Positions 1-54,363 of a stretch of DNA of 54,363 nucleotides are shown here, piece after piece; position 1 is the first letter of the stretch; every line of letters begins with the position of its first letter. The DNA is taken from contig RHCX01000002.1 in NCBI GenBank assembly GCA_010028495.1, positions 1 through 54,363 on the forward strand, read 5' to 3'. The DNA comes from Nitrososphaeria archaeon (GTDB taxonomy: Archaea; Thermoproteota; Nitrososphaeria; Nitrososphaerales; Nitrosopumilaceae). Made by a program: the position numbers and the translations under genes. The notes below the pieces were generated by a model that did no database searches, had not been told where the DNA came from, and saw only the letters and a program-made list of their open reading frames with translations.

Positions 1-266
1 AATTTCTTGTCTTCCGTTAGTTCTTTTTTTGTTTGATATTTTTTGACATCGTATATTGTCACTTTGCCTATGATTGCTCCGGTGATGATATTCTGAGGAT
101 CTATACTCAATCTCTTACAATCATCAAATTTGATTTTTAATGGTGAGTGAATCAAGATCTCGCCGCGATACTTTGTATTCCAGTGGCGAAGCTCGATTGT
201 TTTTTTGCCTTTAATGATCAGATCAGCAAAAGGCTGTGATACTGAAAGACACTTGAAGGTACTCAA
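1..266 (-). CDS. ASCH-domain protein, 3' part outside window
   Basis: About 88 residues are visible and the frame runs off the left edge without a stop. The N-terminus reads LSTFKCLSVSQPFADLIIKG, followed by KKTIELR and a segment giving HW(N)TKYRGEILIH. This is the start pattern of ASCH (ASC-1 homology) domains, beta-barrel folds related to PUA that bind RNA or modified nucleotides. The start must be TTG or internal, because the in-frame codon just upstream is the TAA stop of the rhodanese/MBL gene: the two genes abut as TAA-TTG and are probably co-transcribed. Family assignment is good; the substrate is unknown. Confidence 0.7.
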   Translation of the reverse strand, partial: MSTFKCLSVSQPFADLIIKGKKTIELRHWNTKYRGEILIHSPLKIKFDDCKRLSIDPQNIITGAIIGKVTIYDVKKYQTKKELTEDKK

Positions 267-1667
267 TTACATTCTGATGCTGCATCTGTTTGGACCCATC
301 TCCAAATCCGGAATCTGTTCCGGAGCAATTGGAATGACTCCTTTGTTTACCTTAATGATCATCGAATAATTCATCGGCCTTGGAGTTGTGATGCTTACTA
401 CTTTGGCCACAAACTCTGTCTGATCCAAATCCAACAGTGGGAGTTTTTTTGCATTTTGCACGGTGGTGTAAAATATTCCGTCTTTTGTCGGAGTAACTCC
501 TTCTCCATGATGAGTTGGAAATATTTTTGCATCGTCTCCGAATTTCAGTATTTTGTTGTGCAAGGTATCGTATAGTTTTGCGGCAAATTCCTCTGCCTGA
601 TCTCTAAGGTCAGGCCTGCCTATTCCTTCTACGAACAAAATATCACCTGAAAACACATACTTGTCATCCAAAACAAATGTCATTCCTCCCGGAGTATGGC
701 CTGGAGTGTGAATCACTCTGAGCTGTTTTGTGCCAAATGATATGGTGTTTCCGTCTTCGATTTTTTCGCTGTCAAGTTTGTACTCTTCTAGCTTGCTAAG
801 GTATAGTTTTGCGCTTGTAATACGTGCCAGATCTTTTGCAGCAGAGACATGATCTGCGTGCTGATGAGTGTCGATTACCTTGGTGATCTTTAGTCCCTCT
901 TTTTGCGCAAATTCGACATACTTGTTTGGTGGATATGTTGGATCAATTACAACTGCCTCTCCGTTAGAGCCAATTATGTGCGACAGGCATCCCTTACCGA
1001 CCTTTTCCACCTGGATAACCGTGATGTCGTTTTCTTTTAGTGTGGTAGGATTTAGGACCTGGTTCCATAACGACATTCCTCCAACAAGAGATGTGGACTC
1101 CAATCCGTTTTGTGCAAGTGCAAATGTTGCAACCATGGAACGATTTCCATGAGAACAAATCGTAACAATTTTTTTGTCTTTTGGTAGTTGTGACTGTGAG
1201 CCTGGCATGAAAAGCTGTGATAATGGGATGTTAATAGCTCCGGGAATTCTGTATTCTGCGAATTCCTGTGGTTCTCTAACGTCAAGCAAAAATACATCGC
1301 TATCACTTTTGATCGAATTCCAGAGATTTTCTCCAGAGATTACTGTGTCCTGAGTGCTCTTTACTAGCTCACCACCCCATGACTTGATTCCATCTTTTAG
1401 ATAGTGAGCGTCAAAGCCGAATCTAGCCATCATTGTGGCGTTTTGCTTCGCTTCTGCACCGTCATTATCGATTAAAATGACTTTCATGCTTGGTGGAATC
1501 TTGGACATTATGATCTGTTTTTGCTGCATGGAATTGCATACTGCGTTTGCGGCACCTGAAATATGGCCACTCATGTAGTTTTCCTTGGCTCTAATGTCCA
1601 AAATCAAAGTGTTAGATTTTGATTGTAAAATTTGGGTTAATTCTTCTGGCGTTATCTCTATGTTCAT
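267..1667 (-). CDS. Rhodanese-rhodanese-metallo-beta-lactamase fusion protein
   Basis: 466 residues with three domains. Rhodanese 1 (about 5-105) has no cysteine at the expected active loop and is probably inactive. Rhodanese 2 (about 110-205) has the loop CSHGNRS with Cys171. A metallo-beta-lactamase domain (about 215-405) has THQHADH at 267-273, H320 in IHTPGHTPGG, and GD at 341-342, the usual di-metal ligands. A C-terminal extension of about 50 residues is unassigned. Such fusions handle sulfane sulfur, for example persulfide dioxygenase-like or sulfur-transfer reactions, in the cytoplasm. The ATG start fits the rhodanese N-terminus. The exact reaction cannot be read from sequence. Confidence 0.85.
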   Translation of the reverse strand: MNIEITPEELTQILQSKSNTLILDIRAKENYMSGHISGAANAVCNSMQQKQIIMSKIPPSMKVILIDNDGAEAKQNATMMARFGFDAHYLKDGIKSWGGELVKSTQDTVISGENLWNSIKSDSDVFLLDVREPQEFAEYRIPGAINIPLSQLFMPGSQSQLPKDKKIVTICSHGNRSMVATFALAQNGLESTSLVGGMSLWNQVLNPTTLKENDITVIQVEKVGKGCLSHIIGSNGEAVVIDPTYPPNKYVEFAQKEGLKITKVIDTHQHADHVSAAKDLARITSAKLYLSKLEEYKLDSEKIEDGNTISFGTKQLRVIHTPGHTPGGMTFVLDDKYVFSGDILFVEGIGRPDLRDQAEEFAAKLYDTLHNKILKFGDDAKIFPTHHGEGVTPTKDGIFYTTVQNAKKLPLLDLDQTEFVAKVVSITTPRPMNYSMIIKVNKGVIPIAPEQIPDLEMGPNRCSIRM

Positions 1668-1708
1668 CTATTCGTGCTAATTTTGAGCTAGATTTAGAAT
1701 TTTTGCTT

Positions 1709-3274
1709 TTAGCTTGTCTGCAAAACTGCAAGGACTCGATTAGGGATGTCTTTTAGTCTTGACACTGCAAGTGTTTTTTCATATCCTAAATATTTCAGAT
1801 TGTTTGCTATTGTGGTTGCACTAAATGTGTCATGACCAACACCGATTGCCACCATTTTGACTCCTAGTGTCTTTAGCGATCTTATCATGGTTCTCACGGC
1901 GTCTGGATCTGATGGTTCGCCATCTGATAATGTCAAAAAGATGTCTGGTTTTTTTGATTTTAACACTGGAAATATCTTTTGATAGACGTCTGCTAGGGGA
2001 GTTCCACCATTTGCCTCTATCTGAGCTAGTCTTTTGGCACATGCATTATTCCATTTTACATCCTCTGGTTTGACCATCCAACATATCACTTGTTTTTGAA
2101 CAGTATTGAATGCAAACACAGAGAATTTTATCTTCAAAAATGACAATACCTCGCAAAGCGCAAGTGTTGCCTTTTTGTATTCAGTCTGTTGGTCTGTTAT
2201 GCTGGATGAATGATCTAACAGTATGACTAGCTTTGATCTGATTGATTTTTTGACATCTGTGACAAACGGCTTGTAGCCTTCTATGTAGGATTCTTCATCG
2301 AATTCTTCGCCTACTGCAGAATGTTGCTCTTTCCAGCTGGTTTTCCATTCTTTGAATTTGGTCTTGAGATTTCCTATCAGATCCTGATCATAAATTCTAG
2401 TTTCATCCACGTTTGTAGATCCGGGAATCTGAATTCCAATGGATTCATTTCCCAAACCCTTGTTTTGGTTTTTCTTGTCTTCCTCTTTGATAACCTTGAA
2501 TTCGTCTGCAATATTTTTTCCAGATATTATATTATCAACATCCATCTTTCCAAAGTCGGTTTCTTTGTTTTGAATTATTTTTTGCATTGCCTTTGCAAAA
2601 TCCTGAGGCGTTATCATAAGACCCGGTCCCTTCAATGGAACAGCAAGCGGTATTGTTGTCAGAGAATCGATGTTTAGTATGTTGAGTATCTCTGGAACTT
2701 TTTTTTCCAACCATTCTGTGTCGTGTTTTTTCTCAACTGCTTCGGCAACAATCTCTTTTGCTTTTTGGGATGCAATAGAAACTCTTTCCGCAAAACTTGG
2801 TTGCAGCTCACCCTTGATATCTCCAAGCAGGAATTTTTGGTAAAACGCTTCTACGATTCTTGATTTTCCTAAAATGTTCCCAAGCTGAGGCCTATACAGC
2901 CACAGATATGTGTATGAAAAAATCAACTCCTCATCCATTCCCCTCCAAATTTTTCTTCCTAGAGTTTCAATTCGTCTGGTTTCCATAGTGTTTAGGATAA
3001 ACCCAAAGGCATGGTCATTGGACAAGATTTTTTTGCAAAACTTGATTCGCATTGCCTCGTACCAAATTGCCACGCGGAATTGCCTGTATTTGTCAAAATC
3101 CGTGCCTGTATATCGCTCAGGAGAGACAAGGCTGACCTTGTTTTCCTTTAGCTTTGTGACTGTCTCTTTTTTATCAGAAAACTCTACTGTGATCTTTTCC
3201 TTTTCAGACCATCTTCTTGCCAAAAATGTGGCAATCTCTACCAGCGTATCGTTTCGTAATTGTAATGCTTGCAT
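1709..3274 (-). CDS. VWA-domain protein, CoxE/NorD-like
   Basis: 521 residues. The C-terminal part is a von Willebrand A domain with a MIDAS motif (LVILLDHSSS, i.e. DxSxS) and the downstream acidic motif LSDGEPSDPD. The N-terminal 300 residues are alpha-helical and charged and not assignable beyond the CoxE/NorD-like arrangement. Its ATG sits at the end of the MoxR-type ATPase gene, so the two are translationally coupled. MoxR/VWA pairs act as chaperone systems that insert metals or remodel complexes (family knowledge). The client here is unknown; a copper- or heme-enzyme client would be a natural guess in an ammonia oxidiser. Confidence 0.8.
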   Translation of the reverse strand: MQALQLRNDTLVEIATFLARRWSEKEKITVEFSDKKETVTKLKENKVSLVSPERYTGTDFDKYRQFRVAIWYEAMRIKFCKKILSNDHAFGFILNTMETRRIETLGRKIWRGMDEELIFSYTYLWLYRPQLGNILGKSRIVEAFYQKFLLGDIKGELQPSFAERVSIASQKAKEIVAEAVEKKHDTEWLEKKVPEILNILNIDSLTTIPLAVPLKGPGLMITPQDFAKAMQKIIQNKETDFGKMDVDNIISGKNIADEFKVIKEEDKKNQNKGLGNESIGIQIPGSTNVDETRIYDQDLIGNLKTKFKEWKTSWKEQHSAVGEEFDEESYIEGYKPFVTDVKKSIRSKLVILLDHSSSITDQQTEYKKATLALCEVLSFLKIKFSVFAFNTVQKQVICWMVKPEDVKWNNACAKRLAQIEANGGTPLADVYQKIFPVLKSKKPDIFLTLSDGEPSDPDAVRTMIRSLKTLGVKMVAIGVGHDTFSATTIANNLKYLGYEKTLAVSRLKDIPNRVLAVLQTS

Positions 3275-4074
3275 TATCTACCGAACATGGATGTGATGAT
3301 ATCGCTTACCTTTTGATATTCGACATTTCCCCACTGCGCGTAAACATTTGCAAACACAATGTCTGCTGATTTTTTTGCATCAAGGCCGGAATCCAAAAGC
3401 TTTGCAAATGCTATAGTCTCTCGAAGACTGGGCGAATAATACAACTCTTCTACTGCAGCTGCCTGTCGTAGCGTGTTTGCAAGCTTTATTCCCTGCATTA
3501 GCTTATCATCATGATTTCCTTTCATGTATTGTTTTACTATCTGGAATTCTGTCTCTTCTGGAGGATAGTCTAGTCTGATTCTGACTGGAAATCTGCTTAG
3601 CAGCTGTGGTGGCAGCTCTTTTGTCCCTACATGTGTTAGCGGATTTATTGTAGCAATGACAAACCATTTCTGACTTGCGTTAATTGTTTCACCAGTGGAC
3701 TCTTTGAGTACGATCTGTCTTCTGTCATCTAGTGCTTCATCTAGTCTGAGCAATACATCCGCTTCCGCCGCATTTAGCTCATCCAAATACAGAATGTTTC
3801 CTTCTTTCATCGATTTTATCAAAATACCTTCATCAAATCCTATGGTTCCATCGTTGAGAGTCTTGGTTCCAATCAGGTGACTTTCTCTGGTTCGAAGACT
3901 GAAATTGATTGATTCCAGCTTTGCATCTTTTTTGGCTGCAAACTCTCGTACTAAGGTTGTTTTACCTGTTCCCTTTGGACCAATAATTAGTGCAAATATT
4001 CCAGAATCATATGCCTTACCCAAAACATCCAATGAATTGTTCCAGTCTAGGTATGAAAATGATGCCTGCAACAT
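3274..4074 (-). CDS. MoxR-family AAA+ ATPase
   Basis: 266 residues from the ATG at 4074 (MLQASFSYLDW). A longer frame reaches 4134 but would overlap the preceding reductase gene, and an AT-rich box (TTTAAATA on the minus strand) lies about 25 bases upstream of 4074, suggesting a leaderless start. Walker A is GPKGTGKTTL, Walker B is ILYLDELN, and sensor/arginine-finger segments (ATINP, LLSRFPVRI) follow. This is the CbbQ/NorQ/MoxR type, which works with the VWA protein encoded immediately downstream to activate or assemble a metalloenzyme. The partner enzyme is not evident nearby. Confidence 0.85.
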   Translation of the reverse strand: MLQASFSYLDWNNSLDVLGKAYDSGIFALIIGPKGTGKTTLVREFAAKKDAKLESINFSLRTRESHLIGTKTLNDGTIGFDEGILIKSMKEGNILYLDELNAAEADVLLRLDEALDDRRQIVLKESTGETINASQKWFVIATINPLTHVGTKELPPQLLSRFPVRIRLDYPPEETEFQIVKQYMKGNHDDKLMQGIKLANTLRQAAAVEELYYSPSLRETIAFAKLLDSGLDAKKSADIVFANVYAQWGNVEYQKVSDIITSMFGR

Positions 4075-4121
4075 GATTTTTGAGAGTGCTCGTACTTTAT
4101 TTAAAATAATTAGTTCTCTGA

Positions 4122-5582
4122 CTAGTTTTCCCACTTGGCCAGGTGCTCATAAGACTCGTTCATCGTCTTGAGTAGTTTTTTGTGCCATTCCTCAAATCCG
4201 TCTGGAGTGGTCGGGAAATTACGATAATGTTCGGTGAGCCATCTATTTTGTTGTGTTGTATATCGCAGACCGTCGGCAAGTTTTTTGTTTAGTGCACCTC
4301 GAATGAGCATTCCCATTTTACCAATCATTGAGAAGTCAGGATGCTCACCTTTGCTGATTGCTTCTACATCCATGTTGCCCAAAAAGTGCTTCATGCCATA
4401 ATTGATCTGATCATTGGTCAGCATTTGCAATAATCGTCTGAATACTTCTAGACCTGCAGTTTTGTATCCATATTCTCTGATGTAATCGACATTATACTGC
4501 CACAAACCCTTTTCAGTCACATCTCCAGATTCGATTGCCTGAGCTGCGTTTTTGCCAATTATTGTTCCTGCGATTAATGCAGGCCCAATTCCTCCAGCGT
4601 CAAGTGGTTTTGGCATCCATGCCGAATCTCCAACCAACATGAATCCATTTGCAACCATACAATCGTTTTGTCTTCTGACAGAAACCTGGAAGTTGCCTGT
4701 TGCATTATGCGAATCAGACGGGTCTGTGGAAAGTTTTGGATTTTTGATTGCTCTGTTTCTTGCAACATATTGATTTATCAAACCAGAGACGTCGTCGGTC
4801 TTACCTAGTCTCTTGTTTCTTTTATCAAGCAGTGTTTTTTCTACGCCAAGACCAATGTTGACCTTGTTCTTTCCTTTTGGAAATACCCATCCATATCCGC
4901 CTGGCGCAATGTCTTGATCTAGATGAATTAAACAGTAATCGGGATCAAACTCTGACAAGTCGTCTTCCCCCGGCTCAAAATACATGATATGGCGTCCTGT
5001 GGACTCTAGGTCGGTTCTGTCGATTCTACGCTCCATCTTTGTGGTGTTTTTGATTTGATTTCGAAGCATCGATGTAACGCCTGTTGCATCAATGACAACT
5101 TTGGCCGTTTTTTTGTACGGTTGTTTTGTCTTGTGGTCCAGTCCTTCTACACCGATTACTTGATTTCCATCATATATCAGACCGGTAAGGTTTATCTGAA
5201 ATTCAACATTTATTCCACGTTTTAGCGATTCTTTGTATTGTGTTTGTGGGAGCTGCTGTCTGTTTAGCAAAAATCCATCGCCATCAAACGGAATGGATGT
5301 CTCTCTATCTGGAGACAACGCCATGACGCCTTTTACTCTGTGTTCTATTTCTGGTGCTCCCCAGTTAACCTTGATCCTGCTCCCCATGTAGTCTACTGCT
5401 TCTTTTGATACTGCATCACCGCAAACCCATCCATTGATTGATTTGCTGCCGAGCATGATTGGCTGATTTCTGTCAATGACAAGAATTGATAATTTTTGAT
5501 TAGAATAATGGGATGCAGAATGTGCGGCAATCATTCCTGCGAGTCCGCCACCAGCTACAATCAAGTCGTAATCTGTTTTCAC
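4122..5582 (-). CDS. Geranylgeranyl reductase family FAD protein
   Basis: 486 residues starting with GTG at 5582. The N-terminal Rossmann motif is LIVAGGGLAGMIAAHSAS, and the second FAD motif is GFMLVGDSAWMPKPLDAGGI (FAD-binding GD plus the G-rich turn typical of this family). These enzymes saturate the isoprenoid chains of archaeal lipids (digeranylgeranylglycerophospholipid reductase) or of prenylated quinones. At 486 residues it is longer than the common lipid reductase of about 400, so a quinone or paralogous role is possible. A TATA-like box (TTTTAAATA) lies about 25 bases upstream of the GTG, supporting a leaderless start. Confidence 0.8.
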   Translation of the reverse strand: MKTDYDLIVAGGGLAGMIAAHSASHYSNQKLSILVIDRNQPIMLGSKSINGWVCGDAVSKEAVDYMGSRIKVNWGAPEIEHRVKGVMALSPDRETSIPFDGDGFLLNRQQLPQTQYKESLKRGINVEFQINLTGLIYDGNQVIGVEGLDHKTKQPYKKTAKVVIDATGVTSMLRNQIKNTTKMERRIDRTDLESTGRHIMYFEPGEDDLSEFDPDYCLIHLDQDIAPGGYGWVFPKGKNKVNIGLGVEKTLLDKRNKRLGKTDDVSGLINQYVARNRAIKNPKLSTDPSDSHNATGNFQVSVRRQNDCMVANGFMLVGDSAWMPKPLDAGGIGPALIAGTIIGKNAAQAIESGDVTEKGLWQYNVDYIREYGYKTAGLEVFRRLLQMLTNDQINYGMKHFLGNMDVEAISKGEHPDFSMIGKMGMLIRGALNKKLADGLRYTTQQNRWLTEHYRNFPTTPDGFEEWHKKLLKTMNESYEHLAKWEN

Positions 5583-5630
5583 TATGGGACAGCTGAAACT
5601 AGCTTATTTAAAACAATCTTGAATTATTTT

Positions 5631-5709
5631 TTGGGTCAGATCGTCGCGGCGTCTTCACAGCTTGCGTATTGCTCAGACTGGAGCGGCTTGTTAGCTCTTC
5701 ATTCCCAAC
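5631..5709 (-). ncRNA. Candidate C/D box guide sRNA
   Basis: On the minus strand a 5-bp terminal stem (TTGGG at 5708-5704 with CCCAA at 5635-5631) encloses box C-like ATGAAGA (5702-5696), D' CTGA (5676-5673), C'-like GTGAAGA (5658-5652) and D CTGA (5639-5636). The C'-D spacer is 12 nt, the usual archaeal guide length; the C-D' interval is 19 nt and the D'-C' spacer 14 nt, somewhat long. The boxes each differ by one base from RTGATGA. The location is the gap between the exosome-like gene and the reductase gene, with no protein frame. It would guide 2'-O-methylation; the target is not identified. Confidence 0.55.
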
Positions 5710-5730
5710 CATATACTACTCTAAATGATA

Positions 5731-6156
5731 TTAAATTGTGCTTGTGAGTATTTCAGAATAAGTCCTGATGATGTCTTTTTGTGAGTATACGGGTGTGTAG
5801 ATTTTTAGCTTTATTGGATCATCTGCAGCAGCCTCGATTCTTTCCTCTACTAGTGATTGCTTTGAGATTCTTAGGTATAATCCGGAACTATCACATCTGT
5901 TTTCCAAATCCTCAATAATTTCATCAATGTCTTTTTTTGGAATGCCGGCGACTAGCTTTTTTACAAAGCCTATTGCTTTTTTCTTTTTTATTTTTCCATG
6001 AACTAGGGCAATTGGATTGTCATAGTGGCCTTGCAAGTTTTGTATTGTAAAATCATCTTGTTCTAGATCAAACACTTTGAATGAATCAAATATTTTCTGC
6101 GAGTCCTCAGTTGCGTGAATAATAACTTGAATTTCTACTTCAAGCTTTTTTTCCAT
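5731..6156 (-). CDS. RNA-binding protein, predicted exosome-associated (DUF54 family)
   Basis: 141 residues. It matches the archaeal family annotated as a predicted exosome subunit or RNA-binding protein: an N-terminal beta strand set (LEVEIQVIIHATEDSQKI), a central LQGHYDNPIALVHGKI segment and a helical part with LENRCDSSGLYLRISKQSLV. The length is typical. It follows the eS1 gene by four bases, so the two form an operon linking ribosome synthesis with RNA turnover. The family assignment is by recognition of the conserved core; the exact role of the protein is unproven in archaea generally. Confidence 0.75.
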   Translation of the reverse strand: MEKKLEVEIQVIIHATEDSQKIFDSFKVFDLEQDDFTIQNLQGHYDNPIALVHGKIKKKKAIGFVKKLVAGIPKKDIDEIIEDLENRCDSSGLYLRISKQSLVEERIEAAADDPIKLKIYTPVYSQKDIIRTYSEILTSTI

Positions 6157-6160
6157 TCGA

Positions 6161-6775
6161 TTATGCTTCTAGTAGTGTGACTTGTGCTTCTGCTGTTCTG
6201 ATGAGCTTTACTTTTTCTAGACCAACATGTCTCATGCGAATTACCTTCTTTGCAGCAGCCATGATGTCAGAGTTTATCTTTCCATAGCATGTAGCCTGGA
6301 CAAATTGATCAATTGTCATTTCTGGAATTGTCTTGTTCATGACGTCTCTTGCAATCAATCTTAATGCATGCTTGCGTGACGTGTTGAGTTTTTTGTGTGT
6401 TAGAGCAATTACTTTGAGTCTGAATAGATAGTTGTCTTTTGTCTTTACATTTATTACAAAATTAACTTTGCTGGAGCCTCGTCGAATGAGGCTTCGCAAG
6501 AACTCTTTGGCATACTCGTATCTCTTGAAGATTGCATATGCCTTGTCGCCTTCTACTTTGGCAATTTGGAAGTAAATCTTGTACTGATACTGTGATGGAT
6601 CGCCTTTTAGGATATCAAATAATGTGACTTCGATAACACGACCTACTGCTTTTTGGTCATCGGTGATTGGTATGTATGCTAGTGGTGCATTGTTAAATGA
6701 CTCTGGGGCAATAACTGTGACCCATTTTTTCTCACGCCACTTGTCCTTTACTTTTCCTCCTCGTTTACGAGCCAA
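6161..6775 (-). CDS. rps3ae: 30S ribosomal protein eS1 (S3Ae)
   Basis: 204 residues beginning MARKRGGKVKDKWREKKW, the recognisable start of archaeal eS1/S3Ae, followed by IAPESFNNAPLAYIPIT and GRVIEVTLFDILKGD. It is a small-subunit protein near the mRNA exit and platform. The start codon is TTG at 6775; a TATA-like ATTATATTTT lies about 25 bases upstream, so the transcript is probably leaderless. It is followed after four bases by the exosome-associated gene. Length matches the family. Confidence 0.93.
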   Translation of the reverse strand: MARKRGGKVKDKWREKKWVTVIAPESFNNAPLAYIPITDDQKAVGRVIEVTLFDILKGDPSQYQYKIYFQIAKVEGDKAYAIFKRYEYAKEFLRSLIRRGSSKVNFVINVKTKDNYLFRLKVIALTHKKLNTSRKHALRLIARDVMNKTIPEMTIDQFVQATCYGKINSDIMAAAKKVIRMRHVGLEKVKLIRTAEAQVTLLEA

Positions 6776-6814
6776 TTATTAAGCGACTCTGAACCCAAAA
6801 TATAATTGTACTAA

Positions 6815-8077
6815 CTAGATCGTGCTCGATCCCAGATACTTTTGCAAAGGCTTGGGGACACTGATGTGTCCGTCATGGGTCTGGAAATTTTCCATTATTG
6901 CGACCAGAGTTCGTGTTGTGGCGACCAGTGTACTATTCAACGAATGCAGGTATTGTGTCTGCTCATTACTCTTGTCTCGGAATCTTATCTTTAACCGCCT
7001 TGTCTGAAAGTCAAGGCAATTAGAACATGATACGATCTCGCGATACGAGTTCTGGCCAGCCATCCAGGCTTCGATGTCGTATGTTTTTGCCGAAACTTTG
7101 CCTAGGTCTCCACTTGACAACAACATGACTCTGTACGGGATTTCTAATTTCTGATAAAATTCTTCTGCTACTGCAAGCATTTTCTCATGCTCCTTCCAAG
7201 ATTCTTCCGGTCTTGCAAAGACGTATTGTTCTACTTTTTCAAACTGGTGAACTCTAAAGATTCCTTTCTGGTCACGTCCATGAGCGCCTGCTTCTTTTCT
7301 AAAACATGGACTGACTCCTGCATATCTAATTGGCAAGTCCTTTCCTTCCAGGATCTCATCTGCATGCATTGCGGCAATGGAGTGTTCTGATGTGCCAATC
7401 AAAAACAAGTCTTCGTCTTGAACTTTGTATATGACATTCTCAAAGTCATCTGCAATTATTGCACCTTCCATGGAGCTTCGGTTAATCATGTATGGAGGCT
7501 GGATCAATCCGTACTGTTTTTCTGTCAAAAAGTCCAGCGCAAAATGAATTAACGCTTGGTTTAGTCTTACTAAGCTATTTTTCAAATAGTAAAATCGTGC
7601 ACCTGCCGTCTTTGCAGCACGTTCCAAATCCACCAAACCCAACTCTTGGGAGATGTCGATATGATCTTTAATCTTAAAATCAAATTTCGGCACTGCTCCC
7701 CAGCTTCGCACTACAACATTTGCCGAATTATCAGCTCCAATAGGAACAGAATCATGAATCAAATTTGGCATTGTCATTGCAAGTCTGTCGTAATCTGCGC
7801 CAACTTTAATCTGGTCTGCTTCTAATATCTGAAGTTCCTGCGATACCTTTTGCATTTCTGCAATTACAGAATCTGCGCTCTGGCCTGACTTTTTCTTTGT
7901 GGCAACATCAAGACCCATCTTGTTTTTGAGCTTGCGCAGCTCGTCGGTTTTTACAATTAATTCTCGTCTTTTGCCATCCAAAGAAAGAAGCAAGTCAAAA
8001 TCAAACTGAACGTGCCTATCGGCAAGCATCTTTCGAACTATTTCGGGCTTTTCCTTGACTAGCTTTGGATCCAGCAT
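6815..8077 (-). CDS. serS: Seryl-tRNA synthetase
   Basis: 420 residues, class II synthetase of the common (non-methanogen) type: an N-terminal coiled-coil arm (about 30-100, LDGKRRELIVKTDELRKLKN) and the catalytic core with motif 2 (RYAGVSPCFRKEAGAHGRDQ) and motif 3 near the end (LHSLNSTLVATTRTLVAIME). It charges tRNA-Ser in the cytoplasm. Its ATG overlaps the stop of pcc1 (TAATG), placing it in an operon with pcc1 and the DHH phosphoesterase. Length is normal. Confidence 0.95.
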   Translation of the reverse strand: MLDPKLVKEKPEIVRKMLADRHVQFDFDLLLSLDGKRRELIVKTDELRKLKNKMGLDVATKKKSGQSADSVIAEMQKVSQELQILEADQIKVGADYDRLAMTMPNLIHDSVPIGADNSANVVVRSWGAVPKFDFKIKDHIDISQELGLVDLERAAKTAGARFYYLKNSLVRLNQALIHFALDFLTEKQYGLIQPPYMINRSSMEGAIIADDFENVIYKVQDEDLFLIGTSEHSIAAMHADEILEGKDLPIRYAGVSPCFRKEAGAHGRDQKGIFRVHQFEKVEQYVFARPEESWKEHEKMLAVAEEFYQKLEIPYRVMLLSSGDLGKVSAKTYDIEAWMAGQNSYREIVSCSNCLDFQTRRLKIRFRDKSNEQTQYLHSLNSTLVATTRTLVAIMENFQTHDGHISVPKPLQKYLGSSTI

Positions 8078-8313
8078 TATCCCATCACCTTTATCGCCAT
8101 GGATACGTGAGCCAAAACCTCGTCTATTGTTGCAGTAAGTGTTTTCATGTTGCCTGTACTGTGGAAATTAAAAACAAGTGCGTTATCAAGATTTTCTATC
8201 TCAAATGATAATCCTTTTGGAAAATCGACATTGTCTGGTTCTAGTGCTGCCATTATCGCATCTGCCTTTTTCTTGGTCAGGTGCTCAATTGCTATTTTGA
8301 CTGTTGTTTCCAT
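8077..8313 (-). CDS. pcc1: KEOPS complex subunit Pcc1
   Basis: 78 residues. The pattern TVKIAIEHLTKKKADAIMAA, then SFEIENLDNALVFNFHS and a C-terminal helix TATIDEVLAHVSMAIKVM, is that of Pcc1, the small dimerising subunit of KEOPS, which makes t6A37 in ANN-decoding tRNAs. It starts inside the end of the DHH gene (29-base overlap) and ends on the serS start, so all three are translationally coupled. A second KEOPS subunit, Cgi121, is encoded at 52261-53031 in this window. Confidence 0.85.
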   Translation of the reverse strand: METTVKIAIEHLTKKKADAIMAALEPDNVDFPKGLSFEIENLDNALVFNFHSTGNMKTLTATIDEVLAHVSMAIKVMG

Positions 8314-9703
8314 TTACGCTATCTTCTAGGTAATCCAAAAACCCGTCAAGTTTGTCCTTGGTTATCTTTGCCCCAGCCGCTGCATCATGACCTCCTCCAA
8401 TTCCGTTGAATTTCTCCGCGCCTGATTTCATCAGCGAGGAAAGGTTGACGTCTGTTTTACAACCGATTGATTTGCGTGATGAAAACTTGATGGTATTTTC
8501 CTCACCGTTTGTTCGAAGTATGATTATTTTGCCTGCGTTTTTTGGAGATCCTGCAAGCAATGATGATATCGTGCCTGTCATTGTTTCTGGAACAACTCCT
8601 TCTGCATTTACCATTACACATCTTGCAGAGTCGCTGATTCTCCATCTTTCATTTGTTAAAATATTCATGTAGTCTCGGATCAGTTTTCTATATTCAAGCA
8701 GAATGTTTTCTCCCTCTTGGAGCATCTTATTTCTGTCACCCATGCATATTGAGATTCCAACACCGGATCTGCTTATTCTTCCGCAAGAGTTCAGCATTGT
8801 GGAAAACTCACGGGCGTCTCGCAAAAAGCTTCGCCTTTCCTCTGCTGGAAATGTGTAGGTATGACCAATCAACTCTTCCATTATTTGGCTTGCATTTTGC
8901 GAGCTGGCAAATTTAGTAATGGATTCTATCAAAAGGCGTTTTTCGTCATCTGTCAGATCCGACGGGGTTCTCCATCTTCCTCCATCTTTGAGCTCAATTC
9001 CTGATGATTTGAAAAGAGCAAGACAGGCATCTCTATTCCAAGTCAATCCCTCGATAAATGGCTGCGATGTAAACGCCAGAGCGTCAATTAGGGGTCTGGT
9101 TTCACGTCCTACCAAAAGCATGTCCATATCTACTTGAAGTCTGCCGAGGCTTTTTGCCTCCTCAATTATCTCGGCATTTTTGCCCAAGAAAGATTTTCTC
9201 TCTCCTTGGTCTTGTCTGTCGCCAAGAGCAGAAACAACAGCTATTGGAGCAAGGTCCGAGTTTCTTTTGTCAAGTGCCTTTGCAGCCAAAAAAGCCATGC
9301 CTCCGGCACAAATCTCTGTACCGCCATCAATTCCGTATTTCCATGCATTGATGACTCGCTCATTGTCATGTTCTTCCTCCAAGATTTCATGATGATCTAG
9401 GACAAACCAGTTCTCGCCCAACGACTCGTCAAACTGCTTTGCAAACCCTCCTCCAAGGTCAGTTACAATATGAAAGTCACGAGAATCAGACTGCATACTT
9501 TTGACCACGCCCAGACTCATCTCTTTTGTGGTGCGCACAGTGATCTTGGCTCCGGCACGAATCAATGCCTTGGTAATGATCGCACCAGATGTCAGCCCGT
9601 CGCAGTCTATGTGTGTTGTAACAGAAACGTCTTTGCCGTTTCTGATGTGATCTAAAATTCTGTCGCTAAAATTTGATAAATGCTGATCGAGATTTTTTCC
9701 CAT
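8285..9703 (-). CDS. DHH-family phosphoesterase (RecJ-like)
   Basis: 472 residues. It has the DHH signature: THIDCDGLTSGAIITKALI (DxD motif), IVTDLGGGF, VLDHHEILEE (DHH motif) and GGMAFLAAKAL, with a C-terminal DHHA1 nucleic-acid-binding part ending GIGGGHDAAAGAKI. This is the archaeal RecJ/GAN-like exonuclease group, which associates with the replisome or acts on RNA. Its ATG overlaps the rps15 stop (TAATG). It heads the DHH-pcc1-serS operon, a grouping common in archaea. The exact substrate (DNA versus RNA) is not decided by sequence. Confidence 0.85.
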   Translation of the reverse strand: MGKNLDQHLSNFSDRILDHIRNGKDVSVTTHIDCDGLTSGAIITKALIRAGAKITVRTTKEMSLGVVKSMQSDSRDFHIVTDLGGGFAKQFDESLGENWFVLDHHEILEEEHDNERVINAWKYGIDGGTEICAGGMAFLAAKALDKRNSDLAPIAVVSALGDRQDQGERKSFLGKNAEIIEEAKSLGRLQVDMDMLLVGRETRPLIDALAFTSQPFIEGLTWNRDACLALFKSSGIELKDGGRWRTPSDLTDDEKRLLIESITKFASSQNASQIMEELIGHTYTFPAEERRSFLRDAREFSTMLNSCGRISRSGVGISICMGDRNKMLQEGENILLEYRKLIRDYMNILTNERWRISDSARCVMVNAEGVVPETMTGTISSLLAGSPKNAGKIIILRTNGEENTIKFSSRKSIGCKTDVNLSSLMKSGAEKFNGIGGGHDAAAGAKITKDKLDGFLDYLEDSVNGNNSQNSN

Positions 9704-10112
9704 TATTCCAGTTGAGCTACAACTGACTTATATTTCCAGTTTTGCGGAATTGCGCCGATTCTTTTGTAGTATGTTGCAATTCTGTGAACCTTTGCTTCTA
9801 TCAGCTCAAGCGATCTGACATTTCTTTTGTCAGAGTTGTTGTTTCTGAGGTGTCTCTGCAAGTTGATCGCCTTTTTGACAATATTGTTGAGGTCTTCTGG
9901 AAGGTCTTGCTTTACATTGTTTTCCTCGAGGATCTTTTTGACCGATTTTTTAGTGATGGTCTTTGCTAATGGAATGGCGTGCTGATCTCTAAGCTTGATT
10001 CCAATTTGTCTTCTACTTCTTTTGCGCTAGTGGTTACCCAAGATGGCGATCTACTGGTAATTGGTCTTGTAGAGTGTGATTGTCCATGTCTGTGGGTGTG
10101 TACACGTCCCAT
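9703..10112 (-). pseudogene. rps15: 30S ribosomal protein S15, frameshifted by an internal deletion
   Basis: The N-terminal frame gives MGRVHTHRHGQSHSTRP... up to KEVEDK (36 residues) and then runs out of frame to a TAG at about 9997. The rest of S15 (IGIKLRDQHAIPL... to WKYKSVVAQLE, 100 residues) continues in the -1 frame from about 10002 to the TAA at 9703. The span is 410 nt, not a multiple of three. Compared with archaeal S15 the helix segment ending in the near-invariant DGLTPSQ just before IGIKLRDQ is absent, about 13-14 codons. Both halves are otherwise well conserved. S15 is essential, so this is either an assembly or sequencing fault or a real lesion with another copy elsewhere. Confidence 0.85.
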
Positions 10113-10183
10113 GCCGACTTTGATCCTGGAACTAACATAAACGTTACCACAACCATGTCTCAAAAATGGTTGTTTAGAAAAAA

Positions 10184-10191
10184 GTTAAATA
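10184..10191 (+). promoter_or_regulatory. TATA-like box before the 109-residue membrane protein gene
   Basis: GTTAAATA lies 33 bases before the ATG at 10225, within the divergent gap with rps15, allowing a leader of about 10 bases. A separate AT-rich element near 10136-10146 could serve rps15 on the other strand. Confidence 0.45.
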
Positions 10192-10224
10192 GAAACCATA
10201 GCCCCCAACACACAGGTAAACACT

Positions 10225-10554
10225 ATGAATAAAGCACTACTCGGAGCAGCAATCTTTGCTGTAGCCGTAATCTCAATGGGAATGACAGAACAAGCATTTG
10301 CCCAATACATGGGTAATGTTGACAAAGAGAGCGGTAAGACAGGCAAAAACACACTCGAAGAAGCACTAAAACTTCAAAGAGAACGTGTCGAGTCTGCAAA
10401 AACAAACCCGTCTACAGGTTCTGGCACTCCATACCTAGCAGCTGACGGTGTCTTGGGAGCCTCTGCAATCGCAGCGGCCGTTTTTGGAGGAATTGCCGCG
10501 GCATTTTTCTTCAGATCAAGAACCGGAAGATATGCAGCTCAAGGAAGAGGATAA
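10225..10554 (+). CDS. Small membrane protein of the AMO region (AmoY/AmoZ candidate)
   Basis: 109 residues. An N-terminal hydrophobic segment (ALLGAAIFAVAVISMGM) ends in QAFAQ, a likely signal-peptidase site. A charged middle (about 30-70) with KLQRERVESAK follows, then a second hydrophobic helix (about 77-98, VLGASAIAAAVFGGIAAAFF) and a short basic tail. One mature membrane pass with an outside N-terminal part is expected. It sits upstream of amoB beside another small membrane protein, with its own promoter and T-rich end like the amo genes. Recent work on archaeal AMO proposed extra small subunits AmoY and AmoZ; this is a plausible candidate by size, topology and place, not by a proven alignment. 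Confidence 0.6.
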   Translation: MNKALLGAAIFAVAVISMGMTEQAFAQYMGNVDKESGKTGKNTLEEALKLQRERVESAKTNPSTGSGTPYLAADGVLGASAIAAAVFGGIAAAFFFRSRTGRYAAQGRG

Positions 10555-10560
10555 ACCTAC

Positions 10561-10580
10561 TTCTCTTTTTCCATTTTATT
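10561..10580 (+). terminator. Pyrimidine-rich terminator
   Basis: TTCTCTTTTT followed by CCATTTTATT just after the stop of the 109-residue gene. It resembles the CTCTCTTTT tracts that end amoA, amoC and amoB, the usual form of archaeal oligo-T termination. Confidence 0.45.
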
Positions 10581-10632
10581 GAATAACTCCTAGCGTTTAG
10601 CGATCACCATAAATTTCTGAGTATCAGAGAAA

Positions 10633-10642
10633 TGTATATATC
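10633..10642 (+). promoter_or_regulatory. TATA box before the 89-residue membrane protein gene
   Basis: TGTATATATC ends 24 bases before the ATG at 10667, the spacing expected for a nearly leaderless archaeal transcript. Confidence 0.6.
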
Positions 10643-10666
10643 GCACATGCGGGGGTCATTAATTTA

Positions 10667-10936
10667 ATGACTCCATTATTCGGTACAGTGTTCAGTATTC
10701 TGTCTACCGTATTTGGACAATTGGGACCAAACTATGACCCATTGTTCTACGATGTCATGGTATACATCTTTGGCACAGTCATGTTTACTGTATTCCTCTT
10801 GGGAATCATTGCATACTGGCTCAGAGTCCATGGCTGGTCATACAAAGACAACCGTGAAAGATGGGTTGACGAATTAGACAGACACTTTGAAAGAGAAGGT
10901 ATCGGCCTGATACCAGACAACGGAAAGTACTGGTAA
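10667..10936 (+). CDS. Small single-pass membrane protein of the AMO region (AmoY/AmoZ candidate)
   Basis: 89 residues. A short N-terminal part (MTPLFGTVFSILSTVFGQLG) with PNYDPLFYD precedes one strong membrane helix (about 30-50, MVYIFGTVMFTVFLLGIIAYW), then a conserved-looking soluble tail rich in Trp, Arg and Asp (RVHGWSYKDNRERWVDELD) ending NGKYW. A strong TATA box and a T-rich terminator frame it, as with the amo genes 0.7-3 kb downstream. It is a second candidate for the extra AMO subunits proposed in archaea. I recognise it as an AMO-neighbourhood protein but cannot say which of AmoY or AmoZ it would be. Confidence 0.6.
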   Translation: MTPLFGTVFSILSTVFGQLGPNYDPLFYDVMVYIFGTVMFTVFLLGIIAYWLRVHGWSYKDNRERWVDELDRHFEREGIGLIPDNGKYW

Positions 10937-10937
10937 G

Positions 10938-10969
10938 ACTCTCTTTTTTCATTCTTTTTAGTTTTCTTT
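10938..10969 (+). terminator. CTCTCTTTTTT terminator
   Basis: ACTCTCTTTTTTC followed by further T-runs directly after the stop codon of the 89-residue gene. It has the same opening as the tracts after amoC and amoA. Confidence 0.5.
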
Positions 10970-11011
10970 AATCTAGGTTCTGTATTTGCAGACTTTGATG
11001 ATTTTTACTAT

Positions 11012-11548
11012 TTACTTTGGTGGTTCAAAGTCTTGGTCGCTAGAGTGTTCATATCCTTTGGTAAAGAACACTGCTTTGTAATGGGCACCATCAACTAGGG
11101 GTTCTCTGATATAATTTGCCGATTCTTTACCATCTACATAGATCTTTGATGTTGTCTGATCCATATCCCTCATTGGAAAGCCATTGTCATGATATGTGGT
11201 CCAGACCCACAAAAAGTGCCCTATTTCAAACGGATATTCCTTTTTCCACTCTGCATGGATTGTACCGTCATTTGTCAAAGTATACACTGAATGCCTGCAG
11301 TTTTCATTATTGCCAATGTTTGCAGGAATGTCTACCTTACGACCATCCACGTACAATTCCAGAGTCGCCGTGATCTTGTAATCCGTCTCCGTATTGTTTA
11401 TGCAGACTCGTAGTGGGTTGTCTAGGTTAGCCCATTGTTGGATGAAAATGCTTCCAACCCCTACAGAAATGCCTATGGCCGCTGTGATTATGAGGTATCG
11501 TATGGTGCTTTTTCTCTTGGCAGGATCGCCCAAGCCGGGCCACTTCAT
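11012..11548 (-). CDS. Membrane-anchored protein downstream of amoB, unknown function
   Basis: 178 residues. A basic N-terminus (KWPGLGDPAKRKSTIRY) precedes one membrane helix (about 19-38, LIITAAIGISVGVGSIFIQQ). The remaining 140 residues are a probably extracytoplasmic beta-rich domain with two cysteines (in RVCINN and NENCRH), possibly a disulfide, plus His and Trp residues (GHFLWVWTTYHDNG). It lies 78 bases downstream of amoB on the same strand. No characterised family is recognised. Position and topology (an outward-facing anchored domain next to AmoB's outward cupredoxin) make an AMO assembly or accessory role possible, but this is inference. Confidence 0.7.
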   Translation of the reverse strand: MKWPGLGDPAKRKSTIRYLIITAAIGISVGVGSIFIQQWANLDNPLRVCINNTETDYKITATLELYVDGRKVDIPANIGNNENCRHSVYTLTNDGTIHAEWKKEYPFEIGHFLWVWTTYHDNGFPMRDMDQTTSKIYVDGKESANYIREPLVDGAHYKAVFFTKGYEHSSDQDFEPPK

Positions 11549-11598
11549 GACTTGGCTGGAATTACTATGGCATAAAGTCGTTTCTCTGGGGGGCTAAT

Positions 11599-11617
11599 AA
11601 TAAAATGAAAAGAGAGG
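11599..11617 (-). terminator. amoB terminator
   Basis: On the minus strand CCTCTCTTTTCATTTTA follows the amoB stop after about ten bases. It belongs to the same CTCTCTTTT type as the amoC and amoA ends. Confidence 0.5.
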
Positions 11618-11626
11618 GTTGTTGGT

Positions 11627-12193
11627 TTAGATTACTTGCCAGGGGCGAGTTGCGAATGTTATGACATAGCCAACGCCAATGATGATTGATTGATACATGA
11701 TGTTGGTGTATGGGATTGGTTTGAGTATTGGTTCGCCTGTAACGACTACTGTTTGTCCTGGGCCTAATCCTGGTCCAACTTGAGCTACGTTGAGTTGTGT
11801 ATGTACGTGGTATACTCCTGGCTCTAATGCCTTTGCCCTGATTTCATAATCAATGACAGAGTTACCTGGGATTTGAAAGACGTTTCCTGGTGGGGTTCTT
11901 GCGAGAATTTCCCATCTGTTACCTGCGTTGGTGGACTCTGAGAATATAGAGTTCCATCCTCTTAGGTCTCTTTCAACAAGACTTACGAACTTGCCAGAGA
12001 TGACTAGTTCTTCACCGGTTTGCAGTGACTGTCTGTTGAAAGTTTCGTCTTCAATCTTTACAAAACGACTCTGAAGTTGTGCTTGTACACCGTGTGCCTC
12101 TGCAGTCTGTACCATTTGGGCCAAGTTTGGACCAAGTGTACCTAATGCTAGAACAACACTTAGTGCGAGTACGATTGTTTTCTTGTCGACCAT
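11627..12193 (-). CDS. amoB: Ammonia monooxygenase subunit B
   Basis: 188 residues, the short archaeal form (bacterial AmoB is about 420). A signal peptide (VLALSVVLALGTLGPNLAQ) is cut before or near AEAHGVQA, leaving His34 close to the mature N-terminus. With His129 and His131 (VYHVHTQL) it completes the three-histidine CuB site of the cupredoxin domain. One C-terminal membrane helix (about 162-182) ends TRPWQVI. AmoB is the copper-binding periplasmic-side subunit of the ammonia-oxidising complex. It is transcribed away from amoC across a 278-base shared upstream region. Confidence 0.97.
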   Translation of the reverse strand: MVDKKTIVLALSVVLALGTLGPNLAQMVQTAEAHGVQAQLQSRFVKIEDETFNRQSLQTGEELVISGKFVSLVERDLRGWNSIFSESTNAGNRWEILARTPPGNVFQIPGNSVIDYEIRAKALEPGVYHVHTQLNVAQVGPGLGPGQTVVVTGEPILKPIPYTNIMYQSIIIGVGYVITFATRPWQVI

Positions 12194-12227
12194 AGTTATC
12201 CCGTTAATTAATCATCGACTAATAGAA

Positions 12228-12235
12228 TGATATAT
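12228..12235 (-). promoter_or_regulatory. amoB TATA box
   Basis: CATATATC on the minus strand, 34 bases upstream of the amoB ATG, giving a short leader. The rest of the 278-base amoB-amoC gap is AT-rich with no protein frame; I see no further clear element besides the amoC TATA box. Confidence 0.5.
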
Positions 12236-12440
12236 GTTTTGCCGTTTTAATCATTAGTGAGACTTAAAAGATCACGCATAATTTTTGATCTGATAGTTAA
12301 ACATTAATGTTGAACATTGAATTGGTGTGATTTTCAAGATGTGATATTTTGACTTCCTTCAAGTTTTTTGTCTAGAATTAGGCATAAATCGTATAGTTTT
12401 TGTAAAAATTCCAAGAAATTTCTCTAAAAATAAACTCATG

Positions 12441-12450
12441 TTTTATATAT
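12441..12450 (+). promoter_or_regulatory. amoC TATA box
   Basis: TTTTATATAT ends 21 bases before the amoC ATG, ideal for a strong, leaderless archaeal promoter. Confidence 0.65.
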
Positions 12451-12471
12451 TCAAAAGCACCCACGTGTATC

Positions 12472-13035
12472 ATGGCACAGATGCCGGCATTAATCCCAAA
12501 AGAAGTTGAGATTCAGAGACTAAAGAAAATCTGGCTCATCGTTATTGCAATGGGATCCACAGCAGCATCAGTGGAAGTAGACAACTTCGTAGATGGTTCC
12601 TTACATCAAACCTCTATCAGAGATTCTGCATTCACACCAGCACACTGGTGGCTTTACTCACACTTTGTGGCACTACCACTAGGTTGGGGTTCAGTAGCAA
12701 TCTATGATAGAAAGGTACCAGTACTCAGAGGTCCAAACAACTCCATGAACACCGGTCTAAAGATGACCATTCTAGGTTACCTAGCAACCATGTTCACAAT
12801 CGGAGTCAATGAAATGTGGCACTTCTGGTTCGTAGAGGAGATCTTCGCAGTACCAAACCACTGGATGTTCAACATGGGTGTAGTCGTAGCATTCATGGGT
12901 GCTCTTGCATATGTCGTTAGAGTCTATGCAAGACTAGTCGAACTAGGTGCAGAAACACCAGGTGAGAACCCATACGTTGCAGAACTGTACAAGATGGCTC
13001 TAGAGGGCAAACTGTACAGCAGAGCAATCCCATAG
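12472..13035 (+). CDS. amoC: Ammonia monooxygenase subunit C
   Basis: 187 residues, MAQMPALIPKEVEIQRLKK start as in thaumarchaeal AmoC. It is polytopic, with helices about 20-40, 60-80, 100-122 and 125-150. The conserved motif RDSAFTPAHWWLYSHF carries Asp51, His58 and His64, which correspond to the copper-site region of AmoC/PmoC. A second segment (EMWHFWFVEE) is rich in Trp/His/Glu. It is part of the membrane AMO complex. It has its own TATA box and a CTCTCTTTT terminator although amoX and amoA follow on the same strand, so it may be transcribed alone and strongly. Confidence 0.97.
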   Translation: MAQMPALIPKEVEIQRLKKIWLIVIAMGSTAASVEVDNFVDGSLHQTSIRDSAFTPAHWWLYSHFVALPLGWGSVAIYDRKVPVLRGPNNSMNTGLKMTILGYLATMFTIGVNEMWHFWFVEEIFAVPNHWMFNMGVVVAFMGALAYVVRVYARLVELGAETPGENPYVAELYKMALEGKLYSRAIP

Positions 13036-13041
13036 ACAAAC

Positions 13042-13062
13042 ACTCTCTTTTCTCTTATTTTT
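13042..13062 (+). terminator. amoC terminator
   Basis: ACTCTCTTTTCTCTTATTTT directly after the amoC stop. It is nearly identical to the tract after amoA. Confidence 0.55.
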
Positions 13063-13096
13063 AGAAGATCGACTTAACCTGGGGTTTTAAGAAAGA

Positions 13097-13104
13097 CTTA
13101 AAAG
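13097..13104 (+). promoter_or_regulatory. amoX TATA box
   Basis: CTTAAAAG ends 23 bases before the amoX ATG at 13128, so amoX has its own start of transcription. Confidence 0.5.
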
Positions 13105-13127
13105 CCAACCATCGATTACAAATTCAA

Positions 13128-13490
13128 ATGACTCTACCAAAAGGATTTGGTTCAGGCGGCTCCGGCGGAGCATCAAGCGCTGATGTAGAGAAGATGATCG
13201 GCCGTCGTGTTGAAAACATGACTGGAATCATCTCGTTAGCATACATTGCAGCTTGGCTAGCAACCTTTGGGGGAACAGCAGCTGGATATTTCTACTATCC
13301 ATGGGCTTATCCAACACCAAGTGGTCACTATGCATTCATCGTCCTGACTATAGTCGAAGCAATTGGCTATCTCTTCTGTGTTAAAGTAATGGAAGAAGGT
13401 ACCAAGAGAAAGAGCAACGGTATCATCGGTGCAGTATTAGGTGGAACCGCTGTTGGAACAATCATTATCTCTCTGTTCGTTGGAACATAG
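13128..13490 (+). CDS. amoX: Ammonia monooxygenase-associated subunit AmoX
   Basis: 120 residues. A glycine/serine-rich N-terminus (GFGSGGSGGASSADVEKM) precedes three membrane helices (about 32-52, 65-85 and 98-118). It lies between amoC and amoA, the fixed place of the archaeal amoX (orf38) gene, and proteomic work supports AmoX as a real AMO subunit in archaea. It carries its own TATA box and a T-rich 3' end (TTTATTTTCATTTTTC). The function within the complex is structural or unknown. Confidence 0.93.
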   Translation: MTLPKGFGSGGSGGASSADVEKMIGRRVENMTGIISLAYIAAWLATFGGTAAGYFYYPWAYPTPSGHYAFIVLTIVEAIGYLFCVKVMEEGTKRKSNGIIGAVLGGTAVGTIIISLFVGT

Positions 13491-13578
13491 GGAAAGTTCC
13501 TGACCTTTATTTTCATTTTTCAATCATTCTCTAGATGATTCTGATCGCGTGGCTTACAACCTCAATAATTGTCTAAAA

Positions 13579-13588
13579 TTTTATATAC
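13579..13588 (+). promoter_or_regulatory. amoA TATA box
   Basis: TTTTATATAC ends 22 bases before the ATG at 13611. This argues for the ATG and against an in-frame TTG at 13569 that lies upstream of the box. Confidence 0.65.
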
Positions 13589-13610
13589 TCACCACTGCTC
13601 TAACCGGTTA

Positions 13611-14261
13611 ATGGTCTGGCTTAGACGATGTACGCACTACTTATTCATAGTAGTCGTTGCAGTCAACTCAACCCTGCTAACAATCAACGCAGGAGACTAC
13701 ATCTTCTACACTGACTGGGCATGGACCTCCTATGTGGTATTCTCAATATCACAATCATTGATGTTGGTAGTCGGCGCAGCTTACTATCTTACATTTACGG
13801 GAGTTCCAGGAACCGCAACTTACTACGCGCTTATTATGACCGTGTATACATGGGTCGCAAAAGGCGCATGGTTTGCTCTAGGTTACCCATATGACTTCAT
13901 TGTTACACCAGTTTGGTTACCATCAGCAATGCTGATTGACCTAGCATACTGGGCTACAAAGAAGAACAAGCACTCACTGATATTATTCGGTGGTGTGTTG
14001 TGTGGAATGTCACTGCCACTGTTCAACATGGTAAATCTCATTACCGTTGCTGATCCATTGGAGACTGCATTCAAATATCCAAGACCAACGCTAGCTCCCT
14101 ACATGACTCCAATAGAACCCCAAGTGGGCAAGTTCTATAACAGTCCGGTGGCACTCGGTGCAGGCGCAGGTGCTGTATTATCAGTAACCATGGCTGCTCT
14201 GGGATGTAAACTGAACACATGGACGTATAGGTGGATGGCGGCTTGGTCCAAGTGGGACTAA
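13611..14261 (+). CDS. amoA: Ammonia monooxygenase subunit A
   Basis: 216 residues, the standard length of archaeal AmoA, starting MVWLRRCTHYLFIVVVAVNS. It is polytopic with the well-known marker segments INAGDYIFYTDWAW, WLPSAMLIDLAYWATKKNKH and YNSPVALGAGAGAVLS. It is a membrane subunit of ammonia monooxygenase (NH3 to NH2OH) and the usual phylogenetic marker for these organisms. The start was chosen from the TATA spacing. The gene order here is amoC-amoX-amoA on plus with amoB divergent. Confidence 0.97.
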   Translation: MVWLRRCTHYLFIVVVAVNSTLLTINAGDYIFYTDWAWTSYVVFSISQSLMLVVGAAYYLTFTGVPGTATYYALIMTVYTWVAKGAWFALGYPYDFIVTPVWLPSAMLIDLAYWATKKNKHSLILFGGVLCGMSLPLFNMVNLITVADPLETAFKYPRPTLAPYMTPIEPQVGKFYNSPVALGAGAGAVLSVTMAALGCKLNTWTYRWMAAWSKWD

Positions 14262-14271
14262 AATCCTACAA

Positions 14272-14292
14272 CTCTCTTTTCTCTTGTTTTTC
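14272..14292 (+). terminator. amoA terminator
   Basis: CTCTCTTTTCTCTTGTTTTTC about ten bases after the amoA stop, the same form as at amoC. Confidence 0.55.
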
Positions 14293-14388
14293 ATTTAGCT
14301 AGCCGTAAGGCTTGATTAACAAATATTGTACATCTTGTGATCTTTTGTTGTCTTGTGTCGGGATATGATTTTGTAGAATTCTGTATTA

Positions 14389-15243
14389 TTGAGCCAACAT
14401 CAGATACTTTCAACTGAGCCAAAGCCATTTGTCAAGTGGGCCGGGGGAAAAAGGCAATTAATCACAGAAATTGACCGTCATATTCCAAAAGAATTTGGTA
14501 CGTATTTTGAGCCATTTTTGGGTGGGGGTGCAGTCTTGTTTCATTTACTAGGCAAGAATTCTGGCATGAAATGCAAGGTTTCTGATTTGAACTCTGACTT
14601 GGTATTGGCATATGTAACAATTCGCGACAAGCTGGATGATCTTATATCATCACTGGAAAATCACTCAAAAAACTATAACAAAAATCCAGACTCGTATTAT
14701 TACGGTATCAGAGAAAGCGAGCCAAAAGACCAGATTGACAAAGTATCTAGATTGTTATTCTTGAATAGGACATGCTTTAACGGATTGTATCGAGTAAACA
14801 GCAAGGGAAAATTCAATGTTCCGCTGGGTAGATACTCTAATCCAAATATTGTAAATGAAGAGAATCTGACCACAGTCAGTCATATTTTACAATCAAAAAA
14901 GATTCAGATTAACTGTCGGGATTTTTCTGCAGTACTAACTGATGCGAAAAAGGGTGATTTTGTATACTTTGATCCGCCATACCAACCGGTAAGCGACACT
15001 GCCAATTTCACAAGCTATACAAATCGAGATTTCACGTACAAAGACCTTGAGAATCTAGTACAAGTATCTGAAAAACTCTCAGACAAGGGCTGCAAGGTTT
15101 TGCATTCTAATTCCAATTCCAAAGATGTCCGAGAACTATTCTCAAAGGACTGGAAGGTTATCGAGGTATCTGCAAACCGATCCATCAATTCTGACTCGGC
15201 AAAAAGGACCGGTCAAAAAGAACTACTAATCAAGAATTATTGA
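14389..15243 (+). CDS. Dam-type adenine-specific DNA methyltransferase
   Basis: 284 residues from a TTG start (no ATG near the N-terminus). Class alpha (D12) N6-adenine methylase: KPFVKWAGGKRQL and FEPFLGGGAVLF (S-adenosylmethionine site, motif I), DLNSDLVLAY, and the catalytic motif FVYFDPPY (DPPY) near residue 197. Family members commonly methylate GATC. No restriction endonuclease is adjacent, so this appears an orphan methylase used for genome marking, or the remnant of a restriction system. It lies immediately after amoA, separated by a terminator and 130 bases. Confidence 0.9.
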   Translation: MSQHQILSTEPKPFVKWAGGKRQLITEIDRHIPKEFGTYFEPFLGGGAVLFHLLGKNSGMKCKVSDLNSDLVLAYVTIRDKLDDLISSLENHSKNYNKNPDSYYYGIRESEPKDQIDKVSRLLFLNRTCFNGLYRVNSKGKFNVPLGRYSNPNIVNEENLTTVSHILQSKKIQINCRDFSAVLTDAKKGDFVYFDPPYQPVSDTANFTSYTNRDFTYKDLENLVQVSEKLSDKGCKVLHSNSNSKDVRELFSKDWKVIEVSANRSINSDSAKRTGQKELLIKNY

Positions 15244-15247
15244 AAAA

Positions 15248-15320
15248 GCTTCGAACGGGATCCGAACCCGCGACCTTTACCTTACCAAGGTAACGCTCTA
15301 CCAGGCTGAGCTATCGAAGC
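15248..15320 (-). tRNA. tRNA-Thr(GGT)
   Basis: A full cloverleaf on the minus strand: acceptor GCTTCGA/TCGAAGC, D-arm with AGCTCAGCCTGGTAGAGC, anticodon arm TTACC-TTGGTAA-GGTAA with anticodon GGT, and T-arm GCGGGTTCGGATCCCGT. 73 nt, no intron, no encoded CCA. The gene ends just after the methylase gene on the other strand. Confidence 0.93.
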
Positions 15321-15413
15321 GATAATTTTTTGCTCAATCAAATCCTAATTATACTTAAGGAAATTTTTGCAAAAACACCAACCGTTAAATTTCAGCCAGG
15401 AATTAGCTATTCT

Positions 15414-15538
15414 GCAGGAGTAGCCGAGCCTGGCCAAAGTAAGCAACAAAAATTGCTTTTGGATGCGCGGGACTTAAGATCTAACAATGGGTGATCCCGT
15501 CTCTTAGGGGTTCGTGGGTTCAAATCCCACCTCCTGCA
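15414..15538 (+). tRNA. tRNA-Leu(TAA) with two introns
   Basis: Acceptor GCAGGAG/CTCCTGC, long variable arm (TCTCTTAGGGGTTCG) and T-arm TGGGTTCAAATCCCA define a class II tRNA-Leu. The canonical sequence is interrupted twice. A 25-nt insert at 15440-15464 splits the 3' side of the D-arm (AAAG | GCG). A 15-nt insert at 15479-15493 sits at the canonical position 37/38 (ACTTAAG | ATCCCG). Removing both gives stem CGGGA/TCCCG with loop CTTAAGA, anticodon TAA. Boundaries can slide by a base or two. Splicing would need the archaeal endonuclease and RtcB, which is encoded at 40382-41830. Confidence 0.9.
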
Positions 15539-15545
15539 CCTTTTT

Positions 15546-15932
15546 CTATCTAGGATGTCTGATTCCGCGAGAATTCAAAACTTCGTAAACGTCTGGCAAT
15601 GAAAACACAAAGCCAATGTGGACACAATCTTTTTCCTCGCAAAGCTGGCAAAACAGCTCGCCTTTTTGGATTGCAACCTCAGCAATTCTGTTTTTGATAT
15701 TGTCCTTTAGAACGACTCGGTCATCATCAACTGCGACTTTTTCAAGCTTTGGAGCATATTTTGCAAAGGTCTTGTCCTTTTGCATTGTCTGTTCCAGCAT
15801 GTATGTGACATAACCTGAAAAGCTATTGATGCCCTTCATGGTAAGTTCTGGTTTGTTCTTTTCAAAAACGTCAAAGAACTTATCGTATACTTCTTCTGAA
15901 ACTGTGATTGACTTGAAACCTGCTTTTGGCAT
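15546..15932 (-). CDS. Lineage-specific protein with ribbon-helix-helix-like N-terminus and Cys cluster
   Basis: 128 residues, no characterised family recognised. The N-terminus (GFKSITVSEEVYDKFFDVFE) looks like a ribbon-helix-helix DNA-binding element: a short strand followed by a helix. The C-terminal part has CQLCEEKDCVH, three cysteines and a histidine that could bind a metal. A near-palindrome GTACTTTAAGGTAC at 15950-15963 overlaps the promoter, a possible self-regulatory operator. A DNA-binding regulator is the best guess; this is inference. Confidence 0.7.
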   Translation of the reverse strand: MPKAGFKSITVSEEVYDKFFDVFEKNKPELTMKGINSFSGYVTYMLEQTMQKDKTFAKYAPKLEKVAVDDDRVVLKDNIKNRIAEVAIQKGELFCQLCEEKDCVHIGFVFSLPDVYEVLNSRGIRHPR

Positions 15933-16024
15933 TTTACTTACCTGTTACCGTACTTTAAGGTACTCTATTATTTAACGTTTTTTGTGAGGCTGATGCCAAG
16001 TAATGATAGCATAAATAATTAGGC

Positions 16025-16924
16025 TTGATAATAAAAGCAACTTTGGCAAAGGGTTATCAGATACAAAACATTCAGGAAAAACTAATCGAGCTTTTGTCGG
16101 GATCAAGAACTGGTCTGTCAGGCGTAGAAATTGCACAAAAGCTAAAGATCAACCGTGCTACAATGGCAAAATATCTCAATGTAATTGCAGCAGAGGGAAT
16201 CATAAAACAAAAAAATATCGGCAATGCGAATCTGTGGTTCATAGAATCTGGTACTGAAAAACTTGAGTTTCCAGCAGACTATTTTCGAGTCAAAGAAAAG
16301 TTCTTTGAATGTCTAATTGCAAATCAGCATCAGCAAGCGCAATCATTAATCAGAAACGCGTTTCATTCCGGAGCTGACATTCCAACTTTGATAAATGAGG
16401 TTGTCTTGCCAGCAATTTCATCTCTGGAGGATCTGTATCTAAAGGCAAAAATTGGAACATCAGAGGCAAAGATGCTTCGTGGAATAATCTCAAACTCTAT
16501 TCATATCTTGACTACACAAAAAGAACCCGACCAAAAAAGAAACGTAATCCTTCTTTCAGCAGATTCGTCCAGCCTTCTTTATTCTCAGGCAGCCTTATCC
16601 TCTCTTGCAGCAAAAGGCTGGCAGGTCTGGCAGGTAGGAGACGTATCTGATGCAATAGACGTGTTATATGATCTGGATCTGCAAAAATTCATCACAAAGA
16701 TCTGGAAGCAAAAACAAGGAGTGGTGGTTATTGCAATATTTTCCGGCAGCGAAGAAGGAACCAAATTCTTTTCAGAGTCTGCAAATTCCATAAAGCCAAA
16801 GTTTGGCAAACACATGCATATTGTGGTTCATTCCAGAGCACAAAAACAAGCAACCAAGGCTGAATTTACAAGCGACAAGTTCGAGTCTGTAATACAGTGG
16901 ATAGAGTCTGTCTCTGGTGTGTAA
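16025..16924 (+). CDS. HTH regulator with degenerate B12-binding-type domain
   Basis: 299 residues, TTG start. The N-terminus holds a winged-helix (about 20-75, GLSGVEIAQKLKINRATMAK). A four-helix cap (about 90-165) follows, then a Rossmann-like domain (about 175-299, RNVILLSADSSSLLYSQAAL ... KGWQVWQVGD ... VVVIAIFSGSEEG). This order matches MerR/CarH-type B12 sensors, but the DxHxxG cobalamin loop is replaced by DSSSLLYS, so the ligand histidine is missing. It may bind another ligand or cobalamin base-on. It ends two bases before a tRNA on the other strand. Confidence 0.7.
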   Translation: MIIKATLAKGYQIQNIQEKLIELLSGSRTGLSGVEIAQKLKINRATMAKYLNVIAAEGIIKQKNIGNANLWFIESGTEKLEFPADYFRVKEKFFECLIANQHQQAQSLIRNAFHSGADIPTLINEVVLPAISSLEDLYLKAKIGTSEAKMLRGIISNSIHILTTQKEPDQKRNVILLSADSSSLLYSQAALSSLAAKGWQVWQVGDVSDAIDVLYDLDLQKFITKIWKQKQGVVVIAIFSGSEEGTKFFSESANSIKPKFGKHMHIVVHSRAQKQATKAEFTSDKFESVIQWIESVSGV

Positions 16925-16926
16925 AA

Positions 16927-17020
16927 TGGTGGGCCGAGAGAGATTCGAACTCTCGACCTTTCGATGTCTGAAAGGATGTTTTATCAGTCGAACGCTCCAG
17001 CCAAGCTGAGCTACCGGCCC
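16927..17020 (-). tRNA. tRNA-Ile(GAT) with a 16-nt intron
   Basis: Minus strand: acceptor GGGCCGG/TCGGCCC, discriminator A and an encoded CCA. The anticodon arm is TTCGA-CTGATA | A-TCGAA, with anticodon GAT. A 16-nt intron at 16966-16981 lies at the canonical 37/38 site. T-arm GAGAGTTCGAATCTCTC. It overlaps no gene and sits right after the B12-type regulator. Confidence 0.92.
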
Positions 17021-17058
17021 TAAAAAAATTCAGATAAAACGGACTTAAAAGTGTGTGG

Positions 17059-17610
17059 TCAGTTCTTCCACTTTATCGAACAACCAATTGAAGGATCAAA
17101 GTCTTTTGGAATTGGTTGGCCTCCAAGTAATTTTTCCACAGTTCCAATCATTGTTTTTTCTGTGGCCTTGTCTTCTGGCTTCATTGCGTTGTCTATCTTT
17201 CCATGAAATACAAGCTTGCGTTCTTTGTTAAACAAGAACGGGTCTGGTGTGCAAACTGCACCATATTTTTTTGCAATTTGCTGAGTTTCATCCACCAAAT
17301 ACCAAAATGAAATGTTTCTCTGTTTTGCAAATTCCTTCATGCTATCAAAGCTGTCATCTGGATATGCAACTGCGTCGTTACTGTTGATTCCAACAACTGC
17401 CAGCCTTCCTTTGAACTTGTTTTGTACTTCGTTTATTGCGTCTACTTTTGCCTTGACATATGGGCAATGGTTGCACATGAAAATAACAAGCAAAGCATCG
17501 TAATCCTTGAAGCTTTCAAGTGAATACTTTTTGTCGTCTACTCCAAGAAGCTCAAAACCTGGCGCAGAATCACCCTTTTTGAGTACAACTTGAGATTCCA
17601 TTACGACCAT
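17059..17610 (-). CDS. Thioredoxin-like / peroxiredoxin-like protein (AhpC/TSA fold)
   Basis: 183 residues. The sequence GDSAPGFELLGVDDKKYSLESF followed by VIFMCNHCPYVKAK is the thioredoxin-fold family with a CNHC pair (CxxC-like) in place of the classical WCGPC. Further conserved parts are GINSNDAVAYPDDSFD and VCTPDPFLFN, the usual continuation of this TlpA/redoxin group. It is probably a cytoplasmic thiol oxidoreductase. A TATA-like TTTTATTTG lies 22 bases before the ATG at 17610, favouring that over a second ATG at 17601. Confidence 0.85.
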   Translation of the reverse strand: MVVMESQVVLKKGDSAPGFELLGVDDKKYSLESFKDYDALLVIFMCNHCPYVKAKVDAINEVQNKFKGRLAVVGINSNDAVAYPDDSFDSMKEFAKQRNISFWYLVDETQQIAKKYGAVCTPDPFLFNKERKLVFHGKIDNAMKPEDKATEKTMIGTVEKLLGGQPIPKDFDPSIGCSIKWKN

Positions 17611-17696
17611 GTTTTGCGCAATTTATTTTGCAAATAAAAATTCTTGCCTAAACCAAAGACAACAATTAAAATCTGCACACAAAAGCCATTCCTTAT

Positions 17697-17768
17697 GGGC
17701 TGATAGTTCAGGGGTAGAATGCTCGCCTTGCACGCGAGAGGTCAGGGGTTCAAATCCCCTTCAGTCCA
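17697..17768 (+). tRNA. tRNA-Ala(TGC)
   Basis: Cloverleaf GGGCTGA ... TCAGTCC with anticodon arm CTCGC-CTTGCAC-GCGAG (anticodon TGC), D-arm GTTCAGGGGTAGAAT and T-arm AGGGGTTCAAATCCCCT. 72 nt, intronless, discriminator A. It includes the G3-T70 pair expected for alanine identity. Confidence 0.95.
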
Positions 17769-17839
17769 TACATCGATCTTTTCACAAATCTGGGTCTCAG
17801 AGATGAACTTAAATATGACATTTTGAATGGAAAATTTGT

Positions 17840-17956
17840 ATGGTAAATCCAGAAGGATATCTAAACGCAATGGGTGTATGGATACCTCTCATTGTTGGTT
17901 TGGCGCCAGGATTAGTTTACTGGTTCGTTATTACCGGCATGAGAAATAGAAAGTAA
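17840..17956 (+). CDS. 38-residue single-pass membrane microprotein
   Basis: ATG to TAA gives 38 residues: MVNPEGYLNAMGVWIP, then a hydrophobic helix IVGLAPGLVYWFVI, then TGMRNRK. It is preceded by a TATA-like box (TTAAATATG) about 22 bases upstream, the leaderless spacing used by neighbours, and followed by T-rich runs. Positive residues after the helix put the C-terminus in the cytoplasm. It is too short for most gene finders. No family recognised; small respiratory-complex subunits have this form, but no partner is evident. Confidence 0.6.
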   Translation: MVNPEGYLNAMGVWIPLIVGLAPGLVYWFVITGMRNRK

Positions 17957-18066
17957 CCCTTCATTTCTTATCTTTTATTCTTAATTTTTGTAAAACCTTC
18001 TAGTCTACATTGTTTACAATATGGAATTCCTCATGTGATTAATGCCTCTTGTGTACAAAAAGTGAA

Positions 18067-19146
18067 ATGAAAACATTCATTGTATTCTCGCTATTGCTTT
18101 TGCTGTTTCCCACGTCTCAGGTTTTAGCCCAAGTAACCGACACCCAATCTACGCTTGGAGTCAAGCTGACCAACACTACCCCCTTCATCTACAAAGATGA
18201 TCAAGGATATACAGTTGTGATTGGTGAGCTGGAAAACACAAAGAGTTTCCCGGTGAATAATGTCAAAGTGTGGGCTGGATTCTATTCGGGCAATTCAGCA
18301 GGCTCTGCTGGAGAGTCTCCACTGGAGACAGTAACTGGAACAAGTCTTCTTTCAGTGATTCCGGCCAAAGGGAAATCCCCATTCGTGCTAAAATCGGAAA
18401 CCGCGGATTCTGAAATCTCCGAAGTCACAATCAATGTTTTGGGATTCAACTCTGCCACACAAAAGCAGATGAATCTCGACGTTACTCCTGGACAGCTGAT
18501 AATTGGCGAGACCATAAAACTTGATGCCAAAATAACTAACAATGCTCAAGACGCGGCAACAAACATCAAGGCTCATCTGATTGGATACGACTCGTTTAAT
18601 CCTCCTAGAATTGTAGGAATACAAACTGTCACTATAGAAGACATTGAATCGAAAAAGACAGCCGATGTATCATTTGATGGCAAAATGGATCCGCGCGCAT
18701 CCTCATTCAAGATACTAGCTGAGTCTGACAAATCCCAATCAAAGATGACCAATGTAGATGACATTTCTCTGGAATCACCAACCAGACTGATCACGATAAA
18801 CGATGTTGATGTCTTGGGTTCTGATGGAAAACGAGCATCAAAAATTAAGATTGGACAAGCAGTTGACATTACAAGCCAGCTTTCAATCCAATTCTCTGCA
18901 ATAGATAAGCAAGATCAAAAGTTTGCATATTATGTGCAGGTAAAGCAGTTTGGCCAAAAGGCAACTGTAGAATTTTTGGGAGTACAGGAAGGAGAATTTG
19001 ACTCTGCAGACCCGCAAACGATATCTGTACAATGGACTCCGGAACACGAAGGCGGATTCTTTGTAGAGACATATGTATGGGATCTGAATGCCGTAGCCCT
19101 TGCAGCACCAAGCAAGACAGTATCTGTTATTTTGGTAACACCATAA
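18067..19146 (+). CDS. Secreted beta-rich protein with tandem Ig-like repeats
   Basis: 359 residues from the ATG at 18067 (an upstream in-frame TTG at 18049 would spoil the signal peptide). The signal sequence MKTFIVFSLLLLLFPTSQVL ends in AQ. The mature part has repeats resembling FxLYD/CARDB-like sandwich domains: YTVVIGELENTKSFPVNNV, then INVLGFNSATQKQMNLDVTP and KITNNAQDAATNIKAHLIG. An extracellular or surface structural role is likely. Thaumarchaea carry many such proteins; the function of this one is unknown. Confidence 0.75.
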   Translation: MKTFIVFSLLLLLFPTSQVLAQVTDTQSTLGVKLTNTTPFIYKDDQGYTVVIGELENTKSFPVNNVKVWAGFYSGNSAGSAGESPLETVTGTSLLSVIPAKGKSPFVLKSETADSEISEVTINVLGFNSATQKQMNLDVTPGQLIIGETIKLDAKITNNAQDAATNIKAHLIGYDSFNPPRIVGIQTVTIEDIESKKTADVSFDGKMDPRASSFKILAESDKSQSKMTNVDDISLESPTRLITINDVDVLGSDGKRASKIKIGQAVDITSQLSIQFSAIDKQDQKFAYYVQVKQFGQKATVEFLGVQEGEFDSADPQTISVQWTPEHEGGFFVETYVWDLNAVALAAPSKTVSVILVTP

Positions 19147-19170
19147 ATTCACCTTTGCGCATTTTCTAGC

Positions 19171-19635
19171 ATGGCGGAATTTTCCTTGGTAGCGATGGGC
19201 GGGACATTTGACATCATACACAAAGGTCATCTGGCATTATTAGACAAGGCATTTTCTGTATCTGATAATGTCATAATCGGCCTTGTCGGAGACGAGCTTG
19301 CAATAAAAAAGGGCAAAAAGCTGAACCATTCTTACCAACAAAGACTGGATACACTAAAGAAAACAATTGCAGAAAAATTCCAAAACAAATCATACGTGAT
19401 TAGCAAGCTTGACAATGACTTTGGTCCTGCTGTTTTGGAAAAAGACATGCAAGCACTAGTAGTAAGCGATGAAACAGGATTCCAAGGGGATGTATTGAAC
19501 AAAATACGCAAAGAAAAGAATCTGACACCGGTCAAAATAGTAATAGTGCCGATGATTCTGGCAGAGGATGGCAAAAGAATCTCGTCTACTAGGATTCGTA
19601 ATTCCGAAATTGACACGCAGGGAAACTTGGTCTAA
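19171..19635 (+). CDS. coaD: Phosphopantetheine adenylyltransferase
   Basis: 154 residues, archaeal/eukaryote-type PPAT of the cytidylyltransferase fold. It has MGGTFDIIHKGHLALLDKAF with the HxGH motif (HKGH) and the C-terminal ISSTRIRNSEI motif. It makes dephospho-CoA from 4'-phosphopantetheine and ATP. The start ATG lies 25 bases after the secreted-protein stop. Length is standard. Confidence 0.88.
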   Translation: MAEFSLVAMGGTFDIIHKGHLALLDKAFSVSDNVIIGLVGDELAIKKGKKLNHSYQQRLDTLKKTIAEKFQNKSYVISKLDNDFGPAVLEKDMQALVVSDETGFQGDVLNKIRKEKNLTPVKIVIVPMILAEDGKRISSTRIRNSEIDTQGNLV

Positions 19636-19719
19636 GTTGACAAAGTACTGTTCTGTGTTTGATTCATCTGAATAAAACAAGAATTCTCAAGCCTTTGTTG
19701 TTTGACTATAATCAACCAC

Positions 19720-20031
19720 ATGTCAAAAAAATTCACAGGCAACATAACTGGATTACAAGAAGGACTGCATCCGGAAAATCTTGCATTATGGTATGATATT
19801 ATAATCAAAGAATCCCGGGAGATGGCGCCTGCCTGGCTTGTGGATAAGATCAACGTAAAACAGGATCCTATATTATCAATGAAATTCAACCTAGACATCT
19901 CAAAAAGAGCTGTGCGCTATTTCATGATGGCAGTGGACAATAATCTGCATAAAATGCCGACATCAACAAAACTGTACTTTCTGAAAGTGGAAGAAACTCT
20001 ATCCAATGAAATGGACAAGTCACTGGTCTAA
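19720..20031 (+). CDS. Conserved-looking protein of unknown function
   Basis: 103 residues from the ATG at 19720 (a TTG at 19702 is possible). It is mostly helical, with LHPENLALWYDIIIKESREM, a basic middle (DISKRAVRYFMM) and VEETLSNEMDKSLV at the end. No motif or family recognised. It converges with the 93-residue gene on the other strand (four-base overlap at the stops). Codon use resembles its neighbours, so it is probably real and lineage-specific. Confidence 0.6.
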   Translation: MSKKFTGNITGLQEGLHPENLALWYDIIIKESREMAPAWLVDKINVKQDPILSMKFNLDISKRAVRYFMMAVDNNLHKMPTSTKLYFLKVEETLSNEMDKSLV

Positions 20032-20309
20032 CCCTTGGTAATCTCTACTGTTTCAATAATTATTTTTATGTCAACTATCTGATTTGCCTTGTCCAAAACA
20101 GATTGGATGAAATCTGTAAAGATCTCTACTTGTATTGTATCCTTTAGCGTAATAGAGTGAGCAGATTTATCCTTGAGTTCTATTACTATCTCGGTTCCAT
20201 AGACATTCAAAATTGAAGAGATGAATGTCTCTTTTCCATCCCGAATGAAAATAAGACTTGCAAGCTTGGCAGCTTCATGCTTGTCTTGGCAAACAACACG
20301 CGCTTTCAT
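20028..20309 (-). CDS. Small protein coupled to trpS, unknown function
   Basis: 93 residues. Its ATG overlaps the trpS stop as ATGA, so it is translated with TrpRS. The sequence alternates strands and helices: KARVVCQDKHEAAKLASLIF, then a beta-rich centre (GTEIVIELKDKSAHSITL) and FTDFIQSVLDKANQIVD. This could be a small alpha/beta nucleic-acid-binding fold, but no family is recognised. Confidence 0.65.
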   Translation of the reverse strand: MKARVVCQDKHEAAKLASLIFIRDGKETFISSILNVYGTEIVIELKDKSAHSITLKDTIQVEIFTDFIQSVLDKANQIVDIKIIIETVEITKG

Positions 20310-21418
20310 TTGTCTTCTAACAGAAATTTATCCAGCTGGTCTTTTGCCTTTTCTCGTTTTTGTTGGTGTGCAACTAGGAACTCTGTTACCTTCTCTATCA
20401 GGATTGCTTTGAGCTCGCCTGTGAGCATTTTACCTGACTTGTAGTCATCGTAAATTGTCTTCAGTTTCTTGTCGTCAGGCTCAAAAAAGATTCTAAGATA
20501 TTGATATGAAACATCAATGTCTGGATTGCCGCCGATTTTTCTGTGATCCTCTACTGTTGCTTGTCCGCCAGAAAATGCGTACTTGTTTATCTTTTTCTTG
20601 ATCGTCTCTGGCGTATCTGTTGTGTATATTGTACCAGATTCTTCGGATGCAGACATTTTTCCTCCAGGACCCGACAATGCAGGAATCATGATGTTGTGGA
20701 TTAACGCTGGTTTTTCTTTGCCTATGCGTGGTGCCACATCTCGAGTTATTCTAAAGTGCGGATCCTGGTCTACTCCTAGCGGAATCAAGACAGGCCTGTC
20801 TTCAATAAAGCAGGGAGCTGACTGGAGCGAAGTATAGAAGATCATTCCTATGTTCGTCTCGTTTGTGAAGCCAAAGACTGCCTTGGTGTTGGAAAAGTTG
20901 ATCTTTTTTGCTACTTGCGATGCAATTGGGTATAGGGTTTTGATATTTTTCGTGTTTATGATTATCTTTGTTTTTTCCGGTTTGAAGCCTAGTGCAATAA
21001 AGTCTAATGCGTTTTCATATGCAAAATTGCGGGTCTGCTCTAATGTGAGATCTTGTTTTGCAAAAAACTTTTCATCATCTGTCAGCTGAAAGTACAGATT
21101 CGTGTCGAATTTTTCCTGCAGCCACTTTGTGAAAACCCATGGAACCAAATGTCCAATGTGGGTGTGACCAGACGGACCGCGTCCTGTGTATAGGAAAAAT
21201 TTTTTGCCCTTTTGGTAATCCTCAAGAATTCTTGTCAGGTCTCTATGTGAGAAAAAGATTCCACGCCTTAGCATAAAGTGACTTTCACCAGCTATTGATT
21301 CTATTTTCTTTAGCAGTTCTTGTGTTATTTTTTCGGTGCCAAATTGTTTGATGAGCTTGTCATAGTCGATTTCTCCTTCTACATGCCACGGAGTCACAAT
21401 GAAATCGTCAGAAGGCAT
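20306..21418 (-). CDS. trpS: Tryptophanyl-tRNA synthetase
   Basis: 370 residues, archaeal/eukaryotic-type class I synthetase. HIGH motif: GPSGHTHIGHLVPW; KMSKS motif: GPGGKMSASE; further conserved PCFIEDRPVLIPLGVDQDPH. It charges tRNA-Trp, whose gene with two introns lies at 29361-29513. The ATG at 21418 is 22 bases from a TATA box shared with pheS. Confidence 0.95.
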   Translation of the reverse strand: MPSDDFIVTPWHVEGEIDYDKLIKQFGTEKITQELLKKIESIAGESHFMLRRGIFFSHRDLTRILEDYQKGKKFFLYTGRGPSGHTHIGHLVPWVFTKWLQEKFDTNLYFQLTDDEKFFAKQDLTLEQTRNFAYENALDFIALGFKPEKTKIIINTKNIKTLYPIASQVAKKINFSNTKAVFGFTNETNIGMIFYTSLQSAPCFIEDRPVLIPLGVDQDPHFRITRDVAPRIGKEKPALIHNIMIPALSGPGGKMSASEESGTIYTTDTPETIKKKINKYAFSGGQATVEDHRKIGGNPDIDVSYQYLRIFFEPDDKKLKTIYDDYKSGKMLTGELKAILIEKVTEFLVAHQQKREKAKDQLDKFLLEDK

Positions 21419-21440
21419 GCATCAACGAACTAGGTTAAGG

Positions 21441-21448
21441 TTTAAAAA
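21441..21448. promoter_or_regulatory. Shared bidirectional TATA box of trpS and pheS
   Basis: TTTAAAAA lies exactly midway: 22 bases separate it from the trpS ATG (21418, minus) and 22 from the pheS TTG (21471, plus). Read on either strand it is an acceptable TATA sequence (TTTAAAAA or TTTTTAAA), so a single element may drive both leaderless genes. Confidence 0.55.
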
Positions 21449-21470
21449 GTCTTTTCGGGTCGTTTTGCTG

Positions 21471-22877
21471 TTGTCTCAAGTTCTCCATCCAATTGAGAAA
21501 ACAATCATCAAATTATTGCAATCTGAAAAAAATCTCACAGAATTGCAAATCATGGAAAAAGCCAAACTTTCCATGGATCAGACTAGACGAGGAATAGAAT
21601 GGCTACGACTGAAAAATCTGGCAATTGTTGAAGAATCTGAAAAGTTTTTCCTGACACTTGGCAAGAACGGTATTGCGGCAAACACTGACGGCCTGCCTGA
21701 GCGCAAACTGGTAAATCTTGTATCAAATGCGTCCGTACCGTTTGATGATCTAAGAAAAAAGCTACTTGATGACATGAATGTTGCAATAGCAAACGCAAAG
21801 AAAAATGACTGGATTACAATTACAAAAAATGAATCCGGCAGCATCGTATCTCTAAAATCAAAGCCTGATCAGACCAGTGAGGAAAAAATCTTGGCAGCGA
21901 TTGGCCATAACAAGATTCCTCAAGATGACATCAAAGATACTTTAGCGCTGGAATCACTCAAAAAAAGACCAGATTACATAATACTTGAATCCGTCAAGAC
22001 CAGAACACTTTCTTTGTCAGAGCAGGCAAAATCAATCGATGTTGATGCTGCAGACTCGGGAGCAATCGATGTTGAAGCGGACGTTCCAAGAGTTTATGCC
22101 GCAAGAACTCATCCACTTAAAGACACTATAAATGAAATCCGCGAAATATTCGTCAGTCTGGGATTCTCGGAAATATCTGGCAGCCTGACACAGCCGGGAT
22201 TTTGGAATTTTGATGCATTATTCACACCACAAGATCACCCTGCAAGAGAAATGCAGGACACATTTTACATCAAGGACAAGCTAGCATCAAACTTTGCAAC
22301 TGCATCCCAGATAAACCAAGTATCTGCATCGCACAAAAAAGGTTGGAAATATCCTTGGAATGTTGATGTTGCAAAGAAAATGGTTCTACGTACACACACC
22401 ACATGTGTTACCATAAACTATCTGGCAGAAAACAAGCCAAGCGAAGCTAGAGTCTTTTCATTAGGTCGCGTATTTAGAAATGAAAAAGTAAGCTACAAGC
22501 ATTTGGTTGAATTCAATCAGGTAGAAGGAATCGTAGTTGGAAAAAATGTCTCACTGCGAGATTTGATGGGAATTCAGACGCAATTTTACAAAAAGCTTGG
22601 ATTGAACAAAATAAAATTCTGGCCGACATTTTTCCCGTACACAGAACCATCATTGCAAACAATGGTGTATAATGAAAAACTGGACAAGTGGATTGAACTG
22701 TTCGGAATGGGAATTTTCCGACCAGAAGTGACTCGACCCTTTGGCATAACGCGACCTGTTCTGGCATGGGGTGGAGGAATTGAGAGAATTGCAATGCTAA
22801 AATATGGTCTTGATGATGTTAGGGAATTTTACAACAACAATCTAAGCTGGCTCAGGAGCACTCCAAAATGCCAGTAG
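21471..22877 (+). CDS. pheS: Phenylalanyl-tRNA synthetase alpha subunit
   Basis: 468 residues from TTG (SQVLHPIEKTIIKLLQSEKN). The longer frame from 21399 crosses trpS and its promoter and is rejected. The N-terminus holds winged-helix modules (about 10-70). The class II core has AARTHPLKDTINEIREIF, motif 2 (EARVFSLGRVFRNEKVSYKH) and motif 3 (VLAWGGGIERIAMLKYG). It overlaps pheT by ten bases. The alpha subunit of the (alpha-beta)2 enzyme does the catalysis. Confidence 0.95.
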   Translation: MSQVLHPIEKTIIKLLQSEKNLTELQIMEKAKLSMDQTRRGIEWLRLKNLAIVEESEKFFLTLGKNGIAANTDGLPERKLVNLVSNASVPFDDLRKKLLDDMNVAIANAKKNDWITITKNESGSIVSLKSKPDQTSEEKILAAIGHNKIPQDDIKDTLALESLKKRPDYIILESVKTRTLSLSEQAKSIDVDAADSGAIDVEADVPRVYAARTHPLKDTINEIREIFVSLGFSEISGSLTQPGFWNFDALFTPQDHPAREMQDTFYIKDKLASNFATASQINQVSASHKKGWKYPWNVDVAKKMVLRTHTTCVTINYLAENKPSEARVFSLGRVFRNEKVSYKHLVEFNQVEGIVVGKNVSLRDLMGIQTQFYKKLGLNKIKFWPTFFPYTEPSLQTMVYNEKLDKWIELFGMGIFRPEVTRPFGITRPVLAWGGGIERIAMLKYGLDDVREFYNNNLSWLRSTPKCQ

Positions 22878-24505
22878 TGACTCTGTATCTTTCCAGACTA
22901 CAAAAGCTTGTGGGAAAAGTAAGTAAGGACAAAATCATTTCCGCGTTGCCGTTTTTGGGCCTAGACATTGAAGAAGAGACAGATCAGTACATTAGAGTCG
23001 AATACAGTCCGAACCGACCTGACTATGCAACGGATGTTGGAATTGCAACCGGTTTGCAGGGATTACTTGGAATCAAAAAGGGAATCGCCAAGATCATAAT
23101 AAAAAGGCAAAAGGACAAGACCTACTCAATCAAGACTAGTCCTGCAGTCAAAAAAATCCGTCCGTTTGTTCTTGGCTTGGTTGCAAAAGACGGCAAGTTA
23201 GACGATGAGATAATCCGACAGCTAATTGCATTGCAGGAAGACCTGCACTTTGGAGTTGGTCGCAAGCGCAAAAAGGCATCAATTGGAATTCATGATTTGG
23301 ACAAAATCACACTACCTCTTTTGTACACTGCAAAATCCAAGGACCACAAATTTGTGCCGCTTGCAACTAATCATTCGATGTCGGTAACGCAGATTCTTGA
23401 TACTCTGGAAACTGGCAAGGAATATTCTGCAATACTTGGCAATGGTGCAAATGTTCCAATGATTTTAGATTCCAAAGAAAATACCGTTTCATTCCCGCCA
23501 ATAATTAACTCTGCTCTGACTACGGTATCGACTAGCACAAAGAATCTGCTAGTTGAGGTTACAGGAAATGATCCTGGAGCTGTTGCAGATACACTTGCAG
23601 TAGTTGCATCTGCCCTGCAAGGACTGGGTTTTACTTTACATGATTTCAAGACAGATTCTAAAAGTTCTGCGGACTCGATAAAAATGCGAACAATCATACT
23701 TGATCCAAATCTGGTAAGTCAGACATTGGGATTGGAATTATCGCCAGTGCAAATCTGCAACATGCTAAAAAAATGCAGATTAGATGCTATGGTAAAGAAC
23801 AAAAAAATCTCTTGCACAGTTCCAAGCTATAGATTTGATATTTTTGGCCCAATGGACTTGGTAGAAGAAGTCGCTCTTGGCTATGGGATACAAAATCTTT
23901 CTACAACATTGCCATCATCAACATCCGTTGGACAAAAAAGCAAAACAACACTCAAACTTGATCAGCTAAGCCAAATCATGCTAGGCCTTGGATTCACAGA
24001 AGCACTAAACTCGTCACTAACCAGCAAACAAACTCTATACGATAATACCAAACGCGATTCATCCAAGCTAATTGAAGTGGCAGAATCAAAAAGCCAAGAG
24101 CATACGGTATTGCGAGATTCTATTATTCCTGGATTGTTGGAGAATCTCTCAAAAAACATTCACGAACAGTATCCGCAGAAATTATTTGAAAGCGGAATTG
24201 TATTTTCCACAGGATCTCCAATCAAAGAATCAATTTGTCTTGCATGTGTCAGTGCACACAAGGACTCTGGATACACTGAAATCAAATCTATACTGCAATC
24301 TCTATTGAAAACCGATTCCAACATAGAATGCCAGACAAAAACATCACAAAATACAATGTTTGCAAAGGGCAAAACCGCTGATGTTATTGTAAATAACAAA
24401 AAAATTGGAATCATAGGTGAGATTGATTCTGGAGTAATTGAGAATTTCAAAATCCGTGTACCTGTAAGCGGGTTTGAGCTAATCCTGACTGATTTTCTGC
24501 TATAG
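22868..24505 (+). CDS. pheT: Phenylalanyl-tRNA synthetase beta subunit
   Basis: 545 residues, archaeal-length beta subunit (about 550). It has B1/B5-type domains: KIISALPFLGLDIEEE and EYSPNRPDYATDVGIATGLQ, IMDLVEEVALGYGIQNL-type segments in the B5 region, and a catalytic-like C-terminal domain (LSQIMLGLGFTEALNSSL). B3/B4 editing motifs are present only in the short archaeal form. It begins inside pheS (ten-base overlap), a coupled operon. A structured RNA candidate follows. Confidence 0.95.
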   Translation: MPVVTLYLSRLQKLVGKVSKDKIISALPFLGLDIEEETDQYIRVEYSPNRPDYATDVGIATGLQGLLGIKKGIAKIIIKRQKDKTYSIKTSPAVKKIRPFVLGLVAKDGKLDDEIIRQLIALQEDLHFGVGRKRKKASIGIHDLDKITLPLLYTAKSKDHKFVPLATNHSMSVTQILDTLETGKEYSAILGNGANVPMILDSKENTVSFPPIINSALTTVSTSTKNLLVEVTGNDPGAVADTLAVVASALQGLGFTLHDFKTDSKSSADSIKMRTIILDPNLVSQTLGLELSPVQICNMLKKCRLDAMVKNKKISCTVPSYRFDIFGPMDLVEEVALGYGIQNLSTTLPSSTSVGQKSKTTLKLDQLSQIMLGLGFTEALNSSLTSKQTLYDNTKRDSSKLIEVAESKSQEHTVLRDSIIPGLLENLSKNIHEQYPQKLFESGIVFSTGSPIKESICLACVSAHKDSGYTEIKSILQSLLKTDSNIECQTKTSQNTMFAKGKTADVIVNNKKIGIIGEIDSGVIENFKIRVPVSGFELILTDFLL

Positions 24506-24545
24506 TCAGGTCTGACTTAATATTTGAGAGAATTTGGTTGTTCTT

Positions 24546-24707
24546 TGCCCTAACAAAGGCATACAGACGGACTAGAATGATATGATGCTTAAACATGATT
24601 TCTGGGTCCACCCAGGTATGCGACATGGGGCTACCCCGGCCACAGAGCACATTTGAGGAAATAGGCTAATAACCTGTGAGAATGTGTGAGTCAGTGCCGG
24701 GGTACAT
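24546..24707 (+). ncRNA. Candidate two-hairpin H/ACA-like guide RNA
   Basis: The 245-base pheT-EVE gap has no protein frame but strong pairing. Hairpin 1: stem GCATAC (24559-24564) with GTATGC (24616-24621), internal stem GGACTAGAA (24569-24577) with TTCTGGGTCC (24600-24609), and a loop containing TGATATGATG, then G-ACA at 24623. Hairpin 2: a perfect nine-base stem TACCCCGGC (24632-24640) with GCCGGGGTA (24696-24704), an upper stem GCACATT with AATGTGT, internal GA-rich asymmetric loops, then ACA at 24704-24706, about 16 bases from the upper stem. Two stems each followed by ACA is the H/ACA plan for pseudouridylation guides. Strand and ends are inferred. Confidence 0.45.
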
Positions 24708-24750
24708 TACACTAGCAAAAAAATATTAGATTTGCAAAATTACAACAATC

Positions 24751-25158
24751 ATGAATTATTGGCTGTGCAAACAGGAACCAAGCTCATACGATTTTGATTC
24801 TCTGGAAAAAGAAAAAACTACCTCCTGGGATGACGTTCACAACAATCTGGCAATAAAGAACATCAATTCCATGAAAAAAGGAGATCTGGCATTTTTCTAC
24901 CACAGTGGTGATGAAAAACAAATTGTCGGAATAATGGAGATAACATCTAGTGCTTATCCAAATCCAAAAGAAGAAAATCCGAGATTCGTCACAATAGATG
25001 TAAAATACAAAAAGCGACTCAAAAGACCTGTAACACTTGCAGAGATCAAATCAAACAAGAAATTCAAGGACTGGGATCTTTTGAGGATCTCAAGACTCTC
25101 TGTTATGCCAGTTCCATCTCAAATTTGGAGCGAAATACTGGAAATCTCCCAAAAATAG
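24751..25158 (+). CDS. EVE-domain protein
   Basis: 135 residues, almost all one EVE domain: MNYWLCKQEPSSYDFDSL, TSWDDVHNNLAIKN, GDLAFFYHSGDEKQIVGIME and the closing RISRLSVMPVPSQIW. EVE domains share the PUA-like fold with ASCH and YTH and bind modified bases in DNA or RNA. A TATA-like AAATATTAG lies about 25 bases before the ATG. The ligand is unknown. The window also begins with an ASCH protein of related fold. Confidence 0.88.
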   Translation: MNYWLCKQEPSSYDFDSLEKEKTTSWDDVHNNLAIKNINSMKKGDLAFFYHSGDEKQIVGIMEITSSAYPNPKEENPRFVTIDVKYKKRLKRPVTLAEIKSNKKFKDWDLLRISRLSVMPVPSQIWSEILEISQK

Positions 25159-25206
25159 AAACCGACAATAGGTTTATTGATATATCCCGGGGTGTATAGT
25201 TTAGTC

Positions 25207-25446
25207 ATGGCAACAGCATACGTTTTGATAAACTGTGAACTAGGATCAGAAGAAGCCATCATCAAACAACTAAAATCACTTGATGGCGTTAAAGAGGTCC
25301 ACGGCACTTTTGGTGCATACGACATCTTGGCCAAAATCGAGTCTCCAACTGTTGAGGCACTACGTGAAACAATCACTTGGAAGATCCGAAAAATCGAAAA
25401 AATCCGATCTACATTAACCCTGATGGGTATTGAGGGTCAGTCTTAA
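25207..25446 (+). CDS. Stand-alone Lrp/AsnC ligand-binding (RAM) domain protein
   Basis: 79 residues from ATG 25207; a longer frame from 25177 would start inside the promoter (TTGATATATC). The sequence ATAYVLINCELGSEEAIIKQ, VKEVHGTFGAYDILAKIESP and IEKIRSTLTLMGIE is a complete RAM domain with no DNA-binding half. Such short proteins bind amino acids and can associate with full-length Lrp regulators. It is followed by TACCTCTTTTTCTT, a likely terminator. Thaumarchaeal genomes usually carry several. Confidence 0.88.
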   Translation: MATAYVLINCELGSEEAIIKQLKSLDGVKEVHGTFGAYDILAKIESPTVEALRETITWKIRKIEKIRSTLTLMGIEGQS

Positions 25447-25464
25447 ACACTACCTCTTTTTCTT

Positions 25465-26025
25465 ATGCTTTTACATTTCATATTTCTAGTAACTAAAGAA
25501 GATCTGGAATCCAGAACTGAGGAATTTGAATACGTCCAACAGATGGCTTTGTTTTATAAAAAATGGCTCAAGGACACGTTTTCTGTAGATGTAGATGTGC
25601 AAGCTGATCAGATGGTTGTCCCAGAGCAAAGCCTGGTTAGAAGACTCGACACGGCCGTTCTAGTTGAGGACCACAAAAGCCGTGGCTCTGACGTGTTTCA
25701 TTTCTATTTGTCAAATTTTCGTCCAATGTGGACTGACTGTACATGTGAAGGATACTATGCAGAAAACTTTGCAATGGTTCTTTGGGTCAAACCAAAAGAC
25801 GATGTGTTGTCAATGTGTCAAAAAAACTGTACCGTGGTATCGCATGAATTATGCCATGAAATATTGCGACAAAAAAAAATCAAAAAACAATACGATATGA
25901 TTCATGATGTCTGGAACAAACATCTTTTCAAGGGCTCGGATTTTGCAAAATATGGGAAAAACTTTGAGCCAAATGATTCCCAGCCGTACTTTATGACGCT
26001 TGATGCAACTGATCTGCGGTCATAA
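25465..26025 (+). CDS. Putative zinc-metallopeptidase-like protein (HExxH)
   Basis: 186 residues. The segment TVVSHELCHEILRQKKIKK contains HELCH followed by E, a gluzincin/metzincin-type HExxH helix, near residue 125. Four cysteines precede it (TDCTCEGYY and MCQKNC), possibly a second metal or disulfide site. No signal peptide. It lies 18 bases after the RAM-domain gene and may share its transcript. I recognise no named family; proteolysis is inferred from the motif alone. Confidence 0.6.
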   Translation: MLLHFIFLVTKEDLESRTEEFEYVQQMALFYKKWLKDTFSVDVDVQADQMVVPEQSLVRRLDTAVLVEDHKSRGSDVFHFYLSNFRPMWTDCTCEGYYAENFAMVLWVKPKDDVLSMCQKNCTVVSHELCHEILRQKKIKKQYDMIHDVWNKHLFKGSDFAKYGKNFEPNDSQPYFMTLDATDLRS

Positions 26026-26069
26026 CATAATCACCTGCTGTTTTAATTTCAGATATTTGCATTGGATAT

Positions 26070-26288
26070 GTGTTAAATTGTAAAGGATTGTGCAAAACAA
26101 AATACAAGGAATCTCTGGGAGAGTTTTCTCTCAAGTATAATGGGCAGAAAAGATGCGGAATATGTGATGTTTATCTAAAATGGAATGGAACCAAGTGTCC
26201 TTGTTGTAAGTCTGTGTTGCATGTAAGACCAAGACACTCTAGGGCCAAAACAAAATACTATGAAAATGGTAACGTACAGTGGATTTAG
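26070..26288 (+). CDS. Small zinc-ribbon protein
   Basis: 72 residues, GTG start. Cysteine pairs CKGLC near the N-terminus, then CGICDVYL and CPCC form a zinc ribbon in the middle, with a basic tail (VRPRHSRAKTKYY). Probably nucleic-acid binding. Its stop overlaps the end of the convergent 211-residue gene by four bases. No specific family recognised; similar short CxxC proteins are common in thaumarchaea. Confidence 0.65.
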   Translation: MLNCKGLCKTKYKESLGEFSLKYNGQKRCGICDVYLKWNGTKCPCCKSVLHVRPRHSRAKTKYYENGNVQWI

Positions 26289-26920
26289 CTGCACTTGGTC
26301 ACAGAATAGATTCTGTTCTCAAAGTTTGCTGTCTTGATTTCTAGTCTGTTCTCAGCATCTGATTTTCTTGATTTACTGAGTTTTTCTAGTTCTACTAAAG
26401 AGTCGCCCTTGAAACCGACTGATGTTCCAAAGATTGCGTCAGTGAGCATTGTGCCGTGGTCACCTTTTTTGACATCGTCGACAATGCCGTAAAATTTGAT
26501 TGCTTCGCGTTTTTGCACTGGGGTTCCAGTGGACTTGTTGAATGCAACGGCAATGTACATGCCGTTGTTTTTGACTGCGACTGGAACCTTGTGGTTTTTA
26601 CCAGATGCGCCAGGAATTGATTCGTTGATCAAAATATCGCATTTATGATACATGCTTGCAACATATGCGTAAAATCTGTAATCGGCAAACTTGCCTGCAA
26701 CATCGCTTTCGCAGTTGATGAAAATTTTGTGCAAAGTAACAAGGGCAACATCATTCATGCTTTGAAGCCTATCATCGAGTCGGCCTCTTTCTAAAAGGTT
26801 AGAGTCACATTCTTTGGCAATTTTTTTCAAAATGAAATCAGGAAGATTATAGTTTTTCAGAGCGGCAATATAAGATCCCGCTTGGGACATACCAAAACTT
26901 GGAAAGCCCTTATTGACCAT
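26285..26920 (-). CDS. Protein of unknown function
   Basis: 211 residues, ATG start. The N-terminal half is helical (PDFILKKIAKECDSNLLERG). The second half has strand-rich segments: HKVPVAVKNNGMYIAVAFNK and KREAIKFYGIVDDVKKGDHG. The pattern of a charged strand followed by VAFNKSTGTPVQKREAI could fit a nuclease-like fold, but no catalytic motif can be named. No membrane segment or signal peptide. It is separated from aconitase by a 167-base divergent gap holding promoters only. Confidence 0.6.
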   Translation of the reverse strand: MVNKGFPSFGMSQAGSYIAALKNYNLPDFILKKIAKECDSNLLERGRLDDRLQSMNDVALVTLHKIFINCESDVAGKFADYRFYAYVASMYHKCDILINESIPGASGKNHKVPVAVKNNGMYIAVAFNKSTGTPVQKREAIKFYGIVDDVKKGDHGTMLTDAIFGTSVGFKGDSLVELEKLSKSRKSDAENRLEIKTANFENRIYSVTKCS

Positions 26921-27087
26921 GCAGATGGCCTCCAGTGAAGAATGTAAAATGAATCATGCCCCGTACCATATACAGTAAAGCTGCTTTTTGCTTATAACTG
27001 TTAGGAATAACTAAATCGAAAAGATGTTTCCAAGTAAAAAACCCTGATACGATTTATAACTAATTGGCGGACCATGCTTGATTGCTA

Positions 27088-29358
27088 ATGGAAATTGCAA
27101 CAACACCAAAACTTGTTACCCAAGTTTATGAAAAACTAGAGCAAAATATTTCCAAATTTAGAAAAGTAGTTAATCGCCCGCTGACACTGTCGGAAAAAAT
27201 TCTTGTCGGCCACTTGGCGGAATTCGACGGCAAAGAGTCGGAGCGGGGAAAAAGCTATGTCTTTTTGAAACCAGACAGAGTAGCACTGCAAGACGTAACG
27301 GGACAAACAGTAATGTTGGAATTCATGCAAGCTGGTCTGAAGCAAGCTGCATTACCAACAACAGTTCACTGTGATCATTTGATTCAGGCCAAAGTCGGAG
27401 CCAAAGAGGACACCAAGCTTGCAATGTATGAAAATAATGAAGTTTACACATTTTTAGAATCTGCTGCCAAAAAATACGGTGCGGGATTCTGGAAGCCGGG
27501 AGCTGGCATCATTCACCAAGTGGTATTGGAAAATTATGCATTTCCTGGAGGGCTAATGATTGGAACCGACTCTCATACACCAAACGCCGGCGGCCTTGGA
27601 ATGATAGCAGTAGGGGTTGGAGGAATGGATGCCGCAGAGGTCATGGCAGGAATGCCTTGGGAGCTGCTCTATCCAAAAAGAATAGGAGTCTATCTCAAGG
27701 GTTCACTGAATGGTTGGACTGCACCAAAAGACATCATACTGTATGTAGCAGGATATCTTACCGTGTCTGGTGGAACAAATGCCATCATTGAATATTTTGG
27801 TCCAGGAGCAAAGACAATCAGCTGTACTGGAAAAGCAACCATAACCAACATGGGTGCAGAAATCGGTGCAACATGTTCTATTTTTGAATATGATGAAAAG
27901 ATGGCAAACTATCTAAAAGCAACTGGACGTGGCGAGCTTGCGGCAATTGCAGACAAGCACAAAGACATTCTGACAGAAGATGAAGATGTAGTGAATAATC
28001 CTGGAAAATATTTTGATAAAGTAATAGAAATTGATCTGAGCAAGCTAGAGCCACATATGGTTGGCCCGCACACGCCTGACTTGGCACGACCAATATCAAA
28101 ACTTGCAGAAGACGTCAAAAAGAACAATTACGTTGATGAGATTTCAGTCGCCTTGATTGGAAGCTGCACCAACTCTTCATATGAAGACATGTCACGAGCT
28201 GCAAGCGTTGCAAAACAGGCAAAACAAAAAGGAATCAAATCAAAAATTCCATTGCTGGTTACACCCGGATCTGAGCAGGTCCGCGCAACAATTGAGCGCG
28301 ACGGACAAATGCAGATGCTTGATGATATCGGCGCAACTGTACTTGCAAATGCATGCGGTCCTTGCATTGGACAGTGGAGCAGACCTGAGTTAAAAAATGA
28401 CAATCCGAATACTATCATCACATCGTTTAATCGAAATTTCCCTGGACGCAACGATGGAAAAAGAAACACGATGAATTTCATCGGCAGTCCTGAATTGATT
28501 ATTGCACTTTCTCTTGGTGGAAGACTGTCATTCAACCCAATAACTGATGAGCTGACAGCACAAGATGGAACCAAATTCAAACTGTCACCGCCAGAAATTG
28601 CACCAGATGTTCCAAAAGACGGATTCAAGGCAGGAGTGGATGTTTATGTTGCACCTTCTGAGAACCCGGACTCAGTTCAGGTGTTAATAGATCCAAACAG
28701 CGAGCGACTTCAAAAACTAGAACCATTCATCCCATGGGACGGCAAGGATTATTACGATTTACCAATAATGGTCAAGGCAAAGGGCAAGTGCACTACAGAT
28801 CACATCTCGCCTGCAGGCGCTTGGCTTTCATTCAGAGGACACCTAGACAGACTAAGCGATAATCTACTTTTGGGAGCAGTAAATGCATTCACAGGCGATG
28901 TTGGCAAGGGCAAAAACGCACTAACTGGTGTAGTAGAATCATTCCCAAGCATTGCGCGCCAGTATAAGTCTAAAGGTCTCAAGTGGATAATCATTGGCGA
29001 TACAAACTATGGAGAAGGAAGCAGTAGAGAGCACGCCGCCCTTACTCCAAGATTTTTGGGATGCGGTGCAGTAATTGCAAAATCATTTGCAAGAATCCAT
29101 GAGACAAATCTCAAAAAGCAAGGACTGCTAGCACTGACGTTTTCAAATCCTGCAGATTATGACAAAATTCAGGAAACCGACAGACTAAGTCTGGTGGATT
29201 TGGGAAAATTGGAACAAGGAAAACCGGTAAAATGTATCATAACCCATGCAGACGGAAAGAAAGAAGAGGTTTCACTATCGCACACATTCAACTCTTCTCA
29301 GATAGACTGGTTCAGGCAAGGCTCTGCGCTGAACGTTTTGCGAAATAAAAACAAGTAA
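27088..29358 (+). CDS. acn: Aconitate hydratase
   Basis: 756 residues from ATG 27088 (an in-frame TTG lies two codons upstream). The iron-sulfur ligands are visible: LIGSCTNSSYEDM (first Cys) and NACGPCIGQW (Cys pair). It also has GTDSHTPNAGGLGMIAVGVGG, TSFNRNFPGRNDG and the swivel-domain motif GDTNYGEGSSREHAAL. It isomerises citrate to isocitrate in the TCA cycle that feeds biosynthesis in these autotrophs. A TATA-like GATTTATAAC lies 30-35 bases upstream. A tRNA gene follows immediately on the other strand. Confidence 0.95.
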   Translation: MEIATTPKLVTQVYEKLEQNISKFRKVVNRPLTLSEKILVGHLAEFDGKESERGKSYVFLKPDRVALQDVTGQTVMLEFMQAGLKQAALPTTVHCDHLIQAKVGAKEDTKLAMYENNEVYTFLESAAKKYGAGFWKPGAGIIHQVVLENYAFPGGLMIGTDSHTPNAGGLGMIAVGVGGMDAAEVMAGMPWELLYPKRIGVYLKGSLNGWTAPKDIILYVAGYLTVSGGTNAIIEYFGPGAKTISCTGKATITNMGAEIGATCSIFEYDEKMANYLKATGRGELAAIADKHKDILTEDEDVVNNPGKYFDKVIEIDLSKLEPHMVGPHTPDLARPISKLAEDVKKNNYVDEISVALIGSCTNSSYEDMSRAASVAKQAKQKGIKSKIPLLVTPGSEQVRATIERDGQMQMLDDIGATVLANACGPCIGQWSRPELKNDNPNTIITSFNRNFPGRNDGKRNTMNFIGSPELIIALSLGGRLSFNPITDELTAQDGTKFKLSPPEIAPDVPKDGFKAGVDVYVAPSENPDSVQVLIDPNSERLQKLEPFIPWDGKDYYDLPIMVKAKGKCTTDHISPAGAWLSFRGHLDRLSDNLLLGAVNAFTGDVGKGKNALTGVVESFPSIARQYKSKGLKWIIIGDTNYGEGSSREHAALTPRFLGCGAVIAKSFARIHETNLKKQGLLALTFSNPADYDKIQETDRLSLVDLGKLEQGKPVKCIITHADGKKEEVSLSHTFNSSQIDWFRQGSALNVLRNKNK

Positions 29359-29360
29359 CG

Positions 29361-29513
29361 TGGGGCCGACCGGAGTTGAACCGGCGATCTACAGGTCACT
29401 GCAGCTCCAAACTCACATCATCTTGTGAAATCAGTTTGGATTGTATTACTTCTGGAGCCTCTAGCGATGACTTTGTCAATCATAGTCGCCTTGCCAGGCT
29501 GGGCTACGACCCC
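29361..29513 (-). tRNA. tRNA-Trp(CCA) with two introns
   Basis: Minus strand: acceptor GGGGTCG/CGGCCCC, D-arm GCCCAGCCTGGCAAGGC, T-arm GCCGGTTCAACTCCGGT. The anticodon arm is assembled only if two introns are removed. A 24-nt intron at 29461-29484 sits inside the 5' anticodon stem (AC | AGG), and a 55-nt intron at 29397-29451 sits at 37/38 (CTCCAG | A). The spliced arm is ACAGG-CTCCAGA-CCTGT, five perfect pairs, anticodon CCA. The larger intron folds on TCCAAAC/GTTTGGA and contains CTGA and GATGATG, like box D/C elements. RtcB and TrpRS are both in this window. Confidence 0.9.
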
Positions 29514-29603
29514 ACGAATTACAACAATCTGGACTTGGATTTATTCTAACTGGTGTTTCTGAATTAGATTTATTATAAATTCAAAATTGTAAGATATTGT
29601 ACA

Positions 29604-30137
29604 ATGGTCAAACTTATTCTCATAATTGGCGCGGCAATTCCTATTATTCTGGCTGCCTTGATTGCAGCTCCAATGATTATGAACCCACAAGTCCCGTTTT
29701 CTGCAGCAAATGCTGATGACAAGATCTCAATTGAGCTAATAAAATATGATCTCAAAAAAGTCTCGTTTGGATTGACTGATAAACTGGTGCCGCAAAAATC
29801 CGAGGTTCTGACTATATCTGATGATGGTTCACTAAAGTATACCTTGTCTACACCTGATTCTTCTCCTGTGGAAAAATCTCTAGTCTTAGACAAGTCTCAA
29901 GTTACCAAGCTTACTGCGTTGATCAAAGAGACGGGCTACATGCAGTTGCCGTTTGATTCGATTCCCGCAGACGAGTCTGTATCACAGTACACAAAATTCT
30001 CACTAAAAGTAACATTGAATGGAAAAACAAAACAGGTCCAGTGGCCTGAACAAAACGCAACCTCATCTTTTATTCCGCCGTTAGTGTCTAATGTGGAATC
30101 GGAGCTAGAAGGGCTCTTGAACCAGACAAAGAATTGA
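29604..30137 (+). CDS. Membrane-anchored extracytoplasmic protein, unknown function
   Basis: 177 residues. One N-terminal hydrophobic helix (LILIIGAAIPIILAALIAAP) anchors a domain of about 150 residues. That domain has ISIELIKYDLKKVSFGLTD, a later TLNGKTKQVQWPEQNA and many Ser/Thr. A TATA-like TTATAAATT lies about 22 bases before the ATG. Its stop overlaps the TTG start of the following polytopic protein, so they are co-translated and probably work together at the membrane. No family recognised. Confidence 0.7.
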   Translation: MVKLILIIGAAIPIILAALIAAPMIMNPQVPFSAANADDKISIELIKYDLKKVSFGLTDKLVPQKSEVLTISDDGSLKYTLSTPDSSPVEKSLVLDKSQVTKLTALIKETGYMQLPFDSIPADESVSQYTKFSLKVTLNGKTKQVQWPEQNATSSFIPPLVSNVESELEGLLNQTKN

Positions 30138-31366
30138 GTACGATAAACTATACTCCTGTCAGCAAGCCATTTCTGATGACTGGCGTGATTCTGTCATTTA
30201 TTGGTACAATAATTGGTTCTGTTTGGATGTTGAGCTTGTTTGGTGTTGCATTTCCTGAACAAGTTTTGTCGATTTTCAAAGTTCATAGAATTTTCCAGCT
30301 GAATGGCTTTGTCACACTCATGATTATGGGAGTTGGATACATGATCATACCTAGAATGCGAAACAATCTGACTCCATCAAACAAGCTCGCCAAAATATCG
30401 TATCTTTTGATAATATCTTCGATTGGTGTGGACTTTGCCGGGGGAATTTTATCATCTGACTATTCCAAAATAGCAACTGTTCTACGACTAATTGGCGTTT
30501 CTATCTTTGGTGGGCTAATGTTTTACATGCTAAGAATTGTGCCAAAACTGCTAAGGGAATCTGATTATTTTATCGCAATTTCGCTTTCGGCATTGATTGC
30601 ATCGCAAGTTGTATCGTTGTTTGATGTGCAGCAAAATATTCTGATTCAAAAACAAATGTGGCTGTTTTTCCCTATTTTGATGATCTTTGCCATACAATAC
30701 AAGACACTGCCATCGTTTTTGGGATTTTTGCGAGCAAAAAGAAAGCTGCTCTTTACATCAATTACTTTGGCAATATTATCTGGCATATTGGGAATAACAT
30801 CTGTACTCATACCATCACAATCTGTAGATATCGCGTTTAATCTGTCCATGATATCGATGGTGATATGCTTTACACTGTCGTTGTACATTTATGGTGGATT
30901 TGATAATACTGAGATTCTCAAACTGATCACCGGAGAAAAGAAAAAACGCTATCATGTGATTATACTACACACACGAATTGCTTATGGATTCCTGCTTGCC
31001 GCTTTGACGCTTGGAACAGTACATGCAATGAATATCACAAATTTTGCATTGTATGATTTGACCATACATTACACAGCAATTGGATTCATTGGGGTAACAA
31101 TAATGTTGTACATGCCGCTGATGATTCCACCAATATTGGAAAAACCAGTTAGATTTCTGGACTTTAATTATATTCCATTGGCATTGATACTGATAGCACT
31201 TGGAATTAGAACAATAGGGGATGTAATTCTGAGCTCTGCATTACATGATCAGGCAATAATTGTCTTTGGAGTATCTGGCTTTGTTGTTCTAGTGGGCATG
31301 TTCCTGTTTGTTCGAATGATTCACCGCGCAATGAAAAACACCAATTCTGAATTGTCTATTGTGTAA
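30134..31366 (+). CDS. Polytopic membrane protein, NnrS / heme-copper oxidase subunit I-like
   Basis: 410 residues, TTG start overlapping the upstream stop. Roughly twelve hydrophobic helices. The segment FKVHRIFQLNGFVTLMIMGVGYMI has a histidine in a helix as in NnrS and oxidase subunit I-like proteins; others are HAMNITNFALYDLTIHYTAI and MWLFFPILMIFAIQY. NnrS-type proteins are heme- and copper-containing membrane proteins linked to nitric-oxide stress, a plausible need in an ammonia oxidiser that makes NO. The match is by topology and histidine pattern, so it is tentative. Confidence 0.55.
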   Translation: MSTINYTPVSKPFLMTGVILSFIGTIIGSVWMLSLFGVAFPEQVLSIFKVHRIFQLNGFVTLMIMGVGYMIIPRMRNNLTPSNKLAKISYLLIISSIGVDFAGGILSSDYSKIATVLRLIGVSIFGGLMFYMLRIVPKLLRESDYFIAISLSALIASQVVSLFDVQQNILIQKQMWLFFPILMIFAIQYKTLPSFLGFLRAKRKLLFTSITLAILSGILGITSVLIPSQSVDIAFNLSMISMVICFTLSLYIYGGFDNTEILKLITGEKKKRYHVIILHTRIAYGFLLAALTLGTVHAMNITNFALYDLTIHYTAIGFIGVTIMLYMPLMIPPILEKPVRFLDFNYIPLALILIALGIRTIGDVILSSALHDQAIIVFGVSGFVVLVGMFLFVRMIHRAMKNTNSELSIV

Positions 31367-31420
31367 AAACCAGAAAATTCTGTCGCGTATTATAAATATG
31401 CAAAATCAATCATTTTCTTT

Positions 31421-32389
31421 ATGATTCCACTCTCTGGAGATATGCCAAACGCAAAGGGTAGAGTAAATGAGCGAGTTGGCTCTTTTTCAACAACACGCGG
31501 AACATCCACTCTAAAGCGTGGATTTGCTCACATGCTAAAAAATGGTGTAGTCATGGATGTCACAACAGTAGAGCAAGCACAAATTGCAGAAGAAGCCGGC
31601 GCAGTCTCTGTGATGGTTTTGGACAAGCTTCCATCAGATGTTAGAAAAGCAGGTGGTGTAGCAAGAACAGCAAGCATTAGAGTTATTGAAGAAATTATGG
31701 ATGCAGTTACAATTCCAGTCATGGCAAAATGCAGAATTGGCCATGTCTACGAAGCTCGTGTATTGGAAGAAACAGACGTTGACATGATTGATGAATCAGA
31801 GGTATTGACACCAGCAGATGAGACACATCACATTTGGAAATGGGATTATACCACTCCGTTTGTTAATGGTGCAAGATCCCTTGCAGAAGCACTACGAAGA
31901 ATAGAAGAAGGCGCTGCAATGATTAGAACCAAAGGAGAGCCTGGAACTGGAAATGTTGCAGAAGCAGTAACACACATCAAAAAAGTAAATGATGAATTAC
32001 GATTAATCAAATCAGTCTATGATTCCGGCGATCACCAGGACTTGGTGAGAATTGCCCGCGAGTTCAAAGTATCTTATGATCTGGTAGAGCAGACTGCCAA
32101 AATTGGACGATTACCTGTAGTGAATTTTGCTGCAGGAGGTATTGCAACACCGGCAGATGCAGCTTATCTGATGTCTTTGGGCTGTGATGGAATCTTTGTA
32201 GGCTCTGGAATATTCAAAGCAGAAGACGCCAAAGAGCGCGCAAGAGCAGTTGTACTGGCCACTACTTTCTGGGAAGACCCAGACAAGGTCAAAGAGGCAC
32301 AAAGAATGATTGACGAGCGACAGTCTATGCTGGGCCTTGATGTCAAGAACTTGGAATTAAGAATGCAAGAGCGGGGAAGCACAGCATGA
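31421..32389 (+). CDS. pdxS: Pyridoxal 5'-phosphate synthase subunit PdxS
   Basis: 322 residues. It has the standard PdxS core: [40 protein letters not shown] (containing the catalytic lysine region), [15 protein letters not shown], and [20 protein letters not shown] with [10 protein letters not shown]. It makes PLP from ribose 5-phosphate, glyceraldehyde 3-phosphate and ammonia delivered by PdxT. A TATA-like ATTATAAATATG lies about 24 bases upstream of the ATG. It overlaps pdxT as ATGA. Confidence 0.96.
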
Positions 32390-33135
32390 GCGTAAACATT
32401 GGCGTTTTGGGAATGCAAGGGGATGTTGCAGAAAACATCGTAGCAACTAGGGCTGCACTGGCACGAGCAGGAATGAAGGGAATAGTAAAGCAGGTAAAGA
32501 CACCTTCAGAGATATCCAAGCTTGATGGCTTGATCATTCCTGGTGGTGAAAGCACAATGATTGGTCAAATGTCTTTGGTAAATGGCGCAATCAAGACCAT
32601 AAAAGACAAGATCCAAAAGGGAATGCCTGTCTTTGGAATCTGCGCTGGCTTGATTTTGTTATCAAAAAATGCCAAGGACAGAGTCGTAGGCAAAATGGAT
32701 CAACCATTATTGGAATTACTGGATGTTAGAGTGGAGAGAAATTCATTTGGCCGTCAACGTGATTCATTTGAGGCGGAAATTGCTGCTCAACAGTTAGGAA
32801 TTGCAAGATCTCGAGGTGTGTTTATTCGCGCCCCATCAATTGAAGGTCTTGGCAAAAATGTTCAGGCAGTATCAAAATTTAATGAAAAAATCGTCGCAGT
32901 AAAACAGGGAAACATTCTAGGTGTGGCATTCCACCCAGAACTAACCACTGATCCGTCATGGCACAAATACTTTGTTTCCATGATAAAACCAAAGACTGGC
33001 AACAATCAACCGCACCAGCAAAACAACAAAAATCGTCAACAAAGGCCGCAAAATAAAAACCAAAAACCAAAGAACACTCCAAAGCCTGTTCCAAAAAACC
33101 AAAACAAACAGGCACCAAAACCAGCCCAGCAATAA
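32386..33135 (+). CDS. pdxT: Pyridoxal 5'-phosphate synthase glutaminase PdxT with basic C-terminal tail
   Basis: 249 residues; the usual PdxT is about 190-200. The glutaminase part has [34 protein letters not shown] (nucleophile Cys in GICAG) and a HPELT segment with the catalytic His and Glu. After it comes a tail of about 50 residues made almost only of Gln, Asn, Lys and Pro (from about residue 201). The tail is low complexity, basic and probably disordered. It supplies ammonia to PdxS, with which it overlaps by four bases. Confidence 0.93.
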
Positions 33136-33162
33136 TATTGTTGTAATTTTTCAAAAATATCA

Positions 33163-33726
33163 TTGGAAGAGCAATTACAAATTAGACGCGCATTTGGAAT
33201 CCTGTTTGTTTTAGTATCTGTGGCAGTGTCTGTTGCTTCTGCGCTGAGCCTAGTTGTGGCCACTAATGGCTATCCGATGTTTTGGTATGCCGTGATTTGG
33301 TTAACCTCGTTTGGAATTCCATTTGGTGCTTATTTCAAAAAATCAAAGGCAAAACTGTTGATGATTAGACAACGAATGAAAAACAGTGTCCACTGGCCGA
33401 CTCAAATCAAGGCAATAAATGGGCTTTGTTGGGCTTTGCCGTTTGCATTGATTGGTGTATTTCCATCAATGATTCAATATTTGATATTGTTTGGAATTGG
33501 ATTTGGCAATTTGTCAACGTACATTTTCATGAGAAAATTCAGTGGGCTGGTTAACAATGAACAGTTAATGGTAGGTGTAGTATCTCTGGCGTTTGTGTTT
33601 GTTGCAGTTGCAATTGATCAAACTTTGTTTGTTCATAATCAGCCAGTCGCGGTATTTTTGTCTAGGATACTCATTGCAATATCGTACGCATTGGGTGGAA
33701 TCTTTGCACTGTTGGCAAAAAAGTGA
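33163..33726 (+). CDS. Polytopic membrane protein, unknown function
   Basis: 187 residues, TTG start. Five hydrophobic helices: about 10-32, 40-57, 85-103, 105-123 (weak) and 135-185 (two). A basic cytoplasmic loop (YFKKSKAKLLMIRQRMKNSV) follows helix 2. No signature motif or family. It follows pdxT after 27 bases and converges with valS. A role with the PLP operon cannot be inferred. Confidence 0.65.
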   Translation: MEEQLQIRRAFGILFVLVSVAVSVASALSLVVATNGYPMFWYAVIWLTSFGIPFGAYFKKSKAKLLMIRQRMKNSVHWPTQIKAINGLCWALPFALIGVFPSMIQYLILFGIGFGNLSTYIFMRKFSGLVNNEQLMVGVVSLAFVFVAVAIDQTLFVHNQPVAVFLSRILIAISYALGGIFALLAKK

Positions 33727-33735
33727 CTGTGGTTT

Positions 33736-36051
33736 TTAACTAATCTTATGCATTGGAATCAAATCCTTTGCAAACTGTTTGAGTGATTCTGGAATTTCTA
33801 TCGATATTGAATCCTTCAACGACAAGCCTTTTGATTTCTTTTCATTCCAGACTTTGGAATTGAATTCTTCAATTTCTTTAGTAAATTGACTCATATCTGG
33901 CAGATTTTCTGGTCTTGGATGTTTTTGCTTGTGAATTGTCTCTTTGGAGTATAGTTCCTGCCATAGATGATCAGTGCTAAATGGAGAAATTGGTGCAAGC
34001 AAAACAAGAATTGTAGACAAAACCTTGTGCAAAGTGTGGATTGCAGCATTTTTCTCTGATTCTGTAAATCCGTCTCCATACGCACGAGCTTTTACCATCT
34101 CGATATAATGGGCAGCAAAGAGATTCCATGTGAACTCGCGAATAGCTATTGCAGGCACAAAAAAGTTGTATTCTGAATAGCCTTTTTGGCATTCTGCTAC
34201 AACTCGGTCAAGCTCCGATAGAATCCACCTGTCTGTTGCAGTAGGTTCTGCTTTTTCAATAATTGGATAGCTAGAGATGAATCTAGAAACATTCCATAAT
34301 TTGGATAAGAATTTCTTGGTCGCCTCTATTTTTTGCTCTGAACACCTAAAGTCATAACCGTGGTTGATCTCCGATGCGCTCCAGAATCGAAAAGTATCTG
34401 CACCAAACTTTTCAATTATTGGCAATGGATCAACTGCGTTTCCTTTACTTTTTGACATTTTCATTCCTTTTTCGTCAAGACCGTATCCCATAATCCAAGC
34501 CTCAGACCATGGACTGGTACCAGTCAGCTGTTCACATCGAAGAATTGTATAGTATAACCAAGTTCGGACAATGTCTTTGGCCTGTGGTCTGAGTGTTGCA
34601 GGATATGTCTTTTTGAAAAATTCCTGATCCTTGTTGTACTGTGAAATAAACAACGGAGATACTGATGAATCCATCCAAGTGTCAAATGTTCTAGTCTCGC
34701 CAACAAATTCTTTGGCGCCACATTTTGTACATTTATCGAATGGTGCAGGATCTGTCCATGGCTTGTAATATTTTCCTGGTACCGGTACATGCGGTTCAGA
34801 GCAGCTCTTGCAGTACCAGATTGGAATCTCTGTACCGTAGTATCTGCGTCGAGATATTGGCCAGTCAATTGAAATTGAATCCAGCCAGTTCATCAGAATT
34901 TGTTTGTGCATGTCAGGATGAAATGTTATTTTTTGTCCAATATCACGAATTTTTTCAATTGAATCCATTTGCTTTACGTAATATTCCTCCATTGGTATGA
35001 TCTCAATTGGAATCTTGCTGCGCTCAGAAACAGGTGTTCTGTGCGTAATTTCCTCGATTTTTTCTACCAGTCCTGCATTTTGCAAGTCTTCGATGATCTG
35101 ATTTCGAGCCTGCTTTACCTTCAGGCCAGCATATTTTCCAGCAGACTCTGTCATAAGACCATTCATTCCAATTGCAACAATTTCTTCTAGTTTCATTTCT
35201 CGGAACAATGCAACGTCGTTTTGATCACCATACGAGCAGACCATCACTGCACCGGAACCAAACTCCATCTGTGCAGAGTGGTGTGTTCGAATAGTTACTT
35301 CTCTGTTTATTACCGGCACGATGATTTTCTTATCTATAACATCGCTGTATCTGGAATCATCTGGATTTACTATAACAGTCTGACATGCACAAAGCAATTC
35401 AGGTCTTGTACTAGCTATGATAATTTCTCTGTCAGAGTCTTTGATTTTGAATTTCATGTAAACTAGCTTGGTTGGAATGTCTTGATATTGGATTTCTGCA
35501 TCTGCTATTGTAGTTCCAGAAACCCAGTCGTAGTTGTTTGGGCGAGTTGCCTTGTAGACTGTTCCACGTTTCCACAATTCAATAAATGTGGATTGTGTAA
35601 GGGTACGATATTCTTCAGAATCAGTCCTGTAATAATTGGCAAAGTTACCTGACAGCCCAAGACTTTTCATTATCTGTAGCATTTCTGCTTCTAGATCATC
35701 CAGTGAACTCTTGCACAATTCCAAGAACTTACTTCGTTCAGTTTCTTGCATGCGAATGTTGTGTTTTTTTTCAGTGTACAATTCCACCGGCAGACCGTTT
35801 CTGTCTATTCCAATTGGAAAATACACGTGATTCCCGTTCATTCTTGCAGTTCGAGCAATCATGTCTATCTGGGAATAATGAGCCGCAGCTCCAATATGCC
35901 AAGGCCTTCCAGATGGATATGGTGGAGGTGTATCTATGACAAAATTCTTGTTTTCAGGCACAAATTTGTATAATCCAGAGTCAACCCATTGCTTGAGTAT
36001 CTTTGCTTCAAGCTCTGGATTCCATGCAGTTTCTTTGATTGTTGGTTCCAT
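33736..36051 (-). CDS. valS: Valyl-tRNA synthetase
   Basis: 771 residues, class I synthetase of the Ile/Leu/Val group. The signature is FVIDTPPPYPSGRPWHIG (HIGH motif) and GMKMSKSKGNAVDP (KMSKS), with editing-domain segments in between (ASTRPELLCACQTV) and FDTWMDSSVSPL. The PPPYPSGRPWHIGAA opening and the WASE-like motif FWSASEIN point to ValRS of archaeal type. It charges tRNA-Val. Length is short but within the archaeal range. Confidence 0.9.
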   Translation of the reverse strand: MEPTIKETAWNPELEAKILKQWVDSGLYKFVPENKNFVIDTPPPYPSGRPWHIGAAAHYSQIDMIARTARMNGNHVYFPIGIDRNGLPVELYTEKKHNIRMQETERSKFLELCKSSLDDLEAEMLQIMKSLGLSGNFANYYRTDSEEYRTLTQSTFIELWKRGTVYKATRPNNYDWVSGTTIADAEIQYQDIPTKLVYMKFKIKDSDREIIIASTRPELLCACQTVIVNPDDSRYSDVIDKKIIVPVINREVTIRTHHSAQMEFGSGAVMVCSYGDQNDVALFREMKLEEIVAIGMNGLMTESAGKYAGLKVKQARNQIIEDLQNAGLVEKIEEITHRTPVSERSKIPIEIIPMEEYYVKQMDSIEKIRDIGQKITFHPDMHKQILMNWLDSISIDWPISRRRYYGTEIPIWYCKSCSEPHVPVPGKYYKPWTDPAPFDKCTKCGAKEFVGETRTFDTWMDSSVSPLFISQYNKDQEFFKKTYPATLRPQAKDIVRTWLYYTILRCEQLTGTSPWSEAWIMGYGLDEKGMKMSKSKGNAVDPLPIIEKFGADTFRFWSASEINHGYDFRCSEQKIEATKKFLSKLWNVSRFISSYPIIEKAEPTATDRWILSELDRVVAECQKGYSEYNFFVPAIAIREFTWNLFAAHYIEMVKARAYGDGFTESEKNAAIHTLHKVLSTILVLLAPISPFSTDHLWQELYSKETIHKQKHPRPENLPDMSQFTKEIEEFNSKVWNEKKSKGLSLKDSISIEIPESLKQFAKDLIPMHKIS

Positions 36052-36056
36052 GGTAC

Positions 36057-36878
36057 TTATGACTTTGAAATCTTGGAAATCAGATGTGCTCCCTTGTTAT
36101 AGCCTTCGTAAATGTAAACGCCAACTGCTTCAATATTTTTTGGAAGCTTGGGCACTAGAAGCTTGATTATTTCAGTGGATAGGTTTTCTACTGTTGCCTC
36201 GCCTTCTAGGAGAAACGTAGTGTGCTTTGGTACCTGCATATCAAACATTCCTTTTGGACCTTCAAACGTTATTCTGTAATGCGATTGGTCTTCTGTTTTG
36301 AGATATTTTCTGTTGATAAAGAACTTGTGATCCAAAATTCCAATTACCTCTTTGATTATTCTTTTTGCCTCGCCAAAGTCAACTAGCAAATTATTTGTCA
36401 TATCTCCTACTAGTTCCACCAGAACCGTAGATGTATGTCCGTGTAGAATAGAGCATTTTTCTACCAGTGGTAAAATATGAGCATAATCAAATGCAAACGA
36501 TGGATCTTCGATGAATATGGATCCAGATTGAGCATCTTTGGTATCATAGAATACAATTTCATCCAATTCTTTGAGTTTAGCTGCGAATTGCGGATGGCCG
36601 ATTGCCATGATATTGTGCTTGTCGGATTTTATCTCCTTGTATTTTGAAATATCGGATTCGGAATCAATTACCTCGATTAACTTTCCATCGCTGGTTTTGA
36701 AATCAACCAGAACGATTTTTCCGTTGGATAATGTCAGATTGTGTTGGTATTCATAGGATAATCCCAAAAATGACATCATTTGTGCAATTGACAGCTCGGT
36801 TCTTGACTTTAGCAGAGTGCCGTTTTTGTCAATGTATCTGAAATCAGAGTCAAGTATGGTGGAATTGGTCAGTGTCAT
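36057..36878 (-). CDS. PD-(D/E)XK-like domain fused to a QueD-type 6-pyruvoyl-tetrahydropterin synthase
   Basis: 273 residues from ATG 36878, 20-25 bases after a TATA-like GATTATATAG. The C-terminal half (about 125-273) is a PTPS/QueD fold: FAFDYAHIL, KCSILHGHTSTVLVEL (zinc histidines HGH and the QueD-type cysteine in CxxLHGH), LLVDFGEAKRIIKEV, ILDHKFF and a closing EGEATVENLSTE with the catalytic Glu. The N-terminal half (about 15-120) has SRTELSIAQMMSFLGLSYEY, VLVDFK and KLIEVIDSE, spaced like a PD-(D/E)XK nuclease core (E...VDF...EV). The enzyme would make 6-carboxytetrahydropterin for archaeosine. The fusion is unusual. The next gene encodes a pterin dehydratase. Confidence 0.75.
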   Translation of the reverse strand: MTLTNSTILDSDFRYIDKNGTLLKSRTELSIAQMMSFLGLSYEYQHNLTLSNGKIVLVDFKTSDGKLIEVIDSESDISKYKEIKSDKHNIMAIGHPQFAAKLKELDEIVFYDTKDAQSGSIFIEDPSFAFDYAHILPLVEKCSILHGHTSTVLVELVGDMTNNLLVDFGEAKRIIKEVIGILDHKFFINRKYLKTEDQSHYRITFEGPKGMFDMQVPKHTTFLLEGEATVENLSTEIIKLLVPKLPKNIEAVGVYIYEGYNKGAHLISKISKS

Positions 36879-36928
36879 TTGCAAACTGCCTTGGTTTTGT
36901 GCCTATATAATCAATAGAGATTGCGTGC

Positions 36929-37192
36929 CTAGATTACAGACTCGATGAACTTGGCAAGCTCTACATCGTTTGATGTTATGCCTCCGGCATCATGGGTCAT
37001 CAGGTCTATTGTTACTCTGTTATACACATTGAACCATTCTGGATGATGATTCATCTTTTCTGCGTGTAGTGCTACTTTGGTCATAAATGAAAATGCCTCG
37101 GAAAAATCTGCAAATATTAATTCTCGATGCAATTTGCCGTTCTTTATTGTCCATCTTGGAAGTTCTTGTTTAATTTGATCTTCGGATATCAA
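36929..37192 (-). CDS. Pterin-4a-carbinolamine dehydratase
   Basis: 87 residues, TTG start with a TATA-like AATTATTAATTATAC about 25 bases upstream. It has the family pattern: [20 protein letters not shown], then [20 protein letters not shown] with the catalytic His-His-Pro-Glu-W segment, and [20 protein letters not shown]. It dehydrates 4a-hydroxytetrahydropterin. No aromatic amino-acid hydroxylase is seen nearby. Its gene precedes the QueD-type fusion on the same strand, separated by 50 bases. Confidence 0.92.
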
Positions 37193-37226
37193 CGGTATTG
37201 TGTTCTTTGTTGTATAATTAATAATT

Positions 37227-38198
37227 TTAGGACTCGAAGTACTTTAACACTGAATCCAGATCAGTTGCTTCCACAACCTTCATTCCGTATTTTTCCTCTA
37301 GTACTGGTGAAAGATCTTTTGGCGCAGATTTACAGTTTCTAAAGTAAAATGCACCTTCCTTTTTCTCTGTGCATTCTTGAACAAATGTAGTTGCCTCGCC
37401 TTTTGGTACAATGAATGTTTTTGCGCCGTATTTTCCAGCTGCCTCTGCTTTTTGTGGAACCCCTCCTACAGGACCTATCGTTCCATCTGGCTGTATTGTA
37501 CCAGTTAACAGTATTGTATCATTGATTGGTTTGTCTTGAATCTCCATTACTAGTAAAACAGTCATTGCCATTCCGGCACTTGGACCGTCAACTGTTTGTA
37601 ATTCATTTTCATTTTTTGATGAAATTGAAAATATCACATCCTTGTTTGACAAATCCGAGTTTGTGTAGCGTTCTGCTACCTTGACTGCTGTCTTTGCGGA
37701 TGTCTGAAAGTCTACACCTGTAGGCGTTTGCGTATTGACTAGGACAAGACCTGTGCCATCTTTGATGTCTACTTTGATGTTCATTGCAGTTCCCTCATAC
37801 TGTACATCTTGGAAAAATCCATCAGACACCATTATTGGACGTACGGCAACTGCCGTGATTGTCTTGCTGGATGATGATATTGTAACTGGTGCTTGTTTTT
37901 CTTCCAGCTTTGCCTTGAGTCTTGTAATTTCTTGCTCTTGATTTTTTATTATATCTGACTGATCTGTGAGACTGTCAGACTGTTTTTGTAAAGAGTCTGT
38001 TTGTTGGTTTAATGAAGAGATTTCCCTGTGCAAGAGATTAACGTGATCATATAACAAATAATTCCCTGCTAGTGATACGGCAAGCACAATTCCGAGTGTT
38101 ATCGGGATTTTTCTCTGCAACAAGTAGATTTTTTGCCATTTTGTATTTGATATTTGCTGTTCATTGTTCAGTAACTCTTTGTATGGGAGTGGAATCAT
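37227..38198 (-). CDS. Membrane-anchored Lon-like serine protease
   Basis: 323 residues from ATG 38198. One membrane helix near the N-terminus ([18 protein letters not shown]), a coiled coil (about 60-105, [18 protein letters not shown]), then a Lon (S16) protease domain. That domain has [13 protein letters not shown] with the catalytic Ser, [20 protein letters not shown] with the Lys of the Ser-Lys dyad, and [11 protein letters not shown]. The AAA+ ATPase module is absent, so it is not the classical archaeal LonB; it is probably an ATP-independent, surface-facing protease. The N-terminus abuts the divergent asparagine-synthase-like gene. Confidence 0.8.
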
Positions 38199-38205
38199 AC
38201 CGGTA

Positions 38206-38955
38206 ATGCAATTGGATACTCTGCATGAGCAAATCAAAAATGCCATCTCAAATACAGTCCCTGAGAAAAAAATCGGCATTGCGTTTTCTGGTGGTGTTGA
38301 TAGTACCCTGATTGCTGTACTGTGCAACAACCTGGATTATGACATTACTTTACTTACAATTGGCTTTGAGGGCTCACACGATATCAATTTTGCAAAACAA
38401 GTAAACGAATTTTTGAAATTACCGCACAAAATCCTGGAGATAAATCCAAATGAATTTGATTCTATTTCAAAAAAGATTCACACCACAATAAACACGGATA
38501 ATCTATCTTGGAATGAGAACAGCATCGCGTTTTATCATGTATCAAAATTAGCGCAAAGCCTTGGGCTGAATACTGTGGTCACAGCAAATGGAATTGACGA
38601 GCTATTTTGCGGATACAATGGATACCGAGACGCGATAAAGCAAGGAAATGACGCAGTGATGGAGTTGATGGCTACCAAGCTAGACAACGAAGTCCAGATG
38701 ATGAGGGCAATAAACGGGATCTGCTCTGAATTTAGAGTCAAAATTGTACAGCCGTTACTCTCAGAAGAGTTTGTTAAATTTGCCAAAACCATACCTATAG
38801 ATCAAAAGATTATCGGTGAAAATGATCTGCAAAGAAAGCATATCATTCGAAAGCTGGCATTGCAAGTGGGAGTTCCTGAATTATCTGCAAATGCAAGAAA
38901 AAAAGCACTGCAATACGGTTCTTTGATTCACAAAGCACTGTTAAAATCTAGATAA
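38206..38955 (+). CDS. Asparagine synthase-like PP-loop protein without glutaminase domain
   Basis: 249 residues from ATG 38206. It has the PP-loop KIGIAFSGGVDSTLIAVLCN (SGGVDS) and the synthase-domain features TVVTANGIDELFCGYNGYRD (GxDELF), and a C-terminal helix region (RKHIIRKLALQVGVPE). The N-terminal glutaminase domain of AsnB is missing, so it would use free ammonia, fitting for an ammonia-rich cell, or make another amide. Only seven bases separate it from the divergent Lon-like start, and its 3' end overlaps purB by eight bases. Confidence 0.8.
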   Translation: MQLDTLHEQIKNAISNTVPEKKIGIAFSGGVDSTLIAVLCNNLDYDITLLTIGFEGSHDINFAKQVNEFLKLPHKILEINPNEFDSISKKIHTTINTDNLSWNENSIAFYHVSKLAQSLGLNTVVTANGIDELFCGYNGYRDAIKQGNDAVMELMATKLDNEVQMMRAINGICSEFRVKIVQPLLSEEFVKFAKTIPIDQKIIGENDLQRKHIIRKLALQVGVPELSANARKKALQYGSLIHKALLKSR

Positions 38956-40309
38956 ATTTTTTGCAGATTCTGTTTACAGTATTATTCACATTTGCAATTA
39001 TTTGGGGGGCTGCACCTAAGTGGCTGTTTGGAGTAAATATTTCATCAATTTCACTTTCTGTTAGTTTTGCCGATATTGCTTTATCGCCTTTAATTGCATC
39101 AGAGTAATCAATTCCTTTATCATGCGCCTCAAATGCAACTCGTTGAACATCTCTGTAAGCAACAAATCTTGGAACTCCTTTTTTGATCAAAGCTTCCAAG
39201 ACAAACTCTGCAAAGATTTGGCCCTTGGTAACATACAAGTTTCCTTCTATTTTGTCCGTGTTTACTCGAAGCTTGTCAATTATTCTCAGCATTGTCTCTA
39301 GCATCTCATCTAGTAGAATAGAACACATTGGAATGGTGAATCTTTCATTTGCCGAATTGGATAGGTCTCGCTCATGCCATGATGGAATATTTTCAAACGA
39401 TGTGCTCATTTGGCTGCGCAATAGTTTTGATAATGATGAGATTCGCTCGCTTTTGATCGGGTTTCTCTTTACAGGAACGGCACTACTTCCCATCTGGCCT
39501 TCCTTGAAATGTTCAGCAACTTCACCAATTTCTGTTCTCTGCAGATTTCTAATCTCTATGGATATTTTCTCTAGAGTGCTGCCTGTGAGGGCAAGCTGGA
39601 AAACATATTCGGCATATCGCTCACGTGGAATAATTTGCGTGGTTACTTCAGCTGGGAACAATCCTAGCCTTTTTGCTACTCGTTTTTGGACTTCAATTGC
39701 CTTTACACCCATTAATGAGCCAGTACCTACTACTCCCAAAGTCTTGCAAATCAGAATTCTCTTTTTGATTTCTTCAATTCGCTCGACATGTTTTGCCATC
39801 TCTGAGGCCCAGTTTGCAAATTTTAATCCAAATGAGATGATGCTTGCGTGTTGTCCATGTGTTCGACCTACTGCTGGAACATTCTTGTACTCTATTGCCT
39901 TTTTCGCCAAAAGCAAACCCAGTTTTGCAACTTTGGGTTCGATAATTGATAAGGCATCTTTCATCTGCATTGATGTACTGGTGTCAACTAGGTCATTGCT
40001 TGTCAAGCCGTAATGAATCCATGGCCTTGCAGCAATCTGGCATCTCTCACTTAGCGCTTCAACCAATGCGGCTGTATCGTGGTCTGACTTTGCCTCAAGC
40101 TGTTTTACTCTGGCAGAAGAGATTTTGCCGGATTTTGATACGGCAAAAATATTCCGGGCTGTTTTTTTTGGAATTATGCCTATCTCTCCTTGGGAGATGG
40201 CTGCCGCCCCTTCGATTTGTAACTGATAATCTATTTTCTTTTGATCGTCAAAAATTGCAAGCATCTCCTTTGTGCCGTATCGGCCTCCATCAATTGGTAA
40301 AATAGGCAA
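38948..40309 (-). CDS. purB: Adenylosuccinate lyase
   Basis: 453 residues from a TTG at 40309 (LPILPIDGGRYGTKEM), chosen because a TATA-like TTTATTTTTG lies about 25 bases upstream; the longer frame to 40333 begins inside that box. Fumarase/aspartase fold: AVGRTHGQHASIISFGLKFA, GEVAEHFKEGQMGSSAVPVK (signature GSSxMPxKxNP as GSSAVPVKRNP) and ERFTIPMCSILLDEM. It acts twice in purine synthesis. Its 3' end overlaps the asparagine-synthase-like gene. Confidence 0.93.
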   Translation of the reverse strand: MPILPIDGGRYGTKEMLAIFDDQKKIDYQLQIEGAAAISQGEIGIIPKKTARNIFAVSKSGKISSARVKQLEAKSDHDTAALVEALSERCQIAARPWIHYGLTSNDLVDTSTSMQMKDALSIIEPKVAKLGLLLAKKAIEYKNVPAVGRTHGQHASIISFGLKFANWASEMAKHVERIEEIKKRILICKTLGVVGTGSLMGVKAIEVQKRVAKRLGLFPAEVTTQIIPRERYAEYVFQLALTGSTLEKISIEIRNLQRTEIGEVAEHFKEGQMGSSAVPVKRNPIKSERISSLSKLLRSQMSTSFENIPSWHERDLSNSANERFTIPMCSILLDEMLETMLRIIDKLRVNTDKIEGNLYVTKGQIFAEFVLEALIKKGVPRFVAYRDVQRVAFEAHDKGIDYSDAIKGDKAISAKLTESEIDEIFTPNSHLGAAPQIIANVNNTVNRICKKFI

Positions 40310-40381
40310 TAACTGACTTGGGGATTGTATCAAAAATAAATCTACTTATGATTTAAATTGAATCTAGGTAGCTTAACGATA

Positions 40382-41830
40382 ATGTCCGGTGTTATACCAA
40401 AAAAAATCAGCGATAATGTTTATCGAATTGAAGCTGATTCTAGCAAAGGCATGAAGGTGCCAGTCACAATATACGCAGACGAAGGACTAATCTCAAAAAT
40501 GATGACTGACAGAACTCTGTCTCAAGCAATGAATGTTGCAACCTTGCCGGGAATTCAAAGCAGTGCCGTTGTACTGCCCGATGGACACGAAGGATATGGT
40601 TTCCCGGTGGGAGGAGTCGCAGCAATGGATGCAGAAGAGGGAATGATCAGTCCTGGAGGCGTTGGATATGACATAAACTGTGGTGTGCGACTACTCAGAA
40701 TGAATTTATCTGAAAAAGAAGTACGACCAAAATTAAAAGAATTAGTAACAGATCTTTTCAATTCAGTTCCGTCTGGTGTCGGCTCGGAAGGTGCAATCAA
40801 GCTAAATTATTCGCAACTAGACGAGGTTTTAGTGCGCGGTGTCAACTGGGCAATTGATCATGGTTATGGAACCAAAGATGACGCAGATGTCTGTGAAGAA
40901 AATGGACAAATCAAAAATGCAGACCCAAACAAAGTCTCCAATACCGCAAGAAAGCGAGGTGCTCCACAGCTAGGAAGCTTGGGATCTGGCAATCATTTCC
41001 TTGAAGTGCAAAAAGTTGAAAAAGTATACGATGAAGAAGCAGCAAAAAGAATGGGAATTCAAGAGGGAAACGTTACAGTTTTGATTCATTGTGGCTCTAG
41101 GGGCTTTGGCCACCAGATCTGCTCTGACTATCTTAGAGTATCAGAACAGGCGCTAAGAAAATACGACATCAATCTACCAGATCGAGAACTGGCATGTGTT
41201 CCAAATACGTCGGAAGAAGGAGAATCATACCGAAAGGCAATGTTTGCAGCGTTGAATTTTGCTTGGAGCAATAGGCAAATGCTTACTCATTGGACCAGAA
41301 AATCATTTGAGCGGGTCTTCAAAAGCACCGAAGCAGACTTGGACATGAAACTAGTATACGACGTTGCACATAATATTGCCAAGGTTGAAAAGCACAAAAT
41401 CGATGGCAAAGAAAAATCATTGGTTGTTCATAGAAAGGGAGCAACGCGGGCATTTCCTGCAAATAGAGATGAGGTTCCTCTAAAATACAGAGACTTGGGC
41501 CAGCCGGTACTGATTCCAGGTTCGATGGGAACTGGAAGCTGGATTCTACTTGGCAAGCCAAATTCAATGAATCTCAGCTTTGGCTCTACAGCTCATGGCG
41601 CAGGAAGAATGATGTCTCGCTCAAAGGCAAGGCGAGATTTCACGGAAGAGCAGGTAAAAAAATCACTATCTGATAAAGGAATTTTCATAAAATCATTGAC
41701 TAGGGATGGCGTAGTTGAGGAAACACCAGAGGCGTACAAAGACGTGGATGCAGTAGTAAATGTCTCACATGAGTTAGGAATTGCAACCAAAGTGGCAAAG
41801 CTTGTCCCAATTGGTGTGATCAAAGGTTGA
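40382..41830 (+). CDS. rtcB: RtcB tRNA-splicing ligase
   Basis: 482 residues from ATG 40382, about 22 bases after ATTTAAATTG. Recognisable as RtcB: VATLPGIQSSAVVLPDGHEG, GGVGYDINCGVRLLRMNL (metal-binding Asp/Cys), GSGNHFLEVQ, VLIHCGSRGFGHQ, VHRKGATRAFP and the guanylation histidine in STAHGAGR. It seals tRNA exons after intron removal, using GTP and Mn. Three tRNA genes in this window carry five introns. It overlaps the PDCD5 gene by four bases. Confidence 0.96.
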   Translation: MSGVIPKKISDNVYRIEADSSKGMKVPVTIYADEGLISKMMTDRTLSQAMNVATLPGIQSSAVVLPDGHEGYGFPVGGVAAMDAEEGMISPGGVGYDINCGVRLLRMNLSEKEVRPKLKELVTDLFNSVPSGVGSEGAIKLNYSQLDEVLVRGVNWAIDHGYGTKDDADVCEENGQIKNADPNKVSNTARKRGAPQLGSLGSGNHFLEVQKVEKVYDEEAAKRMGIQEGNVTVLIHCGSRGFGHQICSDYLRVSEQALRKYDINLPDRELACVPNTSEEGESYRKAMFAALNFAWSNRQMLTHWTRKSFERVFKSTEADLDMKLVYDVAHNIAKVEKHKIDGKEKSLVVHRKGATRAFPANRDEVPLKYRDLGQPVLIPGSMGTGSWILLGKPNSMNLSFGSTAHGAGRMMSRSKARRDFTEEQVKKSLSDKGIFIKSLTRDGVVEETPEAYKDVDAVVNVSHELGIATKVAKLVPIGVIKG

Positions 41831-42231
41831 GCGAAGATAGGGAACTAGAAGCACTAAAGGCAAAGCGCCTAGCGGAAATGAGAAAAAACATTGTTTCTCA
41901 ATCAAGCAAGCCAGAACAAACATCGCAAGCAGCTCCTCCGTCATACCGACAAATTGTACTCTCTCATCTTGGATATCGCGGGCAAGAAGTGTTGCAAAAC
42001 GCAGAATCACAATTTCCAAACGAGGCAAAAATGGTAATTGACAGACTGGGACAGCTGTATCAAACAGGTGAGGTCAATGAGCAAATCGACGGAGGACAAC
42101 TCTTGGCATTGTTCAGATCCGTTGGAATACATGTGAGAATGCAGACAAAGATAAACATCGAGCAAGATGGAAAGTTCGTCTCTTTATCTGATAAGCTAAG
42201 CAACACAACTGATGAAAATGAAAATCTTTGA
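41827..42231 (+). CDS. PDCD5-family DNA-binding protein
   Basis: 134 residues, TTG start overlapping the rtcB stop. The PDCD5/TFAR19 pattern is visible: DRELEALKAKRLAEMRKNI, YRQIVLSHLGYRGQEVLQNA (repeat LSxxAxxRL-like helices) and EQIDGGQLLALFRSVG. It is a small helical archaeal protein thought to bind DNA or act with chaperones. The C-terminal extension (about 110-134) is acidic. It overlaps the next gene by 20 bases, forming an rtcB-PDCD5-unknown operon. Confidence 0.85.
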   Translation: MSEDRELEALKAKRLAEMRKNIVSQSSKPEQTSQAAPPSYRQIVLSHLGYRGQEVLQNAESQFPNEAKMVIDRLGQLYQTGEVNEQIDGGQLLALFRSVGIHVRMQTKINIEQDGKFVSLSDKLSNTTDENENL

Positions 42232-42526
42232 AGTAAGCACCACTGATTTTTTGGAAGACAAGCGCCTGATCAATAACGCTTTGGCAGACATGGCCGCCCA
42301 ATTCAACATGTCAAATGACTTTCAGTTTGGCGAGCCATCATCTCGGTTTGGCTGGACATTTTTCAAATTGTGGGTAAAGCCAAACCTACAGAATGCAATA
42401 AATCAGAAATTTGATGACATGATTCGAAGATACAAAGGAAGTCCAGATGAAAAATTTACATTCTTTATTGCAGATTATTTTCAATCAAAAGGATGCAAGA
42501 CTAAACTAAAACTGATTGATGTCTAG
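42212..42526 (+). CDS. Small protein of unknown function in the rtcB operon
   Basis: 104 residues, ATG start inside the PDCD5 gene. Helical start ([20 protein letters not shown]) followed by strands ([17 protein letters not shown]) and a final [13 protein letters not shown]. No cysteine or metal motif, no membrane segment. Its stop overlaps the convergent S11 gene by four bases. No family recognised; the tight coupling to rtcB and PDCD5 suggests a nucleic-acid-related role. Confidence 0.65.
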
Positions 42527-42924
42527 ACTCTTCTTCCTCTCTTTCCACCCTTCTTTCGAGTGGTGTCGTGAGGAATTGGTGTTACATCGTCGATTCTTCC
42601 TATTTTGAATCCGCCTCTTGCAAGTGCTCTAATTGCTGCTTGTGCTCCTGGTCCTGGGACTCTAGAGCCCACACCGCCAACTGCTCTCACTCTAATGTGA
42701 AAGCCAGTAAAGCCCTTTGCCTTGGCTGCTTCCACTACTGCATTTGATGACTTCATTGCAGCAAATGGAGATGATTCGTATCTGTCAGCTGTTACGTGAA
42801 CACCACCGGAGCTGATTGCCACGGTTTCTGCACCTGTAAGATCTGTCATGTGCACTATAGTGTTGTTATAGCTACTATAGATGTGAGCAATACCCCACTT
42901 GTCTACTTGATGTTCTTCTGACAT
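42523..42924 (-). CDS. rps11: 30S ribosomal protein S11
   Basis: 133 residues. It has [20 protein letters not shown], then [35 protein letters not shown] and the closing [19 protein letters not shown], all classical for archaeal uS11, a platform protein near the mRNA path. ATG start; transcribed alone here, converging with the rtcB operon. Confidence 0.97.
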
Positions 42925-42998
42925 TGGTTACCCAAAGTTTGGAGGATTTAAAAAACCTTGTTTGATAGCCTGCGTAATATTCACACAAAGGATGCAAA

Positions 42999-44282
42999 AT
43001 GTTAGGTCTTAACAAACAACAAAAGTCAATCGTATTTGGCTCATGGCTTGGCTGGTCACTTGATGGCTATGATCTGGTGATGATGCTTTTGGTGATTCCT
43101 TTGATTAGCAGTCTCTTCTTCCAAGTAGGAAATCCTACACTTGCACTACTTTCTACATTTGGTGCATATATTGTCACGCTGGTGATGAGGCCAATCGGCG
43201 GTGCATTCTTTGGTAATCTTGGCGACAAGCATGGAAGAAAGAAAACCATGGTCATTACAATACTCGGATTCTCAATTGCAACATTTGCTACTGGACTGTT
43301 GCCTACTTGGAACCAAGTAGGTGTGATGGCACCAATTCTCCTAATTGGAATCCGACTAATTCAGGGATTCTTTGCAGGGGGAGAGTGGGGCAGTGGAACC
43401 GTAATCACAATGGAAACCGTTCCAAAACAATTTCGAGGAATATTGTCTGGATTTTTGCAAAGTGGATTCAATTTTGGATTTGTCATGGCATCAGTTGCAT
43501 TTCAAGTAGCTACATTTGTATTTCCTGGAGAAGAATTTGCTCAAATTGGATGGCGTATAATGTTTTTTACAGGTATTATTCCTGGGTTGATTGCGTTGTT
43601 TGTAAGATTCAAAATGGTAGAATCTGAATCATGGGTTGCCAAATCTAAGTTCGTCAAAAAATCGCCTATTAAACAAGTCTTTTCACAGAAAATATCAAGA
43701 AAACATTTCTTTCTAGCGCTAATAATAATGACAGGCCTGATGTATTCATATTATTCTTCAATGGGATTTTATCCGACATTTCTGCAAAATTATATCAAAT
43801 TAGACAAGCCGCAAGTCGCAACCCTGATGATTGTGGCCACTACGACATCGCTTTTTGGCCAGATTTTTGTGGGTTTTCTGAGCCAAAAAATTGGCAGAAC
43901 AAAAAGTATTGCAATCATAGCTGCATCCGCAATGGCGTTATCTATTCCAGCACTGTATGGACTGTATGTCTCTCAAACAATATTTGAGCGTGCAGTCTTT
44001 ACTGGACTGTTTATCTTCATAGCTACAACTGGTTTTGGACCGATTCCTGCATTTTTGTCAGAAAAATTCTCTACTGAAATAAGAAACAGTGCTACTGGAT
44101 TCGTGTATAATTCTGGTCTCATTGTTGGTTCATGGGCGCCGCTTGTTGCTGTTAGCTTGCTTTCAAACACAACAGAGATGATTCCATATTTGCTTGGGTT
44201 AAATGTAATAATTGGCTCTGTGATCATTCTGATTGGAACGAGAGTCAACTCAGATTCTCGTCATGTGGATCTTAATTCCTAA
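42999..44282 (+). CDS. MFS transporter, metabolite:H+ symporter type
   Basis: 427 residues, twelve predicted helices. It has the signature FLGWSLDGYD-like start (GSWLGWSLDGYDLVMMLLVI), loop 2-3 motif GNLGDKHGRKKTMVI (GxxxDRxGRR/K pattern) and QGFFAGGEWGSGTVITMETV, which is typical of the sialic-acid/shikimate/proline symporter group. The substrate is not predictable, probably an organic anion. The 3' end overlaps thiL by eleven bases (convergent). Confidence 0.9.
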   Translation: MLGLNKQQKSIVFGSWLGWSLDGYDLVMMLLVIPLISSLFFQVGNPTLALLSTFGAYIVTLVMRPIGGAFFGNLGDKHGRKKTMVITILGFSIATFATGLLPTWNQVGVMAPILLIGIRLIQGFFAGGEWGSGTVITMETVPKQFRGILSGFLQSGFNFGFVMASVAFQVATFVFPGEEFAQIGWRIMFFTGIIPGLIALFVRFKMVESESWVAKSKFVKKSPIKQVFSQKISRKHFFLALIIMTGLMYSYYSSMGFYPTFLQNYIKLDKPQVATLMIVATTTSLFGQIFVGFLSQKIGRTKSIAIIAASAMALSIPALYGLYVSQTIFERAVFTGLFIFIATTGFGPIPAFLSEKFSTEIRNSATGFVYNSGLIVGSWAPLVAVSLLSNTTEMIPYLLGLNVIIGSVIILIGTRVNSDSRHVDLNS

Positions 44283-45219
44283 AGTGTTTCCAGCCTTTAT
44301 CTCTGATTCTGACTGTTTTGTCAGTTTCCAAAAAAACCCCAGAACCGTTTTTGACATGACCAATTTGTATTAGATTGATCTTGCATTTTTTGGCAATTTT
44401 TTTGAGACTTGGAATGTTTTTTGATGGTACGGTTGCAACAATTTCGTATTCCTCTCCTCCGTTAAAGACAAGATCTGTCACATTTTTATGATTGATCTTG
44501 GCAAATTCATCCAGACCGTCTTCCTTTGGAATGTGGGTGATGATGAATTTTTTCTTGCTTGATTTTGCCATTTCAGTTAGAGTAGTGGATAGTCCATCAC
44601 TGGAGTCCATGGATGAATTGAGATACTTTGAGGCCAAAACTCCAAACTCTAGTCTAGGTTTTGGCAAAAGAACCGATTCGATTGAGTTTTTTTTGAATTT
44701 GCCCTGAGATTTTTTCTTGTTTAGCAATATGCTTAGGCCTGCACTGGTTTTGCCAAAATTACCCGTAGTGATTATGACATCACCGAGTTTTGCACCGCCT
44801 CTGGGTATGATCTTTTTGGCAATGCCAAAAAGCATGACTGAAATGACTATTTCTTTTGCTTCATTGGTATCTCCACCAAGAATTTTGACTCCAAATAGTT
44901 TAGATGTAGTTTGAAATCCTTTTGCTAGTCTGACAAGTTTTGTCTTAGGATAATTTTTTGGAAGCGATACTGAAATGATCCCATGTTTTGGCTTTACTCC
45001 TTTTGATGCAAAATCACTCAGTGGAGCAACAATGCTTTTTCTTGCAATTTGCTCTGGGCTCATTTGTGGTGGAACATCGGTGCTCTGCACCAGAGTGTCT
45101 GTTTTGATTACGCCGAAATTTTTGCCTAAATGAAATATTTCTACATCTTCACCAACAAAATCACCGACTAGTCTTTTCTGAAAAATCTCTATGATTTTTT
45201 TCTCATCTAACTTGCTCAT
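44272..45219 (-). CDS. thiL: Thiamine-monophosphate kinase
   Basis: 315 residues. N-terminal PurM-like motif VGDFVGEDVEIFHLG, then IKTDTLVQSTDVPPQMSPEQ, APLSDFASKGVKPK, KILGGDTNEAKEIVISV, GDVIITTGNFGKTSAGL and SSMDSSDGLSTTL. These are the usual ThiL ATP and substrate segments. It phosphorylates ThMP to the cofactor ThDP. Its ATG overlaps the glmM end by 17 bases, so the pair is an operon. Confidence 0.9.
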   Translation of the reverse strand: MSKLDEKKIIEIFQKRLVGDFVGEDVEIFHLGKNFGVIKTDTLVQSTDVPPQMSPEQIARKSIVAPLSDFASKGVKPKHGIISVSLPKNYPKTKLVRLAKGFQTTSKLFGVKILGGDTNEAKEIVISVMLFGIAKKIIPRGGAKLGDVIITTGNFGKTSAGLSILLNKKKSQGKFKKNSIESVLLPKPRLEFGVLASKYLNSSMDSSDGLSTTLTEMAKSSKKKFIITHIPKEDGLDEFAKINHKNVTDLVFNGGEEYEIVATVPSKNIPSLKKIAKKCKINLIQIGHVKNGSGVFLETDKTVRIRDKGWKHFRN

Positions 45220-46495
45220 GGCTTTGCTTTACTAATATGGTGATCTCTTTTTGAATCTGCTGTGCCTTGCCAAAGTCATTTGATTCTACTGAAATTCGAA
45301 TAATGTCCTCTGTGTTTGACTTTCTAACCAGAGCCCATGTGTCCTCATTGACGATTACCTTTACTCCATCTAGTGTGATTATTTCACTGAATTTTCCTTT
45401 GAGCTTTTGCTGTAGTTTTACAAGTGTTCTGTCGTGGAGATTGGACTCGACATCGATCTTTGTTCGGAGCTGATTATACTGTGATACAAATTGTATAACT
45501 TCGTCGATTATTTTTTTGCCAGTCATTGCGGCGATAAATCCAGACGTCAGTATTCCATCTCGACACATGTTAAACTCTGGCAAAATAAATCCACCACTGC
45601 TGCCCTCTCCTCCAGCCTGACACTTTTTCTTTAACATCATATCTATGACGTTTGCCTCTCCAACCTTTGATCTAACTACACTACCTCCATGTTCTTTGAT
45701 GTATTTTTCAACTGCAATACTAGTATCGATACTGAGACAGAATTTTTTGTATCCTAATTCTAGTGCCTTGATGGTACCAAGTGCTAGTGTTGTATCTGGT
45801 GATTGCTTTTTGCCATCTTTGACCACAACCAATCTATCGCCATCAAGATCAAATGCAAACCCAATATCGTATTTTTTGCTGCCAGACACAAGATGTGTTA
45901 GCTTGTCAGCGGTAGGATCTGGTCCTCTTTTTGTAGAATTTTGATTAATCACGTCTACTTTACATCCAAGTCTTCTCAACAGTTCCGGCGCAACAAATGT
46001 GGCAGCTCCTCCGCCAACATCGACTAGTATCTTTGGAGAATGCCTTATTTTCCCAATAATCTTGACCGCATCATCAACATAGCTGGACGTTGCGCCAAAT
46101 TCAGTGCCAAATTTTGTCTTTTTGAGATGTTTTTCTTTTAGAATGTTTTCAAATTCCGTTTCGTTTGGACCGCGACCGTTTATGATGAATTTCAAACCGT
46201 TCCATTGAAGTGGATTATGGGAAGATGTAATGATTAATCCTGCGCCATATTTTCTTGCTTCTCTAAACATTACGGGGGTTGGAATCATTCCGAGATTGTA
46301 CACATCTATTCCCTGTTCCATCAAAGCAGCAATTGCCACATTTCTTACCATGTTGTTGGATGGTCTGGTGTCGTTTCCTACCACACATTTGCCAGATTTG
46401 ATTACTGGCGCAAAGTTTCTGCAAAATCCCAAAACATCTACAAGTGTCAAATCATCACCAAAAATTCCGCGTATCCCGGAAATGGATTTTTTCAA
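45203..46495 (-). CDS. glmM: Phosphoglucosamine / phosphohexose mutase
   Basis: 430 residues from a TTG at 46495, placed by a TATA box (TATAAAAAG, 46524-46516) about 22 bases upstream; another TTG at 46504 is possible. Phosphohexomutase features: IITSSHNPLQWNGLKFI (phosphoserine loop TSSHNP), FAFDLDGDRLVVV (metal loop DxDGDR) and GGEGSSGGFILPEF (sugar loop). It converts hexose or glucosamine 6-phosphate to the 1-phosphate for glycan and UDP-sugar synthesis. It is adjacent to a tRNA gene with which it shares the upstream region. Confidence 0.88.
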   Translation of the reverse strand: MKKSISGIRGIFGDDLTLVDVLGFCRNFAPVIKSGKCVVGNDTRPSNNMVRNVAIAALMEQGIDVYNLGMIPTPVMFREARKYGAGLIITSSHNPLQWNGLKFIINGRGPNETEFENILKEKHLKKTKFGTEFGATSSYVDDAVKIIGKIRHSPKILVDVGGGAATFVAPELLRRLGCKVDVINQNSTKRGPDPTADKLTHLVSGSKKYDIGFAFDLDGDRLVVVKDGKKQSPDTTLALGTIKALELGYKKFCLSIDTSIAVEKYIKEHGGSVVRSKVGEANVIDMMLKKKCQAGGEGSSGGFILPEFNMCRDGILTSGFIAAMTGKKIIDEVIQFVSQYNQLRTKIDVESNLHDRTLVKLQQKLKGKFSEIITLDGVKVIVNEDTWALVRKSNTEDIIRISVESNDFGKAQQIQKEITILVKQSHEQVR

Positions 46496-46547
46496 TTGTA
46501 CCAAAACCTGAAATGCTTTTTATAAACTCTGATAACAGTGCCCTCAT

Positions 46548-46620
46548 GCCTCGATAGCTCAGCCTGGTAGAGCGAAAGTTTCGTAAACTTTAGGTCGTGG
46601 GTCCAAATCCCACTCGAGGC
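46548..46620 (+). tRNA. tRNA-Thr(CGT)
   Basis: Cloverleaf GCCTCGA ... TCGAGGC, D-arm AGCTCAGCCTGGTAGAGC, anticodon arm AAAGT-TTCGTAA-ACTTT with anticodon CGT, T-arm GTGGG-TCCAAAT-CCCAC. 73 nt, no intron, no CCA. The T-loop begins TCC where nearly all tRNAs have TTC, so position 55 is C instead of the usual pseudouridine. It pairs functionally with tRNA-Thr(GGT) at 15248-15320. Confidence 0.93.
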
Positions 46621-46635
46621 TTTAACGATCAAAAA

Positions 46636-46713
46636 TTATTCTTCAGGGGATTCAATGTCAACTTCAAGTTCTTTGGCGAGACCTTCCCACCATTTGTTAA
46701 CCTGTTCTGTCAT
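46636..46713 (-). CDS. 25-residue acidic microprotein (tentative)
   Basis: ATG to TAA gives 25 residues: MTEQVNKWWEGLAKELEV then DIESPEE. The helix is amphipathic with paired Trp. A TATA-like CTATAAAG lies about 35 bases upstream and GGGGAG precedes the ATG. It sits alone between tRNA-Thr and the 60-residue membrane protein gene. Length is too small for statistical certainty. Confidence 0.4.
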   Translation of the reverse strand: MTEQVNKWWEGLAKELEVDIESPEE

Positions 46714-46762
46714 ACTCCCCAAAAAATATCATGAAATGGTCCTTTATAGATCTGTCGGTTTG

Positions 46763-46790
46763 TGATCAGTGCTATGCAACACACTGATCA
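46763..46790. repeat. Perfect 9-bp inverted repeat
   Basis: TGATCAGTG at 46763-46771 and CACTGATCA at 46782-46790 with a ten-base loop. It lies at the stop codon of the 60-residue membrane protein gene (minus), so it could be an RNA hairpin closing that transcript, or an operator for the small gene downstream. Confidence 0.6.
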
Positions 46791-46970
46791 ACTAGCTTGT
46801 TTTTTCTTTCGCATTACACTATTGTATGCAATGATTGCAAGTGCGCCACCAGCGCATCCCCAAAACACAGGCCATCGAAGTGGATCACCGTTCATACCCA
46901 AAAATGAATAGATCGTCCCGCCAATCAATGCGTAGCCAATCAATTCGAGTATCTTGCTCACACTCGACAC
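46788..46970 (-). CDS. Small two-helix membrane protein
   Basis: 60 residues, GTG start. Two hydrophobic helices (about 8-24 and 33-50) are joined by a short loop (GMNGDPLRWP), with a basic end (RKKKQAS). Positive residues suggest the C-terminus is in the cytoplasm. It is divergent from the next small membrane protein, with about 40 bases between starts. No family recognised. Confidence 0.55.
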   Translation of the reverse strand: MSSVSKILELIGYALIGGTIYSFLGMNGDPLRWPVFWGCAGGALAIIAYNSVMRKKKQAS

Positions 46971-47011
46971 AATAATCTAAAAGATATATTGTTTGTTTGT
47001 TGTTTGGTATT

Positions 47012-47197
47012 GTGGACAAGTATCTGCTTGTAATGCTTGCAATTCTCATTTTAGGAATGGTCTTTACTGCATTCAAGGGTCTGGCTGATCAAAATCTCTA
47101 CTTGTTTTATGCGCAGCTGGCTGGCGCGCTGATAATAATCGGTTATTCTACGATGAAAGACCGAAACAGAATAAAATCTTCTAGAAAACGGAAATAA
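47012..47197 (+). CDS. Small two-helix membrane protein
   Basis: 61 residues from GTG 47012, about 22 bases after AAGATATATT; a TTG at 46997 is upstream in frame. Helices about 4-22 (YLLVMLAILILGMVFTAF) and 30-47, then a strongly basic tail (KDRNRIKSSRKRK). Its stop abuts the convergent regulator gene. Together with the divergent neighbour it forms a pair of short membrane proteins of unknown role. Confidence 0.6.
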   Translation: MDKYLLVMLAILILGMVFTAFKGLADQNLYLFYAQLAGALIIIGYSTMKDRNRIKSSRKRK

Positions 47198-47479
47198 TTA
47201 CAGATCTAGACCAAAGCCTTGTGCTAGGTCGTGGAATCTTTGGTATGATTCCAAGTATTGCTTTCCTTTTGATGTGATGACATAGGTATTTTTTCCGTCA
47301 AATTCTATTTTGTTGATTAGACCTGCGCCTGTCAAGTTCTCGATGAATTTTGCAAGACGTGAATGTGACAGATTTGCCTGTGTTAGAAGTGTCGTTACCT
47401 TGATTCCTTCCTGTCCACACTGATCAGTAGCTGTTAGCAGATCTGCTACAATTTGCATACTAGTACGATATGTGGCCAT
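47198..47479 (-). CDS. Winged-helix transcriptional regulator
   Basis: 93 residues. RTSMQIVADLLTATDQ, then an HTH (ITTLLTQANLSHSRLAKFIE pattern), a wing (FDGKNTYVITSKGKQYLE) and a C-terminal helix ending LAQGFGLDL. This is the thaumarchaeal short wHTH type. It is a paralogue of the protein at 53702-53989, sharing YRT.M.I..D.L, NLSHSRL/NISHGRI and GFGL/SFGL positions. Target unknown. Confidence 0.85.
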   Translation of the reverse strand: MATYRTSMQIVADLLTATDQCGQEGIKVTTLLTQANLSHSRLAKFIENLTGAGLINKIEFDGKNTYVITSKGKQYLESYQRFHDLAQGFGLDL

Positions 47480-47565
47480 TTACTATACGAGCGTAATTCT
47501 AAGATATAAGGGTATTAACCTTTCTCACGATTGCTTAATAACTAAACACAAGCCCCGGAACTAAA

Positions 47566-48132
47566 GTGTCCAGTGCAATTCCGTGGTATGATGATTTTCT
47601 TGGCGTGGCCTATAGATATTTTGATCTAAGAATGAATGTAGTTCCACTGTTTTCTGATCGGAAAAAATCCGTCGATATGTGGACCGATTACATCCATTGG
47701 TGGAACGATCACGATATCAAGCTCAGATTTGTAGAGTCCGATGACCAGTACTGGTTCATTCTGGCATCAGAAACTCGAAGGCCAAACCACAACATGGCGT
47801 TTTTCAAGCTGTTGCCCAAGTCAGAGAATTATGAGCGCTTCAAAAAGGGACACTTGGGGGAGGCATACCTGAGGTTTGGCACCTACACAGAAAAAGAGGA
47901 AGACCAAGTAAAAGCAGATGCCGTCTGCAACTGCTCCCACATAAAGGAAGATCATGAGGGAGAATGCCAGATAGAAGGATGCAATTGTATCAAGTTCCAG
48001 TCCTTTGAGGTAAATCTGTCCAAGAAAAAGAAAACCATCACAGACATCAAGTTCTTGCAAGAAAAAGACGTCAAAGACGATTCCATATCATGGAATTGCC
48101 TTTATGTAAACAAGTACAAAAATTCTGAATAA
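47566..48132 (+). CDS. Protein with C-terminal Cys/His cluster, unknown function
   Basis: 188 residues, GTG start about 25 bases after CTTAATAAC. The N-terminal 125 residues are rich in aromatic residues (WYDDFLGVAYRYFDLRM, DYIHWWNDHD). A cysteine-histidine cluster at about 130-155 (CNCSHIKEDHEGECQIEG, then CNC) is probably a zinc site. The cluster type recurs in thaumarchaeal proteins. No enzyme motif; function not assigned. Confidence 0.7.
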   Translation: MSSAIPWYDDFLGVAYRYFDLRMNVVPLFSDRKKSVDMWTDYIHWWNDHDIKLRFVESDDQYWFILASETRRPNHNMAFFKLLPKSENYERFKKGHLGEAYLRFGTYTEKEEDQVKADAVCNCSHIKEDHEGECQIEGCNCIKFQSFEVNLSKKKKTITDIKFLQEKDVKDDSISWNCLYVNKYKNSE

Positions 48133-48312
48133 CTATTCTTTGTCCAGATTAACTCGGACATGCTCGCCTGGATAGTGTTCGTAGATTTTTTGTGAGTAAC
48201 ATTTTCCACAAAGTGGTCCTTTGATGTCCCAGTTTGGCATTGCATTGTATTTGTATAACACTGGACCTTTGCAAATTACACATTTGTCTCCTTCAGCCAA
48301 GCAATCTGACAT
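48133..48312 (-). CDS. 59-residue zinc-finger protein
   Basis: ATG to TAG gives 59 residues with CVICKGPVLYKYN and CGKCYSQKIYEHYP: two CxxC pairs about 21 residues apart, a treble-clef or ribbon type zinc finger. Stop and start are clean. It converges with the 188-residue Cys/His protein (its stop follows that stop at once). A TATATA lies about 14 bases before the ATG, closer than usual. Probably nucleic-acid binding. Confidence 0.7.
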   Translation of the reverse strand: MSDCLAEGDKCVICKGPVLYKYNAMPNWDIKGPLCGKCYSQKIYEHYPGEHVRVNLDKE

Positions 48313-48458
48313 TTTTTGAGTCTATATAAAAATCATGGCCATTTTTGGGCGGATCAAAAATTTGTTAAATAATGGTATATCTCAGAAAAAGCTGCGGTAG
48401 ATTGTCTGGCCATTGTAAATCTCCTGCAATTTTTTACCGTGGCTAGCAACTATCGCAC

Positions 48459-50213
48459 TTACAATAAACTGTTGACTAGCTTTTTGATGTTCTCTATTTC
48501 CTCTTCTTCTTGGCGTATTTTTTTGTCAAGCACACGAAGCATCGCTTCATTCCAGACGCGATGTGAGAAAAAATTATGCTTGGTGTTTGCTAACTCGATT
48601 TCATCTTCTACTACGGTGTCTTCTAGGAATCTTGTCACTACTCCGTCTGTTAGCCGCAAGATTCGCTCGTTGAGCTTGTGGCTTTTGAAGATTGGCTCTA
48701 TTTTGGAAATGTCTTCTTTATAGTCGGTTTTAGTTCCAAGAATGCTCTTGTGAATTATTCTAAAATACACTGCAAGATAGAACAGTGTAGCATATCTTTT
48801 GGTCTTGTGACCTCCACGCTTTCCATATCCTAGAGATTTTTTTGCATATTCTTTTACCAAATATGGATAGAGAAGCAACCTATAGTCATCCTTAAGATTT
48901 TCATTAAACACGTCATCGTATTTGCTTCCACGCGGCAAAAATTGCGCAGGCGAACTATATGATTCTGTGGGTCTTTGCTCGATTCCTGCAACCAAAGATT
49001 GGATTGCATCCTTTGCAACTATTACTTTTTTGTGATTATCAGGTAGATATCGATTGTATGTGGTGTCGCCCTTGAACTCGGTCTGCTGTGATTTTGTCTT
49101 GCTATCAAACGAGCCTGCCTGAATTTCATAGAAGTATCCCTGATTTTCAAGCTGGGACTTGACTGATTTGTGAAAGTCCATAAGAGAAACCAAGTCCTTT
49201 CCTCGGACAGAGTTTTGCGAGTTTCTGTATTTTGTGATATTATTCTGATCTTGCTCGTCATCTGCTTTGATTATTGTAACTGTGATACTGCCGTCCAGAT
49301 TGTTGGTCCTTTTTGCATGATCTAAAATAGAATTTGATGTCTGAGCGCCGTTGACTATTTGCGGCGCGTGCAACATGATGTTGTTGTCTTCTAGCTCCTC
49401 AAAGTTGCTAACTACTATGGTGATTCCGTTGTTGTAGTAAAAGAACTTGTCAGGCGAGTTCTGCAATGTATCACGAATCCCCTTGTTTACGTTTGTCTTG
49501 AACTGCATCCATTGTCGAATGTTTGACTCAAAGACATAGTCGCGATTTTTAGTAACGAAGTCGGTCAGCTCACGTAACCGCAGTATTCCGACTACGGTAT
49601 TTTTGTACTTGATTCTCTCCTCTAGATGAATTCTGGATTTTTTGCCAGCTGCTGGCTTTTTTATTCGGTCCCAGAGATTTTTCACTATCTTGTTGATGTC
49701 CATTATTTCCACCATGTCATCGCCATCATAATCGACTGGCTGGTTTGTGACGTAGCAGCATTCGACTTTGAGGTTTTTCTCCTGAATCTTTGTAACCAGA
49801 TTTGCAAGCTCTGGCCTCATTTTGGTGATATCTTTGCTCAATAGACGTCTGACATCTTCTTTGAATTTGGCAATTGCCTCCTCAGAATGAGCAGTGCCAT
49901 ACTTTGATTGGAATAATCGTATCTTGTTATCGGAAAAGTCCACTGGTAAATATGCATCAATTCCAAGATCGTTTGCGCCATCCACTATAGAGTCTGCCGC
50001 ATCGTCTTCTGTTGCCTCATAAACTCGAGTCAAAACCCAGTGCAGAAAATTATATCCTTTTTCTACGTCACTTTTTGCACTTTCGGCGTATTCTGTAATG
50101 CTGTCTTTGATGTTCTCAGAGAATCCTTCCAGTGGCTGTTCTGATTTTTTCTGAATCAATAACGACTGCGAACCAGGAATGTATTCTAGCAAACCGTTGC
50201 TTCTCTCTGCCAT
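48459..50213 (-). CDS. AIPR-family (abortive infection) phage resistance protein
   Basis: 584 residues. The AIPR core is clear: FFYYNNGITIVVSNFEELED and APQIVNGAQTSNSIL, followed by ITKYRNSQNSVRGKDLVSLM. Near the N-terminus DGANDLGIDAYLP and IRLFQSKYG resemble a PD-(D/E)XK (GxDA ... QxK) nuclease. AIPR proteins are linked to phage abortive infection, often with restriction systems. No methylase or helicase is adjacent. ATG start about 25 bases from CTAAATAC. It is divergent from a cupredoxin gene. It is the only clear defence gene in the window. Confidence 0.88.
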   Translation of the reverse strand: MAERSNGLLEYIPGSQSLLIQKKSEQPLEGFSENIKDSITEYAESAKSDVEKGYNFLHWVLTRVYEATEDDAADSIVDGANDLGIDAYLPVDFSDNKIRLFQSKYGTAHSEEAIAKFKEDVRRLLSKDITKMRPELANLVTKIQEKNLKVECCYVTNQPVDYDGDDMVEIMDINKIVKNLWDRIKKPAAGKKSRIHLEERIKYKNTVVGILRLRELTDFVTKNRDYVFESNIRQWMQFKTNVNKGIRDTLQNSPDKFFYYNNGITIVVSNFEELEDNNIMLHAPQIVNGAQTSNSILDHAKRTNNLDGSITVTIIKADDEQDQNNITKYRNSQNSVRGKDLVSLMDFHKSVKSQLENQGYFYEIQAGSFDSKTKSQQTEFKGDTTYNRYLPDNHKKVIVAKDAIQSLVAGIEQRPTESYSSPAQFLPRGSKYDDVFNENLKDDYRLLLYPYLVKEYAKKSLGYGKRGGHKTKRYATLFYLAVYFRIIHKSILGTKTDYKEDISKIEPIFKSHKLNERILRLTDGVVTRFLEDTVVEDEIELANTKHNFFSHRVWNEAMLRVLDKKIRQEEEEIENIKKLVNSLL

Positions 50214-50307
50214 GGATTTGGTATTGTATACTGTATTTAGAAGGGCGGGTTATTGTATTATAACTTCCAACAAGCGTACAAATACATCAACAGATCGAGT
50301 CGGTACA

Positions 50308-50709
50308 ATGAGATCTAAGTTCTTGGTTTTGACAGGAGTTGTAATAGCAGTCATTGTGTTGGGATTTGTATCATTTGGACAAACAAAAACCGGTCTGCCT
50401 GCACAAGAAACTATATCTGAAAATACCGTATCAATTACAATGTCTGCATCCAGGCCTGGCTGTGAAAATACCGAATGCTATTCACCATCAAAGCTTGCAA
50501 TACATACAGGGGATACAGTAACTTGGGTAAACAACGACAGAGGATTTCATACAGTTACCACGGGATACTATGACACACCAGACGGAATGATAGAAAGTCA
50601 CCAGCTGGAAGCAACAGAAAAGTTTTCGTACAAATTTGACGAATTGGGAGAGTTCCATTATTATTGTAGATTGCATCCGTGGATGGAAGGAACAATAATT
50701 GTAAGTTAA
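50308..50709 (+). CDS. Membrane-anchored blue copper protein (plastocyanin-like)
   Basis: 133 residues from ATG 50308. An N-terminal anchor or signal (FLVLTGVVIAVIVLGFVSFG) is followed by a cupredoxin domain. Type 1 copper ligands are visible: His in RGFHTVTTG, then Cys, His and Met in HYYCRLHPWMEG. Ammonia-oxidising archaea use many such proteins in place of cytochrome c for electron transfer at the outer face of the membrane. A frame extends further upstream through the AIPR promoter but has no signal peptide there, so it is rejected. Confidence 0.92.
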   Translation: MRSKFLVLTGVVIAVIVLGFVSFGQTKTGLPAQETISENTVSITMSASRPGCENTECYSPSKLAIHTGDTVTWVNNDRGFHTVTTGYYDTPDGMIESHQLEATEKFSYKFDELGEFHYYCRLHPWMEGTIIVS

Positions 50710-50710
50710 G

Positions 50711-50782
50711 AGGTGAGGAAGGGATTTGAACCCCTATAGATTCGCTTTGCAGGCGAACGCATAGCCGCTCTGCCACCTCACC
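50711..50782 (-). tRNA. tRNA-Cys(GCA)
   Basis: Minus strand: acceptor GGTGAGG/CCTCACC with discriminator U as expected for Cys, D-arm GGCAGAGCGGCTATGC, anticodon arm TTCGC-CTGCAAA-GCGAA (anticodon GCA), T-arm AGGGGTTCAAATCCCTT. 72 nt, intronless. Confidence 0.95.
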
Positions 50783-50817
50783 ACAACAAAAAACCGATTC
50801 TAACGGAATTAAACTCT

Positions 50818-51036
50818 TTACTTGGTAAATGTCTTTGATGCCAGCTTTACATCTTCACCGCGGATTGTTTTGCGGCCTGCATGGTTTGACATGTCTACCG
50901 CGCTTTTCGCTATCGTAGTAGCTATCTCCTCTAGGACTCGTCTGAGCTCATCAGCGGACTCGTCGCTAACGCGGTCGGCGCCTGCCTTTTTTAGAATTCT
51001 GTACATGGCGGACAGGCCTAGTTCAGAGGACTTCAT
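50818..51036 (-). CDS. Archaeal histone
   Basis: 72 residues from ATG 51036; a TTG at 51051 is closer to a TATA-like CTTTATCATT than leaderless spacing allows. Histone fold: ELGLSAMYRILKKAGADRVS, DELRRVLEEIATTIAKSAVD, SNHAGRKTIRGEDVKLASKT. The RKTIRGEDVKLA motif and the loop arginines mark a DNA-wrapping HMf-like histone. Slightly longer than the usual 66-69. Confidence 0.95.
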   Translation of the reverse strand: MKSSELGLSAMYRILKKAGADRVSDESADELRRVLEEIATTIAKSAVDMSNHAGRKTIRGEDVKLASKTFTK

Positions 51037-51140
51037 AGAAAATCGTTCCAAAATCCAATGATAAAGGATGATGAGCTAAAAAATTCTACACAGTAATGGA
51101 TTTCTGCACACTTAAGTATCCAGAATTTTTTCCAAAAATC

Positions 51141-51890
51141 ATGCTATACGACGCACACGTGCATTTATCAGATCCGGAATACGACTCTGAAATGGAATTA
51201 ACCATAAACTCGATGCACAAAATAGGCATTAAGGCATGCGCAGTTTCCATGGACAACCAATCTTCTATGGTGACGCTGAGCCTTGCCAAAAAAAGCAATC
51301 ATGTCTTGCCATTTATTGGAATTCATCCGGAAAAGGCAGCAGACGATCTGGATTCCATGATATCTTTGATAGAAAAAAATGCGCAGACGATTTCAGGAAT
51401 TGGGGAGATTGGCCTTGATAAAACCTACACATCAAATGAACAGGAGTTTGCAAGACAAAAACAGATCTTTACAAAATTATTAGAGCTGGCGGAAAAATTC
51501 CGCAAGCCAGTCTCTGTGCATTCACGAGCAACATTAGACGACATTTTTGCAATTATTCCCTCCTACAAGATTTCAGGATTCTTGCTGCACTGGTTTGCGG
51601 GAAGCAAAAAGCAGCTAAAAACAGCAATGGATCTTGGATGCTTTGTCTCATATGGACCAGTATCAGTATATTCTCAAGACAAGCAAGTGTTGATATCGAA
51701 CACAAATAAAGATAAAATTCTGGTGGAAACGGACGGGCCAGTAAGATTTTCTCATTGCTTTGACATGAAGTCTGCTCATCCAAGCTTTATTCCTAGCGTG
51801 GTATTTTCAATGTCAAAAATTCTTGGACTGTCGTATAATGAGGCTGATACATTGCTTGAGACAAACTCAAAACGCTATCTGGGAATATAG
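51141..51890 (+). CDS. TatD-family metal-dependent hydrolase
   Basis: 249 residues from ATG 51141, about 22 bases after CTTAAGTATC. YDAHVHLSDPEYDSEM gives the metal-binding HxH, IGEIGLDKTYT the bridging Glu, then VHSRATLDDIF, LLHWFAGS and LVETDGPVRF with the final Asp. TatD-like enzymes are DNases or phosphoesterases of the amidohydrolase fold. Alone here except for the eS17 gene following by 30 bases. Exact substrate unknown. Confidence 0.9.
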   Translation: MLYDAHVHLSDPEYDSEMELTINSMHKIGIKACAVSMDNQSSMVTLSLAKKSNHVLPFIGIHPEKAADDLDSMISLIEKNAQTISGIGEIGLDKTYTSNEQEFARQKQIFTKLLELAEKFRKPVSVHSRATLDDIFAIIPSYKISGFLLHWFAGSKKQLKTAMDLGCFVSYGPVSVYSQDKQVLISNTNKDKILVETDGPVRFSHCFDMKSAHPSFIPSVVFSMSKILGLSYNEADTLLETNSKRYLGI

Positions 51891-51920
51891 GTATAATATA
51901 CCCCCAAAGGAATTTCAACC

Positions 51921-52250
51921 GTGGATAGAATAAAGAGACTCTCAGCGCAGGTTCTTGATCAATACAAAGAAAAATTCACGGCAGATTTTGCGGACAATAA
52001 AAAACTCCTAGACCAGCTAGCAATTGTCCGCTCAAAGGGGCTCAAAAATGAGATGGCTGGATACATCACAAAGCTAATCAAACGTGAAAAAGACTATCTT
52101 GCATCAAAACAGGCACCAGTTGAGGACGAAGTCGAAGAAGAGGAAGTAGAGGCAGAAACAGAAGACGTCATAGACGAATCTGAAATTCCACAAGAAATCA
52201 CTGTAGAAGAATCCGTAGAGGAATCAACAGAAGAAGCTCCAATACAATAA
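51921..52250 (+). CDS. rps17e: 30S ribosomal protein eS17 with long acidic tail
   Basis: 109 residues, GTG start. Residues 1-60 are eS17-like: RIKRLSAQVLDQYKEKFTAD, then NKKLLDQLAIVRSKGLKNEM and AGYITKLIKRE. Residues 68-109 are a glutamate-rich tail (VEDEVEEEEVEAETEDVIDE and onward), unusual for a ribosomal protein that binds RNA. The gene directly precedes the MoaD-Cgi121 fusion by ten bases, likely one operon. Confidence 0.85.
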   Translation: MDRIKRLSAQVLDQYKEKFTADFADNKKLLDQLAIVRSKGLKNEMAGYITKLIKREKDYLASKQAPVEDEVEEEEVEAETEDVIDESEIPQEITVEESVEESTEEAPIQ

Positions 52251-52260
52251 GAAAATCTAA

Positions 52261-53031
52261 ATGATTTCAATCAAGCTTTTAGGTGGCGCAAAAAAGTCGT
52301 TTGGTAAAGATAGCCTTCAGGCAGACTTTGATAGTGTAACAATCTCAAAATTATTGGAATACCTACTGTCGATAAAACCGGAAAACACGTTAGACCTTGA
52401 TACAAAAAATATCCTAATTGCAGTAAATGGCGCAGACTCGTCTGCTCTGCAAGGACATGATACCGTACTAAAATCCGGTGATGTCATTACAATAATTCCT
52501 GTGATCCATGGCGGTGCAAGACTGCAGTTTTCTATTGGCTCCAAAACAGGAGAGTTATTCAATATAAAACACAAAAAAGGAGAAAACTATGATTTTTTGG
52601 CATCTCTAAGAAAAAAATTCCCAAAAATAATCATGGAAGGCATTTCGTCAAACAGTATATCTAGCGTTTTGCATGCAAAAAAGATAGCATCTCTGTCGCT
52701 TTATGCACAAAAAAATAATCTTCTCTTGGCAAAAAAGCTGGAATCTGACATTTTGCTTCGATTTGCGGCAACTACGCAAATATCTGCTGCAATCAAAACA
52801 GTCGGAATAGAACAATCAGATAATTTTACCATAGTTGCAATAGGAACAAAATCCGCATTAAACTCGTTAAACAAGGCTCTATCGGATGGTATAGTGTTTG
52901 TCAAGTATTCGGATAACGCAAAACACATCCAAAAACAATTTGGAATAACAAAAAAACATTTGGATGTAATAGATTCCAAAACTCCACTAGAAGATTTGCT
53001 TGCAGAAAAGGCAGCTATACTATTCCAATGA
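52261..53031 (+). CDS. MoaD/ThiS (SAMP)-like domain fused to KEOPS subunit Cgi121
   Basis: 256 residues. Residues 1-85 are a ubiquitin-like MoaD/ThiS domain (MISIKLLGGAKKSFGKDSLQ, IAVNGADSS, VLKSGDVITIIPVIHGG) that ends in the Gly-Gly pair at 84-85. Residues 88-256 are a Cgi121 fold: SSVLHAKKIASLSLYAQK, LESDILLRFAATTQISAAIK and VGIEQSDNFTIVAIG match the archaeal protein's HA...A, R...QI..AI core. Cgi121 binds the tRNA in KEOPS for t6A synthesis. The Gly-Gly is followed by ARLQF, so it could be processed or stay fused. Confidence 0.82.
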   Translation: MISIKLLGGAKKSFGKDSLQADFDSVTISKLLEYLLSIKPENTLDLDTKNILIAVNGADSSALQGHDTVLKSGDVITIIPVIHGGARLQFSIGSKTGELFNIKHKKGENYDFLASLRKKFPKIIMEGISSNSISSVLHAKKIASLSLYAQKNNLLLAKKLESDILLRFAATTQISAAIKTVGIEQSDNFTIVAIGTKSALNSLNKALSDGIVFVKYSDNAKHIQKQFGITKKHLDVIDSKTPLEDLLAEKAAILFQ

Positions 53032-53541
53032 GCCACGTTTTTCTCTTTGTATACTGATAATATCAGAATCTTTGAGCACGGAAACGCCAGTCACGGTGCC
53101 TAAAATCTCTACTAGCACAATCCAGTCGTATTCTTTTAGCGAAACCTTGTTTGGTATTTTGTTTGCGATTTGAGTGATTATCTCACCTGATGAAACATCA
53201 GAATTTCTTTTTTCTATTGTAACTCTGTACGTATCATTTGGTTTTAGCTTTTTTGCCTGTGCTATGGCAGCTTCTGATATTTTCTGCACATCCGTATCTA
53301 TCATCATGCCAACCGGAATTGCGCGCATCGTATACCGAATGGACCATGGCTCATCTTCGAGCTTTTCTCGGATTTTTTTTACTACGTCTGTAGGATCTAG
53401 TGTAGTATTGACGTACAAAATGCCGGAAAACTCGGTCGTGGTAATTTGTGGATTGTCATCGCCAAGCTCGTCCAGTATTGTTTCTAATTCTTGCTGGGTG
53501 TCTTCCTCAAAGTGTCTAGCGCATGTAACTATGAGATTCAC
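53020..53541 (-). CDS. THUMP-domain protein, Tan1-like
   Basis: 173 residues. IVTCARHFEEDTQQELETIL opens a THUMP domain with the usual ILYVNTTLDPTDVVKKIREK and YTMRAIPVGMMIDTDVQKIS, then VTIEKRNSDVSSGEII and KVSLKEYDWIVLVEILG. Tan1/THUMPD1 assists tRNA ac4C formation. No catalytic domain is attached. It converges with the Cgi121 fusion (12-base overlap), adding to the tRNA-modification cluster. Confidence 0.88.
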   Translation of the reverse strand: MNLIVTCARHFEEDTQQELETILDELGDDNPQITTTEFSGILYVNTTLDPTDVVKKIREKLEDEPWSIRYTMRAIPVGMMIDTDVQKISEAAIAQAKKLKPNDTYRVTIEKRNSDVSSGEIITQIANKIPNKVSLKEYDWIVLVEILGTVTGVSVLKDSDIISIQREKRGSLE

Positions 53542-53618
53542 TAATTCCTAAAATGTACAATGCCATATGTACCTGATTATTTGAAAAATTAAATAATCAA
53601 AAATCTCAATCTGATCTG

Positions 53619-53705
53619 ATGAGCGCAGAGCCCGATCTTGAAAATGATTTTGAGGACGATTTTGATGATTCCGAAGACGAAGAAATAGAGGATGACGACT
53701 TTTAG
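53619..53705 (+). CDS. 28-residue hyperacidic microprotein
   Basis: ATG to TAG gives MSAEPDLENDFEDDFDDSED then EEIEDDDF: 17 of 28 residues are Asp or Glu. A TATA-like ATTAAATAATC lies about 22 bases before the ATG, correct for a leaderless transcript. The stop overlaps the convergent winged-helix gene. Aromatic residues are spaced between acids, as in short linear binding motifs. No family recognised. Confidence 0.55.
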   Translation: MSAEPDLENDFEDDFDDSEDEEIEDDDF

Positions 53706-53989
53706 ATAGTCAGTCCGAAGCTGTCTGCAAATTTGTTAAACGTGTTGTATGCTTGAAGGAATTCTCTTCCGGTACTGCTGATTTTGTATTTGCATGCGCC
53801 GTCGGAACTTGATTGTTCTAAAAGCCCTTGGGAAACCAGAGTTCCCAAAATCTTTGAGATTCTGCCGTGCGAAATGTTTGCCTTTCTTATCAGATATGTG
53901 ATGCTTGCTCCTTGCTCGTCTGGCAGCTCATCACGTGTGGTGGTCAGAATATCTCCGATTATTTTCATATGTGTTCTGTATACTTGCAT
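53702..53989 (-). CDS. Winged-helix transcriptional regulator
   Basis: 95 residues from ATG 53989; a longer frame to 54052 would cross the promoter (AATATATCC). RTHMKIIGDILTTTRDELPD, then HTH ITYLIRKANISHGRISKILG, a wing (ACKYKISSTGREFLQAY) and ending KFADSFGLTI. It is a paralogue of the regulator at 47198-47479, 6 kb away. Target unknown. Confidence 0.85.
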   Translation of the reverse strand: MQVYRTHMKIIGDILTTTRDELPDEQGASITYLIRKANISHGRISKILGTLVSQGLLEQSSSDGACKYKISSTGREFLQAYNTFNKFADSFGLTI

Positions 53990-54084
53990 TTTTGGACAGA
54001 AAAATTCTGGCTTTATTCTTGGATATATTGACAGGATAAGATTTTTTGACAAAATTATATCATTGAGCTAGATTCACGCCTAGA

Positions 54085-54357
54085 CTAGATGTTTTCATCA
54101 AATTTTATCTTGGTCAGCGGGACCTTGGTGACCGGGATGAACAATAGCACTAAACCTGCAATCTTGATTGAAATCGATACAATATTGAGTATGGACTGGG
54201 GAAACACGAAATAGTACCACCCCAAAAATTCTCCCAGTGCCAGAGCTCCGAGACCTGCGGCCACAAAAATCGTAGTTTTTCGCTTGCTTGCAAAATATGA
54301 CATTATAGTTTCAATGGAGCCATACACTAGCAGAATAAAGGAAATGGATCTTATCAC
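54085..54357 (-). CDS. Small membrane protein, may extend beyond window
   Basis: 90 residues from a GTG at 54357; the frame is still open at the window edge, so the true start may lie outside. Three hydrophobic helices (ISFILLVYGSIETIMSYF, FVAAGLGALALGEFLGW and ISIKIAGLVLLFIPVT) and a charged C-terminus. No family recognised. Confidence 0.55.
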   Translation of the reverse strand: MIRSISFILLVYGSIETIMSYFASKRKTTIFVAAGLGALALGEFLGWYYFVFPQSILNIVSISIKIAGLVLLFIPVTKVPLTKIKFDENI

Positions 54358-54363
54358 ATTTTC

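Follow-up and report, generated by a model that had tools for sequence, protein, structure and literature searches.

The window analysed in this study is a stretch of 54,363 nucleotides from an ammonia-oxidising archaeon of the Nitrososphaeria, whose assembly comprises 1.63 Mb in 203 contigs. On its minus strand, positions 36,057 to 36,878 (ATG start at 36,878) encode a protein of 273 aa in which a PD-(D/E)XK-like domain is fused to the N-terminus of a QueD. The N-terminal domain (residues ~10-112; 36,543-36,851), recognised by AlphaFold modelling, Foldseek, hhalign and residue conservation, has a degenerate active site. It is followed by a linker (residues ~109-117; 36,528-36,554) that is modelled with low confidence (pLDDT < 50 for residues 109-112), and by a QueD/PTPS domain of the long type (36,072-36,521), all on the minus strand. 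The orientation of the N-terminal domain relative to the QueD half is uncertain in the AlphaFold model (pTM 0.57). Conservation is uneven, with a mean column entropy of 1.47 bits in the N-terminal domain and 0.75 bits in the QueD half. The two-domain layout is common to ~120 fetched loci (38-94% identity) and to every ammonia-oxidiser lineage sampled, and thus a chance open reading frame or a one-off fusion is ruled out. Relatives in the public records belong to Nitrosotenuis, Nitrosotalea, Nitrosopumilus and other Nitrososphaerota. Literature searches returned no published description of a fusion of QueD with a nuclease fold; with its predicted PD-(D/E)XK-fold domain, the protein is a known enzyme in a new domain arrangement.

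The fused gene is surrounded by housekeeping genes (LeuRS, PurB, RtcB and PdxT). The leucyl-tRNA synthetase gene (33,736-36,051, minus strand; identified by sequence and synteny) lies directly downstream, and a pterin-4a-carbinolamine dehydratase homologue (36,929-37,192, minus strand; PF01329, 1.3e-32) is the conserved upstream neighbour in Nitrosopumilaceae. An asparagine-synthetase-like PP-loop ATPase that has no glutaminase domain (38,164-38,955, plus strand; PF00733, 2.1e-26, and synteny) shows weak similarity to QueC and is transcribed divergently from the fused gene in most ammonia oxidisers; it might catalyse an amidation step that is not yet known. Elsewhere in the window, an AIPR abortive-infection-type protein (48,459-50,213, minus strand), possibly an integrated defence gene, is encoded beside a tRNA-Cys gene (50,710-50,782), and a ThiS-type ubiquitin-like domain is fused to a CGI-121 (KEOPS subunit) domain (52,261-53,031, plus strand).

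The QueD half and the preQ0/archaeosine pathway

The C-terminal half had been predicted to be a complete QueD with a CxxLHGH motif, and this was borne out. PF01242 (PTPS) covers residues 128-264 (4.1e-17; 62.7 bits, Pfam cut-off 22.4), profile searches of the PDB matched Pyrococcus PH0634 and E. coli QueD, and the Foldseek results agree with this assignment. The signature CSILHGH (36,435-36,455, minus strand), with the nucleophile C142 and the zinc ligands H146 and H148, is present in 131 of 131 aligned rows. Likewise, H134, C142, H146, H148, D183, H184 and E258 are invariant in all 131 aligned relatives, and the catalytic and zinc residues line up with those of E. coli QueD (4ntm) and PH0634 (2dj6). 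PTPS types are told apart by motif, and CxxxHGH is the PTPS-I signature (PMC5041015). C142-SIL-HGH fits this signature and neither that of PTPS-II nor that of PTPS-III: CxxxxxHGH is not matched, and the ExxHGH motif of PTPS-III and PTPS-I-III hybrids is absent, with an invariant serine 143 at the position of the glutamate. The protein scores 55.6 bits against the cut-off of 89.25 of the NCBIfam QueD equivalog TIGR03367, because it is of a divergent long type in which a long extra beta hairpin (residues ~190-224) splits the match.

The original prediction had also pointed to archaeosine synthesis and to QueE, QueC and ArcTGT as genes to look for, and the genome supports this link. Another contig (C184; locus L144) carries QueC and FolE side by side with the end of QueE, QueE itself being split by contig ends, and a single tRNA-guanine transglycosylase (TGT) match was found on contig C58. 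Thus, FolE, QueE, QueC and TGT occur in the same genome as the fused gene, and a second PTPS homologue was not found in the 1.63 Mb assembly. QueC directly follows the fused QueD in nine genomes of deeper Nitrososphaeria, and in some deeper lineages it sits between the fused gene and leucyl-tRNA synthetase. Long-type QueDs of other classes have QueC directly downstream at 15 of 20 loci, often overlapping, and one genome (G422) carries QueD, QueE and QueC consecutively. In Nitrosopumilaceae, the QueC copy beside the fused gene is gone, leucyl-tRNA synthetase adjoins and the pterin dehydratase lies upstream.

This last gene could suggest that the fused enzyme, as a PTPS-III or PTPS-VI type, serves folate or pterin-cofactor synthesis instead of preQ0 synthesis. 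The dehydratase does adjoin the fused gene here, as noted originally, but this adjacency is a trait of one family and not of the whole lineage; in deeper lineages the neighbour is QueC. Moreover, the motif is CxxxHGH with a serine, not a glutamate, ahead of xxHGH, and the genome that holds QueE and QueC has no other QueD. We therefore regard a folate or pterin-cofactor role as highly improbable. Since the fused protein is the sole PTPS, bears the PTPS-I motif, occurs together with FolE, QueE, QueC and TGT, and is adjacent to QueC in deeper lineages, it is almost certainly the predicted 6-carboxytetrahydropterin synthase of the preQ0/archaeosine route. With this assignment, the ambiguous annotation of the "6-pyruvoyl tetrahydropterin synthase" type in ammonia-oxidiser genomes is fixed as a preQ0 step.

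In the proposed pathway, FolE would convert GTP to dihydroneopterin triphosphate, from which the T-fold domain of the C-terminal half, binding zinc through H134, H146 and H148, is predicted to form CPH4. Catalysis would be carried out by C142 together with D183 and H184. QueE and QueC would then yield preQ0, which tRNA-guanine transglycosylase would insert into tRNA. For the step from preQ0-tRNA to archaeosine, a QueF-like protein was not found in the genomes of the host group that were examined; the PF14489 (QueF) matches near QueC that were examined turned out to be FolE cross-matches.

A role in DNA modification or defence, which had been raised as well, is not supported. Such a role was looked for as a DpdA-type TGT paralogue together with defence neighbours; there is one TGT match, the neighbours of the fused gene are housekeeping genes, and searches of phage records and of viral contigs returned no relative of the fused protein.

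Fold, ancestry and active site of the N-terminal domain

PD-(D/E)XK-like spacing had been proposed for the first ~110 residues, and E28 in helix A, D59-F60 in a strand and E69 in the next strand agree with it. The AlphaFold model of the domain is compact (pLDDT 79, and about 90-95 across residues 20-90) and consists of a helix (26-38), three strands (42-49, 55-62 and 67-71), a helix (74-85) and a strand (90-94). The domain models thus show the alpha-beta-beta-beta-alpha-beta core of the PD-(D/E)XK fold, with TM values of 0.4-0.55 to the Foldseek matches. The best PDB match is the nuclease Bax1 (7.8e-4, prob 1.00), followed among the leading matches by AbaSI, R2 endonuclease, DrdV, AF1548 and XisH, with VRR_NUC, lambda exonuclease and T7 endonuclease I lower in the list. 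The leading matches, which we take to be PD-(D/E)XK proteins from their descriptions and general knowledge, belong predominantly to this superfamily; their E-values are modest (best 7.8e-4), but the consistency of the matches is informative.

Independently of the fold search, a profile search, as had been suggested for this region, connected it with two RecD-like helicases of other archaea (1160 and 1174 aa; L141 and L143), which match residues 11-52. In hhalign, the fused family aligned with the C-terminal nuclease domains of these helicases with 94% probability (E 1.6e-7, 36 columns). Pfam gave no above-cut-off match in the first 110 residues of the host protein and only noise for the N-terminal domains of 38 members, and a PDB sequence search with the domain profile returned zero matches even at E 10. 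The fold assignment therefore comes only from Foldseek and the match to the helicases, the PDB sequence and Pfam searches being uninformative. By prediction, the domain has a PD-(D/E)XK fold, and its ~110 residues probably derive from a nuclease domain like those that end some archaeal helicases. A PriA_3primeBD match (0.028) was dropped; it lies under the cut-off and is absent from other members. The QueD of the QueD-QueE-QueC operon in G422 (L180, 1767-2759, minus strand) carries an N-terminal extension of ~165 residues with a similar order of elements by eye, but profile comparison did not support kinship.

The three acids are kept in most relatives. In an alignment of 132 rows that contains near-duplicates, the motif I acid E28 (36,795-36,797) is E in 122 (otherwise G, K, Q, D or H), the motif II acid D59 (36,702-36,704) is D in 125 and the motif III acid E69 (36,672-36,674) is E in 118. 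The motif II aspartate and the motif III glutamate are thus present in the host protein and in most relatives. The lysine of (D/E)xK is not: the host protein reads E69-V70-I71, and at the expected lysine position, I71 (36,666-36,668; all codons on the minus strand), all rows that have a residue show I, V, Y or A and never K. Furthermore, the acids are lost in several lineages. Three Nitrososphaera-group sequences have G, D and K at the positions of E28, D59 and E69, and replacements elsewhere give K, D, Q (L151), E, N, Q (L026) and E, N, V (L008). In the basal lineages f10, f11, f14 and f17 one to three acids are gone, and the active site is lost in the remnants of the domain found in another class (G231, G219 and G124). 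The original prediction had made conservation of the catalytic residues a check; it held for the acids in most relatives and failed for the lysine in all of them.

Two well-conserved lysines in the helix after the E69 strand, K79 and K84, might in principle take the place of the motif III lysine. Since the triad is kept in ~90% of sequences, a residual metal-binding or catalytic site may persist in the majority of relatives. It could accordingly be asked whether most ammonia oxidisers have a working nuclease or nickase in this domain, its lysine being shifted to K79/K84 and the QueD half tying the nuclease to nucleic acid marked with 7-deazaguanine. In a non-redundant set, E28, D59, E69 and K79/K84 belong to the better conserved polar positions of the domain, and the related helicase domains likewise read E-H-L-G and not E-x-K. 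However, Nitrososphaera, some Nitrosopumilaceae and all basal lineages have lost acids while the QueD half stays intact, other long-type QueDs carry an eroded domain or none, and defence or DNA-modification neighbours are absent. A working nuclease thus appears very improbable. Because the motif III lysine is never present and the acids were lost in several lineages, nuclease activity is, judging from the sequences, presumably not the conserved function of the domain.

In a further proposal, the domain would bind tRNA or some other nucleic acid but not cut it, and would replace the PUA domain that is missing from thaumarchaeal tRNA-guanine transglycosylase (PMC6790972). Nuclease folds do bind nucleic acid, and a PUA match was also not found in the TGT here. 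Yet the mean net charge of the domain is -2.5, with positive values in only 4 of 38 relatives. In addition, the substrate of QueD is a free pterin, a small molecule several steps ahead of tRNA. A PUA match was absent from TGT in genomes with the fused QueD and equally in genomes with a short QueD (G034 and G044), and therefore the domain is not tied to the loss of PUA; the comparison of fused-QueD and short-QueD genomes did not support it as a stand-in. The original suggestion that the nuclease-like partner recruits the nucleic acid for modification consequently gained no positive support, and we consider nucleic-acid binding improbable.

Distribution and proposed role of the fused QueD

Of 61 related genomes, 42 carry the fused QueD, in part as copies cut by contig ends, and a search of 398 genomes of the phylum recovered it in the ammonia-oxidiser families sampled, with the exception of G034. 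Outside QueD, the N-terminal domain was seen in these 398 genomes only as the two weak helicase matches. In the QueD tree, the fused proteins form a clade (support 99) whose internal branching fits vertical descent. In long-type QueDs of other archaeal classes the domain is missing or present as remnants only. A short QueD occurs in 5 of the 61 genomes (G034, G040, G044, G051 and G058) and never together with the fused form (0/61; Fisher p 0.002, kinship ignored), and therefore it likely does the same job. In G034, a member of Nitrosopumilaceae in which a profile search detected no N-terminal domain, the fused QueD and the QueE of the lineage have both been swapped for canonical versions while FolE and QueC_A were retained (L122, L146, L193; QueE tree). 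The pairing is not strict, since G046 and G049 combine a fused QueD with a canonical QueE in the QueE tree.

In one otherwise good genome (G423; L150) the fused gene is interrupted by several stops, a pseudogene or a sequencing error. In G045 (a complete genome), G039, G041 and G055, QueC is present and QueD unrecognisable, with QueE also found in the last three; these organisms may form CPH4 by other means.

Taken together, the protein is probably a QueD of the preQ0/archaeosine pathway whose degenerate nuclease-fold domain acts in cis as a structural module that does not cut. The basis of this explanation is computed: the predicted fold, residue conservation, pathway gene content and the occurrence of the domain in cis only. 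The motif III lysine is gone family-wide and the metal-binding acids appear to have been lost again and again, and we infer that the domain lacks nuclease activity. By elimination, it would serve as a scaffold that most likely helps to assemble the QueD oligomer or to dock a pathway partner. The "degenerate helper" of the original prediction is the version that fits the missing lysine, the repeated loss of acids and the restriction of the domain to QueD. It is rather unlikely, though conceivable, that in most ammonia oxidisers the domain keeps a working metal- or ligand-binding site and controls or channels 7-deazaguanine synthesis, for instance by gripping QueE, QueC or a nucleotide signal. 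If this were true, the fact that G034 exchanged both QueD and QueE would be the trace of a matched pair.

Ammonia-oxidising archaea rank with the most abundant microbes on Earth, and the N-terminal domain rides on the QueD of nearly every ammonia-oxidiser lineage sampled. A restriction-enzyme fold has long been kept inside a small-molecule enzyme, and its active site decays at rates that differ by lineage. This provides a clean natural series for asking why an apparently dead nuclease is kept, and a small, testable case of a worn-out nuclease as helper.

Comparison with known systems

Compared with QueD/PTPS-I (COG0720; E. coli 4ntk/4ntm, Pyrococcus PH0634 2dj6), the fused protein shares the T-fold, the zinc histidines, the catalytic Cys and Asp-His pair, the CxxxHGH motif and the gene neighbourhood with QueC and QueE. 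It differs by ~110 additional N-terminal residues and the long beta-hairpin insertion, and it scores under the NCBIfam QueD cut-off. The short archaeal QueDs share PF01242 and the C-x3-HGH motif, but they are 116-151 aa long, have no N-terminal domain and form a separate clade (support 100). With the PD-(D/E)XK superfamily (nearest in fold, Bax1 6p4o/8gy8 and AbaSI 4par; nearest in sequence, the C-terminal domains of the RecD-like helicases), the N-terminal domain shares helix A with its E, the beta hairpin YEY followed by D-F, the E-bearing strand and the next helix and strand. At the positions of DF and EVI in the fused family, the helicase-borne domains read PDF and EHLG. Unlike these nucleases, the fused family has no motif III lysine and has repeatedly lost the acids, and its domain is joined to a pterin enzyme and not to a helicase or a DNA-binding domain.
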